From Bryobacterales bacterium F-183 (GTDB lineage: Bacteria; Acidobacteriota; Terriglobia; Bryobacterales; Bryobacteraceae): DNA of 64,000 nt. The stretch is taken from the NCBI GenBank assembly GCA_016865505.2, contig AP025252.1, positions 6,098,137 to 6,162,136 on the forward strand, read 5' to 3'. Position 1 is the stretch's first letter. Every line of letters begins with the position of its first letter. Below the pieces are notes generated by a model. It did no database searches. It was not told the origin of the DNA and was given only the letters and a program-made list of their open reading frames with translations. Both the position numbers and the translations under genes were made by a program. Of this stretch, positions 1-64,000 are shown one piece after another.

Positions 1-315
1 AACTCCATCTGCCTGCGTGCCTTCAGCATCTGCAGCACACCACAGGCCCGCATCCTGAACATGACCGGTCTCGAAACTCTTCGCGTACGCGACATTGCGG
101 AAGAGTTCGGCAAGCGCTTTGGACGCACGCCGCAGTTTACGGGACAAGAGGCGCCAACCGCGCTGTTGAATAACGCGGCTGAATCCGCAAAGCTATTCGG
201 CAAGCCGCGCGTGAGCGTACAGCAAATGATGGATTGGATCGCCGACTGGCTCCAGCACGGCGGCACTACCTTGAACAAACCGACGCACTTTGAAGTCCGC
301 ACGGGGACCTTTTAA
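1..315 (+). CDS. NAD-dependent epimerase/dehydratase family protein, C-terminal part
   Basis: The reading frame is open from the first base of the window, so the gene begins upstream and only about 104 C-terminal residues are visible. The segment has the look of the substrate-binding end of a short-chain epimerase/dehydratase: an LRVRDIAEEFGKRFG stretch (sugar-nucleotide epimerase style), then a helical end with a WIADW motif. The NAD-binding Rossmann half lies outside the window, so the substrate cannot be judged. It ends 2 nt before the DapA-like gene, suggesting one operon and possibly a shared sugar or sugar-acid catabolic pathway. Family is fairly sure, function is not. Confidence 0.6.
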   Translation, partial: NSICLRAFSICSTPQARILNMTGLETLRVRDIAEEFGKRFGRTPQFTGQEAPTALLNNAAESAKLFGKPRVSVQQMMDWIADWLQHGGTTLNKPTHFEVRTGTF

Positions 316-317
316 CC

Positions 318-1319
318 ATGGCTTGGCTCGACACATTACGCGCCGGCACCGTGATCCCCGCGCATCCGCTAGCCCTCAACGACAATGGCGAGTTGGACGT
401 GCGCCGCCAGCGGGCCTTAACGCGCTACTACCTCGACGCAGGCGCCGGCGGCATCGCCGTTGGCGTACACACCACGCAGTTCCCCATTCGCGAAGCAGGC
501 CTGTATCGCACCGTGCTCGAACTCGCCGTCAACGAGATGCCGCAGACTTCGATCCGAGTCGCCGGGATCGTGGGACGCACGGAACAAGCCGTACGCGAGG
601 CCGAAACTGCTGCAGGCCTCGGCTACCATGCTGGACTTCTTTCGCTCTCCGCCTTCCGCGACGGCACCGACGACGAGATGATCGCGCACGCGGCCAAAGT
701 AGGCGAAGTCCTGCCGCTCTTCGGCTTCTATCTGCAACCGGCCGTAGGTGGACGCTTGCTCAGCGTCGACTTCTGGCGCCGGTTCTGTGAACTCAAGTCC
801 GTCATTGCGATCAAGATGGCGCCGTTCAACCGTTACCAGACCCTCGACGTCCTGCGCGGCGTGGCATTGTCCGGACGCGCGCAGGACATCACGCTATACA
901 CCGGCAACGACGACCACATCGTGCTGGACCTCATGACCGAGTTTCATCTCGACGGCCACAACCTGCGCATCAAAGGCGGCCTGCTTGGCCACTGGGCCTG
1001 CTGGACCCACGCCTCCGCCAAGCTGTACCAACGCATTCAGACTGGCGAAATCAGCGCGGAATTGCTCACGATCGCGGAAGAGGTGACGGACATGAACGCC
1101 GCGATCTTCGACGTCAAGCACAACTTCCACGGCTGCATCGCTGGCATCCACGAGGTCCTGCGCCGCCAGGGTCTTCTCGAAAGCATCCGCTGCCTGGACC
1201 TCAACGAAACGCTATCGCCGGGACAAGCCGAGGAAATCACTCGTGTCAGCCGTGCCTACCCGCATCTTGTGGACGACGACTTTGTTCGCGACGGGCTTCG
1301 CCGCTGGTTGGTACCCTAA
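318..1319 (+). CDS. Dihydrodipicolinate synthase (DapA/NanA) family aldolase
   Basis: A 333-residue protein of the class I TIM-barrel aldolase family that forms a Schiff base with a keto acid. The likely Schiff-base lysine is K166 in a VIAIKMAPFN segment, and a YLQPAVGG stretch near residue 138 corresponds to the family's catalytic tyrosine region. The usual GTTGE substrate loop reads GVHTTQFP, so this is probably not a true DapA of lysine synthesis but a catabolic relative (N-acetylneuraminate lyase or 2-keto-3-deoxy-sugar-acid aldolase type). The start ATG lies 2 nt after the upstream epimerase stop, so the two are probably co-transcribed. The exact substrate is not readable. Confidence 0.8.
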   Translation: MAWLDTLRAGTVIPAHPLALNDNGELDVRRQRALTRYYLDAGAGGIAVGVHTTQFPIREAGLYRTVLELAVNEMPQTSIRVAGIVGRTEQAVREAETAAGLGYHAGLLSLSAFRDGTDDEMIAHAAKVGEVLPLFGFYLQPAVGGRLLSVDFWRRFCELKSVIAIKMAPFNRYQTLDVLRGVALSGRAQDITLYTGNDDHIVLDLMTEFHLDGHNLRIKGGLLGHWACWTHASAKLYQRIQTGEISAELLTIAEEVTDMNAAIFDVKHNFHGCIAGIHEVLRRQGLLESIRCLDLNETLSPGQAEEITRVSRAYPHLVDDDFVRDGLRRWLVP

Positions 1320-1333
1320 AAGCTGATCCCGAT

Positions 1334-2704
1334 ATGGTAATTTACCTGCCTGCGCAGGCCAATGACGACCGTCCGTTGCTCGATGAGCTGACCCCGCGCG
1401 AAGTGGTTCGCGAACTGGACAAGCATGTCATTGGACAGGCTGATGCCAAACGCGCCATTGCAGTTTCGCTCCGCAATCGCGTACGGCGCCAGAAGCTCGA
1501 ACCCGAACTCGCCGAGGATGTGATGCCCAAGAACATCCTCATGATTGGGCCCACTGGTGTGGGCAAAACCGAGCTTGCACGCCGTCTGGCCAAGCTCGCC
1601 AATTCACCGTTTTTAAAGGTCGAAGCCAGCAAGTTCACGGAGGTCGGCTACGTCGGCCGCGACGTCGAATCCATGATTCGCGACCTCGTCGAAATCTCGA
1701 TTGAGATGGTACGCGAAGAGCGCCTCGATGAAGTGGCGGACCGCGCCGAGAAGGCCGCAGAAGACCGGTTGATGGACCTGCTGATGCCCGCCACGCCGGA
1801 AGCCAGCGAATCCAACGAACGCACGCGTGAGAAGCTGCGCGAACGCCTCCGCGCCGGCAAACTCGATGACCGCATGGTGGACATCGACGTCAAAGACCGC
1901 ACCCCTGCCTTCGAAATCACCGCCAATTTCGCGGGTGGCAACAACATGGACGACATGGATTCCGGCTTCAAGGAAATGTTGCCCGCGTTATTCGGAGGCC
2001 GTTCCAAGCGCAAAAAGATGCGCGTGGCCGATGCCCTCGACTACTTGATCCAGGAAGAAGAACAGAAGCTTGTGGACATGGACCAGGTGACCCGAGTCGC
2101 TCTGGAACGCGTCGAACGCAACGGCATTATCTTTCTCGACGAAATCGACAAAATTGCCGGGCGCGAAGGAGGCAGCGGCCCTGACGTCAGCCGTGAAGGC
2201 GTCCAGCGCGACATTCTTCCCATCGTCGAAGGAACCACGGTCAACACACGCTACGGCTTTGTGCGAACCGAACACATCCTGTTCATCGCGGCTGGCGCCT
2301 TCCACGTCTCCAAGCCCAGCGACCTCATCCCCGAACTCCAAGGCCGCTTCCCCATTCGCGTAGAACTGAAAGCCCTCACCGAAGCGGACTTCATCCGCAT
2401 CATGAAGGAACCCAAGAGCGCGCTCGTCACGCAGTACATCGCGCTCATGGACACCGAAGGCATCAAGATGTCGTTCACCGACGACGCGTTGGTAGAGATG
2501 GCCCGCATCGCCACGCAGCTCAATCAAATGCACGAAAACATCGGTGCGCGGCGCCTGCACACCATCATGGAAAAGGTCCTTGAAGAGATCTCCTTCGAAG
2601 GCCCGGACCTCAAGAAGAAAGTAGTGAAGATCGACGGCGCTTACGTCAAAAAGCAGCTCGCCCCGATCATCAAGGACCAGGACCTGAGCAAGTACATCCT
2701 GTGA
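1334..2704 (+). CDS. hslU: ATP-dependent protease ATPase subunit HslU
   Basis: A 456-residue AAA+ unfoldase of the HslUV (ClpYQ) protease. Visible landmarks are the GQADAKRA N-terminal motif, Walker A GPTGVGKTE near residue 73, the pore-loop GYVGRDVE region, a long acidic I domain (about residues 110-240), Walker B IIFLDEID near residue 266, and the GARRLHTIMEK sensor-2 region. The C terminus ends LSKYIL, the tail that docks into HslV in known HslUV structures, so a partner peptidase is expected. No hslV is adjacent: the gene upstream is an aldolase. The stop overlaps the next gene's GTG by 4 nt (GTGA). Confidence 0.96.
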   Translation: MVIYLPAQANDDRPLLDELTPREVVRELDKHVIGQADAKRAIAVSLRNRVRRQKLEPELAEDVMPKNILMIGPTGVGKTELARRLAKLANSPFLKVEASKFTEVGYVGRDVESMIRDLVEISIEMVREERLDEVADRAEKAAEDRLMDLLMPATPEASESNERTREKLRERLRAGKLDDRMVDIDVKDRTPAFEITANFAGGNNMDDMDSGFKEMLPALFGGRSKRKKMRVADALDYLIQEEEQKLVDMDQVTRVALERVERNGIIFLDEIDKIAGREGGSGPDVSREGVQRDILPIVEGTTVNTRYGFVRTEHILFIAAGAFHVSKPSDLIPELQGRFPIRVELKALTEADFIRIMKEPKSALVTQYIALMDTEGIKMSFTDDALVEMARIATQLNQMHENIGARRLHTIMEKVLEEISFEGPDLKKKVVKIDGAYVKKQLAPIIKDQDLSKYIL

Positions 2705-3669
2705 GAGTTTCCCTCGTTTTCCTGGCGATTTTGGGCGTTTCCGGCTGTGGCTATGTGGGCGACCCTCTTCCCCCCGCCTTGAACATCCCGCAGCGCATCG
2801 CGGACTTGAAGGCCGAAGAAGTGGGCGACCGTATCGAAGTGGAGTTCACCTTGCCATCGCTGACAACCGAGGGCATCGTACTCAAGTCCCTGGGCGGCGT
2901 TGACCTTCGCGCCGGCGCCAACCTCACTCCATTCAATGAAAGTGCTTGGGCCGAAAGTGCCAAGGTCATCGAGATGTCGTCAGAAAAGCCCGGCATCGTG
3001 CGCAAGCGCCTTCCTGCAAAGGAGTGGGCGGGCAAAGAGATCCTAATTGGCGTACGCGCAATGAACACCAACGGCCGTACCTCAGGCTGGTCCAACTTCG
3101 TAATCCTCAAAGTTGTCGAGCCTCTGGCCAAGCCCGTGGTACGCCCCGTGTCAGACCCGCAGGGCGTCAAGCTCACCTGGACCGGCGCCGCACCAACCTA
3201 CCGCGTCTTCCGCAAAGCGGCTACCGACAAAGAAGCCGTACAAGTCGCGGAAGTGAACGAAGCCGCGTACCTCGATGCGACAGCCGACTTCGGCGCGCCG
3301 TATTCGTACAGCGTAGTCGCCGTGAATGGCAACGCTCGCAGCGATGCTTCAGACACCGTTGAGATCACGCCGGAAGACAAGTTCCCCCCTGCCGTACCGG
3401 CGAATTTGCAGGTGATCCTCGGCATCAACACTGCCGAACTCGCCTGGGATCGCGTCACCGACACCGACCTCCGCGGCTACCGCGTGTACCGCTCTGTGGA
3501 CGGTGCCGAATTCGAAAAGATCGCGGACCTTGTCGAACTCCCCAGCTACAGCGACAAGTCTCCGGCAGCGGGCAAGACGAACCGCTACGTTATCGCAGCC
3601 GTTGACCAGCGCGGCAACGAAAGCGGACGCAGCGCGCCGCCCGTCGAGATCAACGTTCCACAACCGTAA
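2701..3669 (+). CDS. Fibronectin type III domain lipoprotein
   Basis: A 322-residue protein with a short hydrophobic leader and a lipobox (VSGC at residues 13-16), so it is predicted to be exported and lipid-anchored. After the anchor come beta-rich segments resembling fibronectin type III domains, with YRVFRKA and YRVYRSVDG repeats near residues 165 and 260. The second and third domains look like internal duplicates. The GTG start overlaps the hslU stop by 4 nt, which suggests translational coupling. No enzymatic motif is seen. A role in envelope protein display or carbohydrate contact is only a guess. Confidence 0.8.
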   Translation: MRVSLVFLAILGVSGCGYVGDPLPPALNIPQRIADLKAEEVGDRIEVEFTLPSLTTEGIVLKSLGGVDLRAGANLTPFNESAWAESAKVIEMSSEKPGIVRKRLPAKEWAGKEILIGVRAMNTNGRTSGWSNFVILKVVEPLAKPVVRPVSDPQGVKLTWTGAAPTYRVFRKAATDKEAVQVAEVNEAAYLDATADFGAPYSYSVVAVNGNARSDASDTVEITPEDKFPPAVPANLQVILGINTAELAWDRVTDTDLRGYRVYRSVDGAEFEKIADLVELPSYSDKSPAAGKTNRYVIAAVDQRGNESGRSAPPVEINVPQP

Positions 3670-3683
3670 TTGTTAGGAGATCC

Positions 3684-4850
3684 ATGCGAGTCCTGTTCCT
3701 GTTGCTTGCTGCAACAGCTTTGGCACAACCCGTTCGTCTCATTCAGAACGCCACCTTCATCAACGACGGCAAAGCCACCGCGAACGTATCGGTGCTCGTC
3801 CGCGACGGCAAGATCGCGGCCATCGGCAACAACATCAAGGCACCGCGCGGCGCGGAGGTTGTGGACGCCAAAGGCAAGTTCCTGCTGCCCGGCTTTGTCT
3901 CAGCGCACGTACACGTCGTCGAAGGCAAAGAAGCCCGCCAACTGCAGGTGTACGCCCGTTATGGCATCACAACCGTGTGGAGCTTCGGAGGCGAAAAGAA
4001 AGCCGCGTTCGACTTTCGCGCCGCGCAGGACACTGCGTCGCTAGACCGCTCCCGCATCTACGTCGCAGGCGACGTGATCACCGCGCAGACACCGGACGAA
4101 GCGCGTGCCAAGGTCGCGCAGGTTGCAGCCTTGAAGCCGGACCTCATCAAGATCCGCGTGGACGACAATCTCGGATCCAGCCCCAAGATGAAGCCTGAGG
4201 TGTACAAGGCGGTCATCGAAGAAGCACACAAACACAAGCTTCCCGTCGCCGTACACATCTTCTATCTCGAGGACGCCAAGGACGCGCTACGCGCAGGCGC
4301 GGACATCATTGCTCACAGCGTTCGCGACCGTGAGATCGACGATGAGTTCATCGCGCTGATGAAGCAGCGCAACATCCCATACATCCCAACCCTCACTCGC
4401 GAGGTCTCTGCATTCGCCTACGAAACCACCCCGGACTTCTTTGCCGATCCCTTCTTTCAAAAGCAAGCCGACCCGGCAGTGGTCGCACAGCTCAAGGATC
4501 CAGCCAAGCAGGAAGCCATGGCCAAGTCGATGTTCGCCCGCGGCTACAAGCGAGGCCTCGCTACGGCAAAGATCAACTTGAAGAAGGCAGCCGATGCAGG
4601 ACTTCGGATTGAGATGGGCACCGACTCAGGCGCGGCGCCCAACCGCTTTGAAGGCTACTTTGAACATCTCGAAATGTGGATGATGGCCGAAGCAGGGCTC
4701 GCACCCGCGCAGGTGCTGCGCTACTCCACTCGGCCGTTGAAGACTGGCGACTGGGCAGATTTGATCCTGCTCCACAGCAACCCGCTGGACGACATTCGCA
4801 ACACCAAGACCATCAATACGGTTTGGATCGCCGGCAACCGCGTACCCTAG
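3684..4850 (+). CDS. Secreted amidohydrolase family protein
   Basis: A 388-residue protein with an N-terminal signal peptide (MRVLFLLLAATALAQP), then the composite beta-sandwich plus TIM-barrel of the metal-dependent amidohydrolase superfamily. The HVH metal-binding pair is near residue 75, a further histidine follows in AVHIF near residue 190, IIAHS near 212, and the catalytic aspartate in MGTDSGAAP near 314. An AGGAG-type ribosome binding site lies 6 nt upstream. Near residue 350 the barrel end passes from LRYST almost directly to TGDWADL. Relatives carry roughly 15-20 further residues there (an N-A-A-x-x-L-G helix), so an internal in-frame deletion is possible. Substrate unknown. Confidence 0.85.
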   Translation: MRVLFLLLAATALAQPVRLIQNATFINDGKATANVSVLVRDGKIAAIGNNIKAPRGAEVVDAKGKFLLPGFVSAHVHVVEGKEARQLQVYARYGITTVWSFGGEKKAAFDFRAAQDTASLDRSRIYVAGDVITAQTPDEARAKVAQVAALKPDLIKIRVDDNLGSSPKMKPEVYKAVIEEAHKHKLPVAVHIFYLEDAKDALRAGADIIAHSVRDREIDDEFIALMKQRNIPYIPTLTREVSAFAYETTPDFFADPFFQKQADPAVVAQLKDPAKQEAMAKSMFARGYKRGLATAKINLKKAADAGLRIEMGTDSGAAPNRFEGYFEHLEMWMMAEAGLAPAQVLRYSTRPLKTGDWADLILLHSNPLDDIRNTKTINTVWIAGNRVP

Positions 4851-4853
4851 CCG

Positions 4854-5165
4854 TCAGTCTTCTGCCCCAACCTCCGCAAGAATCGCGACGTCAACGGCAT
4901 CGCCCTCCCGCAACTTCTCCTTGGCGCGTACGGCAGCCTTGATCGGCAGCAGGTACGCGCTGCGTTTGCGATCCCAAAACAGAGAGGTCTTCCAACGCGT
5001 GGCGCCAATTCGAGCGGTGACGCGGAGGGTACCAAAGGCCTTCGCGGTTCCAGGCGAGGCCTCATGGATCTCGCGCGACAAATCGTCCGGCAAGGTAACA
5101 AAATGCCAGGATCCGGTCGCTTGATGGACCCAGATCCTGGCAGTGAATGCAGCGTCGACCAGCAA
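4854..5165 (-). CDS. DUF1905 domain protein
   Basis: A 103-residue soluble protein matching the DUF1905 pattern: an F-x-A-x-I segment at the N terminus, a central WHFVTLP stretch, a G-T-L-R-V-x-A-x-I-G-x-x-x-W-x-T-S-L-F core, then YLLPIKAAVRAKEKL and a final acidic end. The family adopts a small beta-barrel and is often fused to or located near YdeI/OmdA proteins; the biochemical role is not established. It lies 1 nt downstream of the DUF1080 gene on the same strand and converges with the amidohydrolase gene 3 nt away. Confidence 0.8.
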   Translation of the reverse strand: MLVDAAFTARIWVHQATGSWHFVTLPDDLSREIHEASPGTAKAFGTLRVTARIGATRWKTSLFWDRKRSAYLLPIKAAVRAKEKLREGDAVDVAILAEVGAED

Positions 5166-5166
5166 G

Positions 5167-5997
5167 TTACTTCGTGTCGTAACCCTTGAGCTTGCGTACC
5201 CAGATGTTGCGGAACCGCGTACGCGTGTCGTGATCCTGCAGGGTCAGAGGCTGTTCAAACGGATGCGGCTCGAACGCCTTTACATCACGATGAGCCATCT
5301 GCCCGATCAGTTCCTGATGATGATGCACAAGCACGCCATTGTGGAACACAGTCACAAACGGAGGCTTCACCATCTTGTTGCCTTCAAACTTCGGCGCCTC
5401 CCATGCGATGTCGTAGTACTGCCATTCGCCGGGCTTGCGCGACGCGTTCACCATCGGCGGCCACTGGCCATAGATGGACGCGGCCTGCCCATCGGCGTAT
5501 GTCGGATTGTTCCACGAATCGAGAACCTGGATCTCATAGCGCTTCTGGATGATGAAGCCGCTATTGCCACGCCATTGCGACGCACCGTCGATCACCGAAG
5601 GCGCGCTCCACTCGACGTGGTACTGCGCATCGCCGAAGGAGTCTTTTGACACCAGGTCGCCGGCATCCTTGGTCGCGTACATGTAGCCATCCTTGATGGT
5701 CCACTTCGGGTCCCCGAGCTTACCGTTGGACGCCCCCTGCCACTTGGACAGATCCTTGCCGTCGAACAATACGATAGCGTCAGCGGGAGGATCCCCTGGC
5801 TTGGCAGCAGGCGCCACCATCGGCGGCGCAGGACGCGAGATGTCGTGCACCTTCCAGGTCTGCTTGGGAATCACTGGCGTGTCGCTATAGCCAGTATTGG
5901 GCGCGTTGCGGCCCTCATCTTTTTTCTGAGCAATGAGAAGTACGGCAGAAGCAGCGCTAACAATCGCGATGCCGGCGTACAGGGAGCGGCGAAGCAT
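5167..5997 (-). CDS. DUF1080 (3-keto-disaccharide hydrolase) domain secreted protein
   Basis: A 276-residue protein with an N-terminal membrane or signal segment followed by a concanavalin-like beta-sandwich. The DUF1080 landmarks are DAIVLFDGKDLSKWQG near residue 72, DAQYHVEW near 125, GNSGFII near 145, YEIQVLDSW near 152 and a terminal RFRNIWVRKL. The family includes glycoside-acting enzymes and is abundant in soil Acidobacteriota and Planctomycetes. The start ATG is at the edge of a short spacer before the jag gene end. A second DUF1080 protein occurs at 52864. Confidence 0.85.
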   Translation of the reverse strand: MLRRSLYAGIAIVSAASAVLLIAQKKDEGRNAPNTGYSDTPVIPKQTWKVHDISRPAPPMVAPAAKPGDPPADAIVLFDGKDLSKWQGASNGKLGDPKWTIKDGYMYATKDAGDLVSKDSFGDAQYHVEWSAPSVIDGASQWRGNSGFIIQKRYEIQVLDSWNNPTYADGQAASIYGQWPPMVNASRKPGEWQYYDIAWEAPKFEGNKMVKPPFVTVFHNGVLVHHHQELIGQMAHRDVKAFEPHPFEQPLTLQDHDTRTRFRNIWVRKLKGYDTK

Positions 5998-6048
5998 AGA
6001 AACAATGCTACACCAGCGCCTGCGAATTTACTTACCGCAGTTTCGAAT

Positions 6049-6753
6049 TTAGCGAGGGCCGCCGCGACGCGGGCCGCGATCACCACCACTGCCGCCGCGT
6101 CCGCCACGGAATCCGCCACCGCCTGGACCACCGCGACGATCGCCACCACGTCCACCCCCGGGTCCGCCGCGATCGCGATCCCCACCGCCACCGCCGAAGC
6201 CACCCGGACGCCGCACCGGAGGTCCAGTGGGACGAGGAGGTTCGGGCAGCGAGGGCGCATCATGCGGCAGCACAACCACGTGACGGTACGGCCCCTGACC
6301 TAAGCTTTCGCTACGCAGATCCGTCTCACCGCGCAGGGCCAGATGGATGATGCGGCGCTCACGGCTGTTCATGGGGTTGAACTGGAACGCGACCTTGGTT
6401 TTGCGAACCTTCTCCGCTGCCGATGCCGCACTCATGCGCAACTCTTCGATGCGCAGCAAGCGGTAATCATTGGCGTCGAAGCAGATGCGCGAATGCTCGT
6501 CGCTCGACATGCGGAGAAACTCCATCGTGAGTTGCTCCATGGCCAGCATGGCTTCCGCCTTGTTTGCCAGCAGCCATTCGACGTCCGGTCCGGTAAAGCG
6601 GACCAGCAGGTCGGGCGTTTCAAAATCCTGGTGTGCAGCTTCGCCCGAGACAATTTCAAAGGTCACGTTCAGCCCAGCCAACGGCAGGATCCGGTTTAGA
6701 AAATCCGCGACTTTCGGGCCGGTTTCGGCAACGCTGTATTTGGTCTCGCTCAC
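6049..6753 (-). CDS. jag: Jag/KhpB-type KH-R3H RNA-binding protein with Arg-Gly-rich tail
   Basis: A 234-residue protein in the usual Jag position directly after yidC. I chose the GTG at 6753 because it overlaps the yidC stop (TAGTG), and the longer frame only reads through yidC. Residues 10-75 match the KH domain, but the GXXG loop is replaced by A-N-K-A in WLLANKAEAML. Residues 75-145 match the R3H domain, including SRERRIIH. The last 75 residues are extremely rich in Gly, Arg and Asp (GGDRDRGG and GGDRRGG repeats), like RGG-box proteins. The family binds RNA in the cytoplasm. The loss of GXXG and the RGG tail suggest that RNA contact has shifted to the tail. Confidence 0.88.
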   Translation of the reverse strand: MSETKYSVAETGPKVADFLNRILPLAGLNVTFEIVSGEAAHQDFETPDLLVRFTGPDVEWLLANKAEAMLAMEQLTMEFLRMSSDEHSRICFDANDYRLLRIEELRMSAASAAEKVRKTKVAFQFNPMNSRERRIIHLALRGETDLRSESLGQGPYRHVVVLPHDAPSLPEPPRPTGPPVRRPGGFGGGGGDRDRGGPGGGRGGDRRGGPGGGGFRGGRGGSGGDRGPRRGGPR

Positions 6754-8507
6754 TATCGGTTCTTCTTCTTCGCAGATGAAGGCACTGGCTTTACATCGAT
6801 CACGGCAGAGGCCGGGGAAGACGGCGTGGCCGACATCCGGTTGGTCACCCACTGCTGTGCAATGCCCACCAAGTTACCAGTGAGCCAGTATAACACCAAG
6901 CCCGAGGACTGATAGTAGAACATGAAGCCGAGTACCAGCGGCATAAACAGCATCATGCGCTGCTGGCTGGCGTCCATGCCGGGCGATGCCGGGGTCATCT
7001 TCTGCATAAAGAACTGCGTGGCAATCATCACCAGCGGCAGAACACGAACCGGGATCGTTTCCGGCCGCGACAGATCCTTCACCCAGAGCCAATCGGCGCC
7101 GCGGATATCGATGGTCACCTGCAGGGCCGTGTAGAAGGCAAAGAAGAACGGCAGTTGGATCACCATGGGCAAACAACCGCCCAGGGGATTGACGCCGTGC
7201 TTCTTGTACAGCGCCATGATCTCTTCGTTTTGCTCCGCCTTACGCGGGTCGCTCATCTTAAGATCTTTGTACTTGGCGTTGATGCGGTTGACCTCGGGCG
7301 TAATCGCCTGCATCTTCTTGGCGGACTTCAAGCTCGAAAACTTGAGCGGCAGCAGCGCAATGTTGATGGCGATAGTAAGTGCCACAATCGCCCAGCCCCA
7401 GTTGTGCGTGAAGTTTTCGTTGGTCCAGCGCAGCGCCAGAAACACGGGCTTGGCGATGATGCCGAACCAGCCCCAGTCGACAAGCAGTTCCAGCTTCGGA
7501 TTCGCACGGCGAAGGATTTCCAAATCCTTCGGCCCAGCGAACAGATCAAAGCGGTTGAGCCCTTCGCCACCGGCGCCGATGCCGATATGCGGTTCTTCCG
7601 TAGCGGTATCACCGACCACCGGAAGCTTGTCGTAGTACGTTGTGACCTCGAAGTTCGCAGTGCCGGCAGGGGGCAAAAACGCGGCGGCAAAGTACTGGTC
7701 ATTGGTGCCGGTAAACAGCATCGGACCCGAAACGCTGACGGGGCCATTCTTGGCATCGCCCGCTTCTACGGTCTTGAGCTTGCCCTCGTTGTTGTTCCAG
7801 TACAGATTACGCTGCGCGGCGTGGTACTTCAGCACCGAGAAATCGCCAAAACCGCCGCGCCACACCAGGCGATGCGGCATCAGTACGCCGTTGCTGGTCA
7901 CCTGCGACGTAAAGCCCGTCTGATAGCTGCCGTTCTTGAACTGGAAGGACTTCTTCGCGCTCAGATTGCCGACCGTATATTCAAACTCGACGCCCTTGCC
8001 GTCGGCAGACTTGCGCGCCGCCCAGAGAACCTTGTTCAGATCCTGCGCAGGCTGCTGGCCCTTGAACTCCAGAAAGAACGGAGGCGGGATCTTGCCGGCG
8101 GCGGCGACATGCACCAGTTCCACTGGCTTGTCATCTGCGTCCTTGTACTTCTTGAGAATCCAGCTCTTTACCACCGCGCCGCGGTTCGACAGCGTGACAT
8201 GGTACAGGTCGGTGTCGACGGCGATCGTCTCTTCCGCCGAAGCCTGCACCTGTTCTCTTGCCTGCTGGTCGGCCGCAGCGACAGCACCGGACGGTGGAGG
8301 AGCAGTAGCGCCGGCGGAAGGCGCCGGGGGCGTCTGCTGCTGCTTGGCCTCCTGTTCCGCGGGTTTCTGCTGCTGCGGAACGACAGGGTTGTAAACCACC
8401 TGCCAGAGGTACAAAAGGAGACCGATGCCCAGAAAGATGACGAGCATCTTCATCTGGCCTTCCATCTCATTCTTTGGCGGTTTCAGCGGATTGGGGGACT
8501 CAGCCAT
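6753..8507 (-). CDS. yidC: Membrane protein insertase YidC
   Basis: A 584-residue Sec-associated insertase of the inner membrane. It has an N-terminal transmembrane segment (residues 19-38), a Gln/Ala/Pro-rich linker (40-85), a large periplasmic beta-supersandwich domain (about 90-350), and then the conserved five-helix core beginning at WGWFGIIAKPVFLAL. The core holds the KFSSLKSAKKMQ cytoplasmic loop and the GGCLPMVIQLPFFFAFY helix. The C-terminal cytoplasmic tail is Lys-rich (KKKNR), which is often linked to ribosome contact. It lies in the rpmH-rnpA-yidD-yidC-jag block and overlaps jag by one base. Confidence 0.97.
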   Translation of the reverse strand: MAESPNPLKPPKNEMEGQMKMLVIFLGIGLLLYLWQVVYNPVVPQQQKPAEQEAKQQQTPPAPSAGATAPPPSGAVAAADQQAREQVQASAEETIAVDTDLYHVTLSNRGAVVKSWILKKYKDADDKPVELVHVAAAGKIPPPFFLEFKGQQPAQDLNKVLWAARKSADGKGVEFEYTVGNLSAKKSFQFKNGSYQTGFTSQVTSNGVLMPHRLVWRGGFGDFSVLKYHAAQRNLYWNNNEGKLKTVEAGDAKNGPVSVSGPMLFTGTNDQYFAAAFLPPAGTANFEVTTYYDKLPVVGDTATEEPHIGIGAGGEGLNRFDLFAGPKDLEILRRANPKLELLVDWGWFGIIAKPVFLALRWTNENFTHNWGWAIVALTIAINIALLPLKFSSLKSAKKMQAITPEVNRINAKYKDLKMSDPRKAEQNEEIMALYKKHGVNPLGGCLPMVIQLPFFFAFYTALQVTIDIRGADWLWVKDLSRPETIPVRVLPLVMIATQFFMQKMTPASPGMDASQQRMMLFMPLVLGFMFYYQSSGLVLYWLTGNLVGIAQQWVTNRMSATPSSPASAVIDVKPVPSSAKKKNR

Positions 8508-8526
8508 TGTGTTTGGTTCTTACTAA

Positions 8527-8763
8527 CTAATACCGGTGTTGCTGAAAATGTGTTCCCGGAACCGGGTCATAGCCGCCGTCGCACATGGGATGGCAGCGGG
8601 CCAGGCGCTTCAGCCCCAGCCAGACACCACGCAGCGAGCCATGTGTTTGGATGGCTTCGAGCATGTACATGGAGCAAGTGGGGTGAAAGCGGCAGGCCGA
8701 AGGCAGAACCGGGGAGATCCAGCGTTTATAGAATCGGAGGGCAGCGATGAGAACTACTTGCAC
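8527..8763 (-). CDS. yidD: Membrane protein insertion efficiency factor YidD
   Basis: A 78-residue protein with the YidD signature: an amphipathic N terminus ([17 protein letters not shown]), the [10 protein letters not shown] cysteine motif near residues 24-33, and the [14 protein letters not shown] segment. YidD aids insertion of membrane proteins by YidC and acts at the inner face of the cytoplasmic membrane. The start overlaps the end of rnpA by 10 nt and yidC follows after 19 nt, the conserved order for this locus. The length is normal for the family. Confidence 0.95.
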
Positions 8764-9125
8764 CGTGCGGCCACCTTTGCCACTTCACGGCGGATGTCTT
8801 CAAACGGGGCGTCTAACGCTGCGCGACGGGGGTTGAACACCACCATCCAAGCCTTGCCGAAGGAATGCCGTTCCAGCCGGACAGCCTCGCGGACGCGACG
8901 GCGCAGCCTGTTCCGGACATTGGCTTTTCCCAGTGCGCGAGGTGTCGTAAATCCGAACAAGGGCCCATCCACAGCGGAGACGGTGTCAGAAGCGGGTGCA
9001 GAAAAACAAAAAGCCGCAAAGTAGGGACAGGTCATTCGCTTCCCTTGATCATAAACTTTGCGGTACTCACTGGGTTTGAGTATCCGGGAACTCTTTGGAA
9101 AGGAAAGGTCAGAGTTCCCGGACAC
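8754..9125 (-). CDS. rnpA: Ribonuclease P protein component
   Basis: A 123-residue basic protein that assists the RNase P RNA in 5' processing of tRNA precursors. The RNR motif is [10 protein letters not shown] at residues 71-80, preceded by [14 protein letters not shown] and followed by [11 protein letters not shown]. The N-terminal [19 protein letters not shown] matches the substrate-leader-binding helix region. It lies between rpmH (30 nt upstream) and yidD (overlap). The RNA component (rnpB) is not in this window. Confidence 0.95.
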
Positions 9126-9155
9126 CGGAATTGGGGGCTCGATGGCGCTCTGGCG

Positions 9156-9323
9156 TTAGTGGGCGGCGCGGACGGCGCGCTCGTCGCTGACGGTGAGCTT
9201 CCAGCGACCGCGTGCGCGGCGGCGGGACAACACGGCGCGTCCGTCGACGGACTTCATGCGCGCGCGGAATCCATGCGTCTTGGCGCGCTTACGGTTATTC
9301 GGCTGAAACGTTCTCTTTGGCAT
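9156..9323 (-). CDS. rpmH: Ribosomal protein L34
   Basis: A 55-residue, strongly basic protein. Translation of the reverse strand from the ATG at 9323 gives [19 protein letters not shown], the L34 signature, then [21 protein letters not shown]. An AGGA ribosome binding site is about 10 nt upstream. The C-terminal tail after RGRWKLTV is about 10 residues longer than the 44-47 residues usual for L34. It is the first gene of the rpmH-rnpA-yidD-yidC-jag block. Confidence 0.96.
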
Positions 9324-9403
9324 TGCTTGGATTTTCCTGCGTAGTGATGCTGGCTAACGTGAGTGCAGGCACACTGCTGCGCCGGAATTCACAACCAAAT
9401 ATC

Positions 9404-9433
9404 AGTATAAAGAAGGGGGCGTCCAGGCGTCAA
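9404..9433 (-). promoter_or_regulatory. Sigma-70 promoter of the rpmH operon
   Basis: On the minus strand there is a TTGACG -35 box (9433-9428), an 18-nt spacer and a TATACT -10 box (9409-9404). This predicts a start point near 9397 and a leader of about 75 nt before rpmH. Confidence 0.75.
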
Positions 9434-9466
9434 GCGACGGGCCCTGAAGCGGTCAGGCAGGGTGGT

Positions 9467-9501
9467 ACCCTCAGAGGGTTTTTACGTACCCAAAATGGGT
9501 A
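9467..9501 (+). other. Two tandem small hairpins upstream of the FKBP-DinB gene
   Basis: ACCCT-CAG-AGGGT (9467-9479) is followed by a run of T, and TACCC-AAAAT-GGGTA (9487-9501) is followed by TTTA. Both stems are only 5 bp. No upstream gene on this strand needs terminating, so they could be leader elements or insulation against divergent transcription. Function is uncertain. Confidence 0.3.
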
Positions 9502-9540
9502 TTTACGACGTGCGGCTCCAATGAATTGTATGATTTAGAA

Positions 9541-10422
9541 ATGTTACCCCTCGTGATGTTCACGCTTTTTTCGGCGCAGATGCCAGTGGTTGAGCAGGCG
9601 CCACAGGCCGCCTACACCATGCAGTATGTGGACGTCGCGGTGGGTTCCGGCGAGGCGGCGCTTGCCGGGCAGAGGTATAAAGTTCACTATACCGGCTGGT
9701 TGAAATCCGACGGCAAAAAGTTCGATTCCTCAGTGGACCGCAACGAGCCATTCTTCTTCGTCCAGGGTAAGCGGCAGGTGATCGCCGGGTGGGACACCGG
9801 GTTCGCCGGGATGAAGGTGGGCGGCAAGCGCCGCCTGATCATACCGTACCAACTCGCATACGGCGACAAGGGTAGCGGCAACACGATTCCGCCCAAAGCA
9901 GACCTGATTTTCGACGTCGAACTGTTAGGCGTCGAGACGGTGAAGGAAGCACCCGCCGCGGTAGATGTCCTGAATCCGCTGGCGGAGATGGAGAAGAAGA
10001 TCGTGGCTCTGGCAAACGCGCTGCCGGAGGAAAAATACGATTGGCGGCCGACGCCTGCCGTACGGTCATTCCGAGAGGTGTTGTTGCACGTCGCCTACGA
10101 CAATCTGCTGTTCGGGGATTTGGTACAGAAGATGCCACCGCAGGCCGAACTCGAGTCCCGGTTTGCACAGCAGCAGAAGGACGAGAAAGCCGCGCTGCCC
10201 AAAGCCGAAGTGGTGGCGCTGCTGACCAAAAGTTTTGGAACCGTGAAGGACAAAATCACGCCCATGCGTGCGGGGACGCTAGGGGCCGATATGGAATTCT
10301 TCGGTCAGCAGACCACACGGCGTGGAGTACTGGTGATGATGGATACGCACATGGCCGAACACCTCGGCCAGTTGATCGCCTATACGCGCATGGCTGGGCT
10401 AGTCCCGCCATGGTCGAAATAA
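9541..10422 (+). CDS. FKBP-type peptidyl-prolyl isomerase fused to a DinB-like domain
   Basis: About 293 residues. The first 25 residues resemble a signal peptide ([13 protein letters not shown]), and the ATG at 9541 begins it best; an in-frame ATG at 9526 is possible. Residues about 30-130 are an FKBP domain with [28 protein letters not shown] and AYGDKG. Residues about 140-290 match the DinB/YfiT four-helix fold: [20 protein letters not shown], then a histidine in LLHVAYDN and the pair in [10 protein letters not shown], the family's three metal-binding positions. This joins a prolyl isomerase to a putative metal-dependent thiol or transferase module in one exported protein. It is transcribed away from rpmH. 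Confidence 0.85.
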
Positions 10423-10425
10423 CTT

Positions 10426-11259
10426 TCACGACCAGGGGTCGAGCCCGATGAGCTGACGGCCGAGCGGCGTCAGTTTCGCCGGTTCGCCTGGTTCGGGGTC
10501 CTGCTGTGCGGGAAGTCCGCGCCAATACACTGGCGCGCGCTTGCTAAGCCAGAGGTCCCGCATTTCCGCGCGTAATTCCGGGCTATCTTCCGGCGGACAC
10601 ATGGTGACGAAAGTCGCGATGCGTGGACGTTTGGAAAGGTTCGATGCGGAGCCGTGAGGCAGTTGCGTGGACCATAGTATGACGTCGCCCGCATCTGCAG
10701 TGACTTGCACGATGCCGCGGTGGCTATTGAGGCAGGGACGCTGAAAATCGAAATGCGCACGGCCTCGGGCATTTTGATCGAGCCAACTGCCGAGGTGGCG
10801 ATAGATCTCTGGAATGCACTGAAACCCGCCCGCGTTTGGCTTGATCGGGGTCAGCAGGATGCCGGTTTGGACGCTGGGTTCCGCGGGGCCAAGCGGATCG
10901 GTGTCCCAATGGATATCGCTGTGGCTCACCCAGGGATGCGCGGCGCTTACGGGCGGACGGAAGATACAGCGGTTAATATCCACGCCCAGGCGGTGCGTGC
11001 CGAAAAACTCGCTGAACAGTTGATAAAGGCTGGGGTCTTGACGGATGTTCCAGAGGGATTGCGCGTGATGAAGTGGAACTACTCCGTCCAACTCGCGCGG
11101 CATGTTGTACCAGGTTTGCGGATTGTCTAGATCTGCCCTGACATAAGCCGCAATATCGCGCACAGCATCTGCGATGAGTCCGGGCGCGAGGACGCCGCGG
11201 ATCACCATATAGCCGTACTGTTCGAAGTGCAAACGATCAGCGGGGGGTATCCAAGGCAT
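10426..11259 (-). CDS. Phytanoyl-CoA dioxygenase (PhyH) family protein
   Basis: A 277-residue Fe(II)/2-oxoglutarate-dependent oxygenase-like protein. The N-terminal YGYMVIRGVLAPGLI is typical of PhyH. The facial-triad candidates are the HSDIHWDTD segment near residue 112 (H-x-D) and the distal histidine in QLPHGSAS near 203, followed by the arginine in SKRPR that would bind 2-oxoglutarate. Members hydroxylate varied small molecules, so the substrate is unknown. The gene converges with the FKBP-DinB gene and is separated from carB by about 40 nt on the same strand. Confidence 0.87.
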   Translation of the reverse strand: MPWIPPADRLHFEQYGYMVIRGVLAPGLIADAVRDIAAYVRADLDNPQTWYNMPRELDGVVPLHHAQSLWNIRQDPSLYQLFSEFFGTHRLGVDINRCIFRPPVSAAHPWVSHSDIHWDTDPLGPAEPSVQTGILLTPIKPNAGGFQCIPEIYRHLGSWLDQNARGRAHFDFQRPCLNSHRGIVQVTADAGDVILWSTQLPHGSASNLSKRPRIATFVTMCPPEDSPELRAEMRDLWLSKRAPVYWRGLPAQQDPEPGEPAKLTPLGRQLIGLDPWS

Positions 11260-11298
11260 GCTTGCCTAAGACAGCCCCCGCTGTGATTTTGACGACAG

Positions 11299-14200
11299 TT
11301 ACTTCGCGTGGATTTCCTGCAAGCTCCACACACGAACCGGGTCGCGACGCTTGGACTCGACGGCTTCCGCCGCGGCCTTTGCGCCACTCATCGTCGTGAT
11401 GCAAGGTACGCGAGCCATGATCGAGGCGCGGCGGATGGCTTTTTCGTCGGCGAACGAATGGGTGCCAGTCGCTGAGGTGTTGATGACAAGCTGGATGGAG
11501 CCCGCCTTCAACAAGTCCACCGCGTTGGGGCGGCCTTCATTCACCTTGAACACCCGCTTGCTGGCGATGCCCGCGTTCTTGAGCGCCGCACCGGTTCCGC
11601 GCGTGGCGTAGATTTCGAAGCCGAGGTCAGCAAACTTCTTGCCGACTTCTACCGCTACGGACTTGTCCTTCTCACCAACGGTGATGAACACTGCGCCGGA
11701 CTTGGGCAACGGCGTACCCGCGCTGGCCTGGGCCTTGCTGAACGCTTCGCCGAAGTTTTCGCCAACGCCCATCACTTCGCCCGTCGAGCGCATTTCCGGA
11801 CCCAACACCGGGTCGACACCCGGGAACTTGTTGAACGGGAACACCGGCGACTTGACGAAATACTGCGTCACAGGCAGAACGCCCGAAACCTGGCCCTTGG
11901 TGAGATGCTGCAGGTCCGTTAGCTTCTTGCCGAGCATCAGGCCCACTGCGATTTTGGGCAGCGGTACGCCGGTGGCCTTCGAAACATACGGCACCGTGCG
12001 CGATGCACGGGGATTCACTTCGAGCACGTACACAATGCCGTTCTTCACCGCGTACTGCACGTTCATCAGACCGATCACCTTGAGTGCCAAGGCCAGCTTG
12101 CGCGTGTAGGTAGTGATGGTTTCAACAACCTGCGCGGGCAGTGAGGTCGGGGGCAGAACGCATGAGGAATCACCGCTATGGATGCCGGCTTCTTCGATGT
12201 GTTCCATGATGCCGCTGATCAGGACGTTTTCGCCGTCGCAGAGGCAATCGACGTCCACTTCGGTGGCGTCTTCGAGGAAGCTGTCGATGAGCACCGGGCG
12301 ATCCTGCGAGAAGATCACTGCTTCCTGCATGTACTTGCGCACCATGTCCTCGTCGTAGACGATCGCCATGGCGCGGCCGCCGAGTACATACGACGGGCGG
12401 ACCAATACCGGGAAACCGATGGTGCGGGCGACGGCGCAGGCTTCGTCCGCACTGGTGGCAGTGCCATTGGCAGGCGACGGGATGCCGAGGTCATCGAGAA
12501 GCTTGCCGAAGCGCTTGCGATCTTCCGCAAGGTCGATGTTTTCCGGGTCGGTACCAATGATGGGCACACCGGCGCGCTTCAACGGCAAGGCCAAGTTCAG
12601 CGGCGTTTGACCACCAAACTGCACGATCACGCCGTCGGGCTTTTCGGTGTCGACGATGTTGAGCACTTCTTCGAGCGTCAGAGGCTCAAAGTACAAACGG
12701 TCGCTTGTGTCGTAGTCCGTCGAAACCGTTTCCGGATTGCAGTTGACCATAATCGACTCATGGTCAAACTCCTTCAACGCATACGCGGCATGACAGCAGC
12801 AGTAATCGAACTCGATGCCCTGCCCGATGCGGTTCGGACCCGACCCGAGGATGATGACCTTCTTACGATCGGTGGGGTTCGACTCGCACTCGAACTCGTA
12901 GGACGAGTACAGGTACGGCGTGAAGCTCTCAAACTCAGCCGCGCAAGTATCCACCCGGTTGAATACGGCGCGAACGCCAAGTTCTTTGCGCTTCTCGCGC
13001 ACGGCCAGAAGGTCTGTGCCCCAGGCGCGGGCGATGCGCGAATCCGACACGCCATCGCGCTTGGCCTTCTTGAGCAGCGCTTCGTCCGCAGTAGCAAGTG
13101 AGCCGCCGTCAAGCGACTTTTCAAACGCGATCACTTCATGAATCTGACGCAGGAACCAGGGGTCGATCGCCGTTAGCTCCTGTACGTCTTCTACACTCCA
13201 ACCAAGCTCAAAAGCGTAGCGGATGTAGTTCAGGCGATCCGGATTCGGCGTGGTGAGACGCTGCGTAATGAGCGACTCGTCGTACTTGGTGGCGGAATCC
13301 GCCTTGCCAGTTTCCAGGCTGCGCAGGCCCTTGCCCAGCGCCTGCTTGAAGGTACGGCCGATGGCCATCACCTCGCCCACGGACTTCATCTGCGTGCCGA
13401 GCACAGGTTCCGCGCCGGGGAACTTCTCAAACTGCCAGCGCGGGATCTTGGCCACCACATAGTCGATGGTCGGCTCAAAGCACGCCGGGGTGAGACGCGT
13501 GATGTCGTTCTTGATCTCGTCCAGGCGGTAGCCCACTGCGAGCTTGGCGGCGATCTTGGCGATCGGGAAGCCAGTGGCCTTGGATGCCAGCGCGGACGAG
13601 CGCGATACGCGCGGGTTCATTTCCACAACGACCATGCGGCCGTCTTTGGGATTGATCGCGAACTGTACGTTCGATCCGCCGGTGTCGACACCGATTTCGC
13701 GCAGGCAGGCGAGCGCGCCGTCGCGCATCATCTGGTATTCGCGATCGGTCAATGTTTGCGCGGGTGCGACGGTGATGGAATCGCCCGTGTGGACGCCCAT
13801 CGGGTCAAAATTTTCGATGGAGCAGATGATGATGCAGTTGTCGGCAAGGTCGCGCATCACCTCGAGTTCGTACTCTTTCCAGCCGAGTACGCTCTCTTCC
13901 ATTAGCACTTCATGAACCGGCGACAAATCCAGGCCGAGTTCGAGGATTTCGATCAATTCCTCTTTGTTGTAGGCAATGCCGCCGCCGGATCCGCCCATGG
14001 TGAACGACGGACGCAGGATGGATGGATAGCCGATCTTCTGCGCGAACTCGAGACCCGCTTCCAGCGAATTGATCAGCTTGGAACGCGGCGTTTCAAGGCC
14101 GATCTTGCGCATCGCGTCTTTGAACAACAGACGGTCTTCAGCCTTCTTGATGGCATCGATCTTGGCGCCGATCAACTCCACGCCGTACTTTTCCAAAATG

Positions 14201-14517
14201 CCCGCTTCCGCAAGGGACACCGATAGGTTCAACGCGGTTTGGCCGCCGACGGTGGAAAGCAGCGCGTCGGGACGTTCTTTGCGGATCACTTCTTCCGCAA
14301 ATTCCAAGGTCAACGGCTCAATGTATGTCTTGTCGGCCAGGTTCGGATCGGTCATGATCGTCGCCGGGTTGGAGTTCATCAGAATCACTTCGAATCCGTC
14401 GGAACGGAGCGATTTGCAAGCCTGTGCGCCCGAGTAGTCGAACTCGCACGCCTGGCCGATCACGATGGGTCCTGAGCCGATGATCAGGACGCGGTGGATG
14501 TCGTTTCTTCTGGGCAT
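11299..14517 (-). CDS. carB: Carbamoyl-phosphate synthase large subunit
   Basis: A 1072-residue protein of normal length that makes carbamoyl phosphate from bicarbonate, ammonia and two ATP for pyrimidine and arginine synthesis. The two homologous synthetase halves are visible: [22 protein letters not shown] at the N terminus and [22 protein letters not shown] near residue 555. Each is followed by ATP-grasp motifs ([29 protein letters not shown]). The C-terminal MGS-like allosteric domain ([24 protein letters not shown]) starts near residue 935. It lies 9 nt after carA, as one operon. Confidence 0.98.
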
Positions 14518-14526
14518 CCTAGTTTG

Positions 14527-15666
14527 TTATTTCTTTGCTGAGGTGGAGTCGAGGAGAGAGCGGAAGTCGTCGAACAGATAGTGCGAGTCGTGCGGACCGG
14601 GCGCGGCCTCGGGGTGGTACTGCACGCTGAACACGGGGTGGTTCTTCAACCGGAAACCTTCCAGAGTCTGGTCATTCAGGTTGATGTGCGTGAGTTCCAC
14701 TTCGCTCGACGGGAGCGAATCCGGATCGACACAAAACCCATGGTTTTGCGCCGTGATTTCGACGCGCTGAGTCTTGTAATTCAACACCGGATGGTTGCCG
14801 CCGCGATGTCCGAACTTGAGTTTGAAGGTCTTGCCGCCACAGGCGAGGCCAAGCACCTGCTGGCCAAGACAGATGCCAAACATCGGCACGTCTTTTTCGA
14901 TTAGCTTGCGGACCTGCGCGGCCTGCGCTTCCAGCGGCTCAGGGTCGCCGGGACCGTTGCTCAAGAAGACGCCGTCCGGATTGAGCGCCAGGACATCTTC
15001 GGCAGAGGTCATCGATGGAACGACCGTTACACGGCAGCCGATGCTCGCCAGGCGGCGCAGGATGTTGCGCTTGATACCGAAGTCGTACGCGACGATGTGC
15101 TTATCGAGTTCCTTGGCACTTTTGACAAGTTGTGAAGGAGAACACGGCTCCACCTGCTGCGTCCACTCATACGCCTGTGTAGTGGAAACGCGCGAGGCGA
15201 GGTCGAGGCCGGCCATCGAGGGTGCGCTCTTGGCCTTTTCCACAAGACGTTCCAGATTCGAAATATCTGTGGAAAGTACGCCACGCATCACGCCCTGGCT
15301 GCGAAGTTTGCGTACCAGCGATCGTGTATCCATGTCGCCGCCGACGGGGATGCCGTTGCGCGTCAAAAATTCCTGCGCGCTCTCATCCGCTCGCCAGTTG
15401 CTGGAAATAGGGGAAAAATCGCGAACGATCAGCCCTTCGATAAAGGGCTTTGAGGATTCGCAGTCCTCGGCATTAGCGCCATAATTGCCGATCTGCGGGT
15501 TGGTGAGAACAATGATCTGACCGGCGTAGGAAGGATCGGTGAAGATTTCCTGGTAACCGGTAATGGATGTATTGAAAACGACCTCGCCAACGCGCTCTAC
15601 AGGCGCACCAAAGCTTGCGCCTTCGAAGACAGTTCCGTCTTCCAAGGCCAGGACCGCTTTTATCAA
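14527..15666 (-). CDS. carA: Carbamoyl-phosphate synthase small subunit
   Basis: A 379-residue glutamine amidotransferase subunit that supplies ammonia to CarB. The N-terminal domain has ALEDGTVFEGASFG and FNTSITGYQEIFTDPSY. The class I glutaminase domain holds the nucleophile in FGICLGQQVLGLA near residue 247 and the partner histidine in VQYHPEAAPGPHD near 355. The start is a TTG at 15666, with GAGGAA immediately before it and GGAGG 12 nt upstream. No better in-frame ATG lies nearby. Confidence 0.96.
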   Translation of the reverse strand: MIKAVLALEDGTVFEGASFGAPVERVGEVVFNTSITGYQEIFTDPSYAGQIIVLTNPQIGNYGANAEDCESSKPFIEGLIVRDFSPISSNWRADESAQEFLTRNGIPVGGDMDTRSLVRKLRSQGVMRGVLSTDISNLERLVEKAKSAPSMAGLDLASRVSTTQAYEWTQQVEPCSPSQLVKSAKELDKHIVAYDFGIKRNILRRLASIGCRVTVVPSMTSAEDVLALNPDGVFLSNGPGDPEPLEAQAAQVRKLIEKDVPMFGICLGQQVLGLACGGKTFKLKFGHRGGNHPVLNYKTQRVEITAQNHGFCVDPDSLPSSEVELTHINLNDQTLEGFRLKNHPVFSVQYHPEAAPGPHDSHYLFDDFRSLLDSTSAKK

Positions 15667-15757
15667 TTCCTCTTAGATCCTCCGGGGTGGGTTTCCGTGT
15701 GGGGGAGTAACCCTTATTGGAACACGCAGGGGAGCGGTGGGGCAAGGCGGCGTACAC

Positions 15758-15765
15758 TGTATAGT
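15758..15765. promoter_or_regulatory. Overlapping divergent -10 boxes between carA and the U32 gene
   Basis: The plus strand reads TATAGT (15760-15765) only 4 nt before the GTG at 15770, which would give an almost leaderless U32 transcript. The minus strand reads TATACA (15763-15758), which would give carA a leader of about 85 nt. No convincing -35 box was found for either, so this is tentative. Confidence 0.3.
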
Positions 15766-15769
15766 TAAC

Positions 15770-16786
15770 GTGAAAATTCTCGCGCCCATCCGTGAGTTCG
15801 ACGAATTAGAGATGCTGGCGGCCGCTGGAGCCGAAGAATTGTACTGCGGCGTGGTGCCTCGCGAGTGGACCGCGAAGTTCCCAGGCGCGCTGTGGTTGAA
15901 TCGGCGCGCGGCTGCAAGTTCAGGCCTCGATTCGTTTGCAGAGTTGCGCAGACTTCGCGATGCAGCACATGCGCGCGACCTGCCGCTATTCGTGACGTTG
16001 AACGCACCGACGTACGGTCCCGATCAATTGCCGATGGTGCAGGACCTGGCGCAGCGCATGTCTGAAGAAGGCGGCGTCGATGCGCTGATTGTGTCCGATC
16101 TCAACCTCATCGCGCTGCTGAGCGAAGCCGGCTTGCACGCGCAATTGCATGTGAGTTCTGTCGCGGCGACGTTGAATACCGAGGCCGTTGGTTTTCTCAA
16201 AGACTTTGGCGTAACACGCGTGGTGCTGCCGCGCAGCGTGACCTTGGATGAGATTCGCGGTGTGACGACTGCGCATCCTGACCTCGAGATCGAGGTCTTT
16301 TTGTTGAACGACGGCTGCGCGTTTGAAGAAGGCTTTTGTTCGACGACGCATCATCATTCGGTGGGCGCATTCTGTACGAATCTTTCCACCATGAAGGCCG
16401 ATTTTGAATGGTACGGACCGCGGTACACGTCGCGCCGGGAACGCTGGTTGCGGCAGAATCTAGCCGATTATCGGGAATGGGTCTGGTACGTCAACGGCAA
16501 TGGCTGCGGGGCTACGGCAAAGGGCTTGCCGTATGGACCTTGCGGGCTGTGTGCGATTCCCGATCTGCAAAAGATGGGCGTCGCGTCGTTGAAAATCGTC
16601 GGACGTGAAGCGTCGCCATTCCGCAAACTGGCGTCGGTGAAGATGGCGGCGGACATCGTGAAGCGCACGCGTGAAGCCGTGCCGAAGTTGCATGTGATCG
16701 AGCGGGCGAAATCGTTGCGGCAGGAGCCGGAACATTGCAACGCCGGGTACATGTGCTACTACAAGGTCGACCCTCTTGCTCACTGA
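15770..16786 (+). CDS. U32 family peptidase-like protein
   Basis: About 338 residues, counted from the GTG at 15770 (MKILAPIREFDELE), which fits the family start better than the upstream ATG. It has the TIM-barrel of U32 proteins: AAAGAEELYCGV, FVTLNAP, VDALIVSDLNLIALL and LHVSSVAATLNTEAV. The conserved cysteine regions are NDGCAFEEGFC, GNGCGATAKGLPYGPCGLC and EHCNAGYMC. Several U32 members (RlhA, TrhP, UbiU/V) are Fe-S RNA- or quinone-hydroxylating factors rather than proteases, so a cysteine-bound cluster is plausible here. The gene overlaps the ABC exporter by 11 nt. Confidence 0.85.
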   Translation: MKILAPIREFDELEMLAAAGAEELYCGVVPREWTAKFPGALWLNRRAAASSGLDSFAELRRLRDAAHARDLPLFVTLNAPTYGPDQLPMVQDLAQRMSEEGGVDALIVSDLNLIALLSEAGLHAQLHVSSVAATLNTEAVGFLKDFGVTRVVLPRSVTLDEIRGVTTAHPDLEIEVFLLNDGCAFEEGFCSTTHHHSVGAFCTNLSTMKADFEWYGPRYTSRRERWLRQNLADYREWVWYVNGNGCGATAKGLPYGPCGLCAIPDLQKMGVASLKIVGREASPFRKLASVKMAADIVKRTREAVPKLHVIERAKSLRQEPEHCNAGYMCYYKVDPLAH

Positions 16787-18407
16787 GTACCGCAAGGTCC
16801 TCCCGTATCTCTATCCACATTGGCGTTCGCTGCTGACGGTTATCGCGATTGGTTTGGTCGCGACCTTGAGCGGGCTTGCACAACCTTGGCTCACGCGCGA
16901 TTTGATTGACGGCGCACTGCTACGCAGGGACTTTGATGCGCTGTTGCGCGTGTCTGTCCTGCTGGTGTTGATCACGGTGGTGGGGTTCGTATTGAACGCC
17001 GCGTCGTCGTATCTGTACACCAAGGTGTCCGCGCAAGTGCTGTTCGACATGCGGCTCGCGCTGTACCGGCATTTGCTATTGCTGCCGCCGTCCTTCTTTG
17101 CGCGGACACGCACGGGCGAAATCGTGTCGCGTATGAACAGCGACATCGGCGAAGTACAGCGCGTGTCCAGCGATGCGCTGTTCTCGATACTGTCGAACGT
17201 GATCTTTCTGATTGGCAGCACGTACCTGATGGTGTACTTGAACGCGCGGCTGTTTGCGGTGTCGGTGGCGCTGCTGCCCATCAGCATTTGGGCGGTGCGG
17301 CGTTATCAGGGCCGTTTAGCGAAGCATGTCGAGACGCTGCGCCAGAAGTCCGCCGATATTGGCAGTTTCCTGATCGAATCGCTGATGGGCGTACGCCTGA
17401 TTGTGAGCCATGTTCGTGAGGAACAGCAGAGTGTGGCGTTTCGCGGGCATAACAGCGGGTTTGTCGATGCGTTGCTGCGTATGCAGTTGACCTCGTACAT
17501 GGCGGGTGCGATTCCGGGTACTGTGTTGACGCTATCGACCGCGTCCGTGTTTTTGTACGGCGGCAAACTGGTGATCGACGGCGAACTCACCATCGGTGGA
17601 CTGATGGCGTTCTTGGCGTACCACATGCGGCTGCTGGCGCCGGTACAGAATCTGATGGGCATCTACTCGAGCCTGGTGACGGGAGCGGTGTCGCTCAGCA
17701 GGGTCGCGGCGCTGTTCGACACCAAGCCCGCTGTTTCGGACGAAGGGACACGACGGCTGGAGCACTGCCAAGGCGCTCTTGAGCTACGCAATGTGACGTT
17801 TGCATATGGCGAGAAACAGGTTCTGCACCACGTGAACGTGCAGGTTCCGGCGGGCAAGGTGACGGTACTGTTGGGGCCGAGCGGGTCCGGCAAAACGACG
17901 ATCGCAGATTTGATGATTCGCTTGTATGACCCGGTGTCCGGGGCCGTGCTGCTGGACGGTGTGGATCTGCGCGAATACCGGTTGGCGGACGTACGACAGC
18001 ATGTGGCGATGGTGGAGCAGTTGCCATTCCTGATGCATGCATCGATTGCGGAGAACTTGCGGTTCGCTGCGCCGGAGGCTTCCGATGAAGAGTTGCGCCA
18101 GGCTGCCGCCGACGCACAAATCGACGCGTTTATTGAGCGGCTGCCCGAAGGGTACGCAACGATTGCCGGCGAGCGCGGATTATCGGTTTCGGCAGGCGAG
18201 CGGCAGAGGCTTGCCCTGGCTCGTACGCTGCTCAGGAATCCATCGGTGTTGATCTTGGACGAGCCGACGTCGGCGCTCGATGCGGATACGGAAGCGGCGC
18301 TGGTGGCTAGTGTACGGCGGCGGTTGCCCGAGGCAACGATCCTGATCATTACGCATCGCCGGGATCTGGCCGCGATTGCCGATCATGTGCTGACGCCTTT
18401 TGGATGA
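16776..18407 (+). CDS. ABC exporter, fused permease and ATPase
   Basis: A 543-residue half-transporter. The N-terminal six-helix exporter domain (about residues 15-300) includes the family's TGEIVSRMNSDIGEVQ intracellular loop. The ATPase has Walker A LGPSGSGKTT near residue 368, a Q-loop in VAMVEQLPF, signature LSVSAGERQR, Walker B VLILDEPTSALD and an H-loop IITHRR. It would act as a homodimer exporting an unknown lipid, drug or peptide. The start is a TTG inside the end of the U32 gene, suggesting translational coupling. The LSVSAGE signature departs mildly from LSGGQ. Confidence 0.9.
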   Translation: MLTEYRKVLPYLYPHWRSLLTVIAIGLVATLSGLAQPWLTRDLIDGALLRRDFDALLRVSVLLVLITVVGFVLNAASSYLYTKVSAQVLFDMRLALYRHLLLLPPSFFARTRTGEIVSRMNSDIGEVQRVSSDALFSILSNVIFLIGSTYLMVYLNARLFAVSVALLPISIWAVRRYQGRLAKHVETLRQKSADIGSFLIESLMGVRLIVSHVREEQQSVAFRGHNSGFVDALLRMQLTSYMAGAIPGTVLTLSTASVFLYGGKLVIDGELTIGGLMAFLAYHMRLLAPVQNLMGIYSSLVTGAVSLSRVAALFDTKPAVSDEGTRRLEHCQGALELRNVTFAYGEKQVLHHVNVQVPAGKVTVLLGPSGSGKTTIADLMIRLYDPVSGAVLLDGVDLREYRLADVRQHVAMVEQLPFLMHASIAENLRFAAPEASDEELRQAAADAQIDAFIERLPEGYATIAGERGLSVSAGERQRLALARTLLRNPSVLILDEPTSALDADTEAALVASVRRRLPEATILIITHRRDLAAIADHVLTPFG

Positions 18408-18451
18408 ACACTTTTTCGCGCCATTTACGCTGGCATATATAGTGAGGTCTT

Positions 18452-19009
18452 ATGTCCAACTCTTTCTCGCTGCTCGAAACCAATATCTTGAAGGCCAAAG
18501 GGCTGGCTGACGCTCAGATCGCAGCACTGGTGGAGGCTGGCGTGAATAGCCGCGAGGCGTTTCAAACCGTGGGCAGCGCCGCGACCTTGCTCGAACTGAT
18601 GCCCGGCCTGGATGCGGGTGTCGCACAAAAGGTGATGGAGTGGGCCGTAGGCGCCTCCACCGCCTCCGCGCCGCAGGTTGGCGGACCCAACATCGTGCTC
18701 GACACGTCCGATGTTGTGTACTGCGTGCATTGCGGCGCCAAGCAACCGAAGGACTACAAGTCCGGCGACCTCTGTTCGTCCTGCGGCCGGCAGGCGGAAC
18801 CGATTCTTTCGTGCCACTGGTGTTCCGCTTCCGGACCCGGAAAGTTCTGCAGGTCATGCGGGGCAGAGTTTGTGGCGCCTGCTGAGTACGATCTGGCGTT
18901 ACTGCTGAAGCGCGAAGGGCTGCCCAAGGATGAGATCGCAACCCGGCTGAAGAACATGGCGGCAGTTGAAAAAGACCAATTGTGGGGACGTATTCGCCGG
19001 TCTCGATGA
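18452..19009 (+). CDS. Double zinc-ribbon protein of unknown function (small partner)
   Basis: A 185-residue protein. Residues 1-65 are helical with a helix-hairpin-helix-like rhythm (LADAQIAALVEAGVNSREAF, LLELMPGLDAGVAQKVMEW). Residues 86-138 carry eight cysteines as four CxxC-type pairs (CVHC, CSSC, CHWC, CRSC), a double zinc ribbon. The end is a charged helix (LLLKREGLPKDEIATRLK). The zinc ribbon plus following helix is clearly related to the N terminus of the next gene, so the two arose by duplication. A GAGG site precedes the ATG and a TATATAGT element lies upstream. The stop overlaps the next start (ATGA). Confidence 0.75.
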   Translation: MSNSFSLLETNILKAKGLADAQIAALVEAGVNSREAFQTVGSAATLLELMPGLDAGVAQKVMEWAVGASTASAPQVGGPNIVLDTSDVVYCVHCGAKQPKDYKSGDLCSSCGRQAEPILSCHWCSASGPGKFCRSCGAEFVAPAEYDLALLLKREGLPKDEIATRLKNMAAVEKDQLWGRIRRSR

Positions 19010-20916
19010 TCTATACCACCGCGGTCTGCGAATCCTGTAGCAAGCCTCAACCGAAGGACTGGCAAGCCGGACAACTTTGCATCCACTGCGGCAATGCCGT
19101 ACGACGCGACGTACGCTGCTTCTGGTGCGTCCACTGGACTCCAGACGCCAAGTACTGCCGCAAATGCGGTGCCGATGTGATCGACCCGGAGCTGTTCGGC
19201 GTCGCCCGCATGTTGAAGGACGCAGGTACGGACCGGTTTACGATCCCAAAGCTCATCGGCGAGTTTGATGAGGGCCGGATTGCGACGTTCCGGTCGCTTT
19301 ACCTGGCACAGGCGGCGGTTGTCGAGGCCCATGTCGCGGACCTGCGGCGAGTCGAGTCCCACTTGTTGCAGCAGCATTGGAGTGGCGAGTTGGAAGAAGA
19401 GCTGGTCGGGCAACTGCCTTGGCCGGAGCGGCAGATTCCACATCACAAGCGGAGCGAGACGCTCGCCGAGTTGGCGGAGTGTACACCCTTTGCGCGTACG
19501 CGAAATCTTGCTCAGCTAGCCCGCCTGCGCATCGGCGATCTGGCCGCCTACGATGCCGCAAGCAACGCGCTATACGACCCCGATCCGCATGTCCAGGAAG
19601 AGGCCGCACTGACGTTGACGGGATGGCGCGTCGTGCAGGCGTATGGAAGTCCGCGAGGGAGTGAAGCGTTGCTCGAAGGCCTGCTGCAGGGCAGCAAGTT
19701 TCGGGAGCAGGCAACGGTGCGGCTTGCCTATGTGTTCTCACGACGCCATTCCTTGCCGCGCGAACTGCTGGGGTCAGCGGACCCCGACGTTGCGTTTACG
19801 GCGGCCTTAGCTAGCGGTGATCAGGACATTCTGGCGGCCGCTGCGACAGATCTGCATCGCGACGAACCCGCCCGATTTGCGGCCTGTAACAGGCTGGCGT
19901 TTGACGGTCCCTTGGGCGTCGCACTGGGAACATCCCTCGCCACACTAACGCCGGAACATCAGGTGACGGTGCTGGACACTATTGTGCGGCGCAAGGTGCC
20001 GGCGCATGGCCTGGTTCGCCTGCTCCTGCAGTTGGCGGAAGCAACTTTTGACGACAAGGTGCGGCAGCGCGCCATTTTGGTGTTGTGCCGCGAGATGAGT
20101 TACGAAACGGCGATGGCGGTGATTCCCTATGCAATGGAAGACACCAGCATCACCGCGGATTTATTGCGGTCCGGCATGCCGCCGGAGGCTCTGGCGGTGT
20201 TCGGGGAACGGCTGGTGGACGCAAGCAAGTTCGGCGAATCGACCTGGGGCTTAAATGCCGCGGCGGAGCCCGGGCGGATGCCGGAGCATTTTGTCCCTGC
20301 GGTGTACACGGGGGCAAAAGACAACCGCACCAAGCGCGAACTGATCCGCTTTGCGGAGTTGCAGGCGCGGGCTCGGGACATGGATTGCCCTCTGCTGGCG
20401 AACTTTCTGGCGGAGCGATGCTTTGTCGAACCGCCAGGGGAGTTGCAGCACGAGGCATGGTCGACGATGTACCGCGTGCAGCGGCACAAATCCCATCAGG
20501 CGGTATGCCCATTCCGATTGGCGACGCCGGTGGTGGAAGAAGTGTTCGGATCGATGGACCGGTTCCTTGGCTTGCTTTGCCCCTTCCTGGAGCAAAGAGA
20601 CTGGCGCAAGGACGTGATCATCTTCGATCCGGTGGGACACTTCATCCGGTACGTGGACGAGGCGGTGTATCCGGCGATCTGCGCGTCCCGCCATGCAGAC
20701 CAGTACATCGCGGCGATTGTGAGCCTGCTGGATGATCCCGATCTGTATTCGATTGCGCGGCATAACGCGATGTACCCGCTGATCGGCATCGGCGAGCACT
20801 GCCCGGCGCGACGGCAGGAGATTATCCAACTGCTCGAACAGATCGTGGCAAGGCATCGCGATCTGGAGGGTAGTATCGAATACGCACTGCGACGGCTGCG
20901 CGGGGAATTGGGATAA
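19006..20916 (+). CDS. Zinc-ribbon protein with long HEAT-like helical body
   Basis: About 636 residues from the ATG at 19006, chosen because it forms an ATGA overlap with the preceding stop. Residues 8-62 carry eight cysteines in four CxxC pairs (CESC, CIHC, CFWC, CRKC), with the same QPKD-W/Y and GQLC spacing as its neighbour. The rest is alanine-, leucine- and arginine-rich helical sequence. Repeats such as DPDPHVQEEAALTLTGW, SADPDVAFTAALASGD and DKVRQRAILVLCREMS resemble HEAT repeats (about residues 175-400). The C-terminal third (from about 420) has no family I recognise. There is no membrane segment and no nuclease or ATPase motif, so a scaffold or sensor is possible. Confidence 0.75.
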   Translation: MIYTTAVCESCSKPQPKDWQAGQLCIHCGNAVRRDVRCFWCVHWTPDAKYCRKCGADVIDPELFGVARMLKDAGTDRFTIPKLIGEFDEGRIATFRSLYLAQAAVVEAHVADLRRVESHLLQQHWSGELEEELVGQLPWPERQIPHHKRSETLAELAECTPFARTRNLAQLARLRIGDLAAYDAASNALYDPDPHVQEEAALTLTGWRVVQAYGSPRGSEALLEGLLQGSKFREQATVRLAYVFSRRHSLPRELLGSADPDVAFTAALASGDQDILAAAATDLHRDEPARFAACNRLAFDGPLGVALGTSLATLTPEHQVTVLDTIVRRKVPAHGLVRLLLQLAEATFDDKVRQRAILVLCREMSYETAMAVIPYAMEDTSITADLLRSGMPPEALAVFGERLVDASKFGESTWGLNAAAEPGRMPEHFVPAVYTGAKDNRTKRELIRFAELQARARDMDCPLLANFLAERCFVEPPGELQHEAWSTMYRVQRHKSHQAVCPFRLATPVVEEVFGSMDRFLGLLCPFLEQRDWRKDVIIFDPVGHFIRYVDEAVYPAICASRHADQYIAAIVSLLDDPDLYSIARHNAMYPLIGIGEHCPARRQEIIQLLEQIVARHRDLEGSIEYALRRLRGELG

Positions 20917-20985
20917 TCAAGACAGTAGCGAAAACACCTGCCAACTTTTTAGAAGTGGTGCGCGTCTGTTTACTTGTAGTCCAAA

Positions 20986-21864
20986 ATGCCCATGAAGTTT
21001 TCCCTCGTTTTCTTCGCCGCATTTTCGCTTTTGGGACAGGATCTTTTCGACAAAGCTCCGCCAGATGTGGATGAGGCTCTGCGCCAGCGCGTGAAGGAGT
21101 TTTACCAGTGCCATGTGGATGGTACGTTCCGCAAGGCCGAAAAGTACGTGGCTGAAGAGAGCCAGGAATTCTTCTATCAGGTGCAAAAGCAGCGTTACGA
21201 AAGCTGCGAGACCCTAAAGATCGCCTATACCGCGGAGTTCACCAAAGCGACCGTCACGCAGGTTTGCAAGGGCAAGTGGAACATTGGCGGCAACGACATG
21301 AACGTCTCGATGCCGCTGAGTTCGCAGTGGGTACGCAACAAAGACAACGGCCAGTGGTTCTGGATTCACCTGCAGGCGCAGGAAGTGGATTCGCCCTGGG
21401 GCCGCATGAAGTACGACGCGGCGTTGAAGTCCCCCGACGGTACGCCGGGCACGGGTGCGCAGATTGGCGGTCCGGTACTGGGCACGATGAAGATCCCCAC
21501 CGACATCAAGGCGGCCAACGAGATGTTGGCCAAGCAGGTGACCGTCGACAAGGAAAAGATCCAGCTTTCGAGCTTTGAGAAGTCTTCCGACAAGATCACC
21601 GTGGTCAACAATTCCGGCGGCAAGGTGAAGGTGAAGTTCGAGTATGAAGCCGTTGTGCCCGGCTTTACCGCCAAGTTCGACAAGGAAGAGCTGAATCCGG
21701 GCGAAACGGCAATTCTCTCCCTCCATATGAACCCGAAGGATCGCGTGGCAAAGCCGACGATTCAGGGTCGCCTCTTGGTGGAATCTTTGCTGCAGCAGTT
21801 CCCCGTCACCATCACCTTTGCGGTTCCGCCAGAGGTGGAAAAGATGCTTCCCAAGAAGAAGTAG
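20986..21864 (+). CDS. Secreted protein of unknown function with C-terminal Ig-like domain
   Basis: A 292-residue protein with an N-terminal signal peptide (KFSLVFFAAFSLLG); the true start may be the ATG at 20992. Residues 25-140 form a charged, mixed alpha/beta part with CHVDGTFRKAEKYVAEES, reminiscent of NTF2-like folds. Residues 185-280 are beta-rich, with VDKEKIQLSSFEKSSDKITVVNNSGGKV and LNPGETAILSLHMNP, matching DUF1573-style or cadherin-like Ig domains. The Lys-rich end (MLPKKK) is normal. It lies between the zinc-ribbon pair and the sugar dehydrogenase on the same strand, with spacers of 69 and 35 nt. Confidence 0.7.
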   Translation: MPMKFSLVFFAAFSLLGQDLFDKAPPDVDEALRQRVKEFYQCHVDGTFRKAEKYVAEESQEFFYQVQKQRYESCETLKIAYTAEFTKATVTQVCKGKWNIGGNDMNVSMPLSSQWVRNKDNGQWFWIHLQAQEVDSPWGRMKYDAALKSPDGTPGTGAQIGGPVLGTMKIPTDIKAANEMLAKQVTVDKEKIQLSSFEKSSDKITVVNNSGGKVKVKFEYEAVVPGFTAKFDKEELNPGETAILSLHMNPKDRVAKPTIQGRLLVESLLQQFPVTITFAVPPEVEKMLPKKK

Positions 21865-21899
21865 CGAAAGCGCTTGCGATACACTGGGCTGCGAGTTCA

Positions 21900-23075
21900 A
21901 TGAACAAGCAGCCCTTTTTCGTTTTCGCGCTCACCTCCGTTGCGATGAGCGTTGCGTTCGCGCAAAAGCCCGCCATCAACCTTCCCGCGCCGTACCACAC
22001 GCCGAACAATGCGAACGGTCCTAAAGTCGTTCCCAAGATCGACGGCCTGAAGCTCACGGTACCGGCCGGCTTCGAGGTGGAAGAGTACGTGACCTCCGGC
22101 TTCAAGAAGCCGCGGATCATGCTGGCGCTCGCCGATGGCAGCGTTCTGGTGTCTGACGCTGTCGCAAAAGGTTCCGTGATGCTGGTGGGTGCCGACCGGT
22201 CGGTCAAGCCGCTTCTGGAAAACCTCGACCGCCCGTCCGGTCTGGCTTGGCACAAAGGTTATCTGTACGTCTCCGAGGCGACCTCCATCAAGCGGTACAC
22301 GTTCAACCCCGCGACCAAGGCCATCGGTGCCGGTGAGCAGATCATTTCGCTGACTGGCTATGAAAAGGGCCACTGGATGCGCGGCCTCGCGTTCGACAAG
22401 GCCGGCAAACTGTATGTGTCGATTGGGTCGGGGTCCAATGTAGATGCCGGCGATCCGAAAGATCGCGCAGCGGTGAATGTGTACAACGCCGATGGTTCGG
22501 GCCACGAGATCGTCGCGGGTGGACTTCGCAACCCCGTGAACATTCGCTTCCAGCCGGAATCCGGCAAGTTGTGGACCACCGTGCAAGAGCGTGACGGCTT
22601 GGGCGACGACCTGGTGCCGGACTTCTTTACGGAAGTGAAAAAGGGCGAATTCTACGGCTGGCCGTACGCCTACATCGGGCCCAACGAAGAACCCCGCCGC
22701 AAAGGCGAAGCGCCGGAGTTGGTGAAGAAGACGATCGCGCCGGACGTCGTGCTGCCCGCACACGTAGCCGTGATGGACTTTGTGTTCTATACGGGCAAGG
22801 CGTTCCCTTCGAAGTACAAGAACGGGGCGTTTTTGGCGTACCGCGGGTCCAACAACCGTGCGAAGCGCGTGGGCTATTCGATCAACTTCATTCCGTTTAA
22901 GAACGGCCGTCCCGCGGGTCCGCCGGAGACCTTCCTGTCCGGTTGGATGAAGGGCGAGGACGAAAAGGAAGTTTGGGGCCGCCCGGTGGGGATCGCGCAG
23001 ATGGCCGATGGTAGCCTCCTCATCAGCGAGGACGCCAATAATCGCATCTGGCGCGTGAAGTACGCCAAGAAGTAA
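21900..23075 (+). CDS. PQQ-dependent sugar dehydrogenase family (sorbosone/glucose dehydrogenase-like)
   Basis: A 391-residue exported protein with a signal peptide (FFVFALTSVAMSVAFAQ) and a six-bladed beta-propeller of the GSDH type. The motifs are GFEVEEYVTSGFKKPRIMLALADGSVLVSD, RPSGLAWHKGYLYVSE, HWMRGLAFDKAGKLYVSIGSGSN, NPVNIRFQPESGKLWTTVQERDGLGDDLVPD, FYGWPYAYIGP and ISEDANNRIWRV. Members oxidise sugars in the periplasm, passing electrons to PQQ or a cytochrome, although many acidobacterial relatives are uncharacterised. No cytochrome domain is attached. It converges with the receiver gene, sharing the boundary at 23075/23076. Confidence 0.87.
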   Translation: MNKQPFFVFALTSVAMSVAFAQKPAINLPAPYHTPNNANGPKVVPKIDGLKLTVPAGFEVEEYVTSGFKKPRIMLALADGSVLVSDAVAKGSVMLVGADRSVKPLLENLDRPSGLAWHKGYLYVSEATSIKRYTFNPATKAIGAGEQIISLTGYEKGHWMRGLAFDKAGKLYVSIGSGSNVDAGDPKDRAAVNVYNADGSGHEIVAGGLRNPVNIRFQPESGKLWTTVQERDGLGDDLVPDFFTEVKKGEFYGWPYAYIGPNEEPRRKGEAPELVKKTIAPDVVLPAHVAVMDFVFYTGKAFPSKYKNGAFLAYRGSNNRAKRVGYSINFIPFKNGRPAGPPETFLSGWMKGEDEKEVWGRPVGIAQMADGSLLISEDANNRIWRVKYAKK

Positions 23076-23522
23076 CTAAAGGGTGATGAGGCCGCGCTCG
23101 GCGACCACTTCCCGCACCAGCAACCCAAGCCGGAGATACTCATTGAGGTCCGACGGCTTGCGGAAGTAGCGGGAGGCGCCGAGTTCGGCCGCCCGTTCCC
23201 GATCCTTGGGGGCGTTCGAAGAAGTGACGATGATGGCCGGCGTATCGCCACAGCAAGGGTGCGCGCGGAACATGGCCAGCAGTTGATCGCCGTCGCACTT
23301 TGGCAAATTCAGGTCCAGCAACAGGATGTCGGGACGTTCGGATTCGGGCAACGATTCGAGCGAGTCGAGATACTGCTTGGCTTCCGCACCGTCGGAGGCA
23401 TGAACGAGCGTATGTTCGACCTTGTATTCACGTAGCGCTTCGTGGATCAATACCACGTCACCCGGATTGTCTTCGGCCAGAAAAATCCGGATCGGTCTGC
23501 GCAATGGACTCATCCCTGACAC
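23076..23522 (-). CDS. Single-domain response regulator (Rcp1-like receiver)
   Basis: A 148-residue stand-alone receiver. The acidic pair is in IFLAEDNPGDV, the phosphoacceptor aspartate in ILLLDLNLPKCDG, the threonine/serine in IIVTSSNAP and the lysine in YFRKPSDL. The loop around LDSLESLPESERPD is typical of cyanobacterial phytochrome-type Rcp1 receivers. There is no output domain, so it signals by protein contact or phosphotransfer. The GTG start directly follows the kinase stop; an ATG three codons on is an alternative. It is the last gene of the kaiC-kinase-receiver set. Confidence 0.93.
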   Translation of the reverse strand: MSGMSPLRRPIRIFLAEDNPGDVVLIHEALREYKVEHTLVHASDGAEAKQYLDSLESLPESERPDILLLDLNLPKCDGDQLLAMFRAHPCCGDTPAIIVTSSNAPKDRERAAELGASRYFRKPSDLNEYLRLGLLVREVVAERGLITL

Positions 23523-25896
23523 CTATGCCCCCTCGACGACCGGAAGCTCAATGTGGAACGTCGAACCGACGCCGGGTTGCGACTCGGCCCAAATGCGGCC
23601 ATGGAACCGCTCCACGATTCGCCTGCAAATGGCAAGCCCAAGTCCGGTACCCGGGTAGTCGTCGCGATGTAAACGTTTGAACAAACCAAAAATACGTTCT
23701 GCCTGATCCTGCTCGAAGCCGATCCCATTGTCCTTTACCCTTATATCCCACTTCGCGCTTCGCTGCAGTACAGTGATGCAAATTTCCGGAGTAACGTCCG
23801 GTTTCCGATACTTCAAAGCGTTTGACAGCAAGTTTTGAAAGACGTGTCCAAATTGACCTTCGTCGCCAAGAACCACAGGCATCCGGTCTGGAACCAATAC
23901 ATTTGCGCCAGTCTCTTTCACTCGCCCATGCACGTTTGATAAGGCTTGTTGCACGCTGTGGGCCAAATTGGCGCGGGTCATTACCTGCTCATTCGCGGCG
24001 TGCGTTACCTGTGAGTACGTCAGTAAGTCTCGAATCAACTCCTCCATTCTGTGAACGCCGGACGAGATATATCTCGCAAAATCTGCAAATTCCTGCGTTT
24101 CGGAATGGCCCAGGCGTTTGAGCAAGAGCTGGGAATAGATGTTGATCATGCGCAGCGGTTCCTGCAGGTCATGACTCGCAACATAGGCAAACTCTTCGAG
24201 TTCCTCGTTCGCCCGGCGCAAATCATCTTCGATCTGCATTTGGCCGTCAATATCCGTATTGGTGCCGAACCAGCGGATGATGCGATTGCCCGGGTCGAGC
24301 ACGGGGGATACGCGTGTTAAGAACAGCCGGGTAGAACCGTCAGCAGCCCGTATGGGAAAAACTGACTCGAACGGTTTACCGGCACTGAGAGATTTTCTCC
24401 ACTCCGGATCGTTCGGCGCCTGACTTCCCCACCCTTCAAAATCTCCCAATTGGCGGGTCCCTGCGTAGTCCCGCCAGCGCTGGTTGTACCAAAAGATGCG
24501 GCCGTCGGCGTGCGCCATCCAGGCAAGGTTGGGCATACCATCGGCCAGTGTGCGAAATCGGGATTCGCTTTCCTGCAGTTCCGTCTCTGCGCGGGCCCGC
24601 TGGATGTACGCCCAGCAACGGTCGCTAAGGGTGGAAAGAAGTTCGATCTCGGACGCATGCCAGTTGTGCGACTCGGCGGTGTGGACGGCAAGAAGCGCAA
24701 CCAGACGGCCCTTGTCGAGGATCGGGGACACGATGGCCGCGCCGATGCCGGCCTTCTGAAATCCCAGAAGTCCATCCGTGCCCGCGAACTCGTGCTGCGC
24801 ATCCTGCACCACAAGCGGCTGTCCGGATTGCAACAGACGGATCGTACGGGAACCGAAATCCGGCAGCCAGTACACATTGCGCGAGGACGAGCCATCCAAA
24901 CGCAAGGAGTACTTGATGCGGATCGTGCTGCCGTCGGGCTCCACTTCCGCAAAGCTGCAGCGGGGGACGTGGAGTTCCGCGGCGGTCATGTCGATGATCA
25001 GGCGAATGACATCCGCAGGGTCGCTGAGGCGGCGTACGGCTTCGCTGAGTTCGTGGAGAAAGCGAAGGCGGTTGGTACGTTCCCGGGCCGTTTGCTCAGC
25101 CAGTTTCCGTTCCGTGATGTCGTTGGCCACGGACACAAAACCGCGCACCTCGCCGCTATCCGCGACGTCGGGCGCCAAAAGTACGCTCATGTCGCGAATG
25201 TCACCGCGATGATTCGCCAGGCGGGTTTCGTAGTTGACGTGCTGCCCGGAAAGAGCCTTTCCGATGTAAGCGCGTGCCAGCGAGACCCGCTCCTCGCCGC
25301 GCACCTCAATCAGCGGCTTGCCGACCACATCTCCGGCGGACATCCGGAACCAGTCCAGGTACGTACGGTTGACCCGACGGAAGATCAGGTCGCGATCGAC
25401 GTAGGCGATCAGCGCGGGTACGTTGTCCGCGATGATCTGTAGTTCCGCTTCGCGCTTACGTACCTCGTACTGTTTGCGGCGGGCACGTAGCGCGGTGTGG
25501 GCCGCGCTGAGCAAGGTGTCGGTGCGGGCGGGACGTTCGAGCAGGGCGACGCCACCAAGAGCATCGAGCCGAGCGAGGCGCTCATGCAGCGCCAGCGAAG
25601 GTTCACCACGGATAGTGAGCACCGTAATCGGTAAGCCGGCCCATGCGCCGGGCTGCGCGAGCACTTGCCGCAGCTTTTGGATGGCCTGGCCGGAGAGCGC
25701 TTCTTCCGCAATGAAGGCAGCGCCCGCACCGCGCTGTACCTCTTCGAGCAACGCATCGACCGACGGAACACACGATGGCCGGTAGATGGCCGCGCGCAAA
25801 TACTTCGCGAATCAGCATACCGTCGCGACCAACAGGAGCGTGAATGAGAATCAGCGAGTCGCGATCATGCACCAAAACGTGGTTGTACGAGGTCAT
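23523..25896 (-). CDS. Multi-sensor histidine kinase (PAS-GAF-PAS-HisKA-HATPase) with apparent frameshift near the N terminus
   Basis: The kinase frame is open from 25799 to 23523. Its domains are PAS (IIADNVPALIAYVDRDL), GAF (about residues 250-400), PAS (RFRTLADGMPNLAWMAHADG), HisKA with the histidine in AYVASHDLQEPLR, and HATPase with NLLSNALKY, DNGIGFE and GTGLGLAI. The usual N-terminal module (APVGRD, then GAGAAFIAEEAL and LPITVLT) is split. MTSYNHVLVHDRDS to about VFARGHLPAIVC is encoded from the ATG at 25896 in another frame, and SVDALLEEV onward in the kinase frame. One extra base near 25765-25775 would explain this. AAGGA precedes 25896 and the start lies inside the end of kaiC. It is either a sequence error or a real mutation. 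Confidence 0.8.
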
Positions 25897-27379
25897 TGGG
25901 GATGTCCTTTTCGTTGCCAGTGGATGCCGCATAGGTGGGAATGCCGGATAGCACTCCTTGGAAGTCACGAAGCGACTCACCCACTCGTATGCCTCCGTCG
26001 GCAAAGGTCAGTTCCCGGATACTGCGTTCATGGGGGCCGCTGCGTTTTTTCACAACAGAAATCGCCTGCCGCACGGCGCCGCGATGCTCAAAATAACGGA
26101 GCAGCAGGATCGTGTCAGACAGGTAGCTCACGTCGACGGGTGTGACCATGCCGCTCCCCAAAATGCCGTATTGGGCCAGGATCAGAATGGTGACGACACC
26201 GCAGTTGTTCAGGTAGGACAGGAGTTCGCGGAGTTGGATGTCCAGGTGGCGTTCTCCAGGCATTGCCGCGAGCAAACCGTTGATGCTATCCAGCACCAGA
26301 ACGCTTGTTTTGCGCGCTTCCACCTGCTCTCGAATGTTTTGTACGAAGTGACCTGGCGATAACTCTGCGGGGTCTACAAACTCCACTTGCAGGTTGCCGG
26401 TCTTCTGAAGGGCTGGAAGATCCACACCCAGCGAAAGAGAGCGCTCGGACAACGTACCGTAGCCTTCATCGAAGGTGATGAACATCGCATGTCCACCAGC
26501 ACGGGCAGCGTTACCTGCATACTGCATGCCGATGGAGCTTTTGCCGGCACCTGCCGGACCGACAAGCAGCGTGCTCGTGCCTCGGTTGAGTCCCCCACCG
26601 AGCAGGCTGTCGAGGTGTGGAATCCCGCTGGTGATCATTTCCGGATCGAAACGTGTGTGGTGCTGATTGGCCACCAGACGCGGATACACAGCAATGCCCC
26701 CGGTACGGATGTCGTAGTCATGGAATCCGTCTCGATACGGTACGCCGCGCAGCTTCATGATTTCCAGACGCCGCCGCTTGGTGCCGTATTCGCGAGGCAG
26801 ATTTTCGAGCCGCAAAACACCGTGGACGATGCTCTGTACATCGCGTTCTACTTCGGTCGCCGTATGGTCGTCGAGCAGCAGGACCGTAGTATCGCGCCCT
26901 GCAAAGTACTGCTTTAGGGCCAGCAACTGGCGGCGGAAGCGGAGCGATTCCCGCGCAAGCAGCCAGAGTTCGGACAACGAGTCAAAGACCACGCGGCTAG
27001 GCTGTACTGCCTCAATGCGCGACAGGATGGCCTTGATGGTGTGAGACATCTCCACCTCGCCCGGGTACAGCACCGTGTACTGCTGTTCCACCTGCAGGCT
27101 TTCTTCCATGGGCAGAAGTTCGAAAATCTCGATGCCATCCATGTTCCAGCCATGGGAATGAGCAACTTGGTGGAGTTCGCGATCGGACTCCGAGAGCGTG
27201 ATGTACAACACGCGTTCACCGCGGTTGCGGCCATCGATTAGAAATTGAAGCCCGAGCGTTGTTTTTCCTGCGCCGGGGTCGCCACTGGCGACATAGACGT
27301 GTCCGGCCGGCCAGCCACCAGCAAGGACATGATCCAGGCCCGGCACACCGGTGGAAACTGTAGGGGGCGCATCCGCCAT
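25865..27379 (-). CDS. KaiC-family double RecA-like ATPase
   Basis: About 504 residues from the ATG at 27379 (upstream ATG 27391 and TTG 27406 are alternatives). The two RecA domains each carry Walker A: GDPGAGKTTL near residue 37 and GPAGAGKSSI near 270. The catalytic region reads SESD in the first domain and TFDEGY in the second. The cyanobacterial KaiC phosphosite pair Ser-Thr aligns with Ser-Tyr (DVSYLSDT). The downstream KKRSGPHERSIRE motif is conserved. With the coupled kinase and receiver genes this forms a KaiC signalling module; no kaiA or kaiB is nearby, so a clock role is not implied. Confidence 0.93.
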   Translation of the reverse strand: MADAPPTVSTGVPGLDHVLAGGWPAGHVYVASGDPGAGKTTLGLQFLIDGRNRGERVLYITLSESDRELHQVAHSHGWNMDGIEIFELLPMEESLQVEQQYTVLYPGEVEMSHTIKAILSRIEAVQPSRVVFDSLSELWLLARESLRFRRQLLALKQYFAGRDTTVLLLDDHTATEVERDVQSIVHGVLRLENLPREYGTKRRRLEIMKLRGVPYRDGFHDYDIRTGGIAVYPRLVANQHHTRFDPEMITSGIPHLDSLLGGGLNRGTSTLLVGPAGAGKSSIGMQYAGNAARAGGHAMFITFDEGYGTLSERSLSLGVDLPALQKTGNLQVEFVDPAELSPGHFVQNIREQVEARKTSVLVLDSINGLLAAMPGERHLDIQLRELLSYLNNCGVVTILILAQYGILGSGMVTPVDVSYLSDTILLLRYFEHRGAVRQAISVVKKRSGPHERSIRELTFADGGIRVGESLRDFQGVLSGIPTYAASTGNEKDIPNDLVQPRFGA

Positions 27380-27408
27380 GACAAAACGCATCCTTTCCGG
27401 CAACAAAC

Positions 27409-27443
27409 AAAAAAAGAGTAGAGGCTGATGAGTGCCTCTACTC
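27409..27443 (-). terminator. Intrinsic terminator after glpK-glpD-pgi, just upstream of kaiC
   Basis: On the minus strand there is a perfect 10-bp stem, GAGTAGAGGC / GCCTCTACTC, with an 8-nt loop, followed by seven T. The T-run ends about 30 nt before the chosen kaiC ATG, so it ends the pgi transcript or sits in the kaiC leader. Confidence 0.88.
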
Positions 27444-27519
27444 CCTTTTGAGTCTTTGGATGGTCTTGCGTTTCACTGCGCGAAAGGCAAAATTTGCCGG
27501 TCGCGGCGAAACAAATGGC

Positions 27520-29151
27520 TTACTTGTAGAGTGCCTTTGTGACCGCACCACGGAGCTTCATGAGGCCCGTGCGTACGTCCGATCCCAGGTGGATGCGCAG
27601 TGCCCGGCGATTGCGTTCAACCAGTACCTCAAGGTCGCCCCGAGCCTGTGCTGCTTTCACCACGCCGAAACTGTAACGAGCGCCGGGTACGGCAAGATCG
27701 GCCGCATCGTCACAGGTGATCTGCAGGAATACGCCGCTGTTCGGCCCGCCTTTGTACGCCTGCCCCGTGGAGTGCAGGAAGCGCGGCCCAAAACCGAGGC
27801 AGGTGGCCACCTTACGGCTGTCCCGAACCATGGACCGGATGGACTGCAGCGCGACCTCTGTACTTTCGTTCATTTCGATGTAGCCGAGGACAGCGAAATA
27901 GTCACCCGGCTGCAGGGTGGCAAGCAACTGCTTGATCTTATCCGAAGCATCCGCATCGCTGATGAGGACCGGGGTTTCCGCAGGCAGCGAGCCTTTTTCC
28001 TCATACTCAGACGTCAGCTTCTTCGTCGCGATCTTGCTGGCTTCGACGTCCGGCTGATCGAACGGGTTGATGCCGATGATCGAGCCTGCAACAGCCGTCG
28101 CGATTTCCCAGCGCAGGAACTCCGCACCAAGCTGATACTCGTCCTGCAAAGTGATCTTGATCACCGGGTGACCGGCTTCTTCTAGTGCCGAGATCGCCAC
28201 TTCATGCGCATTCTCGACGGCGCCCTGCAGGCGGATGTAGACGAAGACGCGATCGTTGCCGTACAGATGCGGCGGCGCGAGCGGTTCGCGATCCACCGGG
28301 ATAATACCCTTGCCGTTCTTGCCGGTCGATTCGGCGATCAACTGTTCCAGCCATGCGCCGAGGTCGAAGATACCGGGCGACGTCACGATGGTGAGCTTGT
28401 CGCGGCCGCTGTTGCAGGCCGTGCCGAGGATCGCGCCCAGAGCAACGCCGGGGTTCTTGGCGGGCTCGTTGTGGCAGTCCCCCACCATCACCTGCGCTTC
28501 ATGCAGGAAGCGCGGCATGTCCAGGCCCATGGCGGCGGCGGGAGCCATGCCGAAGTTGGACAGCGCAGAGTATCGCCCGCCGATGGTCTTGTCGCCGTAG
28601 AAGATCTTCCAGAAGCCGTCGGCCTCCGCCACCTTCTGCATGTTCGAGCCAGGATCGGTGATGGCGACGAACTGCGCCGGGTTCTTGACGCGATCAAAAA
28701 AGTACTGCTTGAAGATGTTGGGTTCGAGGGTCGAGCCGGACTTGCTGGAAACGAAAACAAGGGTCTTGTCCAGGTGGACTTTGTTTTCGAACGTCTTGAC
28801 CTGCGCCGGATCCGTGGAATCGAGGACGTGCATTTCCGGGAAGCCGGCCTTTTTGCCGAAGGTCATCTTGAGGACTTCGGGACAAAGCGACGAGCCGCCC
28901 ATACCAAGCAGCAGGATCTGTTCAAACCCGCGATCCTTTACTTCCTGGGCGAAAGCGGTGAGTTCGGCGACGTTGTCTACCTGCCGGTCTACGATGTCGA
29001 GCCAGCCCAGCCAGTTCTCTTCTCCAGAGTTGGTCCACAGGGTGGGGTCCTTGGCCCAAAGCCGGGCGACCTTACCATTCGCGGACCAGTCTTCCAGCGC
29101 TGCCTGGAACTTGTCGTTCAGATCCGACGGCAAAGAGTAATCAAGACTCAC
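27520..29151 (-). CDS. pgi: Glucose-6-phosphate isomerase
   Basis: A 543-residue enzyme interconverting glucose-6-phosphate and fructose-6-phosphate. It has LLLGMGGSSLCPEV near residue 93, the SKSGSTLEPNIFKQYFF phosphate-binding motif near 142, and GGRYSALSNFG. It resembles the isomerase half of bifunctional transaldolase/PGI proteins rather than E. coli Pgi; no transaldolase domain is present. The GTG at 29151 is chosen because GGAGG lies 9 nt upstream and it overlaps the glpD stop (GTGA). It is the last gene of the glpK-glpD-pgi operon, which would route glycerol carbon into hexose phosphate. Confidence 0.92.
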   Translation of the reverse strand: MSLDYSLPSDLNDKFQAALEDWSANGKVARLWAKDPTLWTNSGEENWLGWLDIVDRQVDNVAELTAFAQEVKDRGFEQILLLGMGGSSLCPEVLKMTFGKKAGFPEMHVLDSTDPAQVKTFENKVHLDKTLVFVSSKSGSTLEPNIFKQYFFDRVKNPAQFVAITDPGSNMQKVAEADGFWKIFYGDKTIGGRYSALSNFGMAPAAAMGLDMPRFLHEAQVMVGDCHNEPAKNPGVALGAILGTACNSGRDKLTIVTSPGIFDLGAWLEQLIAESTGKNGKGIIPVDREPLAPPHLYGNDRVFVYIRLQGAVENAHEVAISALEEAGHPVIKITLQDEYQLGAEFLRWEIATAVAGSIIGINPFDQPDVEASKIATKKLTSEYEEKGSLPAETPVLISDADASDKIKQLLATLQPGDYFAVLGYIEMNESTEVALQSIRSMVRDSRKVATCLGFGPRFLHSTGQAYKGGPNSGVFLQITCDDAADLAVPGARYSFGVVKAAQARGDLEVLVERNRRALRIHLGSDVRTGLMKLRGAVTKALYK

Positions 29152-30725
29152 GATGCACTTCCTCCTAAGACGTATCCGGCCGCGATTTTTTGGAAATCCG
29201 CCAGTTGTTGCTGTTCCCAGTCCGGCCCGCACTGTAACTCTGCGGCCATCAACTGGGCGACCCGAGGCGCCATGCGCAACGCGGCCTTTGCGTTCAAGAA
29301 CAGAGCGCGCGTACGGCGCGCCAAAACATCGTCCAAGGTCCGCGCCATTTCATTGCGGACCGCCCAAACCACTTCCGCACCGGTGTACGGCAGATCCTCA
29401 TCGAGCTTGCCCGCCCATTCCGGATTGGCGAGACTGAGCGCCTCAATGGCCGGCGCATCGGCCCCGTACACTTCCAGATCGGCGAACTTCTCCGCGTTTT
29501 GATGATAGCCGTGGACGTTTAGATTCTTCGTCACGCAGGGGCGCTCTTCGAGTTGCGCGATGGTGGCGGCCTTATTCACGCAATCCTCGGCCATGTGGCG
29601 GTATGTCGTCCACTTGCCGCCTGTGATCGTAACCAGGCAAGAATCCTCGATGCGGATGGTGTGGTCGCGAGAAAGCGCGGCTGTGTTGCCGGCATCGTCG
29701 CCAGCCTTCACCAACGGCCGGATGCCGACGAAGACCGACAGGACATCGTCGCGCGTGGGGGCATGATTCAGGTACCGCGCTGAGGTCTCGAGGATGAAGT
29801 CGATTTCCTCTTCAAACGGCAGCGGGTCGAGCGACGCGTTGGGGATCGGGGTGTCGGTGGTGCCGACGACCACGTGGCCGTGCCACGGGATGGCAAACAT
29901 CACGCGACCGTCGCTGGTGTGGGGCACCATGATGGCGTGGTCGCTCGACAGAAAGCGGCCGGGGAATACCAGATGGATGCCTTGGCTGGGCGCGATGAGC
30001 GGCTTGGCCTGCGGGTCCGCCATGCGACGGATGCCATCCGTAAACGCGCCCGTGGCGTTGATGATCACTTCTGCGTGGATCTGATGTTCGGCGCCGGTCT
30101 CGAGGTCCACCGCCACAGCGCCTGACAGTTCCGAACCCTGTTTGAGCAGACGGTCCACGCGCATGTAGTTGACGAGTACAGCGCCTTGCTCCGATGCAGT
30201 TTCCGCAAGGTTGATGAGCAGGCGGGAGTCATCAAACTGGCCGTCGTAATAAACGATGCCGCCGCGGAGACCGTCCGTCTTGATGGTCGGCAGGCGCTGC
30301 AAGGTTTCGTCACGCGACAGGATCGTCGAGGGGCCAAAGCCGTACTTGCCCGCGAGGAGATTGTAGACCTTCAAGCCGACGCCGTAAAAAGGCGCTTCCC
30401 ACCATTCGTAGTTGGGTACGACGAATGCAAGGTCATGCACCAGGTGCGGCGCATTCTGGCGCATCAGGCCGCGCTCTTTGAGCGCTTCCATCACCAGCGA
30501 GATGTTGCCCTGTTCGAGATAACGTACGCCACCGTGCGCGAGCTTGGTGCTACGGCTGGAGGTACCTTTGCCGAAGTCCGCCTGCTCGACGAGGACGACG
30601 TCGTAACCGCGCGACGCAGCATCGAGAGCCACGCCAACGCCGGTGGCGCCACCGCCGATGATCAGCATGTCCCACGGTTTGGAACCCCGGTCCCGAAGCC
30701 GGGCGAGCATCTCGTCGCGTTTCAT
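29148..30725 (-). CDS. glpD: Glycerol-3-phosphate dehydrogenase, FAD-dependent
   Basis: About 525 residues from the ATG at 30725 (MKRDEMLARL). The FAD-binding Rossmann motif is IIGGGATGVGVALDAASRG near residue 21, followed by SSRSTKLAHGGVRYLEQGN, the glycerol-3-phosphate dehydrogenase signature, and ITGGKWTTYRHMAED near 365. The C-terminal domain (from about 390) is the helical GlpO/GlpD cap. The enzyme oxidises glycerol-3-phosphate to dihydroxyacetone phosphate and passes electrons to the quinone pool at the membrane. It starts 5 nt after glpK and overlaps pgi by 4 nt. Confidence 0.95.
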   Translation of the reverse strand: MKRDEMLARLRDRGSKPWDMLIIGGGATGVGVALDAASRGYDVVLVEQADFGKGTSSRSTKLAHGGVRYLEQGNISLVMEALKERGLMRQNAPHLVHDLAFVVPNYEWWEAPFYGVGLKVYNLLAGKYGFGPSTILSRDETLQRLPTIKTDGLRGGIVYYDGQFDDSRLLINLAETASEQGAVLVNYMRVDRLLKQGSELSGAVAVDLETGAEHQIHAEVIINATGAFTDGIRRMADPQAKPLIAPSQGIHLVFPGRFLSSDHAIMVPHTSDGRVMFAIPWHGHVVVGTTDTPIPNASLDPLPFEEEIDFILETSARYLNHAPTRDDVLSVFVGIRPLVKAGDDAGNTAALSRDHTIRIEDSCLVTITGGKWTTYRHMAEDCVNKAATIAQLEERPCVTKNLNVHGYHQNAEKFADLEVYGADAPAIEALSLANPEWAGKLDEDLPYTGAEVVWAVRNEMARTLDDVLARRTRALFLNAKAALRMAPRVAQLMAAELQCGPDWEQQQLADFQKIAAGYVLGGSAS

Positions 30726-30730
30726 GATCG

Positions 30731-32215
<1,485 letters not shown>

Positions 32216-32320
32216 TTCTCAAGTCTAACTTGGCTCAAAAGCACCGGTCCGGTGGTGCAAAGCTTGCAGGCGCCGAGTAGCGGATTGCGCGAAATGCCTG
32301 TAAATCAAGGCGATGCGTGA

Positions 32321-32336
32321 TGGCACGGCATTTGCA
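32321..32336 (+). promoter_or_regulatory. Sigma-54 promoter of the first WXXGXW gene
   Basis: TGGCACGGCATTTGCA matches the -24/-12 consensus (TGGCAC-N5-TTGCA), with GG and GC exactly 10 nt apart. The predicted start is near 32347, giving a leader of about 26 nt before the ATG at 32373. Confidence 0.8.
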
Positions 32337-32372
32337 TTCTTGAGAGGCGTAGGACGAAGGAGGTTCTCAACC

Positions 32373-32699
32373 ATGAAAAAGATGTTCTTAGCTGGATTGC
32401 TACTGGCGAGCTCTGCGGCTTTTGCCGACACGAGTTTCTACTTTGGCGGTAGCTGGGGCAATCGACGGCCGGCGCCGGTTCGTGTGTACAACGCACCGCC
32501 TCCGCCTCCACGGTTCGCGTATGCGCGTCCTCCGATGCCGCGTCCCGGCTATGTGTGGATTGACGGCTACTACGATTACGGACCACGCGGGTACTTCTGG
32601 CGGCCCGGATACTGGGCGGCGCGCCCGCATCCGAGAGCGATCTGGGTGGCGCCTCGCTACTACCGCGGCGGCTTTGAAGCCGGGTACTGGCGGCGGTAA
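32373..32699 (+). CDS. Secreted WXXGXW-repeat protein, copy 1
   Basis: A 108-residue protein. The ATG at 32373 is chosen for the AAGGAGG site upstream and the clean signal peptide (MKKMFLAGLLLASSAAFA). The mature part starts TSFYFGGSWG, then a Pro-rich stretch (APPPPPRFAYARPP) and the tyrosine/tryptophan-rich repeats YVWIDGYYDYG, WRPGYW, IWVAPRYYRGG and GYWRR, matching the WXXGXW/YXWGXW repeat family. Members are small exported proteins with no known catalytic role. The calculated charge is strongly basic. It is paralogous to the gene at 32867, and both have sigma-54 promoters. Confidence 0.85.
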   Translation: MKKMFLAGLLLASSAAFADTSFYFGGSWGNRRPAPVRVYNAPPPPPRFAYARPPMPRPGYVWIDGYYDYGPRGYFWRPGYWAARPHPRAIWVAPRYYRGGFEAGYWRR

Positions 32700-32719
32700 C
32701 TGTACCACTTAACGGAAAT

Positions 32720-32777
32720 GGCGATTGGCCGAAATCCACCATCGCGGTGGTGGATTCTCAGAGCTTTCCCAATCGCC
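32720..32777. repeat. Nested inverted repeat between the WXXGXW paralogs
   Basis: An outer perfect 9-bp stem, GGCGATTGG / CCAATCGCC (32720-32728 and 32769-32777), encloses an inner perfect 9-bp stem, AATCCACCA / TGGTGGATT (32733-32741 and 32748-32756), with a 6-nt loop. There is no T-run, so it may stabilise or process the upstream mRNA, or be an activator-binding palindrome for the sigma-54 promoter downstream. Confidence 0.65.
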
Positions 32778-32815
32778 CTTTACGTGAATTCTCGAAAAAT
32801 CAATGACGTAGGGAT

Positions 32816-32831
32816 TGGCAAAACTTTTGCA
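32816..32831 (+). promoter_or_regulatory. Sigma-54 promoter of the second WXXGXW gene
   Basis: TGGCAAAACTTTTGCA holds GG (32817-32818) and GC (32829-32830) exactly 10 nt apart, matching the -24/-12 consensus. The predicted start is near 32842, about 25 nt before the ATG at 32867. Confidence 0.75.
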
Positions 32832-32866
32832 CTTTGAAGGTGTGTAAAGAGGAGAAGGAGGACGTT

Positions 32867-33223
32867 ATGAAAAAGCTGATGCTCACCGGATTATTGCTGG
32901 CCGCCAGCGCGCCGATGTTCGCGCAGGGTGGAGGCTTCTACATCGGCGGCAGTTGGGGTCGCGTGGCACCGGCGCCGGTGCGTGTGTATGCTCCGCCGCC
33001 TCCGCCGCCCGCTTACTACGGAGGTTACGGCTACAACGTGTACCGCCGTCCGCCGATGCCCGGCCCAGGGTTTGTTTGGATTGACGGCTACTACAACTGG
33101 GCTCCACGAGGCGGGTATGCGTGGCGTCCCGGATACTGGGCCGCACGCCCCCATCCGAGGGCATACTGGGTGGCTCCGCGGTACCATCGCGGCGGCTATA
33201 TTGGCGGCTACTGGCGCCGCTAA
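32867..33223 (+). CDS. Secreted WXXGXW-repeat protein, copy 2
   Basis: A 118-residue paralog of the gene at 32373. The ATG at 32867 follows a GGAGAAGGAGG site and opens a signal peptide (MKKLMLTGLLLAASAPMFA). The mature part has GGGFYIGGSWG, a Pro-rich run with AYYGGYGYN, then FVWIDGYYNWA, WRPGYWAARPHPRAYWVAP and GGYIGGYWRR. The second half is nearly identical to copy 1, whereas the Pro-rich segment is longer. It is exported, probably periplasmic or surface-located. It is followed by a strong terminator, so it is probably a single-gene transcript. Confidence 0.85.
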   Translation: MKKLMLTGLLLAASAPMFAQGGGFYIGGSWGRVAPAPVRVYAPPPPPPAYYGGYGYNVYRRPPMPGPGFVWIDGYYNWAPRGGYAWRPGYWAARPHPRAYWVAPRYHRGGYIGGYWRR

Positions 33224-33255
33224 ATTTCAGCCTGTGTAATTTCTGTGGGAAACCT

Positions 33256-33299
33256 GCGCCGCGGACGGTGGGAAACACCGTTTGCGGCGCTCGTCTTTT
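33256..33299 (+). terminator. Intrinsic terminator after WXXGXW copy 2
   Basis: An outer stem GCGCCGC (33256-33262) / GCGGCGC (33284-33290) encloses an inner stem ACGGTG-GGAAA-CACCGT, and a T-rich tail (TCGTCTTTT) follows. Confidence 0.85.
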
Positions 33300-33334
33300 G
33301 TGTGCTTGACTGCGCTAGAGTAGATTAGAACAGC

Positions 33335-34156
33335 ATGCAAAAAACTTCCAACGTTGCTGAATTAGAAGCAATTTGCAAGAGCGTGCGGAGATCGATCATT
33401 GAGATGATCTACCACGCTAAATCGGGCCACCCGGGTGGTTCCCTCTCCGCAGTGGAAACTTTGGTGACGTTGTACTTCGACGTCATGAATCACAAGCCCG
33501 AACAGCCCGATTGGAAGGACCGTGACCGGTTCATTCTTTCCAAAGGGCATGCCTGTCCGGTGCTGTACGCCGTGATGGCCGAATGCGGGTATACGCCGAA
33601 AGATAAGCTCAATACCCTCCGCGAACTGGGGTCCATCTATCAGGGACACCCCGATATGCGGTTCATCCCTTCTTTGGAAGCTTCAACAGGTTCTCTGGGT
33701 CTCGGCCTTTCGCTCGCCATTGGCATGGGTCTGGCGGCAAAGCTCGACAAGAGTCCCGCACGCACGTACGTGGTGTTGGGCGACGGCGAAATTCAGGAAG
33801 GGCAGATCTGGGAAGCCGCGATGTTCGGCTCCTACCACCATGTGGATAACGTCTGCTGCATCGTCGACTACAACAAGATTCAGTTGGACGGCTGGGTAAA
33901 GGACATCATGGGTCTGGAGCCGCTGGCCGACAAGTGGAAGTCGTTCGGGTGGCACGTAATTCAGCCGGACGGCCACAGCGTCTCCGGTATGCAGGCCGCC
34001 TTTGCGGAAGCCGCCGCCACCAAGAACAAGCCGACCGTCATCATTGCCGAAACCATCAAGGGTAAGGGTGTTTCCTTCATGGAAAACAATCCCAAGTACC
34101 ACGGCGTCGCGCCGAACGCGGACGAATACAAGAAGGCACTGGAGGAGTTGCAGTAA
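33335..34156 (+). CDS. Transketolase, N-terminal (ThDP-binding) subunit
   Basis: A 273-residue subunit of a split transketolase, which moves two-carbon units between sugar phosphates in the pentose phosphate pathway. Visible motifs are HAKSGHPGGSLSAVETLVTLYFDVM, RFILSKGHACPVLYA, GHPDMRFIPSLEASTGSLGLGLSLAIGM and the ThDP/Mg motif VLGDGEIQEGQIWEAAMFG with the distal N in IVDYNKIQLDG. It needs the C-terminal subunit encoded next, with which it shares one base (TAATG). Confidence 0.96.
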   Translation: MQKTSNVAELEAICKSVRRSIIEMIYHAKSGHPGGSLSAVETLVTLYFDVMNHKPEQPDWKDRDRFILSKGHACPVLYAVMAECGYTPKDKLNTLRELGSIYQGHPDMRFIPSLEASTGSLGLGLSLAIGMGLAAKLDKSPARTYVVLGDGEIQEGQIWEAAMFGSYHHVDNVCCIVDYNKIQLDGWVKDIMGLEPLADKWKSFGWHVIQPDGHSVSGMQAAFAEAAATKNKPTVIIAETIKGKGVSFMENNPKYHGVAPNADEYKKALEELQ

Positions 34157-35121
34157 TGGCGACGGCGAAGCACGAATTGAAATTGGGCCGCGCGACGCGC
34201 GAAGCCTTCGGCGAAGCTCTGGTGGAGTTGGGCCGCGAAAATCCGAACGTCGTGGTGTGCGACGCGGATCTTTCGAAATCGACTTATACGCACCTGTTTG
34301 CCAAGGAATTCAAAGATCGCTTCTTTGAGTGCGGCATTGCAGAAGCCAACATGGTAGCGATTGGCGCGGGTTTGGCGCACGCAGGCAAAGTCCCGTTTGT
34401 GTCGAGCTTTTCGGCGTTCCTGCTCAACAAGGGCTTTGAGCAACTGCGCGTCACCGCGGCGTACGGGCGTACGAATCTGAAGGCCGTCGGTACCCATAGC
34501 GGCATCTCGATCGGCGAAGACGGTCCGTCACAGATGTCGATTGAAGACATCAGCCTCGCGACGTCGCTGGCCGGCTTTACCGTAATCGCACCATGCGACG
34601 AGATCGCGATGAAGGAACTGGTGAAGCAGGCGGCGCATACCTGGGGTCCGTTCTTTATCCGCGCGGGCCGCGCCAAGTGCCCGCTGGTGTACAGCCCGGA
34701 CCAGAAGTTCGAGATCGGCAAGGCCATCGAAGTGGTCGCCGGTACGGACGTCACGGTGATCGCCAACGGTCTGCTGGTGGCAGAAGCTGTCAAGGCTTCG
34801 GATACCCTAGCCGACGAAGGCATCAGCGTCCGCGTGGTGGATATGCACACGGTGAAGCCGATCGATCGCGACGCCATCGCCAAGGCAGCTGCCGAAACGG
34901 GCGCCATCGTGGTAGCGGAAGAGCACCTGGTGGATGCCGGTCTGGGAGTTCGTGTCGCGCAGGTGGTGGCAGAGACCAACCCATGCGTGATGGAGTTCCT
35001 GGGCATCAACGACACGTACGCAGAATCCGGTACGCCAGACGACGTTCTGGACAAGTACGGCATGCGCGCCAAGAACGTGGTCGAAAAGATCAAGGCTGTG
35101 CTCGCTCGCAAAAAGAAGTAG
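34156..35121 (+). CDS. Transketolase, C-terminal subunit
   Basis: A 321-residue subunit that contributes the pyrimidine-binding and C-terminal domains of the split transketolase. Motifs include VVVCDADLSKSTYT, FFECGIAEANMVAIGAGLAHAG with the catalytic glutamate, PFVSSFSAFLLNKGFEQLR, THSGISIGEDGPSQMSIEDI, and the VVDMHTVKPID and VVAEEHLVDAGLG stretches of the C-terminal domain. The start overlaps the stop of the N subunit by one base, so the two chains are probably made in equal amounts. Confidence 0.96.
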   Translation: MATAKHELKLGRATREAFGEALVELGRENPNVVVCDADLSKSTYTHLFAKEFKDRFFECGIAEANMVAIGAGLAHAGKVPFVSSFSAFLLNKGFEQLRVTAAYGRTNLKAVGTHSGISIGEDGPSQMSIEDISLATSLAGFTVIAPCDEIAMKELVKQAAHTWGPFFIRAGRAKCPLVYSPDQKFEIGKAIEVVAGTDVTVIANGLLVAEAVKASDTLADEGISVRVVDMHTVKPIDRDAIAKAAAETGAIVVAEEHLVDAGLGVRVAQVVAETNPCVMEFLGINDTYAESGTPDDVLDKYGMRAKNVVEKIKAVLARKKK

Positions 35122-35138
35122 CGTTTCAGGAATCGGCC

Positions 35139-35873
35139 ATGCGCTCAGGTCCAGCAGCAGCGACGCGCCGGAGTACGGCATCGTCTGGTTCGCGGCAAAC
35201 ATCCAGCCTAGGCGGGCAGGAGACGCGAAATCAGACGGTGATCGCACGTCTGGCAGAGTTGGTGTCGCAACGGGACTGGGCAATGGTCGAGGCCGGACGA
35301 TCGTTGCATGACGATCTGGGGCAGATCCTGACCGCCACCGGAATTCAGTTCGATTTGATGGCGCAGGAAGTATCCGGCGCGCACCCGGATGTCGCGGAGA
35401 AGTTGCATCAGTTGCAGGCATTGTTAGAGGAATGCCAGGTCCGCACGCGGGTGATCAGCAGACAGATGCAGCGGTCCACAGTAGACCGCTTGGGGTTAAA
35501 GTCGGCGCTCGAGAGGACCCGGGACCGTTGGGAACCGGGCTTTGCAGGCTTTATCTCGTTGGAGTGCGATGCGCGGGTCCGGCCACCGGCTTCGGTGGCA
35601 CGGGCAATCGCGTCGTTAGTGGAACACGCGTTGGAGTTGGCCTGTAATCGCAGCGCCTGCACATGCGCCGAGATCGGCGTGGTGGAAGGTAGTGCAGGGC
35701 GATACCACGCGAAAGTCCGGCTGGATGGAGTGACAGATCCTTTCCAGAATATTGATGAAGAAGTGCGCTGGCATGTGGTGAGAGGATCCTGCCAGATCGC
35801 CGGCGGCGAGGCCCACATAGAGGTCTCGACCGTAGACAATAACACGACCAATTTGATAGCCCAGTTCGGCTAG
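35139..35873 (+). CDS. Histidine kinase-like protein with degenerate ATPase domain
   Basis: About 244 residues from the ATG at 35139. Residues 1-35 are Ser/Gln/Arg-rich and probably disordered. Residues 45-130 form the HisKA_3-type dimer with the phosphoacceptor motif SLHDDLGQILTATGIQFDLM. The remainder is where a HATPase domain belongs, but the N box reads LVEHALELAC and no DxGxG or GxGxG glycine-rich loops are present, so ATP binding looks lost. It is immediately followed by a NarL-type regulator (15 nt), its probable partner. It could act as a phosphatase or a phosphotransfer adaptor. Confidence 0.65.
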   Translation: MRSGPAAATRRSTASSGSRQTSSLGGQETRNQTVIARLAELVSQRDWAMVEAGRSLHDDLGQILTATGIQFDLMAQEVSGAHPDVAEKLHQLQALLEECQVRTRVISRQMQRSTVDRLGLKSALERTRDRWEPGFAGFISLECDARVRPPASVARAIASLVEHALELACNRSACTCAEIGVVEGSAGRYHAKVRLDGVTDPFQNIDEEVRWHVVRGSCQIAGGEAHIEVSTVDNNTTNLIAQFG

Positions 35874-35888
35874 GGGACCTAATGAATT

Positions 35889-36617
35889 ATGCCCTTCGAT
35901 ATCCTGCTCGTTGACGATCACAAGATCATGCGCGATGGCGTCAAAGCCATCCTCAAACTGCATGCCGACTTCAACGTCGCGGGGGAAGCGGAAAACGGCC
36001 ACGACGCGATTCAGTACGTGAAGCGCTACCCGGTAGACGTGGTGCTGATGGACATCGGCTTGCCCGGTTTGAGCGGCATCGAGACCACATCGGAACTGCT
36101 CCGGCAATCCGGCGACACCCGCATCATCATCCTGTCGATGTACGAGGATGAGGATTCGGTGGTTGCAGCCATGCGCGCCGGCGCTCGCGGCTTTGTGCTC
36201 AAACAGGCGTCCGAGGTGGACCTCGTGGATGCGCTACGTACTGTGGCCCGTGGTGGCACGTACCTGAGCCCTGAAGTTTCCGACAAGCTGCTGCGGCGGC
36301 TGCAGAACGGCAACATGGAGACGCGGTCGTCGGGTCCTGCCGTGGAAGGTTTGTCGCCTCGTGAATTGCAGGTTATGCGTATGGTGGCGGAAGGCAAGAC
36401 AAGCAAAGAGATCGCCGTGATGCTCGACCTTGGCTTGCAGACCGTGCGTAGCTACCGCAAGACCATGATGAAGAAGCTGGGAGTGAGCAACGTCGCCGGC
36501 TTGACGCAAATAGCTCTGGCGGCTGGCGTGACGCATCTAAATGGTAGTCAGGCGCCGGCTCCACATCACGCGGCGTCGGCAAACTCGTTGTTGCGGGCAA
36601 AGTCCCACCACGCGTAA
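35889..36617 (+). CDS. NarL/FixJ family response regulator
   Basis: A 242-residue transcription factor. The receiver holds the acidic pair in ILLVDDHKIMRDG, the phosphoacceptor in VVLMDIGLPGLSG, a threonine/serine in IIILSMYED and the lysine in FVLKQASEV. The LuxR-type helix-turn-helix is at about residues 158-215 (LSPRELQVMRMVAEGKTSKEIAVML with VRSYRKTMMKKLGV). The C terminus adds an Ala/His-rich tail. It is co-directional with the degenerate kinase; target genes are unknown. Confidence 0.95.
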   Translation: MPFDILLVDDHKIMRDGVKAILKLHADFNVAGEAENGHDAIQYVKRYPVDVVLMDIGLPGLSGIETTSELLRQSGDTRIIILSMYEDEDSVVAAMRAGARGFVLKQASEVDLVDALRTVARGGTYLSPEVSDKLLRRLQNGNMETRSSGPAVEGLSPRELQVMRMVAEGKTSKEIAVMLDLGLQTVRSYRKTMMKKLGVSNVAGLTQIALAAGVTHLNGSQAPAPHHAASANSLLRAKSHHA

Positions 36618-36632
36618 AAGACCGTTGCAGCA

Positions 36633-37199
36633 GTGGCAGATACGACCAGACGATTTTCGGCATCGATGTATTGGGTTGGGCACATTGCCACCCTGGTGTC
36701 GATCTTTGCGATCTTCGCAGCGCTGATCATTGCGTATCTGGTACGGTCCACGAATCCGGATCAGTGGCGGCCAATTGCGTTGCCGGGTCAGTTGTGGTTC
36801 AGCACCGCGTTGCTGGCGGCCTGTAGCCTCGCGATCGAAATGGCTCGCCGCGCGCTGCGGTTGTACAGCGTGCATGCTTATTCGGTGTGGCTGGTGCGTA
36901 CGGCGTGGCTGGCGGGGTTCTTTCTGGTATCGCAGGTGCTGTGCTGGCGCATCATGGCGGCAAGCATCCCGGCGGGAGACCAGAACGGCGGGTTGTTCTA
37001 TATTTTAACGGGTTCGCATGCCGTCCATATTTTGGGCGGCATCGCTGTGTTGGGATATCTGCTGTACCGTCTGGCGAGGCCCTGGGCGATCGATGTAGAA
37101 GTACGGCGTGAAGCGATTACGTTCATGCTCGCCACGTACTGGCACTTCATGCTGCTGATCTGGCTGGCGATCTACGGAGTGTTCGCGCTGCGTTCGTGA
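36633..37199 (+). CDS. Cytochrome c oxidase subunit III-like membrane protein
   Basis: A 188-residue integral membrane protein starting at GTG 36633, with about five transmembrane helices: residues 14-36, 52-70, 84-105, 125-145 and 165-185. The FYILTGSHAVHILGG helix and the TYWHFMLLIWLAIYGVF end are hallmarks of heme-copper oxidase subunit III. No subunit I, II or IV gene lies nearby, so it either belongs to an oxidase encoded elsewhere or has another role. It starts 15 nt after the response regulator, perhaps as one transcript, and a hairpin follows it. Confidence 0.8.
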   Translation: MADTTRRFSASMYWVGHIATLVSIFAIFAALIIAYLVRSTNPDQWRPIALPGQLWFSTALLAACSLAIEMARRALRLYSVHAYSVWLVRTAWLAGFFLVSQVLCWRIMAASIPAGDQNGGLFYILTGSHAVHILGGIAVLGYLLYRLARPWAIDVEVRREAITFMLATYWHFMLLIWLAIYGVFALRS

Positions 37200-37210
37200 A
37201 CCGGAACAAT

Positions 37211-37241
37211 GCGGAGCCACCATAACTGGTGATGGCTCCGC
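37211..37241. terminator. Bidirectional hairpin terminator
   Basis: GCGGAGCCA / TGGCTCCGC (9-bp perfect stem, 13-nt loop) lies between the convergent oxidase-like gene and argG. T-rich sequence on the plus-strand side makes it a plausible terminator for the former. Confidence 0.65.
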
Positions 37242-37249
37242 TTCGATTC

Positions 37250-38614
<1,365 letters not shown>

Positions 38615-40021
38615 CTAGTGCGCGGCTAACCACGCGGCGGTCTCGCTCAAAGCGGCGCCCGCTTGCTCTAACTGTTTCTGTACCTGGGGAAGCGCGGTTC
38701 CGCCAGCGGAGTTACGACGGTTCACGACGTTGTCGAGATCCATGTCGGCGTAGACGTCGTTCTCAAATGAGGCGTGGAAGCCGCGTAGTTCTTCAAGAGT
38801 GAGTTGGTCGAGTTCCTTGCCGTTCTTCAGGCAGTACGCCACCAGCTTACCGGTTACCTCATGCGCCTCACGAAACGGTACGCTGCGCTTGGCCAGATAG
38901 TCCGCGACGTCGGTGGCGTTGAGGAACCCTGCGGAAGCGGCCTTGCGCGTAACGTCCGGCTTGACCACCATGCCCTTCACCATGCCGGTGAGGTGGAAGA
39001 CCGACTTCTGCACGGTGTCGACCGAATCGAACAAGCCTTCTTTGTCTTCCTGAAAGTCCTTGTTGTACGTCAGCGGGACGCCCTTCAGGACCGTCAACAT
39101 CGCGAACAAAGCGCCGTACACACGACCGGTCTTGCCACGTACCAACTCCGCCAAGTCGGCATTCTTCTTCTGCGGCATCATGCTGCTGCCGGTGCAGTAC
39201 TTGTCGGAAAGCCCAACAAAACCGAACTCATTGGACATCCACAAAATCACTTCTTCGCAGAAGCGCGACAGATGCCCGGCGATGAGCGCATTGCAGAACA
39301 GCGTTTCGATCACAAAGTCGCGATCGCTCACTGCGTCCATGCTGTTGGGATAAATGCCGCTAAAGCCTAGCTCCTGCGCGGTCGCTTCACGATCGATGGG
39401 AAACGTGGTCCCAGCGATAGCGCCTGCGCCCAACGGACTCAGGTTCGCGCGCTTGTAGCAATCCATCAGGCGGCCGATGTCGCGCTGCAGCATCCACACG
39501 TACACCAGCAGATGATGGCCGAACAGCACAGGCTGCGCACGCTGCAGATGCGTGTACCCCGGCATGATGACGTTGGCGTACTCAGCCGCTTTTTCGCGCA
39601 ACGCAGTTTGCAAACCGTGCAACAAGGCGATGGTTTCTTTGCAAGCCTCGTCGCGCACGAACAGGTGCATATCGGTCGCCACCTGATCGTTACGGCTGCG
39701 CGCCGTATGCAGCTTTCCTGCGGCCGAGGCGCCGATGCGCTCATGCAAGATGCGCTCGACATTCATGTGGATGTCTTCGTCGGTGAGCGCAAACTCGATC
39801 GATCCATCTTCGACATCCTTCAAAATGCCTTCGAGACCTGCGCGAATGGCGTCGGCATCGGCCTGCGGAATGATGCCCTGCTTGGCGAGCATCGCTGCGT
39901 GGGCCATGCTGCCGCGGATGTCCTGGCGCGCCAGGCGGTTATCAAAGGCGATGGAGTTCCAGAAGTTGTCGAGGGATTCGTCGGCCGTCTCGCTGAAGCG
40001 GCCGCCCCAAAGTTTTTTCAT
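38615..40021 (-). CDS. argH: Argininosuccinate lyase
   Basis: About 468 residues from the ATG at 40021 (MKKLWGGRFSETADESL); longer frames only extend into the divergent gene. The family motifs are VDAIR-type helices, RSRNDQVATDMHLFVRDE, YTHLQRAQPVLFGHHLL, and the fumarase/lyase signature GSSMMPQKKNADLAELVRG with the catalytic serine loop. It releases arginine and fumarate. The final residues (LSETAAWLAAH) are normal. It is upstream of argG and divergent from the carbamoyltransferase with only 46 nt between starts. Confidence 0.97.
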   Translation of the reverse strand: MKKLWGGRFSETADESLDNFWNSIAFDNRLARQDIRGSMAHAAMLAKQGIIPQADADAIRAGLEGILKDVEDGSIEFALTDEDIHMNVERILHERIGASAAGKLHTARSRNDQVATDMHLFVRDEACKETIALLHGLQTALREKAAEYANVIMPGYTHLQRAQPVLFGHHLLVYVWMLQRDIGRLMDCYKRANLSPLGAGAIAGTTFPIDREATAQELGFSGIYPNSMDAVSDRDFVIETLFCNALIAGHLSRFCEEVILWMSNEFGFVGLSDKYCTGSSMMPQKKNADLAELVRGKTGRVYGALFAMLTVLKGVPLTYNKDFQEDKEGLFDSVDTVQKSVFHLTGMVKGMVVKPDVTRKAASAGFLNATDVADYLAKRSVPFREAHEVTGKLVAYCLKNGKELDQLTLEELRGFHASFENDVYADMDLDNVVNRRNSAGGTALPQVQKQLEQAGAALSETAAWLAAH

Positions 40022-40067
40022 CGTAAAAGTGAGGGAATCCTCAGGGTATCTTATCCTGAAAGTTCGT

Positions 40068-41591
40068 ATGAACATTCTCGGAATCGGCGGCATTGCGGGT
40101 AGCGACGCGGCGGTTTGTCTGCTGCGTGACGGCGAAGTGGTGGCGGCCGTCGAACAAGATAAGGTCCGGCGGGTTTCGCAGCCGGGACAACTGCCGGAAG
40201 CAGCGATTGAAGCTTGTCTGGCAATCGGCAAGCTGAAGCCGGAGGACATCGAGACGGTGGCTGTCGCTCGTCCGTTCGCGCCCTCCCTGCCCTTTCGGGA
40301 CTTTTTCCCCAAAGCCCAGTTGGCGGTGATCGAACACCATGTCGCGCATGCGGCTTCGGCCTTCTATCCCTCTGGTTTTTCCGATGCGACCGTACTCACT
40401 CTCGACCGGTTTGGCGACTTCCGCTGCGGCGCGATTCGCAAAGCCGTGAACGGCGACCTGGGCGCGGCGGAGCGCGAGTTCCACTACCCGGAGTCGGTCG
40501 GCGAGCTGTACAGCCGTGTCACCGAGTTCCTGGGCTTTGACGCGGGCGCCGACGAGCACAAAGTGCAGTGGATGTCCGCGAGCGGCGACGACACGTTGGT
40601 GCCCGTGTTCCGTGCGGCCCTGGCAGACCCGCAGGCGTACTTTGACGCCAACCGCCTGAGGCACGGCGGGTTTTCCAGCCGCTTCTACTCCGCGCTTGGC
40701 CTGGCCGACGCCAGCCTCCCGATGGAGCGACTGAAGCCCGTGATCGCGCAAGGCCTGCAGAAGGCCGTGGAAGAGTACGTAATGGACCTTGCCGGTACCG
40801 GCGAGAACTTGTGTCTTGCCGGAGGACTGTTCTTCAACGCCTTGTTGGTGGCGGCATTCGAACGCAGCGGGCGCTGGAAGAACGTGTACGTCCAGCCTGC
40901 CGCGGGCAACTCGGGTACGGCATTGGGCGCGGCGTTTGCGGCCTGGAAGAAGCCGGTACGGATGCCGAACCTGTTCCTGGGACCTGAATACTCCGCCGAC
41001 GATCTCAAGCGGACCTTGGAAAATTGCAAGCTGCAGTTCAGCTACCTGGGTACGTCGGATGAGCTGATTTCGACGGCCGTAAAGAAGCTGACCGACAACC
41101 AGATCGTCGCGTGGATGCAGGGCCGCATGGAGTTTGGCCCTCGCGCGTTGGGCAACCGTTCGATCCTCGCTTCCCCGCTCAACCCGTACTCCACCGAGAA
41201 CCTCAACACGTTCATCAAGCATCGCGAACCGTTCCGCAAGTTTGCCGCCTCAGTACCCGCGGAACTCGCGAACGAGTACTTCGAAACGGGCTCGAACTCG
41301 CGTTTTTTGGCGACGGTAGGCCGCGTCCGGCCGCAGTACGCGGGCAAGTTGGAAGCCGCGCTGCTCGGCAAGGATCAGGTTCGCGTACACACCGTGCAGG
41401 CAGAGGACAACCCGCTGTACCATCGCCTGCTGCACGCCGCAGGCAAAGAAACCGGCTTGCCCGTGCTGTACAACACGAGCTTCAATCTGTTTGGAGATCC
41501 GCTGGTGTGTACGCCGCGCGATGCCGTACGCAGCTTCTATTCGTCGGGGATCGACGCGCTGTTTGCCGGCGAATTCCTGATTCGCAAATAG
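40068..41591 (+). CDS. Carbamoyltransferase of the NodU/CmcH/TobZ family
   Basis: A 507-residue protein from the ATG at 40068 (MNILGIGGIAGSDAAVCLLRDG). The N-terminal ASKHA/Kae1-like domain has VIEHHVAHAASAFYPSGF (metal-binding histidines) and VLTLDRFGDFR. The CGGxxxN-like nucleotide motif reads LCLAGGLFFNALL. The C-terminal domain begins WMQGRMEFGPRALGNRSILASP near residue 345. Members use carbamoyl phosphate and ATP to carbamoylate hydroxyl groups of natural products or sugars. It is divergent from argH and unaccompanied by biosynthetic genes, so the acceptor is unknown; a glycan is possible. Confidence 0.92.
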   Translation: MNILGIGGIAGSDAAVCLLRDGEVVAAVEQDKVRRVSQPGQLPEAAIEACLAIGKLKPEDIETVAVARPFAPSLPFRDFFPKAQLAVIEHHVAHAASAFYPSGFSDATVLTLDRFGDFRCGAIRKAVNGDLGAAEREFHYPESVGELYSRVTEFLGFDAGADEHKVQWMSASGDDTLVPVFRAALADPQAYFDANRLRHGGFSSRFYSALGLADASLPMERLKPVIAQGLQKAVEEYVMDLAGTGENLCLAGGLFFNALLVAAFERSGRWKNVYVQPAAGNSGTALGAAFAAWKKPVRMPNLFLGPEYSADDLKRTLENCKLQFSYLGTSDELISTAVKKLTDNQIVAWMQGRMEFGPRALGNRSILASPLNPYSTENLNTFIKHREPFRKFAASVPAELANEYFETGSNSRFLATVGRVRPQYAGKLEAALLGKDQVRVHTVQAEDNPLYHRLLHAAGKETGLPVLYNTSFNLFGDPLVCTPRDAVRSFYSSGIDALFAGEFLIRK

Positions 41592-41592
41592 C

Positions 41593-42309
41593 TTAGGGCG
41601 CCGTGACCATCGACCACAACCGCACGTCAATGGACGAGGAGTAATGCAACAGCGGCGTACCGTTGTTGACCTTGAGTCCCAGCGGCTGCAGCATCGTGTT
41701 CGCTTCCACTTCCGCTTCCGCGCGACGCAGTGGCCAGGGGCGATGGTCAATCTCGCCGATGCGTACCGCTTTGCCTTCTTCCGCGGTGAATAAGCAGTAG
41801 CGTTCGGTGAGGAAGAACTCGAGCGAGTCCGGAGCGGACGGCTTCGGCTCGTACATCGGGCGATACACCGCGCGGAACTCCGCAGGCGGTGCACCAGGAT
41901 GGACGCGCTTGCTCTCATAACGTGTGTACGTGGCCTTGCGCAGCGACATCTGCGCCTTGTAGTACGGCAGGCCGAACCAGCGTCGCGCTGTGTTGACGAT
42001 CAGCCCGTTTTCCGCATCGAGCGAGAAGAAGTAAACACCCTTGCGCTGGCCGTACTTCACATACGTGCGTACGTTCAACTCCAACGTGCGCGACGTTCCC
42101 GGAACCGGCGGCAGGTAATTTAGCCGGATGCCCGTCATCAGAAACGGGACGACGGCGATCCATCCCGATCCATCGAACGTGTCCACCTCAAGCGGCGCCG
42201 GAATCAGTTCGCGAAGCTTCTCTTCCTCCACACGCCAGTGCATAAAGAGCAGGTCGCTCCAGGTCTGCTTCATCACGCAGGGCGTACCCGGTGGTGGATA
42301 CTCACGCAT
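41593..42309 (-). CDS. DUF2071 (YqjF) family protein
   Basis: A 238-residue protein matching the YqjF/DUF2071 family, whose beta-rich fold resembles acetoacetate decarboxylase. Landmarks are DLLFMHWRVEEEKLRELIPAPLEVDTFDGSGWIAVVPF near the N terminus, NVRTYVKYGQRKGVYFFSLDAENG, and YWLPYYKAQM-like sequence in FGLPYYKAQMS, with a FLTERYCLF stretch later. The function is not established. It overlaps the alcohol dehydrogenase by 8 nt and forms the tail of the dcd-dehydrogenase-DUF2071 operon. Confidence 0.85.
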   Translation of the reverse strand: MREYPPPGTPCVMKQTWSDLLFMHWRVEEEKLRELIPAPLEVDTFDGSGWIAVVPFLMTGIRLNYLPPVPGTSRTLELNVRTYVKYGQRKGVYFFSLDAENGLIVNTARRWFGLPYYKAQMSLRKATYTRYESKRVHPGAPPAEFRAVYRPMYEPKPSAPDSLEFFLTERYCLFTAEEGKAVRIGEIDHRPWPLRRAEAEVEANTMLQPLGLKVNNGTPLLHYSSSIDVRLWSMVTAP

Positions 42310-43261
42310 TGCGTAGCAGGACCTTCAAAATGCCCCGCTGCTGCGCCTTGGCAAACGCCTGGGCGGCATCGGGCAGCGCGAACTCACCGCCGTTCAGCAT
42401 CGGATCGAGGTTCAGCTTGCGACCTTTGATCAGCCGCAACGCCGGTTCAAAGCGGCCACAGCGGGACCCCACAATGCTGATCTCATTCACGACAACAGGA
42501 GCCATGTCGAGCGTGGTCTTGCCATGGATCGTGGACTTGGCGATGACATGCCCGCGCGGCCGTGTCATGCGAACAGCCTGTTCCAGTCCGGCGGCGGACC
42601 CGGTTGCTTCCACAACCTTGGCGTACGCTCCTTCTGGCAGCTTCTCTGTAATCACCGTCTGTATGCCCATGTCAGCGGCAATGGCCAGCTTGGACTTGTG
42701 TTTGCCGTACAAGGTGACCTTGGCGCCAGCGGCCGCCCGTAGTACCTGCGCGATCAGAAGGCCCAGCTTGCCATCGCCAAGTACCGCAACCGGTTCGTCT
42801 TTGGCGATGCGAACCTGTTCCAGAATCTCGCAGGCGGCCGCTACAGGTTCAGTGAACACCGCATGTTCATCGCGTACACCCTTGGGAACTTCCAAAAGGT
42901 TCGCCTCGGGCAGGGTGAAGAACTCGGCAAACGCTCCCGGATGATTTACAATGCCGAGTACTGTACGGTCTGGGCAGTGGCGGCCAAGCTTCTTGCGGCA
43001 CCATTCGCATTTGCCGCAGGCGGCGTTGATTTCGCCAACCACCCGCTTGCCCACCCACTTCTTGGAATCAGCGTCCACAACCTCGGCCACAAACTCGTGC
43101 CCCGGCGTACCTTTAAAGCTGTAGTAGCCGCGCAGCAGTTCGAGATCCGTATTGCAGATGCCACCGGCGATGAGCTTCAGAATCGCCTGGGATTTACCCC
43201 GCTTCGGCTTGACGGTTTCGCGGATGCTGACCTTGCCGCGCTCAATGTGAACGGACTGCAC
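42302..43261 (-). CDS. Zinc-dependent alcohol dehydrogenase (MDR family)
   Basis: About 319 residues from the GTG at 43261, one base after the dcd stop; longer frames are out of phase with dcd. The catalytic zinc site is in GGICNTDLELLRGYYSFKGTPGHEFVAEV. The four-cysteine structural-zinc loop is CGKCEWCRKKLGRHC near residue 95. The Rossmann glycine motif is VAVLGDGKLGLLIAQVL near 160. Substrate loops are not diagnostic; polyol or threonine dehydrogenase activities are possible. It is probably translated together with dcd and the DUF2071 gene. Confidence 0.9.
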   Translation of the reverse strand: MQSVHIERGKVSIRETVKPKRGKSQAILKLIAGGICNTDLELLRGYYSFKGTPGHEFVAEVVDADSKKWVGKRVVGEINAACGKCEWCRKKLGRHCPDRTVLGIVNHPGAFAEFFTLPEANLLEVPKGVRDEHAVFTEPVAAACEILEQVRIAKDEPVAVLGDGKLGLLIAQVLRAAAGAKVTLYGKHKSKLAIAADMGIQTVITEKLPEGAYAKVVEATGSAAGLEQAVRMTRPRGHVIAKSTIHGKTTLDMAPVVVNEISIVGSRCGRFEPALRLIKGRKLNLDPMLNGGEFALPDAAQAFAKAQQRGILKVLLRNA

Positions 43262-43262
43262 T

Positions 43263-43829
43263 CTACTGTTCGCCCGCCAGTTTGCTCGCCAACGGCGAGG
43301 TTTGCCCCGCGTACTTGTTGCCGGCCTTCTTGTAGTACGGCGTCGTCGTCGGGGACGAGAGTTGCTCAAAGGTGAAAGAGCAGATTCGCATCCCCGGATA
43401 CAGCGCCACCGGCATGATGCCGAGATTCGAAAGTTCCAAGGTCGCTTTGCCGCGCCAACCGGGGTCGAACAGGCCCGCCGTACCATGCACAATAATGCCG
43501 ATACGCCCCAGGCTCGACCGTCCTTCCAGCCGGCCTAACACGTCGTCGTCCAATTCGAGCGACTCCATGGTGATGGCCAGAGCGAACTCGCGTGGCTGCA
43601 GGATGAACGGTTCGCCTTCCGGCACCACGATGGTCCGCATGATGCTTTGGATCGCGCTTTTGTCACGCAAATCGATGTACGCGTGGCGCGAATGTTCGAA
43701 GATGCTGAATTCGTTACCGAGGCGGAAGTCGATGGAGCAGCTGCCGAACTGTTCCGGCGGCAAGGCAGGATCGATTCGGATCTTGCCCTTTTCCAGGTAC
43801 TGCTTAATGTCAGCGTCGGAAAGAACCAT
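43263..43829 (-). CDS. dcd: dCTP deaminase
   Basis: A 188-residue enzyme that deaminates dCTP to dUTP for thymidylate synthesis. The characteristic GRSSLGRIGIIVHGTAGLFDPGWRGKATLELSNLG stretch holds the active-site Ser-Arg and Glu. FILQPREFALAITMESLELDDDVLGRLEG and SIDFRLGNEFSIF also match. Normal length for the monofunctional enzyme. First gene of a minus-strand operon, divergent from the hypothetical gene at 43838 with 8 nt between starts. Confidence 0.96.
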   Translation of the reverse strand: MVLSDADIKQYLEKGKIRIDPALPPEQFGSCSIDFRLGNEFSIFEHSRHAYIDLRDKSAIQSIMRTIVVPEGEPFILQPREFALAITMESLELDDDVLGRLEGRSSLGRIGIIVHGTAGLFDPGWRGKATLELSNLGIMPVALYPGMRICSFTFEQLSSPTTTPYYKKAGNKYAGQTSPLASKLAGEQ

Positions 43830-43837
43830 TCTGTTCC

Positions 43838-44620
43838 ATGATAGAAGATATGGGACTTGCCGCGCCTATCGCCTGGTTTTGTCTTGCTCTGTCAGTAAAG
43901 AACGAGGACCCGAAAACACTGGTGGAACGGGCCATCGAAAAGGGTTTGCAGAACCGTGCAAAGTCCGCAAATTGGTTGGGACGCGAGGACATCAAACGGT
44001 ACGCCCTGGATAAAAAAAACGTCTCCAGGATGACCGCGTGGATCACCTACGAAGCTTCAAAGCTCGAAGGTGAGAACTACTACCGGGTGATCGCGCGCGA
44101 CGGCAAGCCGCTGTCCAAAAAAGAGACCGCCAAAGAGCAGCAGCGCATGGATGCCGAAGCGGAACGGCGCCGCCACCGGCCGCGGGAACGCGCCAAGGAC
44201 TCAAACGCCAAGCGTTTCTCCGTGTCGTTGCAACAGCTTCTTGTCTTTCACACCTTGCGGTACACCGGCGAAGAGACCGTTCGCGGGCGAAAGATCTGGA
44301 TGGTGGAAGCGGGGCTACGCGATTCGGCGCCGCAACCCAACGAGCCTGACGACCTGGCCTTGGCCGGCGACTTAACGCTGTGGATCGATCAGGAAACGGG
44401 CCTGGTCTCGATGCAGGAACTGCGCGTCACGCGGGATTGGGGCAGCTACTCGCCGGGCTCGATGGTGCGGTACGACATGGATTGGAATGGAACGGTCATG
44501 CTGCCCACGAGGATCATGGTGCAGTTGGCGCGCAGCCGCACCGAGCAAGTCTACACAGAGTACCGGCAGTTTGGTGCCGAGGCGGTGATCCAATTCGATA
44601 CATCCGCCCCGGCGAAGTAA
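43838..44620 (+). CDS. Uncharacterised protein
   Basis: A 260-residue protein with no family I recognise. The N terminus is mildly hydrophobic (GLAAPIAWFCLALS) and could be a weak signal; the ATG at 43850 is an alternative start. Residues 25-105 form a basic, helical part with a charged run (ETAKEQQRMDAEAERRRHRPRERAKD). The C-terminal half is beta-rich (LRYTGEETVRGRKIWMVEAGL, LTLWIDQETGLVSMQELRV), reminiscent of the LolA/LppX-type half-barrel found in acidobacterial outer-membrane proteins. It converges with the SDR gene. Confidence 0.6.
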   Translation: MIEDMGLAAPIAWFCLALSVKNEDPKTLVERAIEKGLQNRAKSANWLGREDIKRYALDKKNVSRMTAWITYEASKLEGENYYRVIARDGKPLSKKETAKEQQRMDAEAERRRHRPRERAKDSNAKRFSVSLQQLLVFHTLRYTGEETVRGRKIWMVEAGLRDSAPQPNEPDDLALAGDLTLWIDQETGLVSMQELRVTRDWGSYSPGSMVRYDMDWNGTVMLPTRIMVQLARSRTEQVYTEYRQFGAEAVIQFDTSAPAK

Positions 44621-44628
44621 GCGCCCGT

Positions 44629-45357
44629 CTACCAGGGCAACGTATCGTCTTTATGGAAGAAGCCGGCAGTGGGGCCGTCGGCCGGCAGAGTCGCCAAGCG
44701 GACCGAGGTCTGCGCGCCCTCCGGGATCTCCATCTGCGCTCCGGCACCGCCCATCTCCGTCTTTACCCAGCCTGGATGGGCGTTGTTCACCTTGATATTG
44801 GTGCGGCGCAGTTCATTGGCAAACGCGACCGTCAACATATTCAATGCAGCTTTCGACGTCGCGTACGCGGCGCCGCGGGATTTGCTGTAAACCGTTGAGG
44901 GATCTGCCGCCAAGCCGGTTGAGCCCAGAACGCTCGAAAGGTTGACGATGCGGCCGGCGGGGGACTTCTTCAACAGCGGCAAGAACGCCTGAATCATACG
45001 GAACGGCCCAAGGACATTGGTCTCATAGGTCTGGCGCAGTACGTCCTCCGTGACAGCGAACGCGGAAGTACCCCAGTCCAGGAACACTCCGGCGTTATTC
45101 ACCAGGATGTCCAGATGCCCATACTTGTTGCCCACGGTTTCGGCAGCGGCGTCGACACTGGCGCGACTGGTGACATCCAGCACCACTGCTTCGGCGCAGA
45201 TTCCCTCTGCTTGCAGAGTCTTGGCAGCCTGCTCGCCCTTGGCGGCGTCGCGCGCGCCGATCAGCACCGTCATGCCCTGCTGGCCCAGTTGGCGGGCCGT
45301 CTCAAACCCAATCCCTTTATTGGCGCCGGTGATCAGCGCGACTTTCGATTCGCTCAT
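44629..45357 (-). CDS. Short-chain dehydrogenase/reductase
   Basis: A 242-residue NAD(P)-dependent oxidoreductase of the classical SDR type. The dinucleotide motif is ALITGANKGIGFETARQL; NNAGVFLDW is the adenine-ring NNAG motif. The catalytic serine is in IVNLSSVLGSTG and the Tyr-x-x-x-Lys pair lies in AAYATSKAALNM. The GANKGIGFET and late VKTEMGGA features match carbonyl-reductase-like SDRs. It is followed on the same strand by nothing (converges with the hypothetical gene) and preceded by the SRPBCC gene 21 nt upstream, so the two may be co-transcribed. Confidence 0.93.
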   Translation of the reverse strand: MSESKVALITGANKGIGFETARQLGQQGMTVLIGARDAAKGEQAAKTLQAEGICAEAVVLDVTSRASVDAAAETVGNKYGHLDILVNNAGVFLDWGTSAFAVTEDVLRQTYETNVLGPFRMIQAFLPLLKKSPAGRIVNLSSVLGSTGLAADPSTVYSKSRGAAYATSKAALNMLTVAFANELRRTNIKVNNAHPGWVKTEMGGAGAQMEIPEGAQTSVRLATLPADGPTAGFFHKDDTLPW

Positions 45358-45378
45358 GCATTTAACAGATGCCGCCCG

Positions 45379-45855
45379 TTAACGCGCAGATTCGGCAAGT
45401 GTTTTCATCTGGCGCAAGCCTTTTTCGAAGTCGCTGCCGATCATCGAGTCCATGCTGGCAAACAGCATCATGGCCTTACTCATGAAGTTGCTCTTGCCGG
45501 ACATCGACCAACTGACGTTCGTACCGCCGCCGCTCGCCACCGGGGACAACTGGAACGTACACACGGCGTTCGATTCAAAGGGTTTGATGAAATTGAGATC
45601 CACCACGACCTTGCTGGATGGATCACTCCCGGTGATGGTCATGCGGCCTTCGCCGACGTCCTCGTTGCCAATCCAGTGGTACGAAGCGCCGGGGCCGGTG
45701 GGCGGACCCGAGTGGGTGGCAACCATTTTGGGGTCCAGTTTGGCCCAGGGGGACCAGTTATCCCACTTGCGAAAGTCATTGATGAGAGGAAAAATCTGCT
45801 CCGCCGTTGCGGCGATGTTTACCGTGCGGGTGACGGTGTAGGAGTCTGGCTGCAT
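45379..45855 (-). CDS. SRPBCC (polyketide cyclase-like) family protein
   Basis: A 158-residue START/SRPBCC-fold protein. It begins with YTVTRTVNIAATAEQIFPLINDFRKWDNWSPWAKLDP, the family's opening strand and lid, followed by GPGASYHWIGNEDVGEGRMTI, a CTFQLSPVASGGGTNVSWSMSG strand pair, and a long C-terminal helix (DFEKGLRQMKTLAES). These proteins bind small hydrophobic ligands; none have a defined role in this context. It has no ribosome binding site of its own, and a possible 20-residue leader ORF ends 5 nt upstream. Confidence 0.88.
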   Translation of the reverse strand: MQPDSYTVTRTVNIAATAEQIFPLINDFRKWDNWSPWAKLDPKMVATHSGPPTGPGASYHWIGNEDVGEGRMTITGSDPSSKVVVDLNFIKPFESNAVCTFQLSPVASGGGTNVSWSMSGKSNFMSKAMMLFASMDSMIGSDFEKGLRQMKTLAESAR

Positions 45856-45860
45856 GACGA

Positions 45861-45923
45861 TCAGTCCGGCAAAAAGCCGACGATGGCAAGCAGCGCAATC
45901 ATGATCTTGACGAGCAAGGGCAA
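45861..45923 (-). CDS. Possible 20-residue hydrophobic leader peptide
   Basis: A small frame from TTG 45923 to TGA 45861 encodes MPLLVKIMIALLAIVGFLPD (an ATG at 45902 would give 13 residues). GGAGG lies just upstream, inside a hairpin. It stops 5 nt before the SRPBCC ATG, which lacks its own Shine-Dalgarno, so translational coupling is possible. Not proven to be expressed. Confidence 0.3.
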   Translation of the reverse strand: MPLLVKIMIALLAIVGFLPD

Positions 45924-45944
45924 AAAGCCTCCAGAGGAGAGGCT
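45922..45944 (-). promoter_or_regulatory. Hairpin with T-run in the SRPBCC leader (attenuator-like)
   Basis: On the minus strand AGCCTC / GAGGCT (6-bp stem, 7-nt loop) is followed by five T (the bases at 45922-45926 belong to the stem end and T-run). It would sequester the GGAGG of the leader peptide. There is no upstream gene on this strand to terminate. Confidence 0.35.
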
Positions 45945-46027
45945 ACTACATCTGGTTCACGAGTGGTGCATGGAGGCAAAATACGCGAAATTGCGCCCAA
46001 AGGCGGGTCTTTTTGATTGTCACTCTT

Positions 46028-46055
46028 TTGTCAGCGTTTGGCCCTGTGCTACGAT
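46028..46055 (+). promoter_or_regulatory. Sigma-70 promoter of the RRM protein gene
   Basis: TTGTCA (46028-46033), a 16-nt spacer, and TACGAT (46050-46055) preceded by TGC (extended -10). The predicted leader is about 58 nt. Confidence 0.6.
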
Positions 46056-46119
46056 GGGTTAGCCCTCGTGAAGTTCTTTCTCGAGTCAACCCCCGCTACG
46101 GAGTAGAAAGCCTTACAGA

Positions 46120-46608
46120 ATGAGTTTTACCGTTTTCCTCGGAAACTTGCCCCTATGGGTGACTGCCGACGACATCAAGTCGTGGCTTGCCGCCGAGAAC
46201 TTAGTCGCCGACAACGTCAAGGTCATCCGCAACCCGGAAACCCAGGAGTCGAAAGGTTTCGCCTTCATTGAAGCGCCGAACCAGGAAGAGATGAATTCGA
46301 TCATCCGCCGCTTCGACCGTGCTCCCCTCGAAGATCGTCTTCTCCGTGCAAACCCCGCTCAGCCCCCGAAGGGCAAAGGCGACCGTACCGGTGGTCCTGG
46401 CATGAAGCCGGCTGGTGGTGGTTTCGAACGCCGTGGTGGTTCGGGTGCGCCCCGCTCGGGTATGAGTGGTGGCAGCGCCGGTGGTGCGCAGCAACAGCAG
46501 GGTGCGGCGGGTGCGTCCCGTGGTACTGGTGGGGCCGCTGGCGACAAGCGCCGCCGTCCGTCCGGTCCGCCCAGCGCGTTTGCCGAAGAACTGGCAAAAG
46601 CACTCTAA
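46120..46608 (+). CDS. RRM domain RNA-binding protein with Gly-rich tail
   Basis: A 162-residue protein. Residues 1-82 are one RNA recognition motif with RNP2 VFLGNLP near residue 5 and RNP1 KGFAFIEA near 46. The remainder is a low-complexity Gly/Ser/Gln/Arg tail (GGFERRGGSGAPRSG, GGAQQQQGAAG) ending in a charged helix FAEELAKAL. Similar single-RRM proteins are cold-inducible RNA chaperones in cyanobacteria and other bacteria. It has its own extended -10 promoter and is followed 54 nt later by the PIN/TRAM gene, a plausible pair of RNA-acting proteins. Confidence 0.93.
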   Translation: MSFTVFLGNLPLWVTADDIKSWLAAENLVADNVKVIRNPETQESKGFAFIEAPNQEEMNSIIRRFDRAPLEDRLLRANPAQPPKGKGDRTGGPGMKPAGGGFERRGGSGAPRSGMSGGSAGGAQQQQGAAGASRGTGGAAGDKRRRPSGPPSAFAEELAKAL

Positions 46609-46662
46609 GTACTCGGATGATATACTCGTCGCCTAGCTGGAATCTCCAGTAAAGGCAATGCG

Positions 46663-47694
46663 GTGAACGAGTTCCTCATCCTTCGTGTATCTTTTGCCGT
46701 TCTTGTAGCGGCGGCAGGCTTCTTTCTCCGTCCTTTTGATCTGAGTTCACTGGCTGGCGCCGGGATTGGGTTGACTCTCGGCGCCGTCATTCTCGCCTTC
46801 GAATATCGCATCAAGCAGGTTAGCCTCAAGCGTTTGATCGGTGCCGCCTTCGGCTCCGTGCTCGGCATCCTCGGTGCGTACCTCATCTCCCTGGTCATTG
46901 GTCCTGCACTACCGAAAGACACCGCGCCCTTCGCGCAGGTGTCCGTACTGCTTTGGATGGCGTACTGCGGCCTTGCCGTAGGCGCCGCCAAAGGCGACAC
47001 CCTGAATCTCTCCGCCTTTGGAGGAGTCTTTGGCACGGAAAGCCAGCCTCAGCAGACCTTCAAGATTCTGGATACGAGCGTCATCATCGACGGCCGCATC
47101 GCAGACATCGCGGAAACGGGCTTCTTACAAGGTCCGCTGGTGATTCCGCAGTTCGTACTACGCGAACTGCAACTGGTAGCCGACTCCGCCGACTCTGGCA
47201 AGCGCAACCGGGGCCGCCGCGGCCTCGACATCTTGGCCCGGCTACAGAACAATACGAAGCTTCGCGTCCAGATTATCGAAGAGGACTTCCCGAACATCAA
47301 GGAAGTCGACATGAAGCTGATCGAACTGGGCAAGCTGTACAACTGCACCGTCGTCACCAACGACTTCAACCTCAATAAGGTGGCGCAATTGCATCGCGTG
47401 GATGTCCTCAACATCAACGACCTTGCCAATGCCATGCGTCCGGTCGTGCTGCCCGGCGAAACGATGCGCGTCTTCATCCTGAAGGAAGGCAAAGAGTTCA
47501 ATCAGGGCGTCGCGTACCTCGACGACGGCACCATGGTGGTGGTGGACAATGCGCGGCGGCAAATCTCCAAGACCATCGATGTGACGGTGACCTCGGTCCT
47601 GCAGACCACGGCCGGCAAGATGATCTTCGGCAAGTATGACGATCGCGGTTCCGGACATCGCGAGCAGCAGGCGTCCGCCCACCACGGTGCCTAA
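46663..47694 (+). CDS. PIN and TRAM domain membrane protein
   Basis: A 343-residue protein starting at GTG 46663. Four hydrophobic helices fill residues 4-115. The PIN nuclease-like domain follows at about residues 127-250: DTSVIIDGRIADIAETGFL with the conserved Asp pair, LQLVADSADSGKRNRGRRGLDIL, and DMKLIELGKLYNCTVVTNDFNLNKVA. A TRAM domain ends the protein (ILKEGKEFNQGVAYLDDGTMVVVDNAR), which usually binds RNA. This is the YacL-type architecture, which joins a membrane anchor to RNA handling. It converges with the nitrilase-like gene. Confidence 0.93.
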   Translation: MNEFLILRVSFAVLVAAAGFFLRPFDLSSLAGAGIGLTLGAVILAFEYRIKQVSLKRLIGAAFGSVLGILGAYLISLVIGPALPKDTAPFAQVSVLLWMAYCGLAVGAAKGDTLNLSAFGGVFGTESQPQQTFKILDTSVIIDGRIADIAETGFLQGPLVIPQFVLRELQLVADSADSGKRNRGRRGLDILARLQNNTKLRVQIIEEDFPNIKEVDMKLIELGKLYNCTVVTNDFNLNKVAQLHRVDVLNINDLANAMRPVVLPGETMRVFILKEGKEFNQGVAYLDDGTMVVVDNARRQISKTIDVTVTSVLQTTAGKMIFGKYDDRGSGHREQQASAHHGA

Positions 47695-47700
47695 CGCGCG

Positions 47701-48420
47701 CTAGGCGCCCAAAGATACCCACCCGATCAGGTTATCTTTCTTCCGCGACACCATCACCTCATCAAACCCCGACTCTTGGCGAGCGCTCGCCATGCTCGGC
47801 TCCGTCACCGTACAGTTCGACAACACAACCACGTCAAACTGCCGCTTCCACCAGGACATGATCTTGCGCGAGTCCACCGCTCCCAAACTCGCCGGGATAC
47901 ACAACACCGACTTCTGACCCGCGTCCCGCATCCACTTGCAGTACGCCGGGGCGAGCGTATGGCCGGTAGCGTCGCTGGTCGGGCTGGAATCCAGACAGAT
48001 CAGCGCCGCGATGCCCACTCCCCGATGCACTCGCGGACGGAAACGCTGCACAGGGTCATAATCGACACCCGTATCGAGCGTGTACTTGCCGGAAATGCAG
48101 TACTGCAGCGCCGTACCGTCGATCAACTCGGCCAGATTCAACCGGCAGCTATCGTCGCGAATCCAACCGGCGACCATCGCCAGGCCGAACTCCTCCGACA
48201 GTCCGATGACATCCTGCCGGACCTGTTCCGACACCGGGGACGCCCTGTCGTACTCGCCCACCATGTTGAACCCCTCCGGCAGCACCAGCAATGACTCCGC
48301 CAGTTCCTCCCTCGACTCGCGCTTCAGCGCCTTACGCAGATGTTCGACAGGCTTGGCCTCCATACGGCGGCCAAAGTGAAAGTATCCGGCGCGCCGGATG
48401 GGAGGTTGGGCTGTGGGCAT
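47701..48420 (-). CDS. Nitrilase-superfamily (carbon-nitrogen hydrolase)-like protein
   Basis: A 239-residue divergent member. The candidate catalytic triad is Glu in LLVLPEGFN near residue 49, Lys in ISGKYTLD near 112 and Cys in AALICLDSS near 142. The beta-alpha-beta-beta-alpha rhythm is present. Only about 240 residues remain, a little short for the family (usually 260-300). Amides, nitriles or N-acyl groups are possible substrates. It lies upstream of truA on the same strand (15 nt), so they may be co-transcribed. Confidence 0.7.
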   Translation of the reverse strand: MPTAQPPIRRAGYFHFGRRMEAKPVEHLRKALKRESREELAESLLVLPEGFNMVGEYDRASPVSEQVRQDVIGLSEEFGLAMVAGWIRDDSCRLNLAELIDGTALQYCISGKYTLDTGVDYDPVQRFRPRVHRGVGIAALICLDSSPTSDATGHTLAPAYCKWMRDAGQKSVLCIPASLGAVDSRKIMSWWKRQFDVVVLSNCTVTEPSMASARQESGFDEVMVSRKKDNLIGWVSLGA

Positions 48421-48435
48421 GATTTGTGGATCGAT

Positions 48436-49191
48436 CTAGTACAGGACCTTTTGCAAGAAGAGTCCCGAGGACGGCGCCGTCCAAGCCGGTACGTCCAGGG
48501 TCTTGCTGGTCCTGCCATTCAATAGATCCGCAAACTGCTGTTCTGTTATCTCGCCTTTGCCCAGTTTTACGAGGGTTCCCGTCAAGCGGCGCACCATCTT
48601 CCACAAAAAGTGGGACGCCTTGATCTGGAACAGCACCAGATGCTCATCATCGGTGCCCACCTCGGCATCCTCCACCACGACAATGGTGGACTCGCCGGGT
48701 CGCGACGGATCCTTCTGCGAAAACAGCGCAAAGTCATGCCTTCCGACCAGCGAATGCGCCGCCCGCGCCATCTTCTCGACGTCGAGTTCTTCACGCACCC
48801 ACCAGACATAGCGCTTCTGAAAAGCCGACCGGCGGCGCGAGATCTGATACAGATACGAGCGGCTCTTGGCGTCGTGCCGGGCGTGGAAGTCCGGGCTCGC
48901 TTCTTCCACCGCGAGGATGTTGATGTCGGACGGCAACCGGTCGTTGATGCCGTACATCAGGCGTTCGGTATCGATCCGGATGTTCGGCTTGATCTTCAGA
49001 TGGGCGATCTGTTCCATCGCGTGGACGCCAGAGTCGGTACGTCCGGAACCGCCGATTTCCAGTTCATTGAGCCCCAGCAAGTCCATGGCGGCACGTTCCA
49101 GTTCGCCTTGGATCGTACGCGCGTTGATCTGTTTTTGCCAGCCGTGGTACTTGGTGCCATCGTATTCGATGGTCAACTTCCAGTTCTTCAT
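48436..49191 (-). CDS. truA: tRNA pseudouridine synthase A
   Basis: About 251 residues from the ATG at 49191 (MKNWKLTIEYDGTKYHGWQKQ). It makes pseudouridine at positions 38-40 of the tRNA anticodon arm. The catalytic aspartate is in GGSGRTDSGVHAMEQIAHL near residue 54. DFHARHDAKSRSYLYQI, GRHDFALFSQKDPS and FLWKMVRRLTGTLVKLGKGEI all match. Longer in-frame extensions upstream of 49191 are antisense and were rejected. It is divergent from the esterase gene with 45 nt between. Confidence 0.96.
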   Translation of the reverse strand: MKNWKLTIEYDGTKYHGWQKQINARTIQGELERAAMDLLGLNELEIGGSGRTDSGVHAMEQIAHLKIKPNIRIDTERLMYGINDRLPSDINILAVEEASPDFHARHDAKSRSYLYQISRRRSAFQKRYVWWVREELDVEKMARAAHSLVGRHDFALFSQKDPSRPGESTIVVVEDAEVGTDDEHLVLFQIKASHFLWKMVRRLTGTLVKLGKGEITEQQFADLLNGRTSKTLDVPAWTAPSSGLFLQKVLY

Positions 49192-49236
49192 TATTTTGTT
49201 GTTCTCTTCGATGGTAGCTGTGATTAACTGAGGAAC

Positions 49237-50934
49237 ATGCCCGCTTCGCTTCTTTTTCTGCTGTGCCTGAGTCAGGATGTCCCGGCCACCGACGGCCGTT
49301 TGACCAACATCCCCAACACCGACACGCACTTCAGCATGCCCGTCTACGGGTCGCGGCAGGCTTGGGAAAAGCGCGCCGCTCAGTTGCGCAAACAGATTCT
49401 GGTGGCCGCCGGGTTGTCGCCCCTGCCTCCCAAAAGTCCTTTGAATGCGGAGATTTTCGGCAAGGTCGAGCGGCCGGACTACACAGTGGAAAAGGTCCTG
49501 ATCCAGACCCTGCCCGGCTACTACCTGGGCGGCAATCTGTACCGGCCCAAGGGCAAGACGGGTCCCTTTCCGGCCATCGCGTCGCCGCACGGCCATTGGA
49601 ATTACGGCCGCTTGGAGAACACCAATTTAGGCTCAATGCCCGCGCGCGGCATCAACCTGGCACGCCAGGGCTACGTCGTCTTCATGTACGACATGGTGGG
49701 CTACAACGACACGGTGCAAACCCCGCACGCCTTTGGCGGACCTCGCGAGCAACTGTGGAGCTTTGGTCCTCTGGGCTTGCAGTTGTGGAACTCCATCCGA
49801 GTCGTAGATTTTCTGCAGTCCCTGCCGGATGTCGATCGCGAACGCATTGGCGCGACCGGTGCATCCGGCGGCGGTACGCAGACGTTCCTGCTCGCAGCAG
49901 TCGACAATCGCGTGAAGTTCGCAGCGCCGGTGAACATGATCTCCGGCATCATGCAGGGCGGCTCACCCTGTGAGAACGCGCCGAGCCTCCGCTTCGACAC
50001 CAATAACATTGAGCTCGCAGCGTTGATCGCGCCCCGGCCCATGATCATGGTGTCCGCCACCGGCGACTGGACCAAGAACACGCTGCATGAAGAGTATCCT
50101 TCCATGCGGCAGATCTACCGCCTGTACAACGCACATGAGAGTCTGGAAGCCGTACAGTTCGACTTTCCGCATAACTACAACAAGGAAAGCCGCGAGGCGG
50201 TATACAAGTTCTTCGCCAAGCAAATGCTGAAGGCCAAGAACTGGGAAGAGTACAAAGAGAAGAGCTTCAGTCCAGAGATGCCGCAGAATCTGCTTGTGCT
50301 GCATGGCCGGACCTTACCCGCGGGCGCGCTGACCTACGAGCAGCTTGTCGAACAGTGGATCGAAAGCGCCCGGCAGCAGAACCAGGCGTCAAAGCCCGAA
50401 GAGCAGAAAGAACGGCTGCAGTTGGCGATGGGCGTCCGCGAACCGGAAGAAAAGGTACTCGCCAAAGAATCCGGCGGACAGTTGCGCCTGTCGCGTACCA
50501 GCGAGGGCGACCTGGTCACCGGTATCGTGCAAGGCAAGCCGGACACCATCGTCGTACATCCGGACGGCGCGACCGCGGCCCCGGCCGCTGCAGGCACGCT
50601 GCGGCTGAACGTATTCCGTACCCGGGATCAATCCGCCAAGCAGTTCCAGACCTTCAATCGCGCCGACGACGCGCTGCGCGTGCAGGACATCCTGACGGCC
50701 ATCGCGTACCTGAAACAGCAAGGCGTCGCCAAGCCAAAGCTGAAGTGTTCGGGCAAGGCTTCCATCTGGTGTACATTTGCCGCCGCCGTGGCAGACACGA
50801 ACGTCACGCTCGACGCGCCGGTGCAGGGCTTTCGAGGTACGGACCAGGACATAATCGAGCAGTTCTTTGTTCCTGGCCTGCAGCGTGCCGGAGGCTGGAA
50901 CGCCGCGCTCGCCCTGGCGAACCGGGCAAATTAA
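49237..50934 (+). CDS. Secreted alpha/beta hydrolase (acetylxylan esterase-like)
   Basis: A 565-residue protein with a short N-terminal hydrophobic leader (MPASLLFLLCLSQ). The alpha/beta hydrolase core has the oxyanion/lid region SPHGHWNYGRLENTN, YVVFMYDMVGYNDT and the nucleophile elbow GATGASGGGTQTF near residue 209, matching acetylxylan esterase/cephalosporin deacetylase proteins. The catalytic Asp and His probably lie in the region after VSATGDWTKNT and FPHNYNKES. The C-terminal 200 residues (from about 360) form a separate domain with no clear family. Substrate is probably an acylated polysaccharide. Confidence 0.82.
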   Translation: MPASLLFLLCLSQDVPATDGRLTNIPNTDTHFSMPVYGSRQAWEKRAAQLRKQILVAAGLSPLPPKSPLNAEIFGKVERPDYTVEKVLIQTLPGYYLGGNLYRPKGKTGPFPAIASPHGHWNYGRLENTNLGSMPARGINLARQGYVVFMYDMVGYNDTVQTPHAFGGPREQLWSFGPLGLQLWNSIRVVDFLQSLPDVDRERIGATGASGGGTQTFLLAAVDNRVKFAAPVNMISGIMQGGSPCENAPSLRFDTNNIELAALIAPRPMIMVSATGDWTKNTLHEEYPSMRQIYRLYNAHESLEAVQFDFPHNYNKESREAVYKFFAKQMLKAKNWEEYKEKSFSPEMPQNLLVLHGRTLPAGALTYEQLVEQWIESARQQNQASKPEEQKERLQLAMGVREPEEKVLAKESGGQLRLSRTSEGDLVTGIVQGKPDTIVVHPDGATAAPAAAGTLRLNVFRTRDQSAKQFQTFNRADDALRVQDILTAIAYLKQQGVAKPKLKCSGKASIWCTFAAAVADTNVTLDAPVQGFRGTDQDIIEQFFVPGLQRAGGWNAALALANRAN

Positions 50935-50984
50935 AGCCGTAACGTGACGTCATGCGGTAGGATGGAGTCCAACCCAGGTACAAC

Positions 50985-52304
50985 ATGAGACGACTCACCG
51001 GAACGGAATGGGCCATCTGCGCGGTTGCGGCCATAGGCTTTGCCTTCGACATCTATGAGCTGTTGATGCTCCCGCTGATCGCGCGTCCGGCATTGATGGA
51101 GTTGGGTGGCTTGAAGCCGGGTACGCCCGAGTTCAACAATTGGTTGTCCCTGCTGTTTTGGATTCCCGCCTTGGCCGGTGGCTTCTTCGGCCTCATCGGC
51201 GGCTACCTGACGGACCGCTACGGGCGCCGTCGCGTACTCACGTTCAGCATCCTTTTGTATTCCGTGTCGGCATTCGCCGCCGGGTTTGCAACGTCTCTGA
51301 ATCAGCTATTGTTCTTGCGCAGCACCACCTTCATCGGCGTCTGCGTGGAGTTCGTCGCGGCGGTCGCCTGGCTCGCCGAGTTGTTTGACGATCCCAAGCA
51401 GCGCGAGGCCGTACTTGGGTACACGCAGGCCTTCTCGTCGATTGGCGGTCTGCTGGTAGCCGGAGCCAACGCACTTTGCATCCAACTCGGGCCCAGCTTC
51501 CCGGCGATCTACGGCGGGCACGCCGAGTGGCGCTACACGCTGATGTCCGGCCTGATCCCGGCGTTGCCGTTGCTGATTATCCGGCCATTCTTACCCGAGT
51601 CTCCGAAATGGCTGGAGCGCAAATTGGCCGGCACCTTACGACGTCCTAGTGTCGGCGAGTTGTTCTCGCCTGAGCTTCGGAAGACCACCCTAGTCACAAC
51701 TGCGATGTTTGCCTGTGCGTACGGCGCGGCATTCGGTGCGATCCAGCAACTGCCGCAGATCATCCCTGGGCTACCGGGTGTCGCCGAACTGCCGCGACCC
51801 AAGCAGCAGGAGGTCACCGCCGGCGTCCAATCCCTACAGGAAATCGGCGGACTCGTGGGTCGCGCACTGCTCGCTGTCTTGGCCGTACGCGTCGCCAGCC
51901 GTAGGACTTTGCTGCGCATCTTCCAAGTACCCGGGCTGTTCGTAGTACCGGTAGTTTTCGCAGTCTTTGCAACGTCTTCGCTGGACCTGACCAAGATCGG
52001 AATCTTCTTCGCCGGACTGTTTACCGTGGCGCAATTTTCCTTCTGGGGCAACTACTTACCCATGGCCTTCCCGCTCCATCTGCGAGGCACGGGAGAGGGG
52101 TTTGCGGCCAATGTCGGCGGGCGCATGATCGGGACGGGCTTTGCCGCAGTCACCGCGCAACTCGCGCCGATGATGGGCGCCGGGTCCGCACCCGCGAATT
52201 ACGCTCAGGCAGCGGCTTGGGTGGCCGCGTTCGTCTACCTAGGCGGCTTGCTCCTGAGCACACAATTACCTGAACAGAGACAAGAATTTTTAGAGAAACC
52301 CTAA
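50985..52304 (+). CDS. Major facilitator superfamily transporter
   Basis: A 439-residue, twelve-helix permease. Helices are visible at regular spacing. The loop 2/3 motif is GGYLTDRYGRRRVLTF; the conserved acidic and Gly features of helix 4-5 are in GVCVEFVAAVAWLAELF. The overall pattern, with the PESPKWLERK loop after helix 6, resembles the AHS/aromatic-acid or sugar-porter branch. Proton-coupled uptake of an organic anion or sugar is likely, but the substrate is not readable. It follows the esterase at 50 nt, so the pair may take up and process one substrate. A strong terminator follows. Confidence 0.9.
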   Translation: MRRLTGTEWAICAVAAIGFAFDIYELLMLPLIARPALMELGGLKPGTPEFNNWLSLLFWIPALAGGFFGLIGGYLTDRYGRRRVLTFSILLYSVSAFAAGFATSLNQLLFLRSTTFIGVCVEFVAAVAWLAELFDDPKQREAVLGYTQAFSSIGGLLVAGANALCIQLGPSFPAIYGGHAEWRYTLMSGLIPALPLLIIRPFLPESPKWLERKLAGTLRRPSVGELFSPELRKTTLVTTAMFACAYGAAFGAIQQLPQIIPGLPGVAELPRPKQQEVTAGVQSLQEIGGLVGRALLAVLAVRVASRRTLLRIFQVPGLFVVPVVFAVFATSSLDLTKIGIFFAGLFTVAQFSFWGNYLPMAFPLHLRGTGEGFAANVGGRMIGTGFAAVTAQLAPMMGAGSAPANYAQAAAWVAAFVYLGGLLLSTQLPEQRQEFLEKP

Positions 52305-52375
52305 AGCTAGCGCCTTAGGCGGACGAATAAAGGTATGTTCGTTCGATTTTTAGTCTCAACTCTTGCATATTAAGA

Positions 52376-52419
52376 CCGCGGGATTCTGGCGCAGAGCTAG
52401 CTCCCGCGGCTTGTTTTTT
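52376..52419 (+). terminator. Intrinsic terminator after the MFS gene
   Basis: CCGCGGGA (52376-52383) pairs with TCCCGCGG (52402-52409), followed by CTTGTTTTTT. It lies directly at the stop of the convergent GAF gene. Confidence 0.85.
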
Positions 52420-52828
52420 AGCGTGCGGCGATCTCGATTCCGGCTGTCAAGAGTTGGTCCACCTCGGCTTCGGTGAACGTACGTTCGCTGAAGTTTGCGA
52501 CCCCCAAACAGCCCACGGGCTTGCCGTCCGCGTCACGAATCGGTAGCGCAATCGCCCCCGCTAGCCCCGTAGCCTTGGCCCCGCTGCGAACATCGCCACT
52601 GGTGTCGGTCTGGATGTTGCACGCCGTCACCGGTTCATTACGCTCCACGGCCAGCCCGGCCATTCCCTTCCCTACCGGTACCAGTTGCACTTTTTCCAGT
52701 ACAAAGGGCGGAATGTTGGCGGTCGCCGCTTCCAGATGCAGTACGCCGTCGTCATGCATCAGGTGAATCGTCCCGCTATCGGCCTTTAACGCCTTCACGA
52801 TTTCGGCGAGTTTGGCATGCAAATCCAT
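52418..52828 (-). CDS. GAF domain protein
   Basis: A 136-residue stand-alone GAF domain. It contains [42 protein letters not shown] and [44 protein letters not shown], the usual strand-helix order of a small-molecule or redox-sensing GAF. No catalytic output domain is attached. It is the sole gene on its strand here, divergent from the DUF1080 gene with 35 nt between starts, and convergent with the MFS gene. Confidence 0.88.
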
Positions 52829-52863
52829 ACAGACTCTACTGTAGCGCCCAAATTTCCGATATC

Positions 52864-53631
52864 ATGCAGAGCGAGATGAAGACGTTTCTGACCCTGACGT
52901 TGCTAACTTCTTTTGCCCTGATGGCACAACCCCCTGCTGGTGGCGGTGGAGGCCAGCGTATGCGCACGCCTCCCGGCCCCGAGGCCGTACCCCTCGACGA
53001 TCGTACCGGGTTCGAATCGATCTTTGACGGCAAGACCCTCACCAACTGGGACGGCGACACATCCTTCTGGCGCGTCGAGAATGGAGCCATCGTCGGCGAG
53101 ACCACGGCTGCCAATCCGCTCAAGCAGAATACCTTCCTCATCTGGCGCGGCGGCGAACCGGGCGACTTCGAATTGAAGCTCGAATACCGCATGAACAACA
53201 CCAACAGCGGCGTGCAGTACCGTAGCGTCGCGCTGCCGGAAGTTGGCAAGTACGTGCTCAAGGGCTACCAGGCGGACATCGACTTTCAGAACACCTACTC
53301 GGGCCAGCTATACGAAGAGCGTGGCCGCGGCTTCCTGGCCTTGCGCGGGCAGATGGCAACTCTTGCCGAAGGTCAGCAAAAGGGCAAGATCCTGGGCGCG
53401 GTACACAGCGGAGATGAACTGAAGGGCTTCCTCAAGATCAACGACTGGAACACCATGCACATCATCGCGCGCGGCAACCTGCTCACCCACGTCGTGAACG
53501 GCCGCGTGATGGCGGTGTTCCTGGATGAGGACGCCAAGAATCGAACCATGAAAGGCCTGCTGGGCTTCCAGATCCACGTCGGTCCGCCGATGAAGGTGGA
53601 GTTCCGCAACATCGGCCTGAAGAAGTACTAA
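52864..53631 (+). CDS. DUF1080 secreted protein, second copy
   Basis: A 255-residue secreted beta-sandwich protein. The ATG at 52876 opens the signal peptide ([18 protein letters not shown]) and may be the true start. A Gly/Pro-rich linker follows, then [63 protein letters not shown] and [25 protein letters not shown]. This matches 3-keto-disaccharide hydrolase/DUF1080, as does the gene at 5167. The MarR gene starts directly after the stop (TAAATG), so the two are probably one transcript. Confidence 0.86.
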
Positions 53632-54081
53632 ATGCAGCCGGGGAACGATCCGTCGCTGTGCGTCTGCGCGAATCTGCGCAAGGCGTCCCGAGCGATCACG
53701 CAGTTGTACGACAACGCGCTGCGTCCGGCAGGGATTCGTTCCACGCAGTTCAACATCCTGGCAGAAGTCCATGTGGCCGGCGAAGCGACCTTGGTCGAAC
53801 TCGCCGGCCGCTTGCATTTGGACCAAACCACGCTAACCCGAAGCCTGCGCCTGCTTGAGCACATGCAGCTCCTGGAGCGCGCCCCGCGCAAGGACGGCCG
53901 CCTCAAGGCACTGCGGCTGACGGCGGAAGGTACGGCGATGCTGCATCGGGCCTTGCCACTCTGGCGCGCGGCACAGGATGAGGTGGTCGCTGCACTAGGC
54001 GGGGCCAAGGTCTGGGACGAGACCCGAGGCCAACTCGGCAATCTTGTTCACGCAGCACTCTTGACGTCGAGCGAGGAATAG
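53632..54081 (+). CDS. MarR family transcriptional regulator
   Basis: A 149-residue winged-helix dimer. The N-terminal CVCANLRKASRAITQLYDNALRPAGIRSTQFNIL matches MarR helices, EVHVAGEATLVELAGRLHLDQTTLTRSLRLLE is the helix-turn-helix, and RAPRKDGRLKALRLTAEG is the wing. Regulators of this kind usually respond to phenolic ligands or to oxidised cysteines; the C-x-C near the N terminus (residues 8-10) could be redox-sensitive. It starts with no gap after the DUF1080 stop and precedes a small secreted hypothetical gene. Confidence 0.93.
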   Translation: MQPGNDPSLCVCANLRKASRAITQLYDNALRPAGIRSTQFNILAEVHVAGEATLVELAGRLHLDQTTLTRSLRLLEHMQLLERAPRKDGRLKALRLTAEGTAMLHRALPLWRAAQDEVVAALGGAKVWDETRGQLGNLVHAALLTSSEE

Positions 54082-54095
54082 ATGTATCTACATAT

Positions 54096-54485
54096 ATGCT
54101 CACTCGCGCCCTGCTGTTCTTTGCCCTGATGATGACTCCCGCCGCCCTACTAAACGCCCAGACGCAGATGTCGGCAATCACCTCCGGCCCCACCACCCGG
54201 GTACTGGCGATCGGCAAGATGACCGCCGGCACAACGCCTGAGAAGTTACGGCCTGTGATGCCCAGTGAAGTACGCGAGACCGTAAAGCTCTACCTGGCAG
54301 GCAAGCTGGACCAATGGTTCGTCCGCCGCGATCAGCGAGGCGTGGTGTTCCTCATGAACGTCTCAACCGTCCAGGAGGCGCATGATCTGTTGGAAAAGCT
54401 CCCGCTGGGAGTACAGAAGCTGATGGAGTTCGACCTGATCCCGCTCGGTCCGCTGACGCCGCTAAACTTCCTGCTGCAAGAGTAA
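54096..54485 (+). CDS. Small secreted protein, YCII/muconolactone isomerase-like
   Basis: A 129-residue protein with a signal peptide (LFFALMMTPAALLNA). The mature part follows a ferredoxin-like alpha/beta pattern: TRVLAIGKMTAG, a helical PSEVRETVKLYLAG, LDQWFVRRDQRGVVFLMNVSTVQEAHDLLEKLP and EFDLIPLGPLTPLNFLL. This arrangement is typical of muconolactone isomerase/YCII-type dimers. No active-site residues are obvious and the exported form is unusual. It lies 14 nt after the MarR gene, a plausible target or partner. Confidence 0.6.
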   Translation: MLTRALLFFALMMTPAALLNAQTQMSAITSGPTTRVLAIGKMTAGTTPEKLRPVMPSEVRETVKLYLAGKLDQWFVRRDQRGVVFLMNVSTVQEAHDLLEKLPLGVQKLMEFDLIPLGPLTPLNFLLQE

Positions 54486-54491
54486 GCCGTC

Positions 54492-55172
54492 TTAAGCGGC
54501 AGTACTCTTCTCAGGCGTAATCCAGCCATCGACGATCTCAATCACGCGGTTGCCGTAGGCCGCATTGGCCTCCGAGTGCGTCACCTGAATGATCGTCGTA
54601 CCCTGCTGGTTCAGTTCCTTGAACTTTTCCATGATCTCCTTGGCCTGAGACGAGTGGAGGTTCCCCGTCGGCTCGTCGGCCAGGATGATCTTGGGATTCG
54701 CCACGATCGCGCGCGCAATGCCCACCAACTGCTGCTGGCCGCCGGACAACTGGCTCGGGAACAGATCCTTCTTGCCCACCATCGAAAAGCGATCCAACAC
54801 ATCCGCGACAATCGCCTCGCGGTCGGACTTCTTCACGTTCCGGTACGACAGCGGGATCTCCAGGTTCTCGTACACCGTCAGATTGTCGAGCAGGTGGTAG
54901 CTCTGAAAAACGAAGCCGAAATGCTTTTTGTAAAGCTCCAGCCGGTCGTTCTTCTTCATCTTGTGGACAGCGTGGTCGAGCAGGTAGTACTCGCCCGTCC
55001 ACGATGCGTCGTGCATCCCCAGCAGGTGCAGCAAGGTGGACTTGCCCGCGCCCGAAGGACCCATGATCGAGATGAACTCGCCTTCGCGAATATCGAGGTT
55101 GATCCGCCGCAGGACGAATGTCTTCGTCGGACCATGTTCGAAATACTTCTCGATGTTGCGCAGCGAGATCAT
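54492..55172 (-). CDS. ABC transporter ATPase, LolD/MacB type (second)
   Basis: About 226 residues from the ATG at 55172, one base after the stop of the small membrane gene. Walker A is [11 protein letters not shown] near residue 40, the Q-loop is in [23 protein letters not shown], the signature is [15 protein letters not shown], Walker B is [11 protein letters not shown] and the H-loop THSEA. The VYENLEIPL segment is the LolD/MacB hallmark. It is the last gene of a four-gene operon with a periplasmic adaptor, another ATPase and a small membrane protein, but no permease. Confidence 0.93.
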
Positions 55173-55173
55173 G

Positions 55174-55440
55174 CTAAGGCCGGCGCCCGATGGCTCGGCG
55201 GACTTCGTCCCGAAGGGATTCGCGAAGGGCATCTTTAAACTCAAGCATACCCTCGCGGGCTTCCTTCTTGACAGAGTCGGCCGCCTCGCGAGTCTCGCGC
55301 ATGACCTCTTCCGTAATCTTCAGTTGCTGAACACGCAGCGCCTGCGTCTGCACCTGGTGCTTCACCGAGCGCACACCTGCGCCCACCAGCAGCACGAGGC
55401 CGACGAAAACAATGGCGATAGCGTCGGGATGTTTCCGCAT
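55174..55440 (-). CDS. Small membrane protein with coiled coil
   Basis: An 88-residue protein with one N-terminal transmembrane helix (residues 8-24, IAIVFVGLVLLVGAGV) and a long amphipathic helix rich in Glu, Arg and Lys (KITEEVMRETREAADSVKKEAREG and the following FKDALRESLRDEVRRA). The topology would place the coiled coil in the cytoplasm or periplasm next to the transporter. No homologous family is recognised. It lies between two ABC ATPase genes in one operon, with the next ATG 1 nt after its stop. Confidence 0.6.
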   Translation of the reverse strand: MRKHPDAIAIVFVGLVLLVGAGVRSVKHQVQTQALRVQQLKITEEVMRETREAADSVKKEAREGMLEFKDALRESLRDEVRRAIGRRP

Positions 55441-55472
55441 GATGCTCTAGTGACGATCCGTAAGCCGGATTA

Positions 55473-56165
55473 TTACGCCGCCTCCACGCTTTCTTCCACA
55501 ATCCGGCCGTCAAACAGGCGAATGGTGCGGTCGGCATAGCGGGCATAGCGTGGGTCGTGGGTAACGATACAAATTGTCGAACCGGCGCGATGCAGTTCGC
55601 GCATCAGGTCCATCACCTGTTCGCCGTTGGCCGAGTCCAGGTTACCGGTAGGTTCGTCCGCCAGCAGGATCGAAGGGTCGCCGCAGAGGGCGCGCGCGAC
55701 GGCCACACGCTGCTGTTGGCCGCCCGACAGCTGTGACGGGTAATGCTTCACGCGGTGAGACATGCCCACGCGTTCGAGCGCCTCATGGACGCGCTTCTTG
55801 CGCTCGGCGCCGCCCATGCCGCGGTAGGTAAGCGGCAACTCGACGTTTTCGTAAACAGTAAGGTCGCCAATCAGGTTGAAGGCCTGGAAGATAAAGCCGA
55901 TTTCCCGGTTACGGATGCGGGCGCGCTCGCTCAGCTTTAGACTTTGTACGGCGCGGCCGTTCAACGTATAGCTACCATCCGACGGGGAATCGAGCAGCCC
56001 CAGAATGGCCAGCAGCGTCGACTTGCCGCAGCCCGACGGGCCGGAAATCGACACGTACTCGCCTTTCTTGATGTCCATGTGGATACCGGCCAGCGCATGG
56101 GTCTCCACTTCGTCGGTCATGAAGACTTTCTTGACGCCTTCGAGCTTGATGAGAGATTCGCTCAT
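55473..56165 (-). CDS. ABC transporter ATPase, LolD/MacB type (first)
   Basis: A 230-residue ATPase. Walker A GPSGCGKSTLLAILG is near residue 40, the Q-loop lies in GFIFQAFNLIGDLTVYENVELPLTYRG, the signature is LSGGQQQRVAVARAL, Walker [14 protein letters not shown] and the H-loop THDPRYA. The VYENVELPL segment marks the LolD/MacB/FtsE-type branch. The ATPase is 24 nt downstream of the MacA-like adaptor gene and 32 nt upstream of the small membrane protein gene. A permease subunit is expected by family but not present here. Confidence 0.94.
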   Translation of the reverse strand: MSESLIKLEGVKKVFMTDEVETHALAGIHMDIKKGEYVSISGPSGCGKSTLLAILGLLDSPSDGSYTLNGRAVQSLKLSERARIRNREIGFIFQAFNLIGDLTVYENVELPLTYRGMGGAERKKRVHEALERVGMSHRVKHYPSQLSGGQQQRVAVARALCGDPSILLADEPTGNLDSANGEQVMDLMRELHRAGSTICIVTHDPRYARYADRTIRLFDGRIVEESVEAA

Positions 56166-56189
56166 TTTTGTGTGTCCACTTTCTCTGAT

Positions 56190-57443
56190 TTAGTTCAACC
56201 GGATTCGATCGTGCGCATCCCACTGGGACATGTCGGACAGGATCACGCGATCACCTACGTTTAGACCTTCCACAACCTCAATGGTGTTGACGGAACTTCT
56301 ACCAAATTTCACTTTCACCTTCGACGCACCCTTGCCGTCGGCGTCGATCTTGAACAGCTGCACCGTCGAGTTCGGCTGCCCAAACACCGGACGCCCGCAG
56401 AACACCACGTCGTTCAAACGCTCGATCAGGATCGTACCGTCCACACTCAGGTCCGGGCGCGCGCCGCTCGGCAGTTCACCTTCCAGGCGAACATCCACGG
56501 TCACCGTTCCGTTCACCGAAGCAGGATCAATACGGCTTACGCGTCCAGGTATGATTCCGTTCCGTGTATCAATCATCGCGTTTTGTCCCAGCAGCAAATC
56601 TTTTGCCTGCGTCTCCGCGATCTTCAGCTCTGCCTTCAGCTTCCACGGCTGCGCGACCTTGGCCAGCACCTGGCCGGGGGTCACCTGCTGGCCGACCTGC
56701 AGGTTCATCTCCTGCAGTACACCGGTCGTACCCGCGCGGATCACCAGTTGCTTCACCTGCTTGGCCTTCAGGTCCTGCGTGGCGCGCAGCTTTTCAATCT
56801 GCACCTTCTGGGCGGCCAACTGCGCGTCCGACGACTCGCGCATGATCTCCAGCTTCTTCTTCTCGTTTTCGAACTTTTTGGCGGCGTCCTGGAACTTGGC
56901 GACGGACAGTTTCATGTCGAGGTCCGGCTTCAAGCCGAGCTTGGCCAGTTCCTCATCGCGCTCTTTGGTCAGCTTCGCCTGCGTGAACTCCGACTCCGAT
57001 CGCGACACCGTGCTCTGCTGCTCGATTTCGGCCGACTGCATCTTGACCCGCAAATCGGTGTACTTGGCTTCCGCCTCTTTCACCTGCCAGTCATAATCCG
57101 TCGCCGACAATTCCATGTCGGGATTACTGAGCACAACCAAAATGGTTTCCGGAGAAACCTGCGCACCGGCTCGCAAATTGATTTTTTCCACACGGGACGC
57201 AAACTGCGCCGGGATCCAAAGGATCTCTTCCGGCACCAAGGTACCCAAACCCGGCACCTTGCGCTCCATGGGACCGCGCTTTACCGTATCCGGCCAGATC
57301 GTGGACGCTTCGACAGACGGAGCAGCAGGCTTCAGCCGGTTGAGCCCGACCGTGATGAACGGGACCGCGGCGGCCACGAGCACTCCCAGCAGGATCCGGC
57401 GGATCAGCTTCTTCTTTGCGACACCCTCACGTTTGACGTCCAT
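56190..57443 (-). CDS. MacA/HlyD-type periplasmic adaptor protein
   Basis: A 417-residue membrane-fusion protein with an N-terminal membrane anchor (residues 14-32). The barrel and lipoyl halves flank a long coiled-coil hairpin (about residues 120-260, QVKEAEAKYTDLRVKMQSAEIEQQ and KKFENEKKKLEIMRESS). LQEMNLQVGQQVTPGQVLAKVAQPWKLKAELKI is the second lipoyl half. The C-terminal membrane-proximal domain ends with VVEGLNVGDRVIL. It would link an inner-membrane transporter to an outer-membrane channel. The first gene of the four-gene operon; no permease or TolC gene is adjacent. Confidence 0.93.
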   Translation of the reverse strand: MDVKREGVAKKKLIRRILLGVLVAAAVPFITVGLNRLKPAAPSVEASTIWPDTVKRGPMERKVPGLGTLVPEEILWIPAQFASRVEKINLRAGAQVSPETILVVLSNPDMELSATDYDWQVKEAEAKYTDLRVKMQSAEIEQQSTVSRSESEFTQAKLTKERDEELAKLGLKPDLDMKLSVAKFQDAAKKFENEKKKLEIMRESSDAQLAAQKVQIEKLRATQDLKAKQVKQLVIRAGTTGVLQEMNLQVGQQVTPGQVLAKVAQPWKLKAELKIAETQAKDLLLGQNAMIDTRNGIIPGRVSRIDPASVNGTVTVDVRLEGELPSGARPDLSVDGTILIERLNDVVFCGRPVFGQPNSTVQLFKIDADGKGASKVKVKFGRSSVNTIEVVEGLNVGDRVILSDMSQWDAHDRIRLN

Positions 57444-57529
57444 CGATTGCTCCGTACTCTATATGGCACGCCACCTGCCAGAGTGCCGCCGAAGCCCGAA
57501 TACCTGCCTTTTGAGGGACTTACAAAGCA

Positions 57530-57557
57530 AACACCCCGCCAGCTGCCTGACGGGGTG
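57530..57557 (-). terminator. Intrinsic terminator after ychF
   Basis: On the minus strand an 8-bp stem ACACCCCG / CGGGGTGT with a 12-nt loop is followed by TTGCTTTG. It closes the phoH-ybeY-corC-ychF run before the adaptor operon, though the T-run is interrupted. Confidence 0.65.
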
Positions 57558-57597
57558 TCCGATATTGGGATTTTGCTGTTGAAGTTCCGCGCAATCT

Positions 57598-58701
57598 CTA
57601 TAGAAACGTTTTGAACTCCATCACGTCGCCATCCTGCACCACGTACTCTTTGCCTTCCGTACGAAGCTTGCCCAGTTCGCGTGCCTTGGCAAAGCTGCCG
57701 CACGCCACCAAGTCGTCGTACGCGATTGTTTCCGCAGAGATAAAGCTCTTTTCAAAGTCCGAGTGGATCACGCCGGCCGCTTGCGGAGCCTTATCGCCGG
57801 CATGGATGGTCCAGGCGCGTGTTTCCTTCTCACCCGTGGTGAGGTAGGTACGCAGGCCGAGCAGATAGTAGGCTTCCCGAATCAGCGTCCCGGATCCGGA
57901 CTGTTCGACGCCGAGCCCCGCGAGGTACTCAGCACTTTCTTCCGGCGACAGCGTCACGAGTTCCGATTCGATCTCCGCCGAGACCACCACCACGCGGCAA
58001 CCCATGTGATTGGCGGCGTACTCCTTGACCTTGGTCACCCAAGGATTCTTGGACGGATCCGCCAGATCCTCTTCGCCGACGTTGCAGGCAAACAGCGTAG
58101 GCTTGGCCGTGAGCAGGAAGAAGGACTTTAGAATCGCCGTCTCTTCCGCCGTACATTCGAGCGTAAAGGCGTGCTTGCCTTCGTTCAGCACCGGTTCCAG
58201 GCGTTCGATCAACGCGAGTTCCGCCAAGGCCTTCTTGTCGCCGCCTTTGGCCTGCTTCTGCTGGCGCTGCTTACGCTTCTCGATGGCTTCCATGTCCGCC
58301 AGGACAAGCTCCGTGTTGATGACGTCGATGTCGCGCAACGGGTCCACGGAATCCATCACGTGCTCGATGTCATTGTTCTCAAAGCAGCGCACCACCTGTA
58401 CGATGGCATCCACTTCGCGAATGTGGCCTAGGAACTGGTTGCCCAAACCTTCGCCCTTGCTGGCGCCGCGTACCAGACCTGCGATGTCCACAAACTCAAA
58501 CACCGACGGGACGAGTTTTTGCGAGCCGCTGATCTTGGACAGCACCTCCAGACGGTCGTCCGGCACCGTCACGATGCCTTGATTCGGTTCGATGGTGCAG
58601 AAGCGATAGTTCGCCGCCATCGCCTTCCGGGTTTTCGTAACCGCGTTAAACAGCGTACTTTTGCCCACATTGGGCAGACCAACAATTCCAGCGCAGAGCA
58701 T
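57598..58701 (-). CDS. ychF: Redox-regulated ATPase YchF (Obg-like)
   Basis: A 367-residue translation-associated ATPase. G1 is GIVGLPNVGKSTLFNAVTKT at the N terminus, with the G3 motif FVDIAGLVRGASKGEGLGNQFL near residue 67. The nucleotide-base motif is N-x-x-E-like in CNVGEEDL near 205. The C-terminal TGS domain ends AREL.KLRTEGKEYVVQDGDVMEFKTFL, with the RTEGKEYVVQDGD TGS hallmark. No clear Shine-Dalgarno precedes the ATG (upstream is CCCTATAT), so a weak or leaderless start is possible. It is the last gene of the phoH-ybeY-corC run. Confidence 0.97.
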   Translation of the reverse strand: MLCAGIVGLPNVGKSTLFNAVTKTRKAMAANYRFCTIEPNQGIVTVPDDRLEVLSKISGSQKLVPSVFEFVDIAGLVRGASKGEGLGNQFLGHIREVDAIVQVVRCFENNDIEHVMDSVDPLRDIDVINTELVLADMEAIEKRKQRQQKQAKGGDKKALAELALIERLEPVLNEGKHAFTLECTAEETAILKSFFLLTAKPTLFACNVGEEDLADPSKNPWVTKVKEYAANHMGCRVVVVSAEIESELVTLSPEESAEYLAGLGVEQSGSGTLIREAYYLLGLRTYLTTGEKETRAWTIHAGDKAPQAAGVIHSDFEKSFISAETIAYDDLVACGSFAKARELGKLRTEGKEYVVQDGDVMEFKTFL

Positions 58702-58743
58702 ATATAGGGTGGCTTTGAAAAAGGAGGGAGCTTACTTTCTATT

Positions 58744-60024
58744 CTAAACGTCGGCGGGGCTGGCCGCTTCTGCAACCGCTTCGGGACGCGACACGCGCAC
58801 CTGTTCCACGCGCAGATCGCTGCTGGACAGCACCTCAATGCGCAGGCCGTCTTTTTCCGCCGCCTCGCCTTTGGCCGGTACATGACCCAGCCATTCGGTA
58901 ATCAAACCGCCAACCGTGGTGGATTCACTGTCGTAATCGCCGCTGAACCCGACCAGTTCTTCGAGCAGATCCACCTCAAAGTTGCCGGACAGGATAAAGC
59001 TGCCGTCGTCCTGGCGAATCGTATCGCGTTCGGGGTCGTGCTCGTCGTGGATCTCGCCGACAATCTGCTCCACCAGATCTTCCATCGTCACCAGACCCGC
59101 CGTATTGCCGTACTCATCCACGACAATCGACATATGCTGGCCGGCCTTCTGCATGTCACGCAGAAGATCGTCCACAGGCTTGGTCTCGGGCACCAGGCTC
59201 ACCTTACGCTGCAGTTCTTTCACATGCCGAGTAGTGCGATCCTGCTCGCTCACCTCGAACATGTCGCGCACGTGGACAAACCCCGTCACCTCGTCAATCG
59301 ACTTGCCGTACACCGGAATGCGCGAGTACTGCTCTTTGACGACCAGTTCGCGCAGCTCTTCCAGCGTCTTCTCAGCGGAAATCGTCACCATATTGGGACG
59401 AGGCGTCATCACTTCGCGGACTGTCTTTTCGCCAAAGCTCGCCGCGGACTGCAGCAGCTTCTTGTCCTTATCTTCGATCAGCCCTTCCTCATGGCTCGCT
59501 TCAATCAGCGCTTCCATCTGCTCGGCTGCCGTAGGCTCTTCCTGCTTCACCTCATCGGGCTCAGAAAGTTCCGACAGCGAGAACAGGAAGTTCAGCAATC
59601 CCACCGCAGGCGCCACCAAAAGCATCATCAACCGGATGAGCGGGATCAAAGGAAACAGCCAGCGGCCGTTGGTCTTGCGGTACAGCAACTGCGGGAACAG
59701 ATGACAGGTAACCGCCATCATGATTAAGGTCGCGATGCACGCCGTCACAACCGCTTCCCAACCAGCCGCCGACGTACGCAGGAACAGGTCGTACAGCACC
59801 ACACCCTGCAGCGCCACCAGCGCCTGCTTGACCACGGATATCGAAAGCACACCAGCCTCGGGACTCTTGCCCAGCGGCTCCATGATGTGTTCCTGAAAGT
59901 ACTCGAAGCAGGGCGTCTCGCGCATGCGGAGCCTCTGCGCATCCTGGTACATCGCCTGCAGCAGCGAGGTCAGTACAAGCAGTACCGACATGCCGGCAAG
60001 CAGCAGGATGAGCGTCAAAATCAT
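58744..60024 (-). CDS. CNNM/CorC-type transporter with CBS domains (hemolysin family)
   Basis: A 426-residue membrane protein of the CBS-CorC_HlyC family. Residues 1-150 carry four hydrophobic helices (DUF21-like), then the CBS-pair region MTPRPNMVTISAEKTLEELRELVVKEQYSRIPVYGKSIDEVTGFVHVRD and VDDLLRDMQKAGQHMSIVVDEYGNTAGLVTMEDLVEQIVGEI, and a CorC_HlyC domain at the end (DGSFILSGNFEVDLLEELVGF). Members handle magnesium or cobalt efflux. Its stop is upstream of ychF by 42 nt, and it overlaps ybeY by 4 nt. Confidence 0.92.
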   Translation of the reverse strand: MILTLILLLAGMSVLLVLTSLLQAMYQDAQRLRMRETPCFEYFQEHIMEPLGKSPEAGVLSISVVKQALVALQGVVLYDLFLRTSAAGWEAVVTACIATLIMMAVTCHLFPQLLYRKTNGRWLFPLIPLIRLMMLLVAPAVGLLNFLFSLSELSEPDEVKQEEPTAAEQMEALIEASHEEGLIEDKDKKLLQSAASFGEKTVREVMTPRPNMVTISAEKTLEELRELVVKEQYSRIPVYGKSIDEVTGFVHVRDMFEVSEQDRTTRHVKELQRKVSLVPETKPVDDLLRDMQKAGQHMSIVVDEYGNTAGLVTMEDLVEQIVGEIHDEHDPERDTIRQDDGSFILSGNFEVDLLEELVGFSGDYDSESTTVGGLITEWLGHVPAKGEAAEKDGLRIEVLSSSDLRVEQVRVSRPEAVAEAASPADV

Positions 60025-60488
60025 ACAGCAGCGCGCTCCGTTAACGACAAGGGCAGCTTAAAGGCCCGGCGCCATCGCGCTTCCGCCTTGGCCATATCGC
60101 CTTTGTCCGTCTCGTGGTCGAACCCCACCAGATGCAGCACGCCGTGCAGCAACAGGATGCGGATCTCATCGCCGATGCTATGGCCAAACTCCTGGGCCTG
60201 CGCCAATGCGCGATCCGCGGAGATGGCGATCTCTCCCAAAGGTCCCGTATCGGAACCAGAGGGGAAGGATAGAACATCCGTCGCGTACTTCTTCTTGCGG
60301 AATTGTTTGTTCAGACGCCGAAGCTCGGCATCGCCGGCAATGAGGCAAGTGAACGGACGCTTGCCGGCGACTTTGGTGGTCAGCAGCAGGGCGAACTCGC
60401 GAAGTTCCGCCTGTGTCACGCGCCGTCCGAGAGCGGGCTTGGACGCGGGGTCGAAAAGTAAAGTAGTAGAACTGCCGTCAGAGGACAT
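60021..60488 (-). CDS. ybeY: Endoribonuclease YbeY (rRNA maturation factor)
   Basis: A 155-residue zinc metalloendoribonuclease needed for 16S rRNA 3'-end maturation and ribosome quality control. The zinc-binding HGVLHLVGFDHET motif is near residue 124, with KKYATDVLSFPSG preceding it near 68. Normal length. It sits between phoH (9 nt upstream) and the CorC gene (4-nt overlap), the conserved phoH-ybeY-corC order. Confidence 0.97.
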   Translation of the reverse strand: MSSDGSSTTLLFDPASKPALGRRVTQAELREFALLLTTKVAGKRPFTCLIAGDAELRRLNKQFRKKKYATDVLSFPSGSDTGPLGEIAISADRALAQAQEFGHSIGDEIRILLLHGVLHLVGFDHETDKGDMAKAEARWRRAFKLPLSLTERAAV

Positions 60489-60497
60489 GTGTGGGAA

Positions 60498-61580
60498 TTA
60501 GCGAACCGGCGGATCTCCACCGCCAGGTTCATCGGGACTTTCAGGAGACGGAGGCGTATTGTTCAGGCCGCGCAAGGGCATTTGGCGACCCACACCCGTC
60601 AGGTTCTGATATCGTTCGTAGGCTTTCACAATACGCTGGACGAGCGGATGTCGCACCACGTCCTTATCATCGAAGTGTACAAAGGATACGCCTTCAACGC
60701 CACGCAGTACATCTTCCGCCTCCACGATGCCGCTGCGGCGTCCTGAAGGCAAATCGATCTGCGTAGGGTCTCCGGTCACCACCATCTTCGAGTTAAAGCC
60801 CTGCCGCGTGAGCACCATCTTCATCTGCTCACCTGTACAGTTCTGCGCTTCATCAAGGATAATGAAGGCGTCGTTCAACGTACGCCCGCGCATAAAGGCA
60901 AGCGGCGCCACCTCGATCACGTTGCGCTCCAGCATCTTCTCTACCTTCTCGCCGTCGATCATATCGAACAGCGCGTCATAAAGAGGACGCAAGTACGGAT
61001 CAATCTTTTCCTGCAGCGTACCTGGCAGAAAGCCCAAACGCTCTCCCGCTTCCACAGCAGGACGAGTCAAAATGATGCGCGAGATCCGCTTGGCCAGCAT
61101 CGCCGACACAGCCATGGCCACCGCAAGATACGTCTTGCCGGTACCCGCCGGGCCAATGCCAAACACCAGGTCATGCCGCTCGATCGCGTCGATGTACCGC
61201 CGCTGGTTGATGGTCTTCGGCGCCAGAATCTTCTTGCCAAAGGACCGCTGGCGTCCACTCTGCGCAAGCCCGCGTAACGTCGTGCTGGCATCGCCGACCA
61301 CCACTCGCAAATAACTGTTGAGTTCCGCCGGCTGGAAGGTATGGCCTTCCTGCACCAGCGAAAAGTAATCTTCCAAAATACTTTCCGCGCGCCGTACCCC
61401 GGATTCCGGACCCTCAATTTCCAGCGTATCGTTCAGGATTTTGGTGGTCACCAACAATCCGCTTTCCAGCAACCGGATGTTTTCATCGCGAGTGCCAAAC
61501 AGCGTTTCCACGCCGCGGCGAAGCGGCACCGAAGTTCTCACAGACAATTCAGCAGTAGCAGCAGCGGCTGGCGTAACCAT
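60498..61580 (-). CDS. PhoH-like ATPase
   Basis: A 360-residue P-loop protein of the PhoH family, often linked to RNA metabolism. Walker A is FGIGPAGTGKTYLAVAMA near residue 140 and Walker B is NDAFIILDEAQNCTGEQMKMVLTR near 228, with VTGDPTQIDLPSGRRSGIVEA near 258. An N-terminal KH-like or PIN-adjacent segment (residues 20-110) precedes the ATPase core, and a Pro-rich tail ends it. The GGGAGG site is close to the ATG. It heads the phoH-ybeY-corC-ychF transcript and has an extended -10 promoter upstream. Confidence 0.95.
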   Translation of the reverse strand: MVTPAAAATAELSVRTSVPLRRGVETLFGTRDENIRLLESGLLVTTKILNDTLEIEGPESGVRRAESILEDYFSLVQEGHTFQPAELNSYLRVVVGDASTTLRGLAQSGRQRSFGKKILAPKTINQRRYIDAIERHDLVFGIGPAGTGKTYLAVAMAVSAMLAKRISRIILTRPAVEAGERLGFLPGTLQEKIDPYLRPLYDALFDMIDGEKVEKMLERNVIEVAPLAFMRGRTLNDAFIILDEAQNCTGEQMKMVLTRQGFNSKMVVTGDPTQIDLPSGRRSGIVEAEDVLRGVEGVSFVHFDDKDVVRHPLVQRIVKAYERYQNLTGVGRQMPLRGLNNTPPSPESPDEPGGGDPPVR

Positions 61581-61718
61581 TTGCCTCCCGGAAAGTGTAT
61601 GCAGCGCCGCGCATCGTGCAAACGCAAACGCTTAAGTGCATAGCTGAATGATGAGGGAAGTGCGCAAAGTATTTCACGCAGTGAACCGAAAATTGCGGTG
61701 GGTTACCACTTGGGCACT

Positions 61719-61727
61719 ACTATAGCA
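61719..61727 (-). promoter_or_regulatory. Extended -10 promoter of the phoH operon
   Basis: TGC-TATAGT on the minus strand (61727-61719), with a weak GATTGT-like -35 about 16 nt upstream. The predicted leader to the phoH ATG is roughly 130 nt. Confidence 0.55.
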
Positions 61728-61764
61728 AAAGCCACTTTGGACAATCGGCACCCCAAAGAAAAGC

Positions 61765-61794
61765 GCGGTCCAGCAAGCGAACTCGCTGGACCGC
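61765..61794 (-). terminator. Intrinsic terminator after the PEP-CTERM operon
   Basis: A perfect 10-bp stem GCGGTCCAGC / GCTGGACCGC with a 10-nt loop is followed on the minus strand by GCTTTTCTTT. Confidence 0.88.
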
Positions 61795-61828
61795 ATTGTT
61801 GTTGGTACCAATGGAGGAAAAAGATCGA

Positions 61829-62509
61829 TTAGTTGGCGCGCTTGCGGATGAGCGACGCAGCGCCGAGTCCACCGAGAATCAGGAACGAGAGTTCCACGGG
61901 TTCCGGTACGGCGTTGGTGCCGGCAACTTCAAATGCCAGCGTGCCCAGATACGCGCTGTTCAAGCCCGCAGGGCCATTGACGAACGACGTGCCCGCCAAA
62001 GCACCCGCTCGCGAGAACGATGCACTGTTCGCGGTCGAGTTCGCGACGATCCCGGGCAGGCCGAGCGCATCGAGAAACTTCTGATTCACGCTGGTGACGA
62101 TCATCCGGCTCCCGAAGGCAGTTGTGCCCATCGCATTGGCCATCTGGGCCGGAGCGAACGTTCCGCTGAGCAGGATCTCAGAAGGAAGGAATGACGTTCC
62201 ATTGATGGAGGAATTGGCAAAGATCGTCCAACCTCCACCGGCGTTCAACGTTTCCTGAGGCGCTCCGCCGGCCAGATCGTCAGTCCCACGATTTCCCGTA
62301 AAAAACGAAAAGCCAGCGTTAATGGAATATGGCGTCGAAGAAGGTTCACGCTCCACAAGCACCAGGGTGCCGACCCCGGAGGCTTGCGCTGCAGAACCGC
62401 TGCCCAGGGTGAGTGAGCTTTGGGTTCCGCCGAATGTAAAGACGATATTGTCTGCGAATGCTGCCGAGGCAGCGAAAATCGCAAACGCTAGAAACCGGGT
62501 CAATTTCAT
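61829..62509 (-). CDS. PEP-CTERM sorting domain protein (second)
   Basis: A 226-residue exported protein with a signal peptide (MKLTRFLAFAIFAASAAFA) and a C-terminal PEP-CTERM tail: PEP in VPEPVELSF near residue 203, a hydrophobic helix (LILGGLGAASL) and a basic end (IRKRAN). This tail is the sorting signal cleaved by an exosortase. The mature body is beta-rich and low in charge (GGTQSSLTLGSG, INAGFSFFTGNRG). It is paralogous to the gene 13 nt upstream and co-transcribed with it. An AGGGGAG site precedes the ATG. No exosortase gene is in the window. Confidence 0.9.
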   Translation of the reverse strand: MKLTRFLAFAIFAASAAFADNIVFTFGGTQSSLTLGSGSAAQASGVGTLVLVEREPSSTPYSINAGFSFFTGNRGTDDLAGGAPQETLNAGGGWTIFANSSINGTSFLPSEILLSGTFAPAQMANAMGTTAFGSRMIVTSVNQKFLDALGLPGIVANSTANSASFSRAGALAGTSFVNGPAGLNSAYLGTLAFEVAGTNAVPEPVELSFLILGGLGAASLIRKRAN

Positions 62510-62522
62510 TATTTTTTCTCCC

Positions 62523-63218
62523 CTACTCTACTGAGGTATTTCTACGTGCGCGACGGCGGTATGTCAATAGTGATACGGTACCAGCCAGCGTTACCCCAAC
62601 TAGCCCGATCGACGACGGCTCTGGGATGTCCGCGAGCGGCTGAATGGCATTAAACGCCAAGGCACCGTTCGTACTCCCACTACCCCCCGCATTACTATAC
62701 GCGCCAGAACCCGAATCAAAGGATCCTGGTCGCGCCAAAGAAACGCGATCAGTGTTGTCGACGTAGCCCGTGATGCCCAAAATCGTCATCAGAATCGGGT
62801 TGACGAAGTCGACGTCCACGCCGCTCGTCAGCGTATTGCGCCCGAGCAGGTTGAAGACAGTGGTGTCGTTCAGGAAGGTACCGCTGGCGAGCACGCCGCT
62901 CGCTACCTGAGGTCCTGAGCCTACCGTTCCAACGATAGTCCAGGTACCGCCGGCAGCCATGGTCGTGGTGCCAGTGCCGGGCGTAGTCGTCCGGCCACCC
63001 GTAGTAAAGGAGAAAGTGCCACCTGTAATGGAGAAAACTGAAAGAGTCTGTTCGTTCAGCACGCTCAGGACGCCGGACCCGCCGGTCGCCGCAGAGGCCG
63101 CTGCACCGGCCAAAGTCAGACTGCTGTCCAAATTTGAAGCGCTAAACGTGAACACGATCCGTCCCGCGAAGGCAGGCATTACTAGCCCGAGCGCGACGAC
63201 TAACTTAGAAAAAGACAC
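62523..63218 (-). CDS. PEP-CTERM sorting domain protein (first)
   Basis: About 231 residues from the GTG at 63218. This start is preferred because GGAGG lies 9 nt upstream; the GTG at 63227 abuts it. The signal peptide reads SFSKLVVALGLVMPAFA. The body is Gly/Thr-rich (FTFSASNLDSSLTLAGAAA, GGTFSFTTGGRTTTPGTG). The PEP-CTERM tail has PEP in IPEPSSIG near residue 207, a hydrophobic VGVTLAGTVSLLTY and a basic RRRARRN end. It shares the opening IVFTF...SSLTL pattern with the second copy. It is the first gene of a two-gene operon with its own promoter. Confidence 0.9.
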   Translation of the reverse strand: MSFSKLVVALGLVMPAFAGRIVFTFSASNLDSSLTLAGAAASAATGGSGVLSVLNEQTLSVFSITGGTFSFTTGGRTTTPGTGTTTMAAGGTWTIVGTVGSGPQVASGVLASGTFLNDTTVFNLLGRNTLTSGVDVDFVNPILMTILGITGYVDNTDRVSLARPGSFDSGSGAYSNAGGSGSTNGALAFNAIQPLADIPEPSSIGLVGVTLAGTVSLLTYRRRARRNTSVE

Positions 63219-63330
63219 CAGCGACACCCTCCGAAAGTGTTGTTTGGCTTACAACGGTACCTAGTAGGTACTAGAGAGGTCGCTCTATTGCGTTTACAGC
63301 GACACCCTTACGCTACGTTGGCGTGTTTAT

Positions 63331-63359
63331 ACTATACCGGACAAGGTGATCCTTGACAA
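63331..63359 (-). promoter_or_regulatory. Sigma-70 promoter of the PEP-CTERM operon
   Basis: TTGTCA (63359-63354), a 17-nt spacer and TATAGT (63336-63331) on the minus strand. The predicted leader is about 105 nt and contains a GTCGCT / AGCGAC hairpin. Confidence 0.72.
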
Positions 63360-63479
63360 GGAGAGTTTTTGAATGATTGGTCCCGAAAAGATATCCACAG
63401 GCCAGCCGTAGACGAGCCCGGTAGTTCGCACAAAAGAAACTATTTAGCCCCAACCGCGTTCATAGAGGTTAGGACGACT

Positions 63480-64000
63480 ATGACGCCCAGAACGACGCTC
63501 TGCCTCACTCTCGCGGCTTCCCTTCTGCACTCGGGAGCGGCAGCGGGTACGCCCGCTCTCAAAATCAGGGATAGGGAGATCCACCACGCGGTGGAGCGGC
63601 TTACGTTTGGAGCAAAGCCCGCCGACCTCGACCATGCCGCCAAAATCGGCCTGGACCGCTGGATCGACGAACAGTTGCATCCCGATCGCATCCCTGAGAA
63701 TCCGGTTCTCAAATACAAGATTGCGGACCTCGAAACGCTCCAGTTGAGCGCCACCGACCTCCTCCGGCAGTACCCGTCGAACGCGAGCATCGCCCTGATG
63801 GCCACCGGTGCCCTGTCTCTTCCCAAAGATCCGCTCCTCCGCAGGGGAGTGGAGCGGGCCATTGAGCGGTACAGGTCCAAGAAGGATGCGGACGACAAGT
63901 CCCAGGCGGCCAGCGACACACCGAATGAAAACCCCAAAGGCGAGATCGTCCGGATTCTCGGCGCGGCAAACGCCAGGCTACTCCGCAACGGTACCCCCGA
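63480..64000 (+). CDS. DUF1800 domain protein, N-terminal part
   Basis: Open from the ATG at 63480 to the end of the window, so truncated at 64000 after 173 complete codons. The leader is a signal peptide (LCLTLAASLLHSGAAAG). The DUF1800 opening follows: IHHAVERLTFGAKPADLDHAAKIGLDRWIDEQLHPDRI, with the R-L-x-F-G and W-I-x-x-Q-L motifs. A charged stretch of about residues 105-150 (RRGVERAIERYRSKKDADDK) follows. DUF1800 proteins are exported and often paired with DUF1501 proteins in Planctomycetes and Acidobacteriota. AGGA lies 8 nt upstream of the start. Confidence 0.85.
   Translation, partial: MTPRTTLCLTLAASLLHSGAAAGTPALKIRDREIHHAVERLTFGAKPADLDHAAKIGLDRWIDEQLHPDRIPENPVLKYKIADLETLQLSATDLLRQYPSNASIALMATGALSLPKDPLLRRGVERAIERYRSKKDADDKSQAASDTPNENPKGEIVRILGAANARLLRNGTP

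Follow-up and report, generated by a model that had tools for sequence, protein, structure and literature searches.

A rare gene pair encoding paralogous double zinc-ribbon proteins, one with a HEAT/ARM-like superhelix, occurs in scattered bacteria of eight phyla

In a genome from the family Bryobacteraceae, we found two neighbouring genes, here called A and B, that form a real and conserved pair. The pair is made of familiar domain types and is undescribed in the libraries and literature that we searched. It is rare, yet scattered, by the labels of the records, over eight phyla.

The pair lies in genome G000 (6.28 Mb), in a stretch of 64,000 nucleotides that was analysed as a whole and is called the window below. 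Gene A (18452..19009, + strand) encodes 185 amino acid residues with an HhH2/SAM-like N-terminal domain, a double zinc ribbon, and a basic three-helix tail. Gene B (19006..20916, + strand) encodes 636 residues with a double zinc ribbon and a HEAT/ARM superhelix. As an earlier reading of the sequence alone had described, the two open reading frames share an ATGA stop/start overlap (19006..19009, + strand), with the ATG at 19006 and the TGA at 19007-19009; B could also start at an in-frame GTG at 18982.

Methods

The trees and the comparison of the A and B distance matrices used the 36 loci obtained by a peptide-pattern scan, less seven that were duplicates or fragments (L043, L066, L070, L073, L074, L076, and L078), plus the window, L115, and L132. 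The B sequence of L047 was not used, and those of L044 and L067 were drawn from the other contig of each. In the 35-locus test of signalling genes, L043, L066, L070, L073, L074, and L078 were dropped, and the window, L115, L132, L033, and L037 were added.

Conservation along B was computed on 13 of the 17 aligned rows; L046, L055, L065, and L071 were omitted as gapped fragments. Junctions between A and B were measured in the window, on a Deinococcus plasmid, and at 30 of the 32 loci with both genes on one strand, which makes 32 places, and the nearest plausible start was taken. L076 and L078 (both from G358) and G326 have broken A or B frames and were counted as adjacent from the pieces.

Results

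Domain structure of A and the question of nucleic-acid binding

The AlphaFold model of A (mean pLDDT 87.9) has helices over residues 7-66, a low-confidence linker at residues 69-84, the ribbons, and helices at residues 143-184. The N-terminal domain (residues 7-66; 18470..18649, + strand) consists of five helices, with pLDDT mostly 94-97, and is acidic (pI 4.5 for residues 1-68). The ribbons have four CxxC pairs (C91/94, C108/111, C121/124, and C133/136; 18722..18859, + strand), whose cysteines are invariant in 33/33 aligned rows, and a QPKDY motif sits between pairs 1 and 2. The three C-terminal helices (residues 143-184; 18878..19003, + strand) are basic, with a pI of 9.8.

No Pfam or NCBIfam family above its cut-off was found for A, and a PDB sequence search with A and B gave no meaningful match. 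The fold search with A gave no match at E ≤ 0.001; its top rows, from GATOR2, had a TM-score of about 0.15. In VIA-align comparisons, the N-terminal domain (residues about 2-75) resembles the N-domain of RadA/Rad51, the C-terminal repeats of NusA, and SAM domains alike, with Z of about 4-7, where values below 8 may reflect merely a common arrangement of helices. The helix-hairpin-helix-like N-terminus proposed by the sequence-only reading has support at the level of a probable fold (Z 5-7); the canonical hairpin was not found, and residues 52-54 lack the second G of the DNA-binding G-h-G.

These features bear on the possibility that the pair is bound to nucleic acid, with the HhH2 domain, ribbons, and basic tail of A binding DNA or RNA and B recruiting repair, transcription, or nucleoid proteins. 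The likeness to the RadA/Rad51 N-domain and the NusA repeats (Z about 4-6.5) argues for this, as do the ribbons of A (pI 7.7-8.7) and its tail, with a pI above 8 in 31 of 32 A relatives. Lys/Ala-rich N-terminal tails, which may resemble histone H1-like tails, occur on A of L059, L064, L071, and L132 (10466-11068) and point the same way. However, the N-domain has a pI below 6 in 25 of the 32 relatives, hairpin residue 54 is D in 19/33 rows with G absent from the six commonest residues there, the Z values are in the range of common helix arrangements, and neither A nor B reaches the cut-off of any zinc-ribbon family in Pfam. We consider this explanation unlikely.

Domain structure of B

The four CxxC pairs of B (C8/11, C25/28, C38/41, and C51/54; 19027..19167, + strand) are completely conserved, all eight cysteines being invariant in 17/17 rows. 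The cysteine pattern was also seen in 31/31 B sequences, a count that is circular for L115 and L132, whose B was located by that pattern. From residue 61 onwards, the AlphaFold model (mean pLDDT 90.8) is an all-helical superhelix (residues 61-631; 19186..20898, + strand), and the ribbons are modelled less confidently, with block means of 50-91. Pfam HEAT_2 scores 29.3 bits at residues 166-233, above its cut-off of 27.7; nothing beyond HEAT_2 was above the cut-off in Pfam or NCBIfam. Both the match and the model bear out the HEAT-like body that had been proposed. In the fold search, many HEAT/ARM proteins, mostly protein binders, were matched at TM of about 0.2-0.3, with no specific closer relative among them, and this likeness is uninformative on the partner of B.

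Among 13 full-length B proteins, 25 of the 36 invariant columns fall within residues 8-99. The commonest residue of a column has on average a share of 0.67 in residues 1-120 and of 0.48 in residues 121-636. In Bacteroidota, B is longer (1264-1298 residues in the four measured). The superhelix is less conserved than the ribbon module and varies in length. A short extra C-terminal domain, with a pattern near TL-x-x-Y...DVMALF...W...CA-x-W, was observed on B of L056, L057, L064, and L077 (two Myxococcota, one planctomycete, and one acidobacterium); Pfam had no match to it in the three members scanned.

A shared ribbon-and-helix module and its history

Residues 91-162 of A and 8-80 of B are 37% identical (BLASTP, E 9e-15), and the profile-profile comparison (99.6%, E 4.5e-24, 88 columns) takes in the helix after the ribbons. 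The ribbon-plus-helix modules of A and B are therefore homologous, and in each of the two proteins this module is where conservation is highest. The same four-pair layout noted before in both proteins was found nowhere else in six frames of the whole 64-kb window, and in 0/4000 shuffled sequences of A or B. In comparisons with the same-genus genome G276, dN is 0.092 and dS 1.08 for A (173 codons), and dN is 0.248 and dS 1.31 for B (636 codons); both genes are under purifying selection.

In the joint tree of the modules (85 columns), the 32 A and 31 B sequences were split by one branch with an SH-aLRT of 100; six of the 60 inner branches were starred, and the remainder were poorly resolved. As A and B lie on opposite sides of one branch, the duplication is older than the spread over eight phyla. 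The claim that one protein arose from the other thus held with respect to paralogy; its direction, with the two families on the two sides of one branch, did not. In the tree of A, the four Bacteroidota rows formed one clade, and Acidobacteriota, Planctomycetota, and Myxococcota were intermixed, with support too weak to establish transfer. Distances among the A proteins were correlated with those among the B proteins (r 0.675, n 31, 0/2000 permutations as high, with relatedness uncontrolled).

Distribution of the pair

The B query was positive in 12 of the 237 genomes of the family Bryobacteraceae (8/76 genera among well-completed genomes), and the A profile gave the identical 12. In the phylum sample, B was found in 1/199 and A in 1/396, the positive being G000 itself in both cases. 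Within a single class of Bacteroidota the count was 1/295, namely the genome on which the sample was centred, and six of 193 Myxococcota were positive, including two genomes used to enter the group.

The peptide-pattern scan of contigs from 84,980 species demanded exact short patterns, so the 36 A loci that it gave are a lower bound; twelve of them belong to 11 of the 12 positive genomes of the family. By the labels of the records, most of which are metagenome bins that may include alien contigs, these loci come from Acidobacteria, Armatimonadetes, Planctomycetota, Actinomycetes, Myxococcota/Deltaproteobacteria, Bacteroidota, and Marinobacter. An eighth phylum was added by a Deinococcus plasmid, the single positive among 72,556 plasmid records. 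On this plasmid (L115, Deinococcus sp. AJ005), A and B form a pair, both annotated as hypothetical, beside catalase, Dps-type, and two-component genes. A scan of the contig collection with a single B sequence gave nothing. No phage record among 50,697 searched with A was positive, and the pattern scan of IMG/VR viral contigs gave no match.

Gene order and junctions

B comes after A, with both genes on one strand, at 32 of the 36 loci, including L076 and L078 with their broken frames. In L059, B is adjacent to A in convergent orientation; L070 is cut by the contig end; in L044 and L067, B is outside the fetched stretch and present elsewhere in both genomes. The two genes are adjacent in 11 of the 12 positive genomes of the family, far apart in Marinobacter and in G255, and convergent in two Myxococcota. 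Co-translation is thus not required. All six A-positive Myxococcota also carry B, and none of the 19 distinct positive genomes (12 from the family, one from Bacteroidota, and six from Myxococcota) has A or B alone, with the proviso that a too-diverged B would escape the profiles. The conserved pairing that the sequence-only reading had named as the test of a two-component system was therefore recovered in the neighbourhood survey: the genes are adjacent at most loci, and every A-positive genome checked has B.

The junction is a gap of 0 to 45 bases at 26 of the 32 places measured; overlaps were found at five (-4, -4, -1, -23, and -8), and one gap is +97. An ATGA overlap can be assigned with certainty to the window and L043 alone, both from one genus; in L071, an alternative TTG start gives a junction of -4. 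Since most junctions are gaps and two Myxococcota have convergent genes, the proposal that the ATGA overlap implies a stoichiometric complex is not sustained.

Two genomes yielded additional copies. In G326, a second B gene (L037, 16527-17741 of G326:C224) lies at a contig end, with no A upstream in the 17.7 kb fetched, downstream of genes that on inspection of their sequences are kinase- and caspase-like. In G276, two A copies (L070 and L004) lie on contig ends of one genome bin, with pS of 0.26 over their overlap; they reflect either a recent duplication or mixed strains.

The exceptions to adjacency could mean that A and B are loosely linked and have separate jobs, their adjacency being a remnant of an ancient tandem duplication. 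The split genes of Marinobacter and G255, the convergent genes of two Myxococcota, and the lone second B of G326 are what this would lead one to expect. It is nevertheless highly unlikely in our judgement, as the 19 positive genomes, including those with unlinked genes, all have both.

Neighbouring genes

No neighbour common to all phyla was seen across the A-B loci. In Bacteroidota, as identified by gene clusters, a DUF1266 gene and then a TPR gene follow B in 7/7 loci (four genera, one clade). In L062, the sole Bacteroidota locus scanned with Pfam, these gave PF06889 at E 7e-13 and TPR_19 at E 5e-9. DUF1266 was also found in the genomes of L061 and L072. In the 19 A-B genomes searched, DUF1266 was present in three, the one in Marinobacter not being beside the pair, and it is missing from the window's genome. 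In 7/7 Bacteroidota loci, genes for a TPR histidine kinase and a NarL-type regulator are at most four genes from the pair, on either side. In L060, B overlaps at its end with a gene for a response regulator, after which comes a kinase gene.

Signalling genes as general partners of the pair were rejected. The per-gene excess over 35 loci was 16/174 in the flanks versus 18/284 in the others (p 0.17), and 12/152 versus 13/258 (p 0.17) without Bacteroidota. A first permutation had given 14 of 25 loci versus a mean of 6.8 (sd 1.75; 0/2000 as high), and is unreliable because a position drawn at random close to a contig end has fewer genes around it. The signalling link is kept just as a feature of Bacteroidota.

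Alternatively, the pair could be a mobile accessory system that has a two-component control of its own and serves in stress or inter-bacterial conflict. Its patchy occurrence over eight phyla, the plasmid copy beside catalase and Dps-type genes, the kinase and regulator in all seven Bacteroidota loci, and the overlapping regulator of L060 are consistent with such a system. We regard it as quite improbable, as the signalling excess was not significant with or without Bacteroidota, no match was found in PADLOC (E up to 1), in PHROG at better than E 0.15, in 50,697 phage records (A), or in IMG/VR by pattern scan, and no toxin-like cargo was recognised.

Other neighbours were examined among the 556 called genes of 42 A/B loci. 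A phmmer search (E up to 1e-3) with HscC and the J-domain of DjlC gave nothing for the J-domain and a single Hsp70 match, at a distance of 11 genes from the pair. In the window, a peptidase-like gene, presumably of the U32 type, overlaps an ABC exporter gene (15737-18407) upstream of A. These two were rejected as parts of the system: in L070, a same-genus contig, A follows the relative of the window gene at 14527-15666, which we take to be carA, and neither of the two lies between them. None of the 556 genes is related to the peptidase-like gene, and those related to the ABC gene are five or more genes away from the pair. In the window, genes for a response regulator, a PAS histidine kinase, and an ATPase that we assume from its sequence to be KaiC-like lie in a row at 23076-27406.

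Discussion

Comparison with known families and systems

With their four conserved CxxC pairs, A and B are putative double zinc ribbons in a broad sense. The Pfam family DZR (PF12773) likewise has four CxxC pairs, and both would presumably form two zinc sites; its cut-off is 27.3 bits, and A (17.0) and B (13.7) are both below it. They differ from PF12773 in having their own QPxD motif and the homologous helix after the ribbons. The body of B is a superhelix of the same type as in HEAT/ARM scaffolds (HEAT_2, PF13646; PP2A PR65 and importins), but B differs in carrying ribbons at its N-terminus and in having a paralogue as its dedicated partner. The N-domain of A resembles HhH2/SAM-like domains such as those of RadA/Rad51 and NusA, but is acidic in most relatives and lacks the canonical G-h-G.

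In Escherichia coli K-12, ybeR and ybeU, which encode DUF1266 proteins, overlap with djlB and djlC, which encode J-proteins, next to hscC. What this locus has in common with A-B is DUF1266 together with helical-repeat and protein-handling genes, and this applies to the Bacteroidota version alone. No ribbon pair is annotated in the hscC stretch of E. coli K-12, and neither B nor the Bacteroidota TPR protein shows likeness to DjlB or DjlC. In Dickeya, according to one published study, hscC, a J-protein, and a DUF1266 protein have consecutive locus numbers [PMC6329079].

The searches of Pfam, NCBIfam, PADLOC-DB 2.0.0 (no defence family for either protein at E ≤ 1), and PHROG (none better than E 0.15) gave no characterised family matching both proteins, and no catalytic domain was recognised in either. 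Among the open-access literature matches listed, none describes the A-B pair; a description in other wording or in another venue would escape such a search. Much of the sequence-only reading, which had put forward a candidate for an undescribed two-component system, was thus upheld: the paralogous ribbons, the HEAT body, the pairing, and the lack of a family naming A or the pair all stand, the HhH-like N-domain is supported as a probable fold, and stoichiometry inferred from the overlap and the direction of the duplication do not.

An adaptor pair as the preferred explanation

The domains of A and B, their homology, their conservation, and their co-inheritance were observed directly. On these we base a tentative explanation, the one we prefer though we give it somewhat less than an even chance, that A and B form, as its two subunits, an adaptor or scaffold that lies in the cytosol, has no catalytic activity, and is joined via the sister modules. 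The correlated distances of A and B, the protein-binding nature of most fold matches of B, and the DUF1266 and TPR genes of Bacteroidota also speak for it. Paralogues of an ancestral self-associating module often form heteromers. The ribbon-helix modules of A and B would accordingly pack together into a heteromer; as conservation peaks in them, they are the natural contact between the two proteins. The variable superhelix of B may hold a client protein, and the acidic N-domain and basic tail of A may dock the complex on the machinery or nucleoprotein acted upon. In Bacteroidota, the same core would be enlarged by the DUF1266 and TPR proteins.

The job of the adaptor would preferably be protein handling, such as the assembly, chaperoning, or regulation of a client. 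It has a slight edge over DNA or RNA binding, given that the HhH2 domain is acidic and non-canonical and that DUF1266 and TPR proteins come in addition. Several observations count against the adaptor explanation: in the 42 loci no Hsp70 or J-protein gene adjoins the pair, DUF1266 is missing in the window's genome, neither the TPR protein nor B is like DjlB or DjlC, the link to signalling genes fails over all loci, the ATGA overlap is limited to one genus, the two genes are convergent or far apart in some genomes, and G326 has a lone second B.

A bolder form of this adaptor explanation, which we think somewhat doubtful, is an undescribed, ancient two-subunit machine, in which one duplicated zinc-ribbon-helix module would bear a recognition domain on one copy and a client-holding superhelix on the other. 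Such an obligate pair would have been handed on between eight or more phyla, and would have acquired two-component wiring and two scaffold proteins in Bacteroidota.

Conclusions

A has no curated family, B is known just by its HEAT repeats, and the cores of both are small enough to express. The DUF1266 protein of the Bacteroidota operon, from a family of unknown function that occurs with Hsp70 and J-proteins in E. coli, offers a handle on the job of A-B. Paralogues that occur together in eight phyla, even when their genes are unlinked, are good candidates for physical partners.
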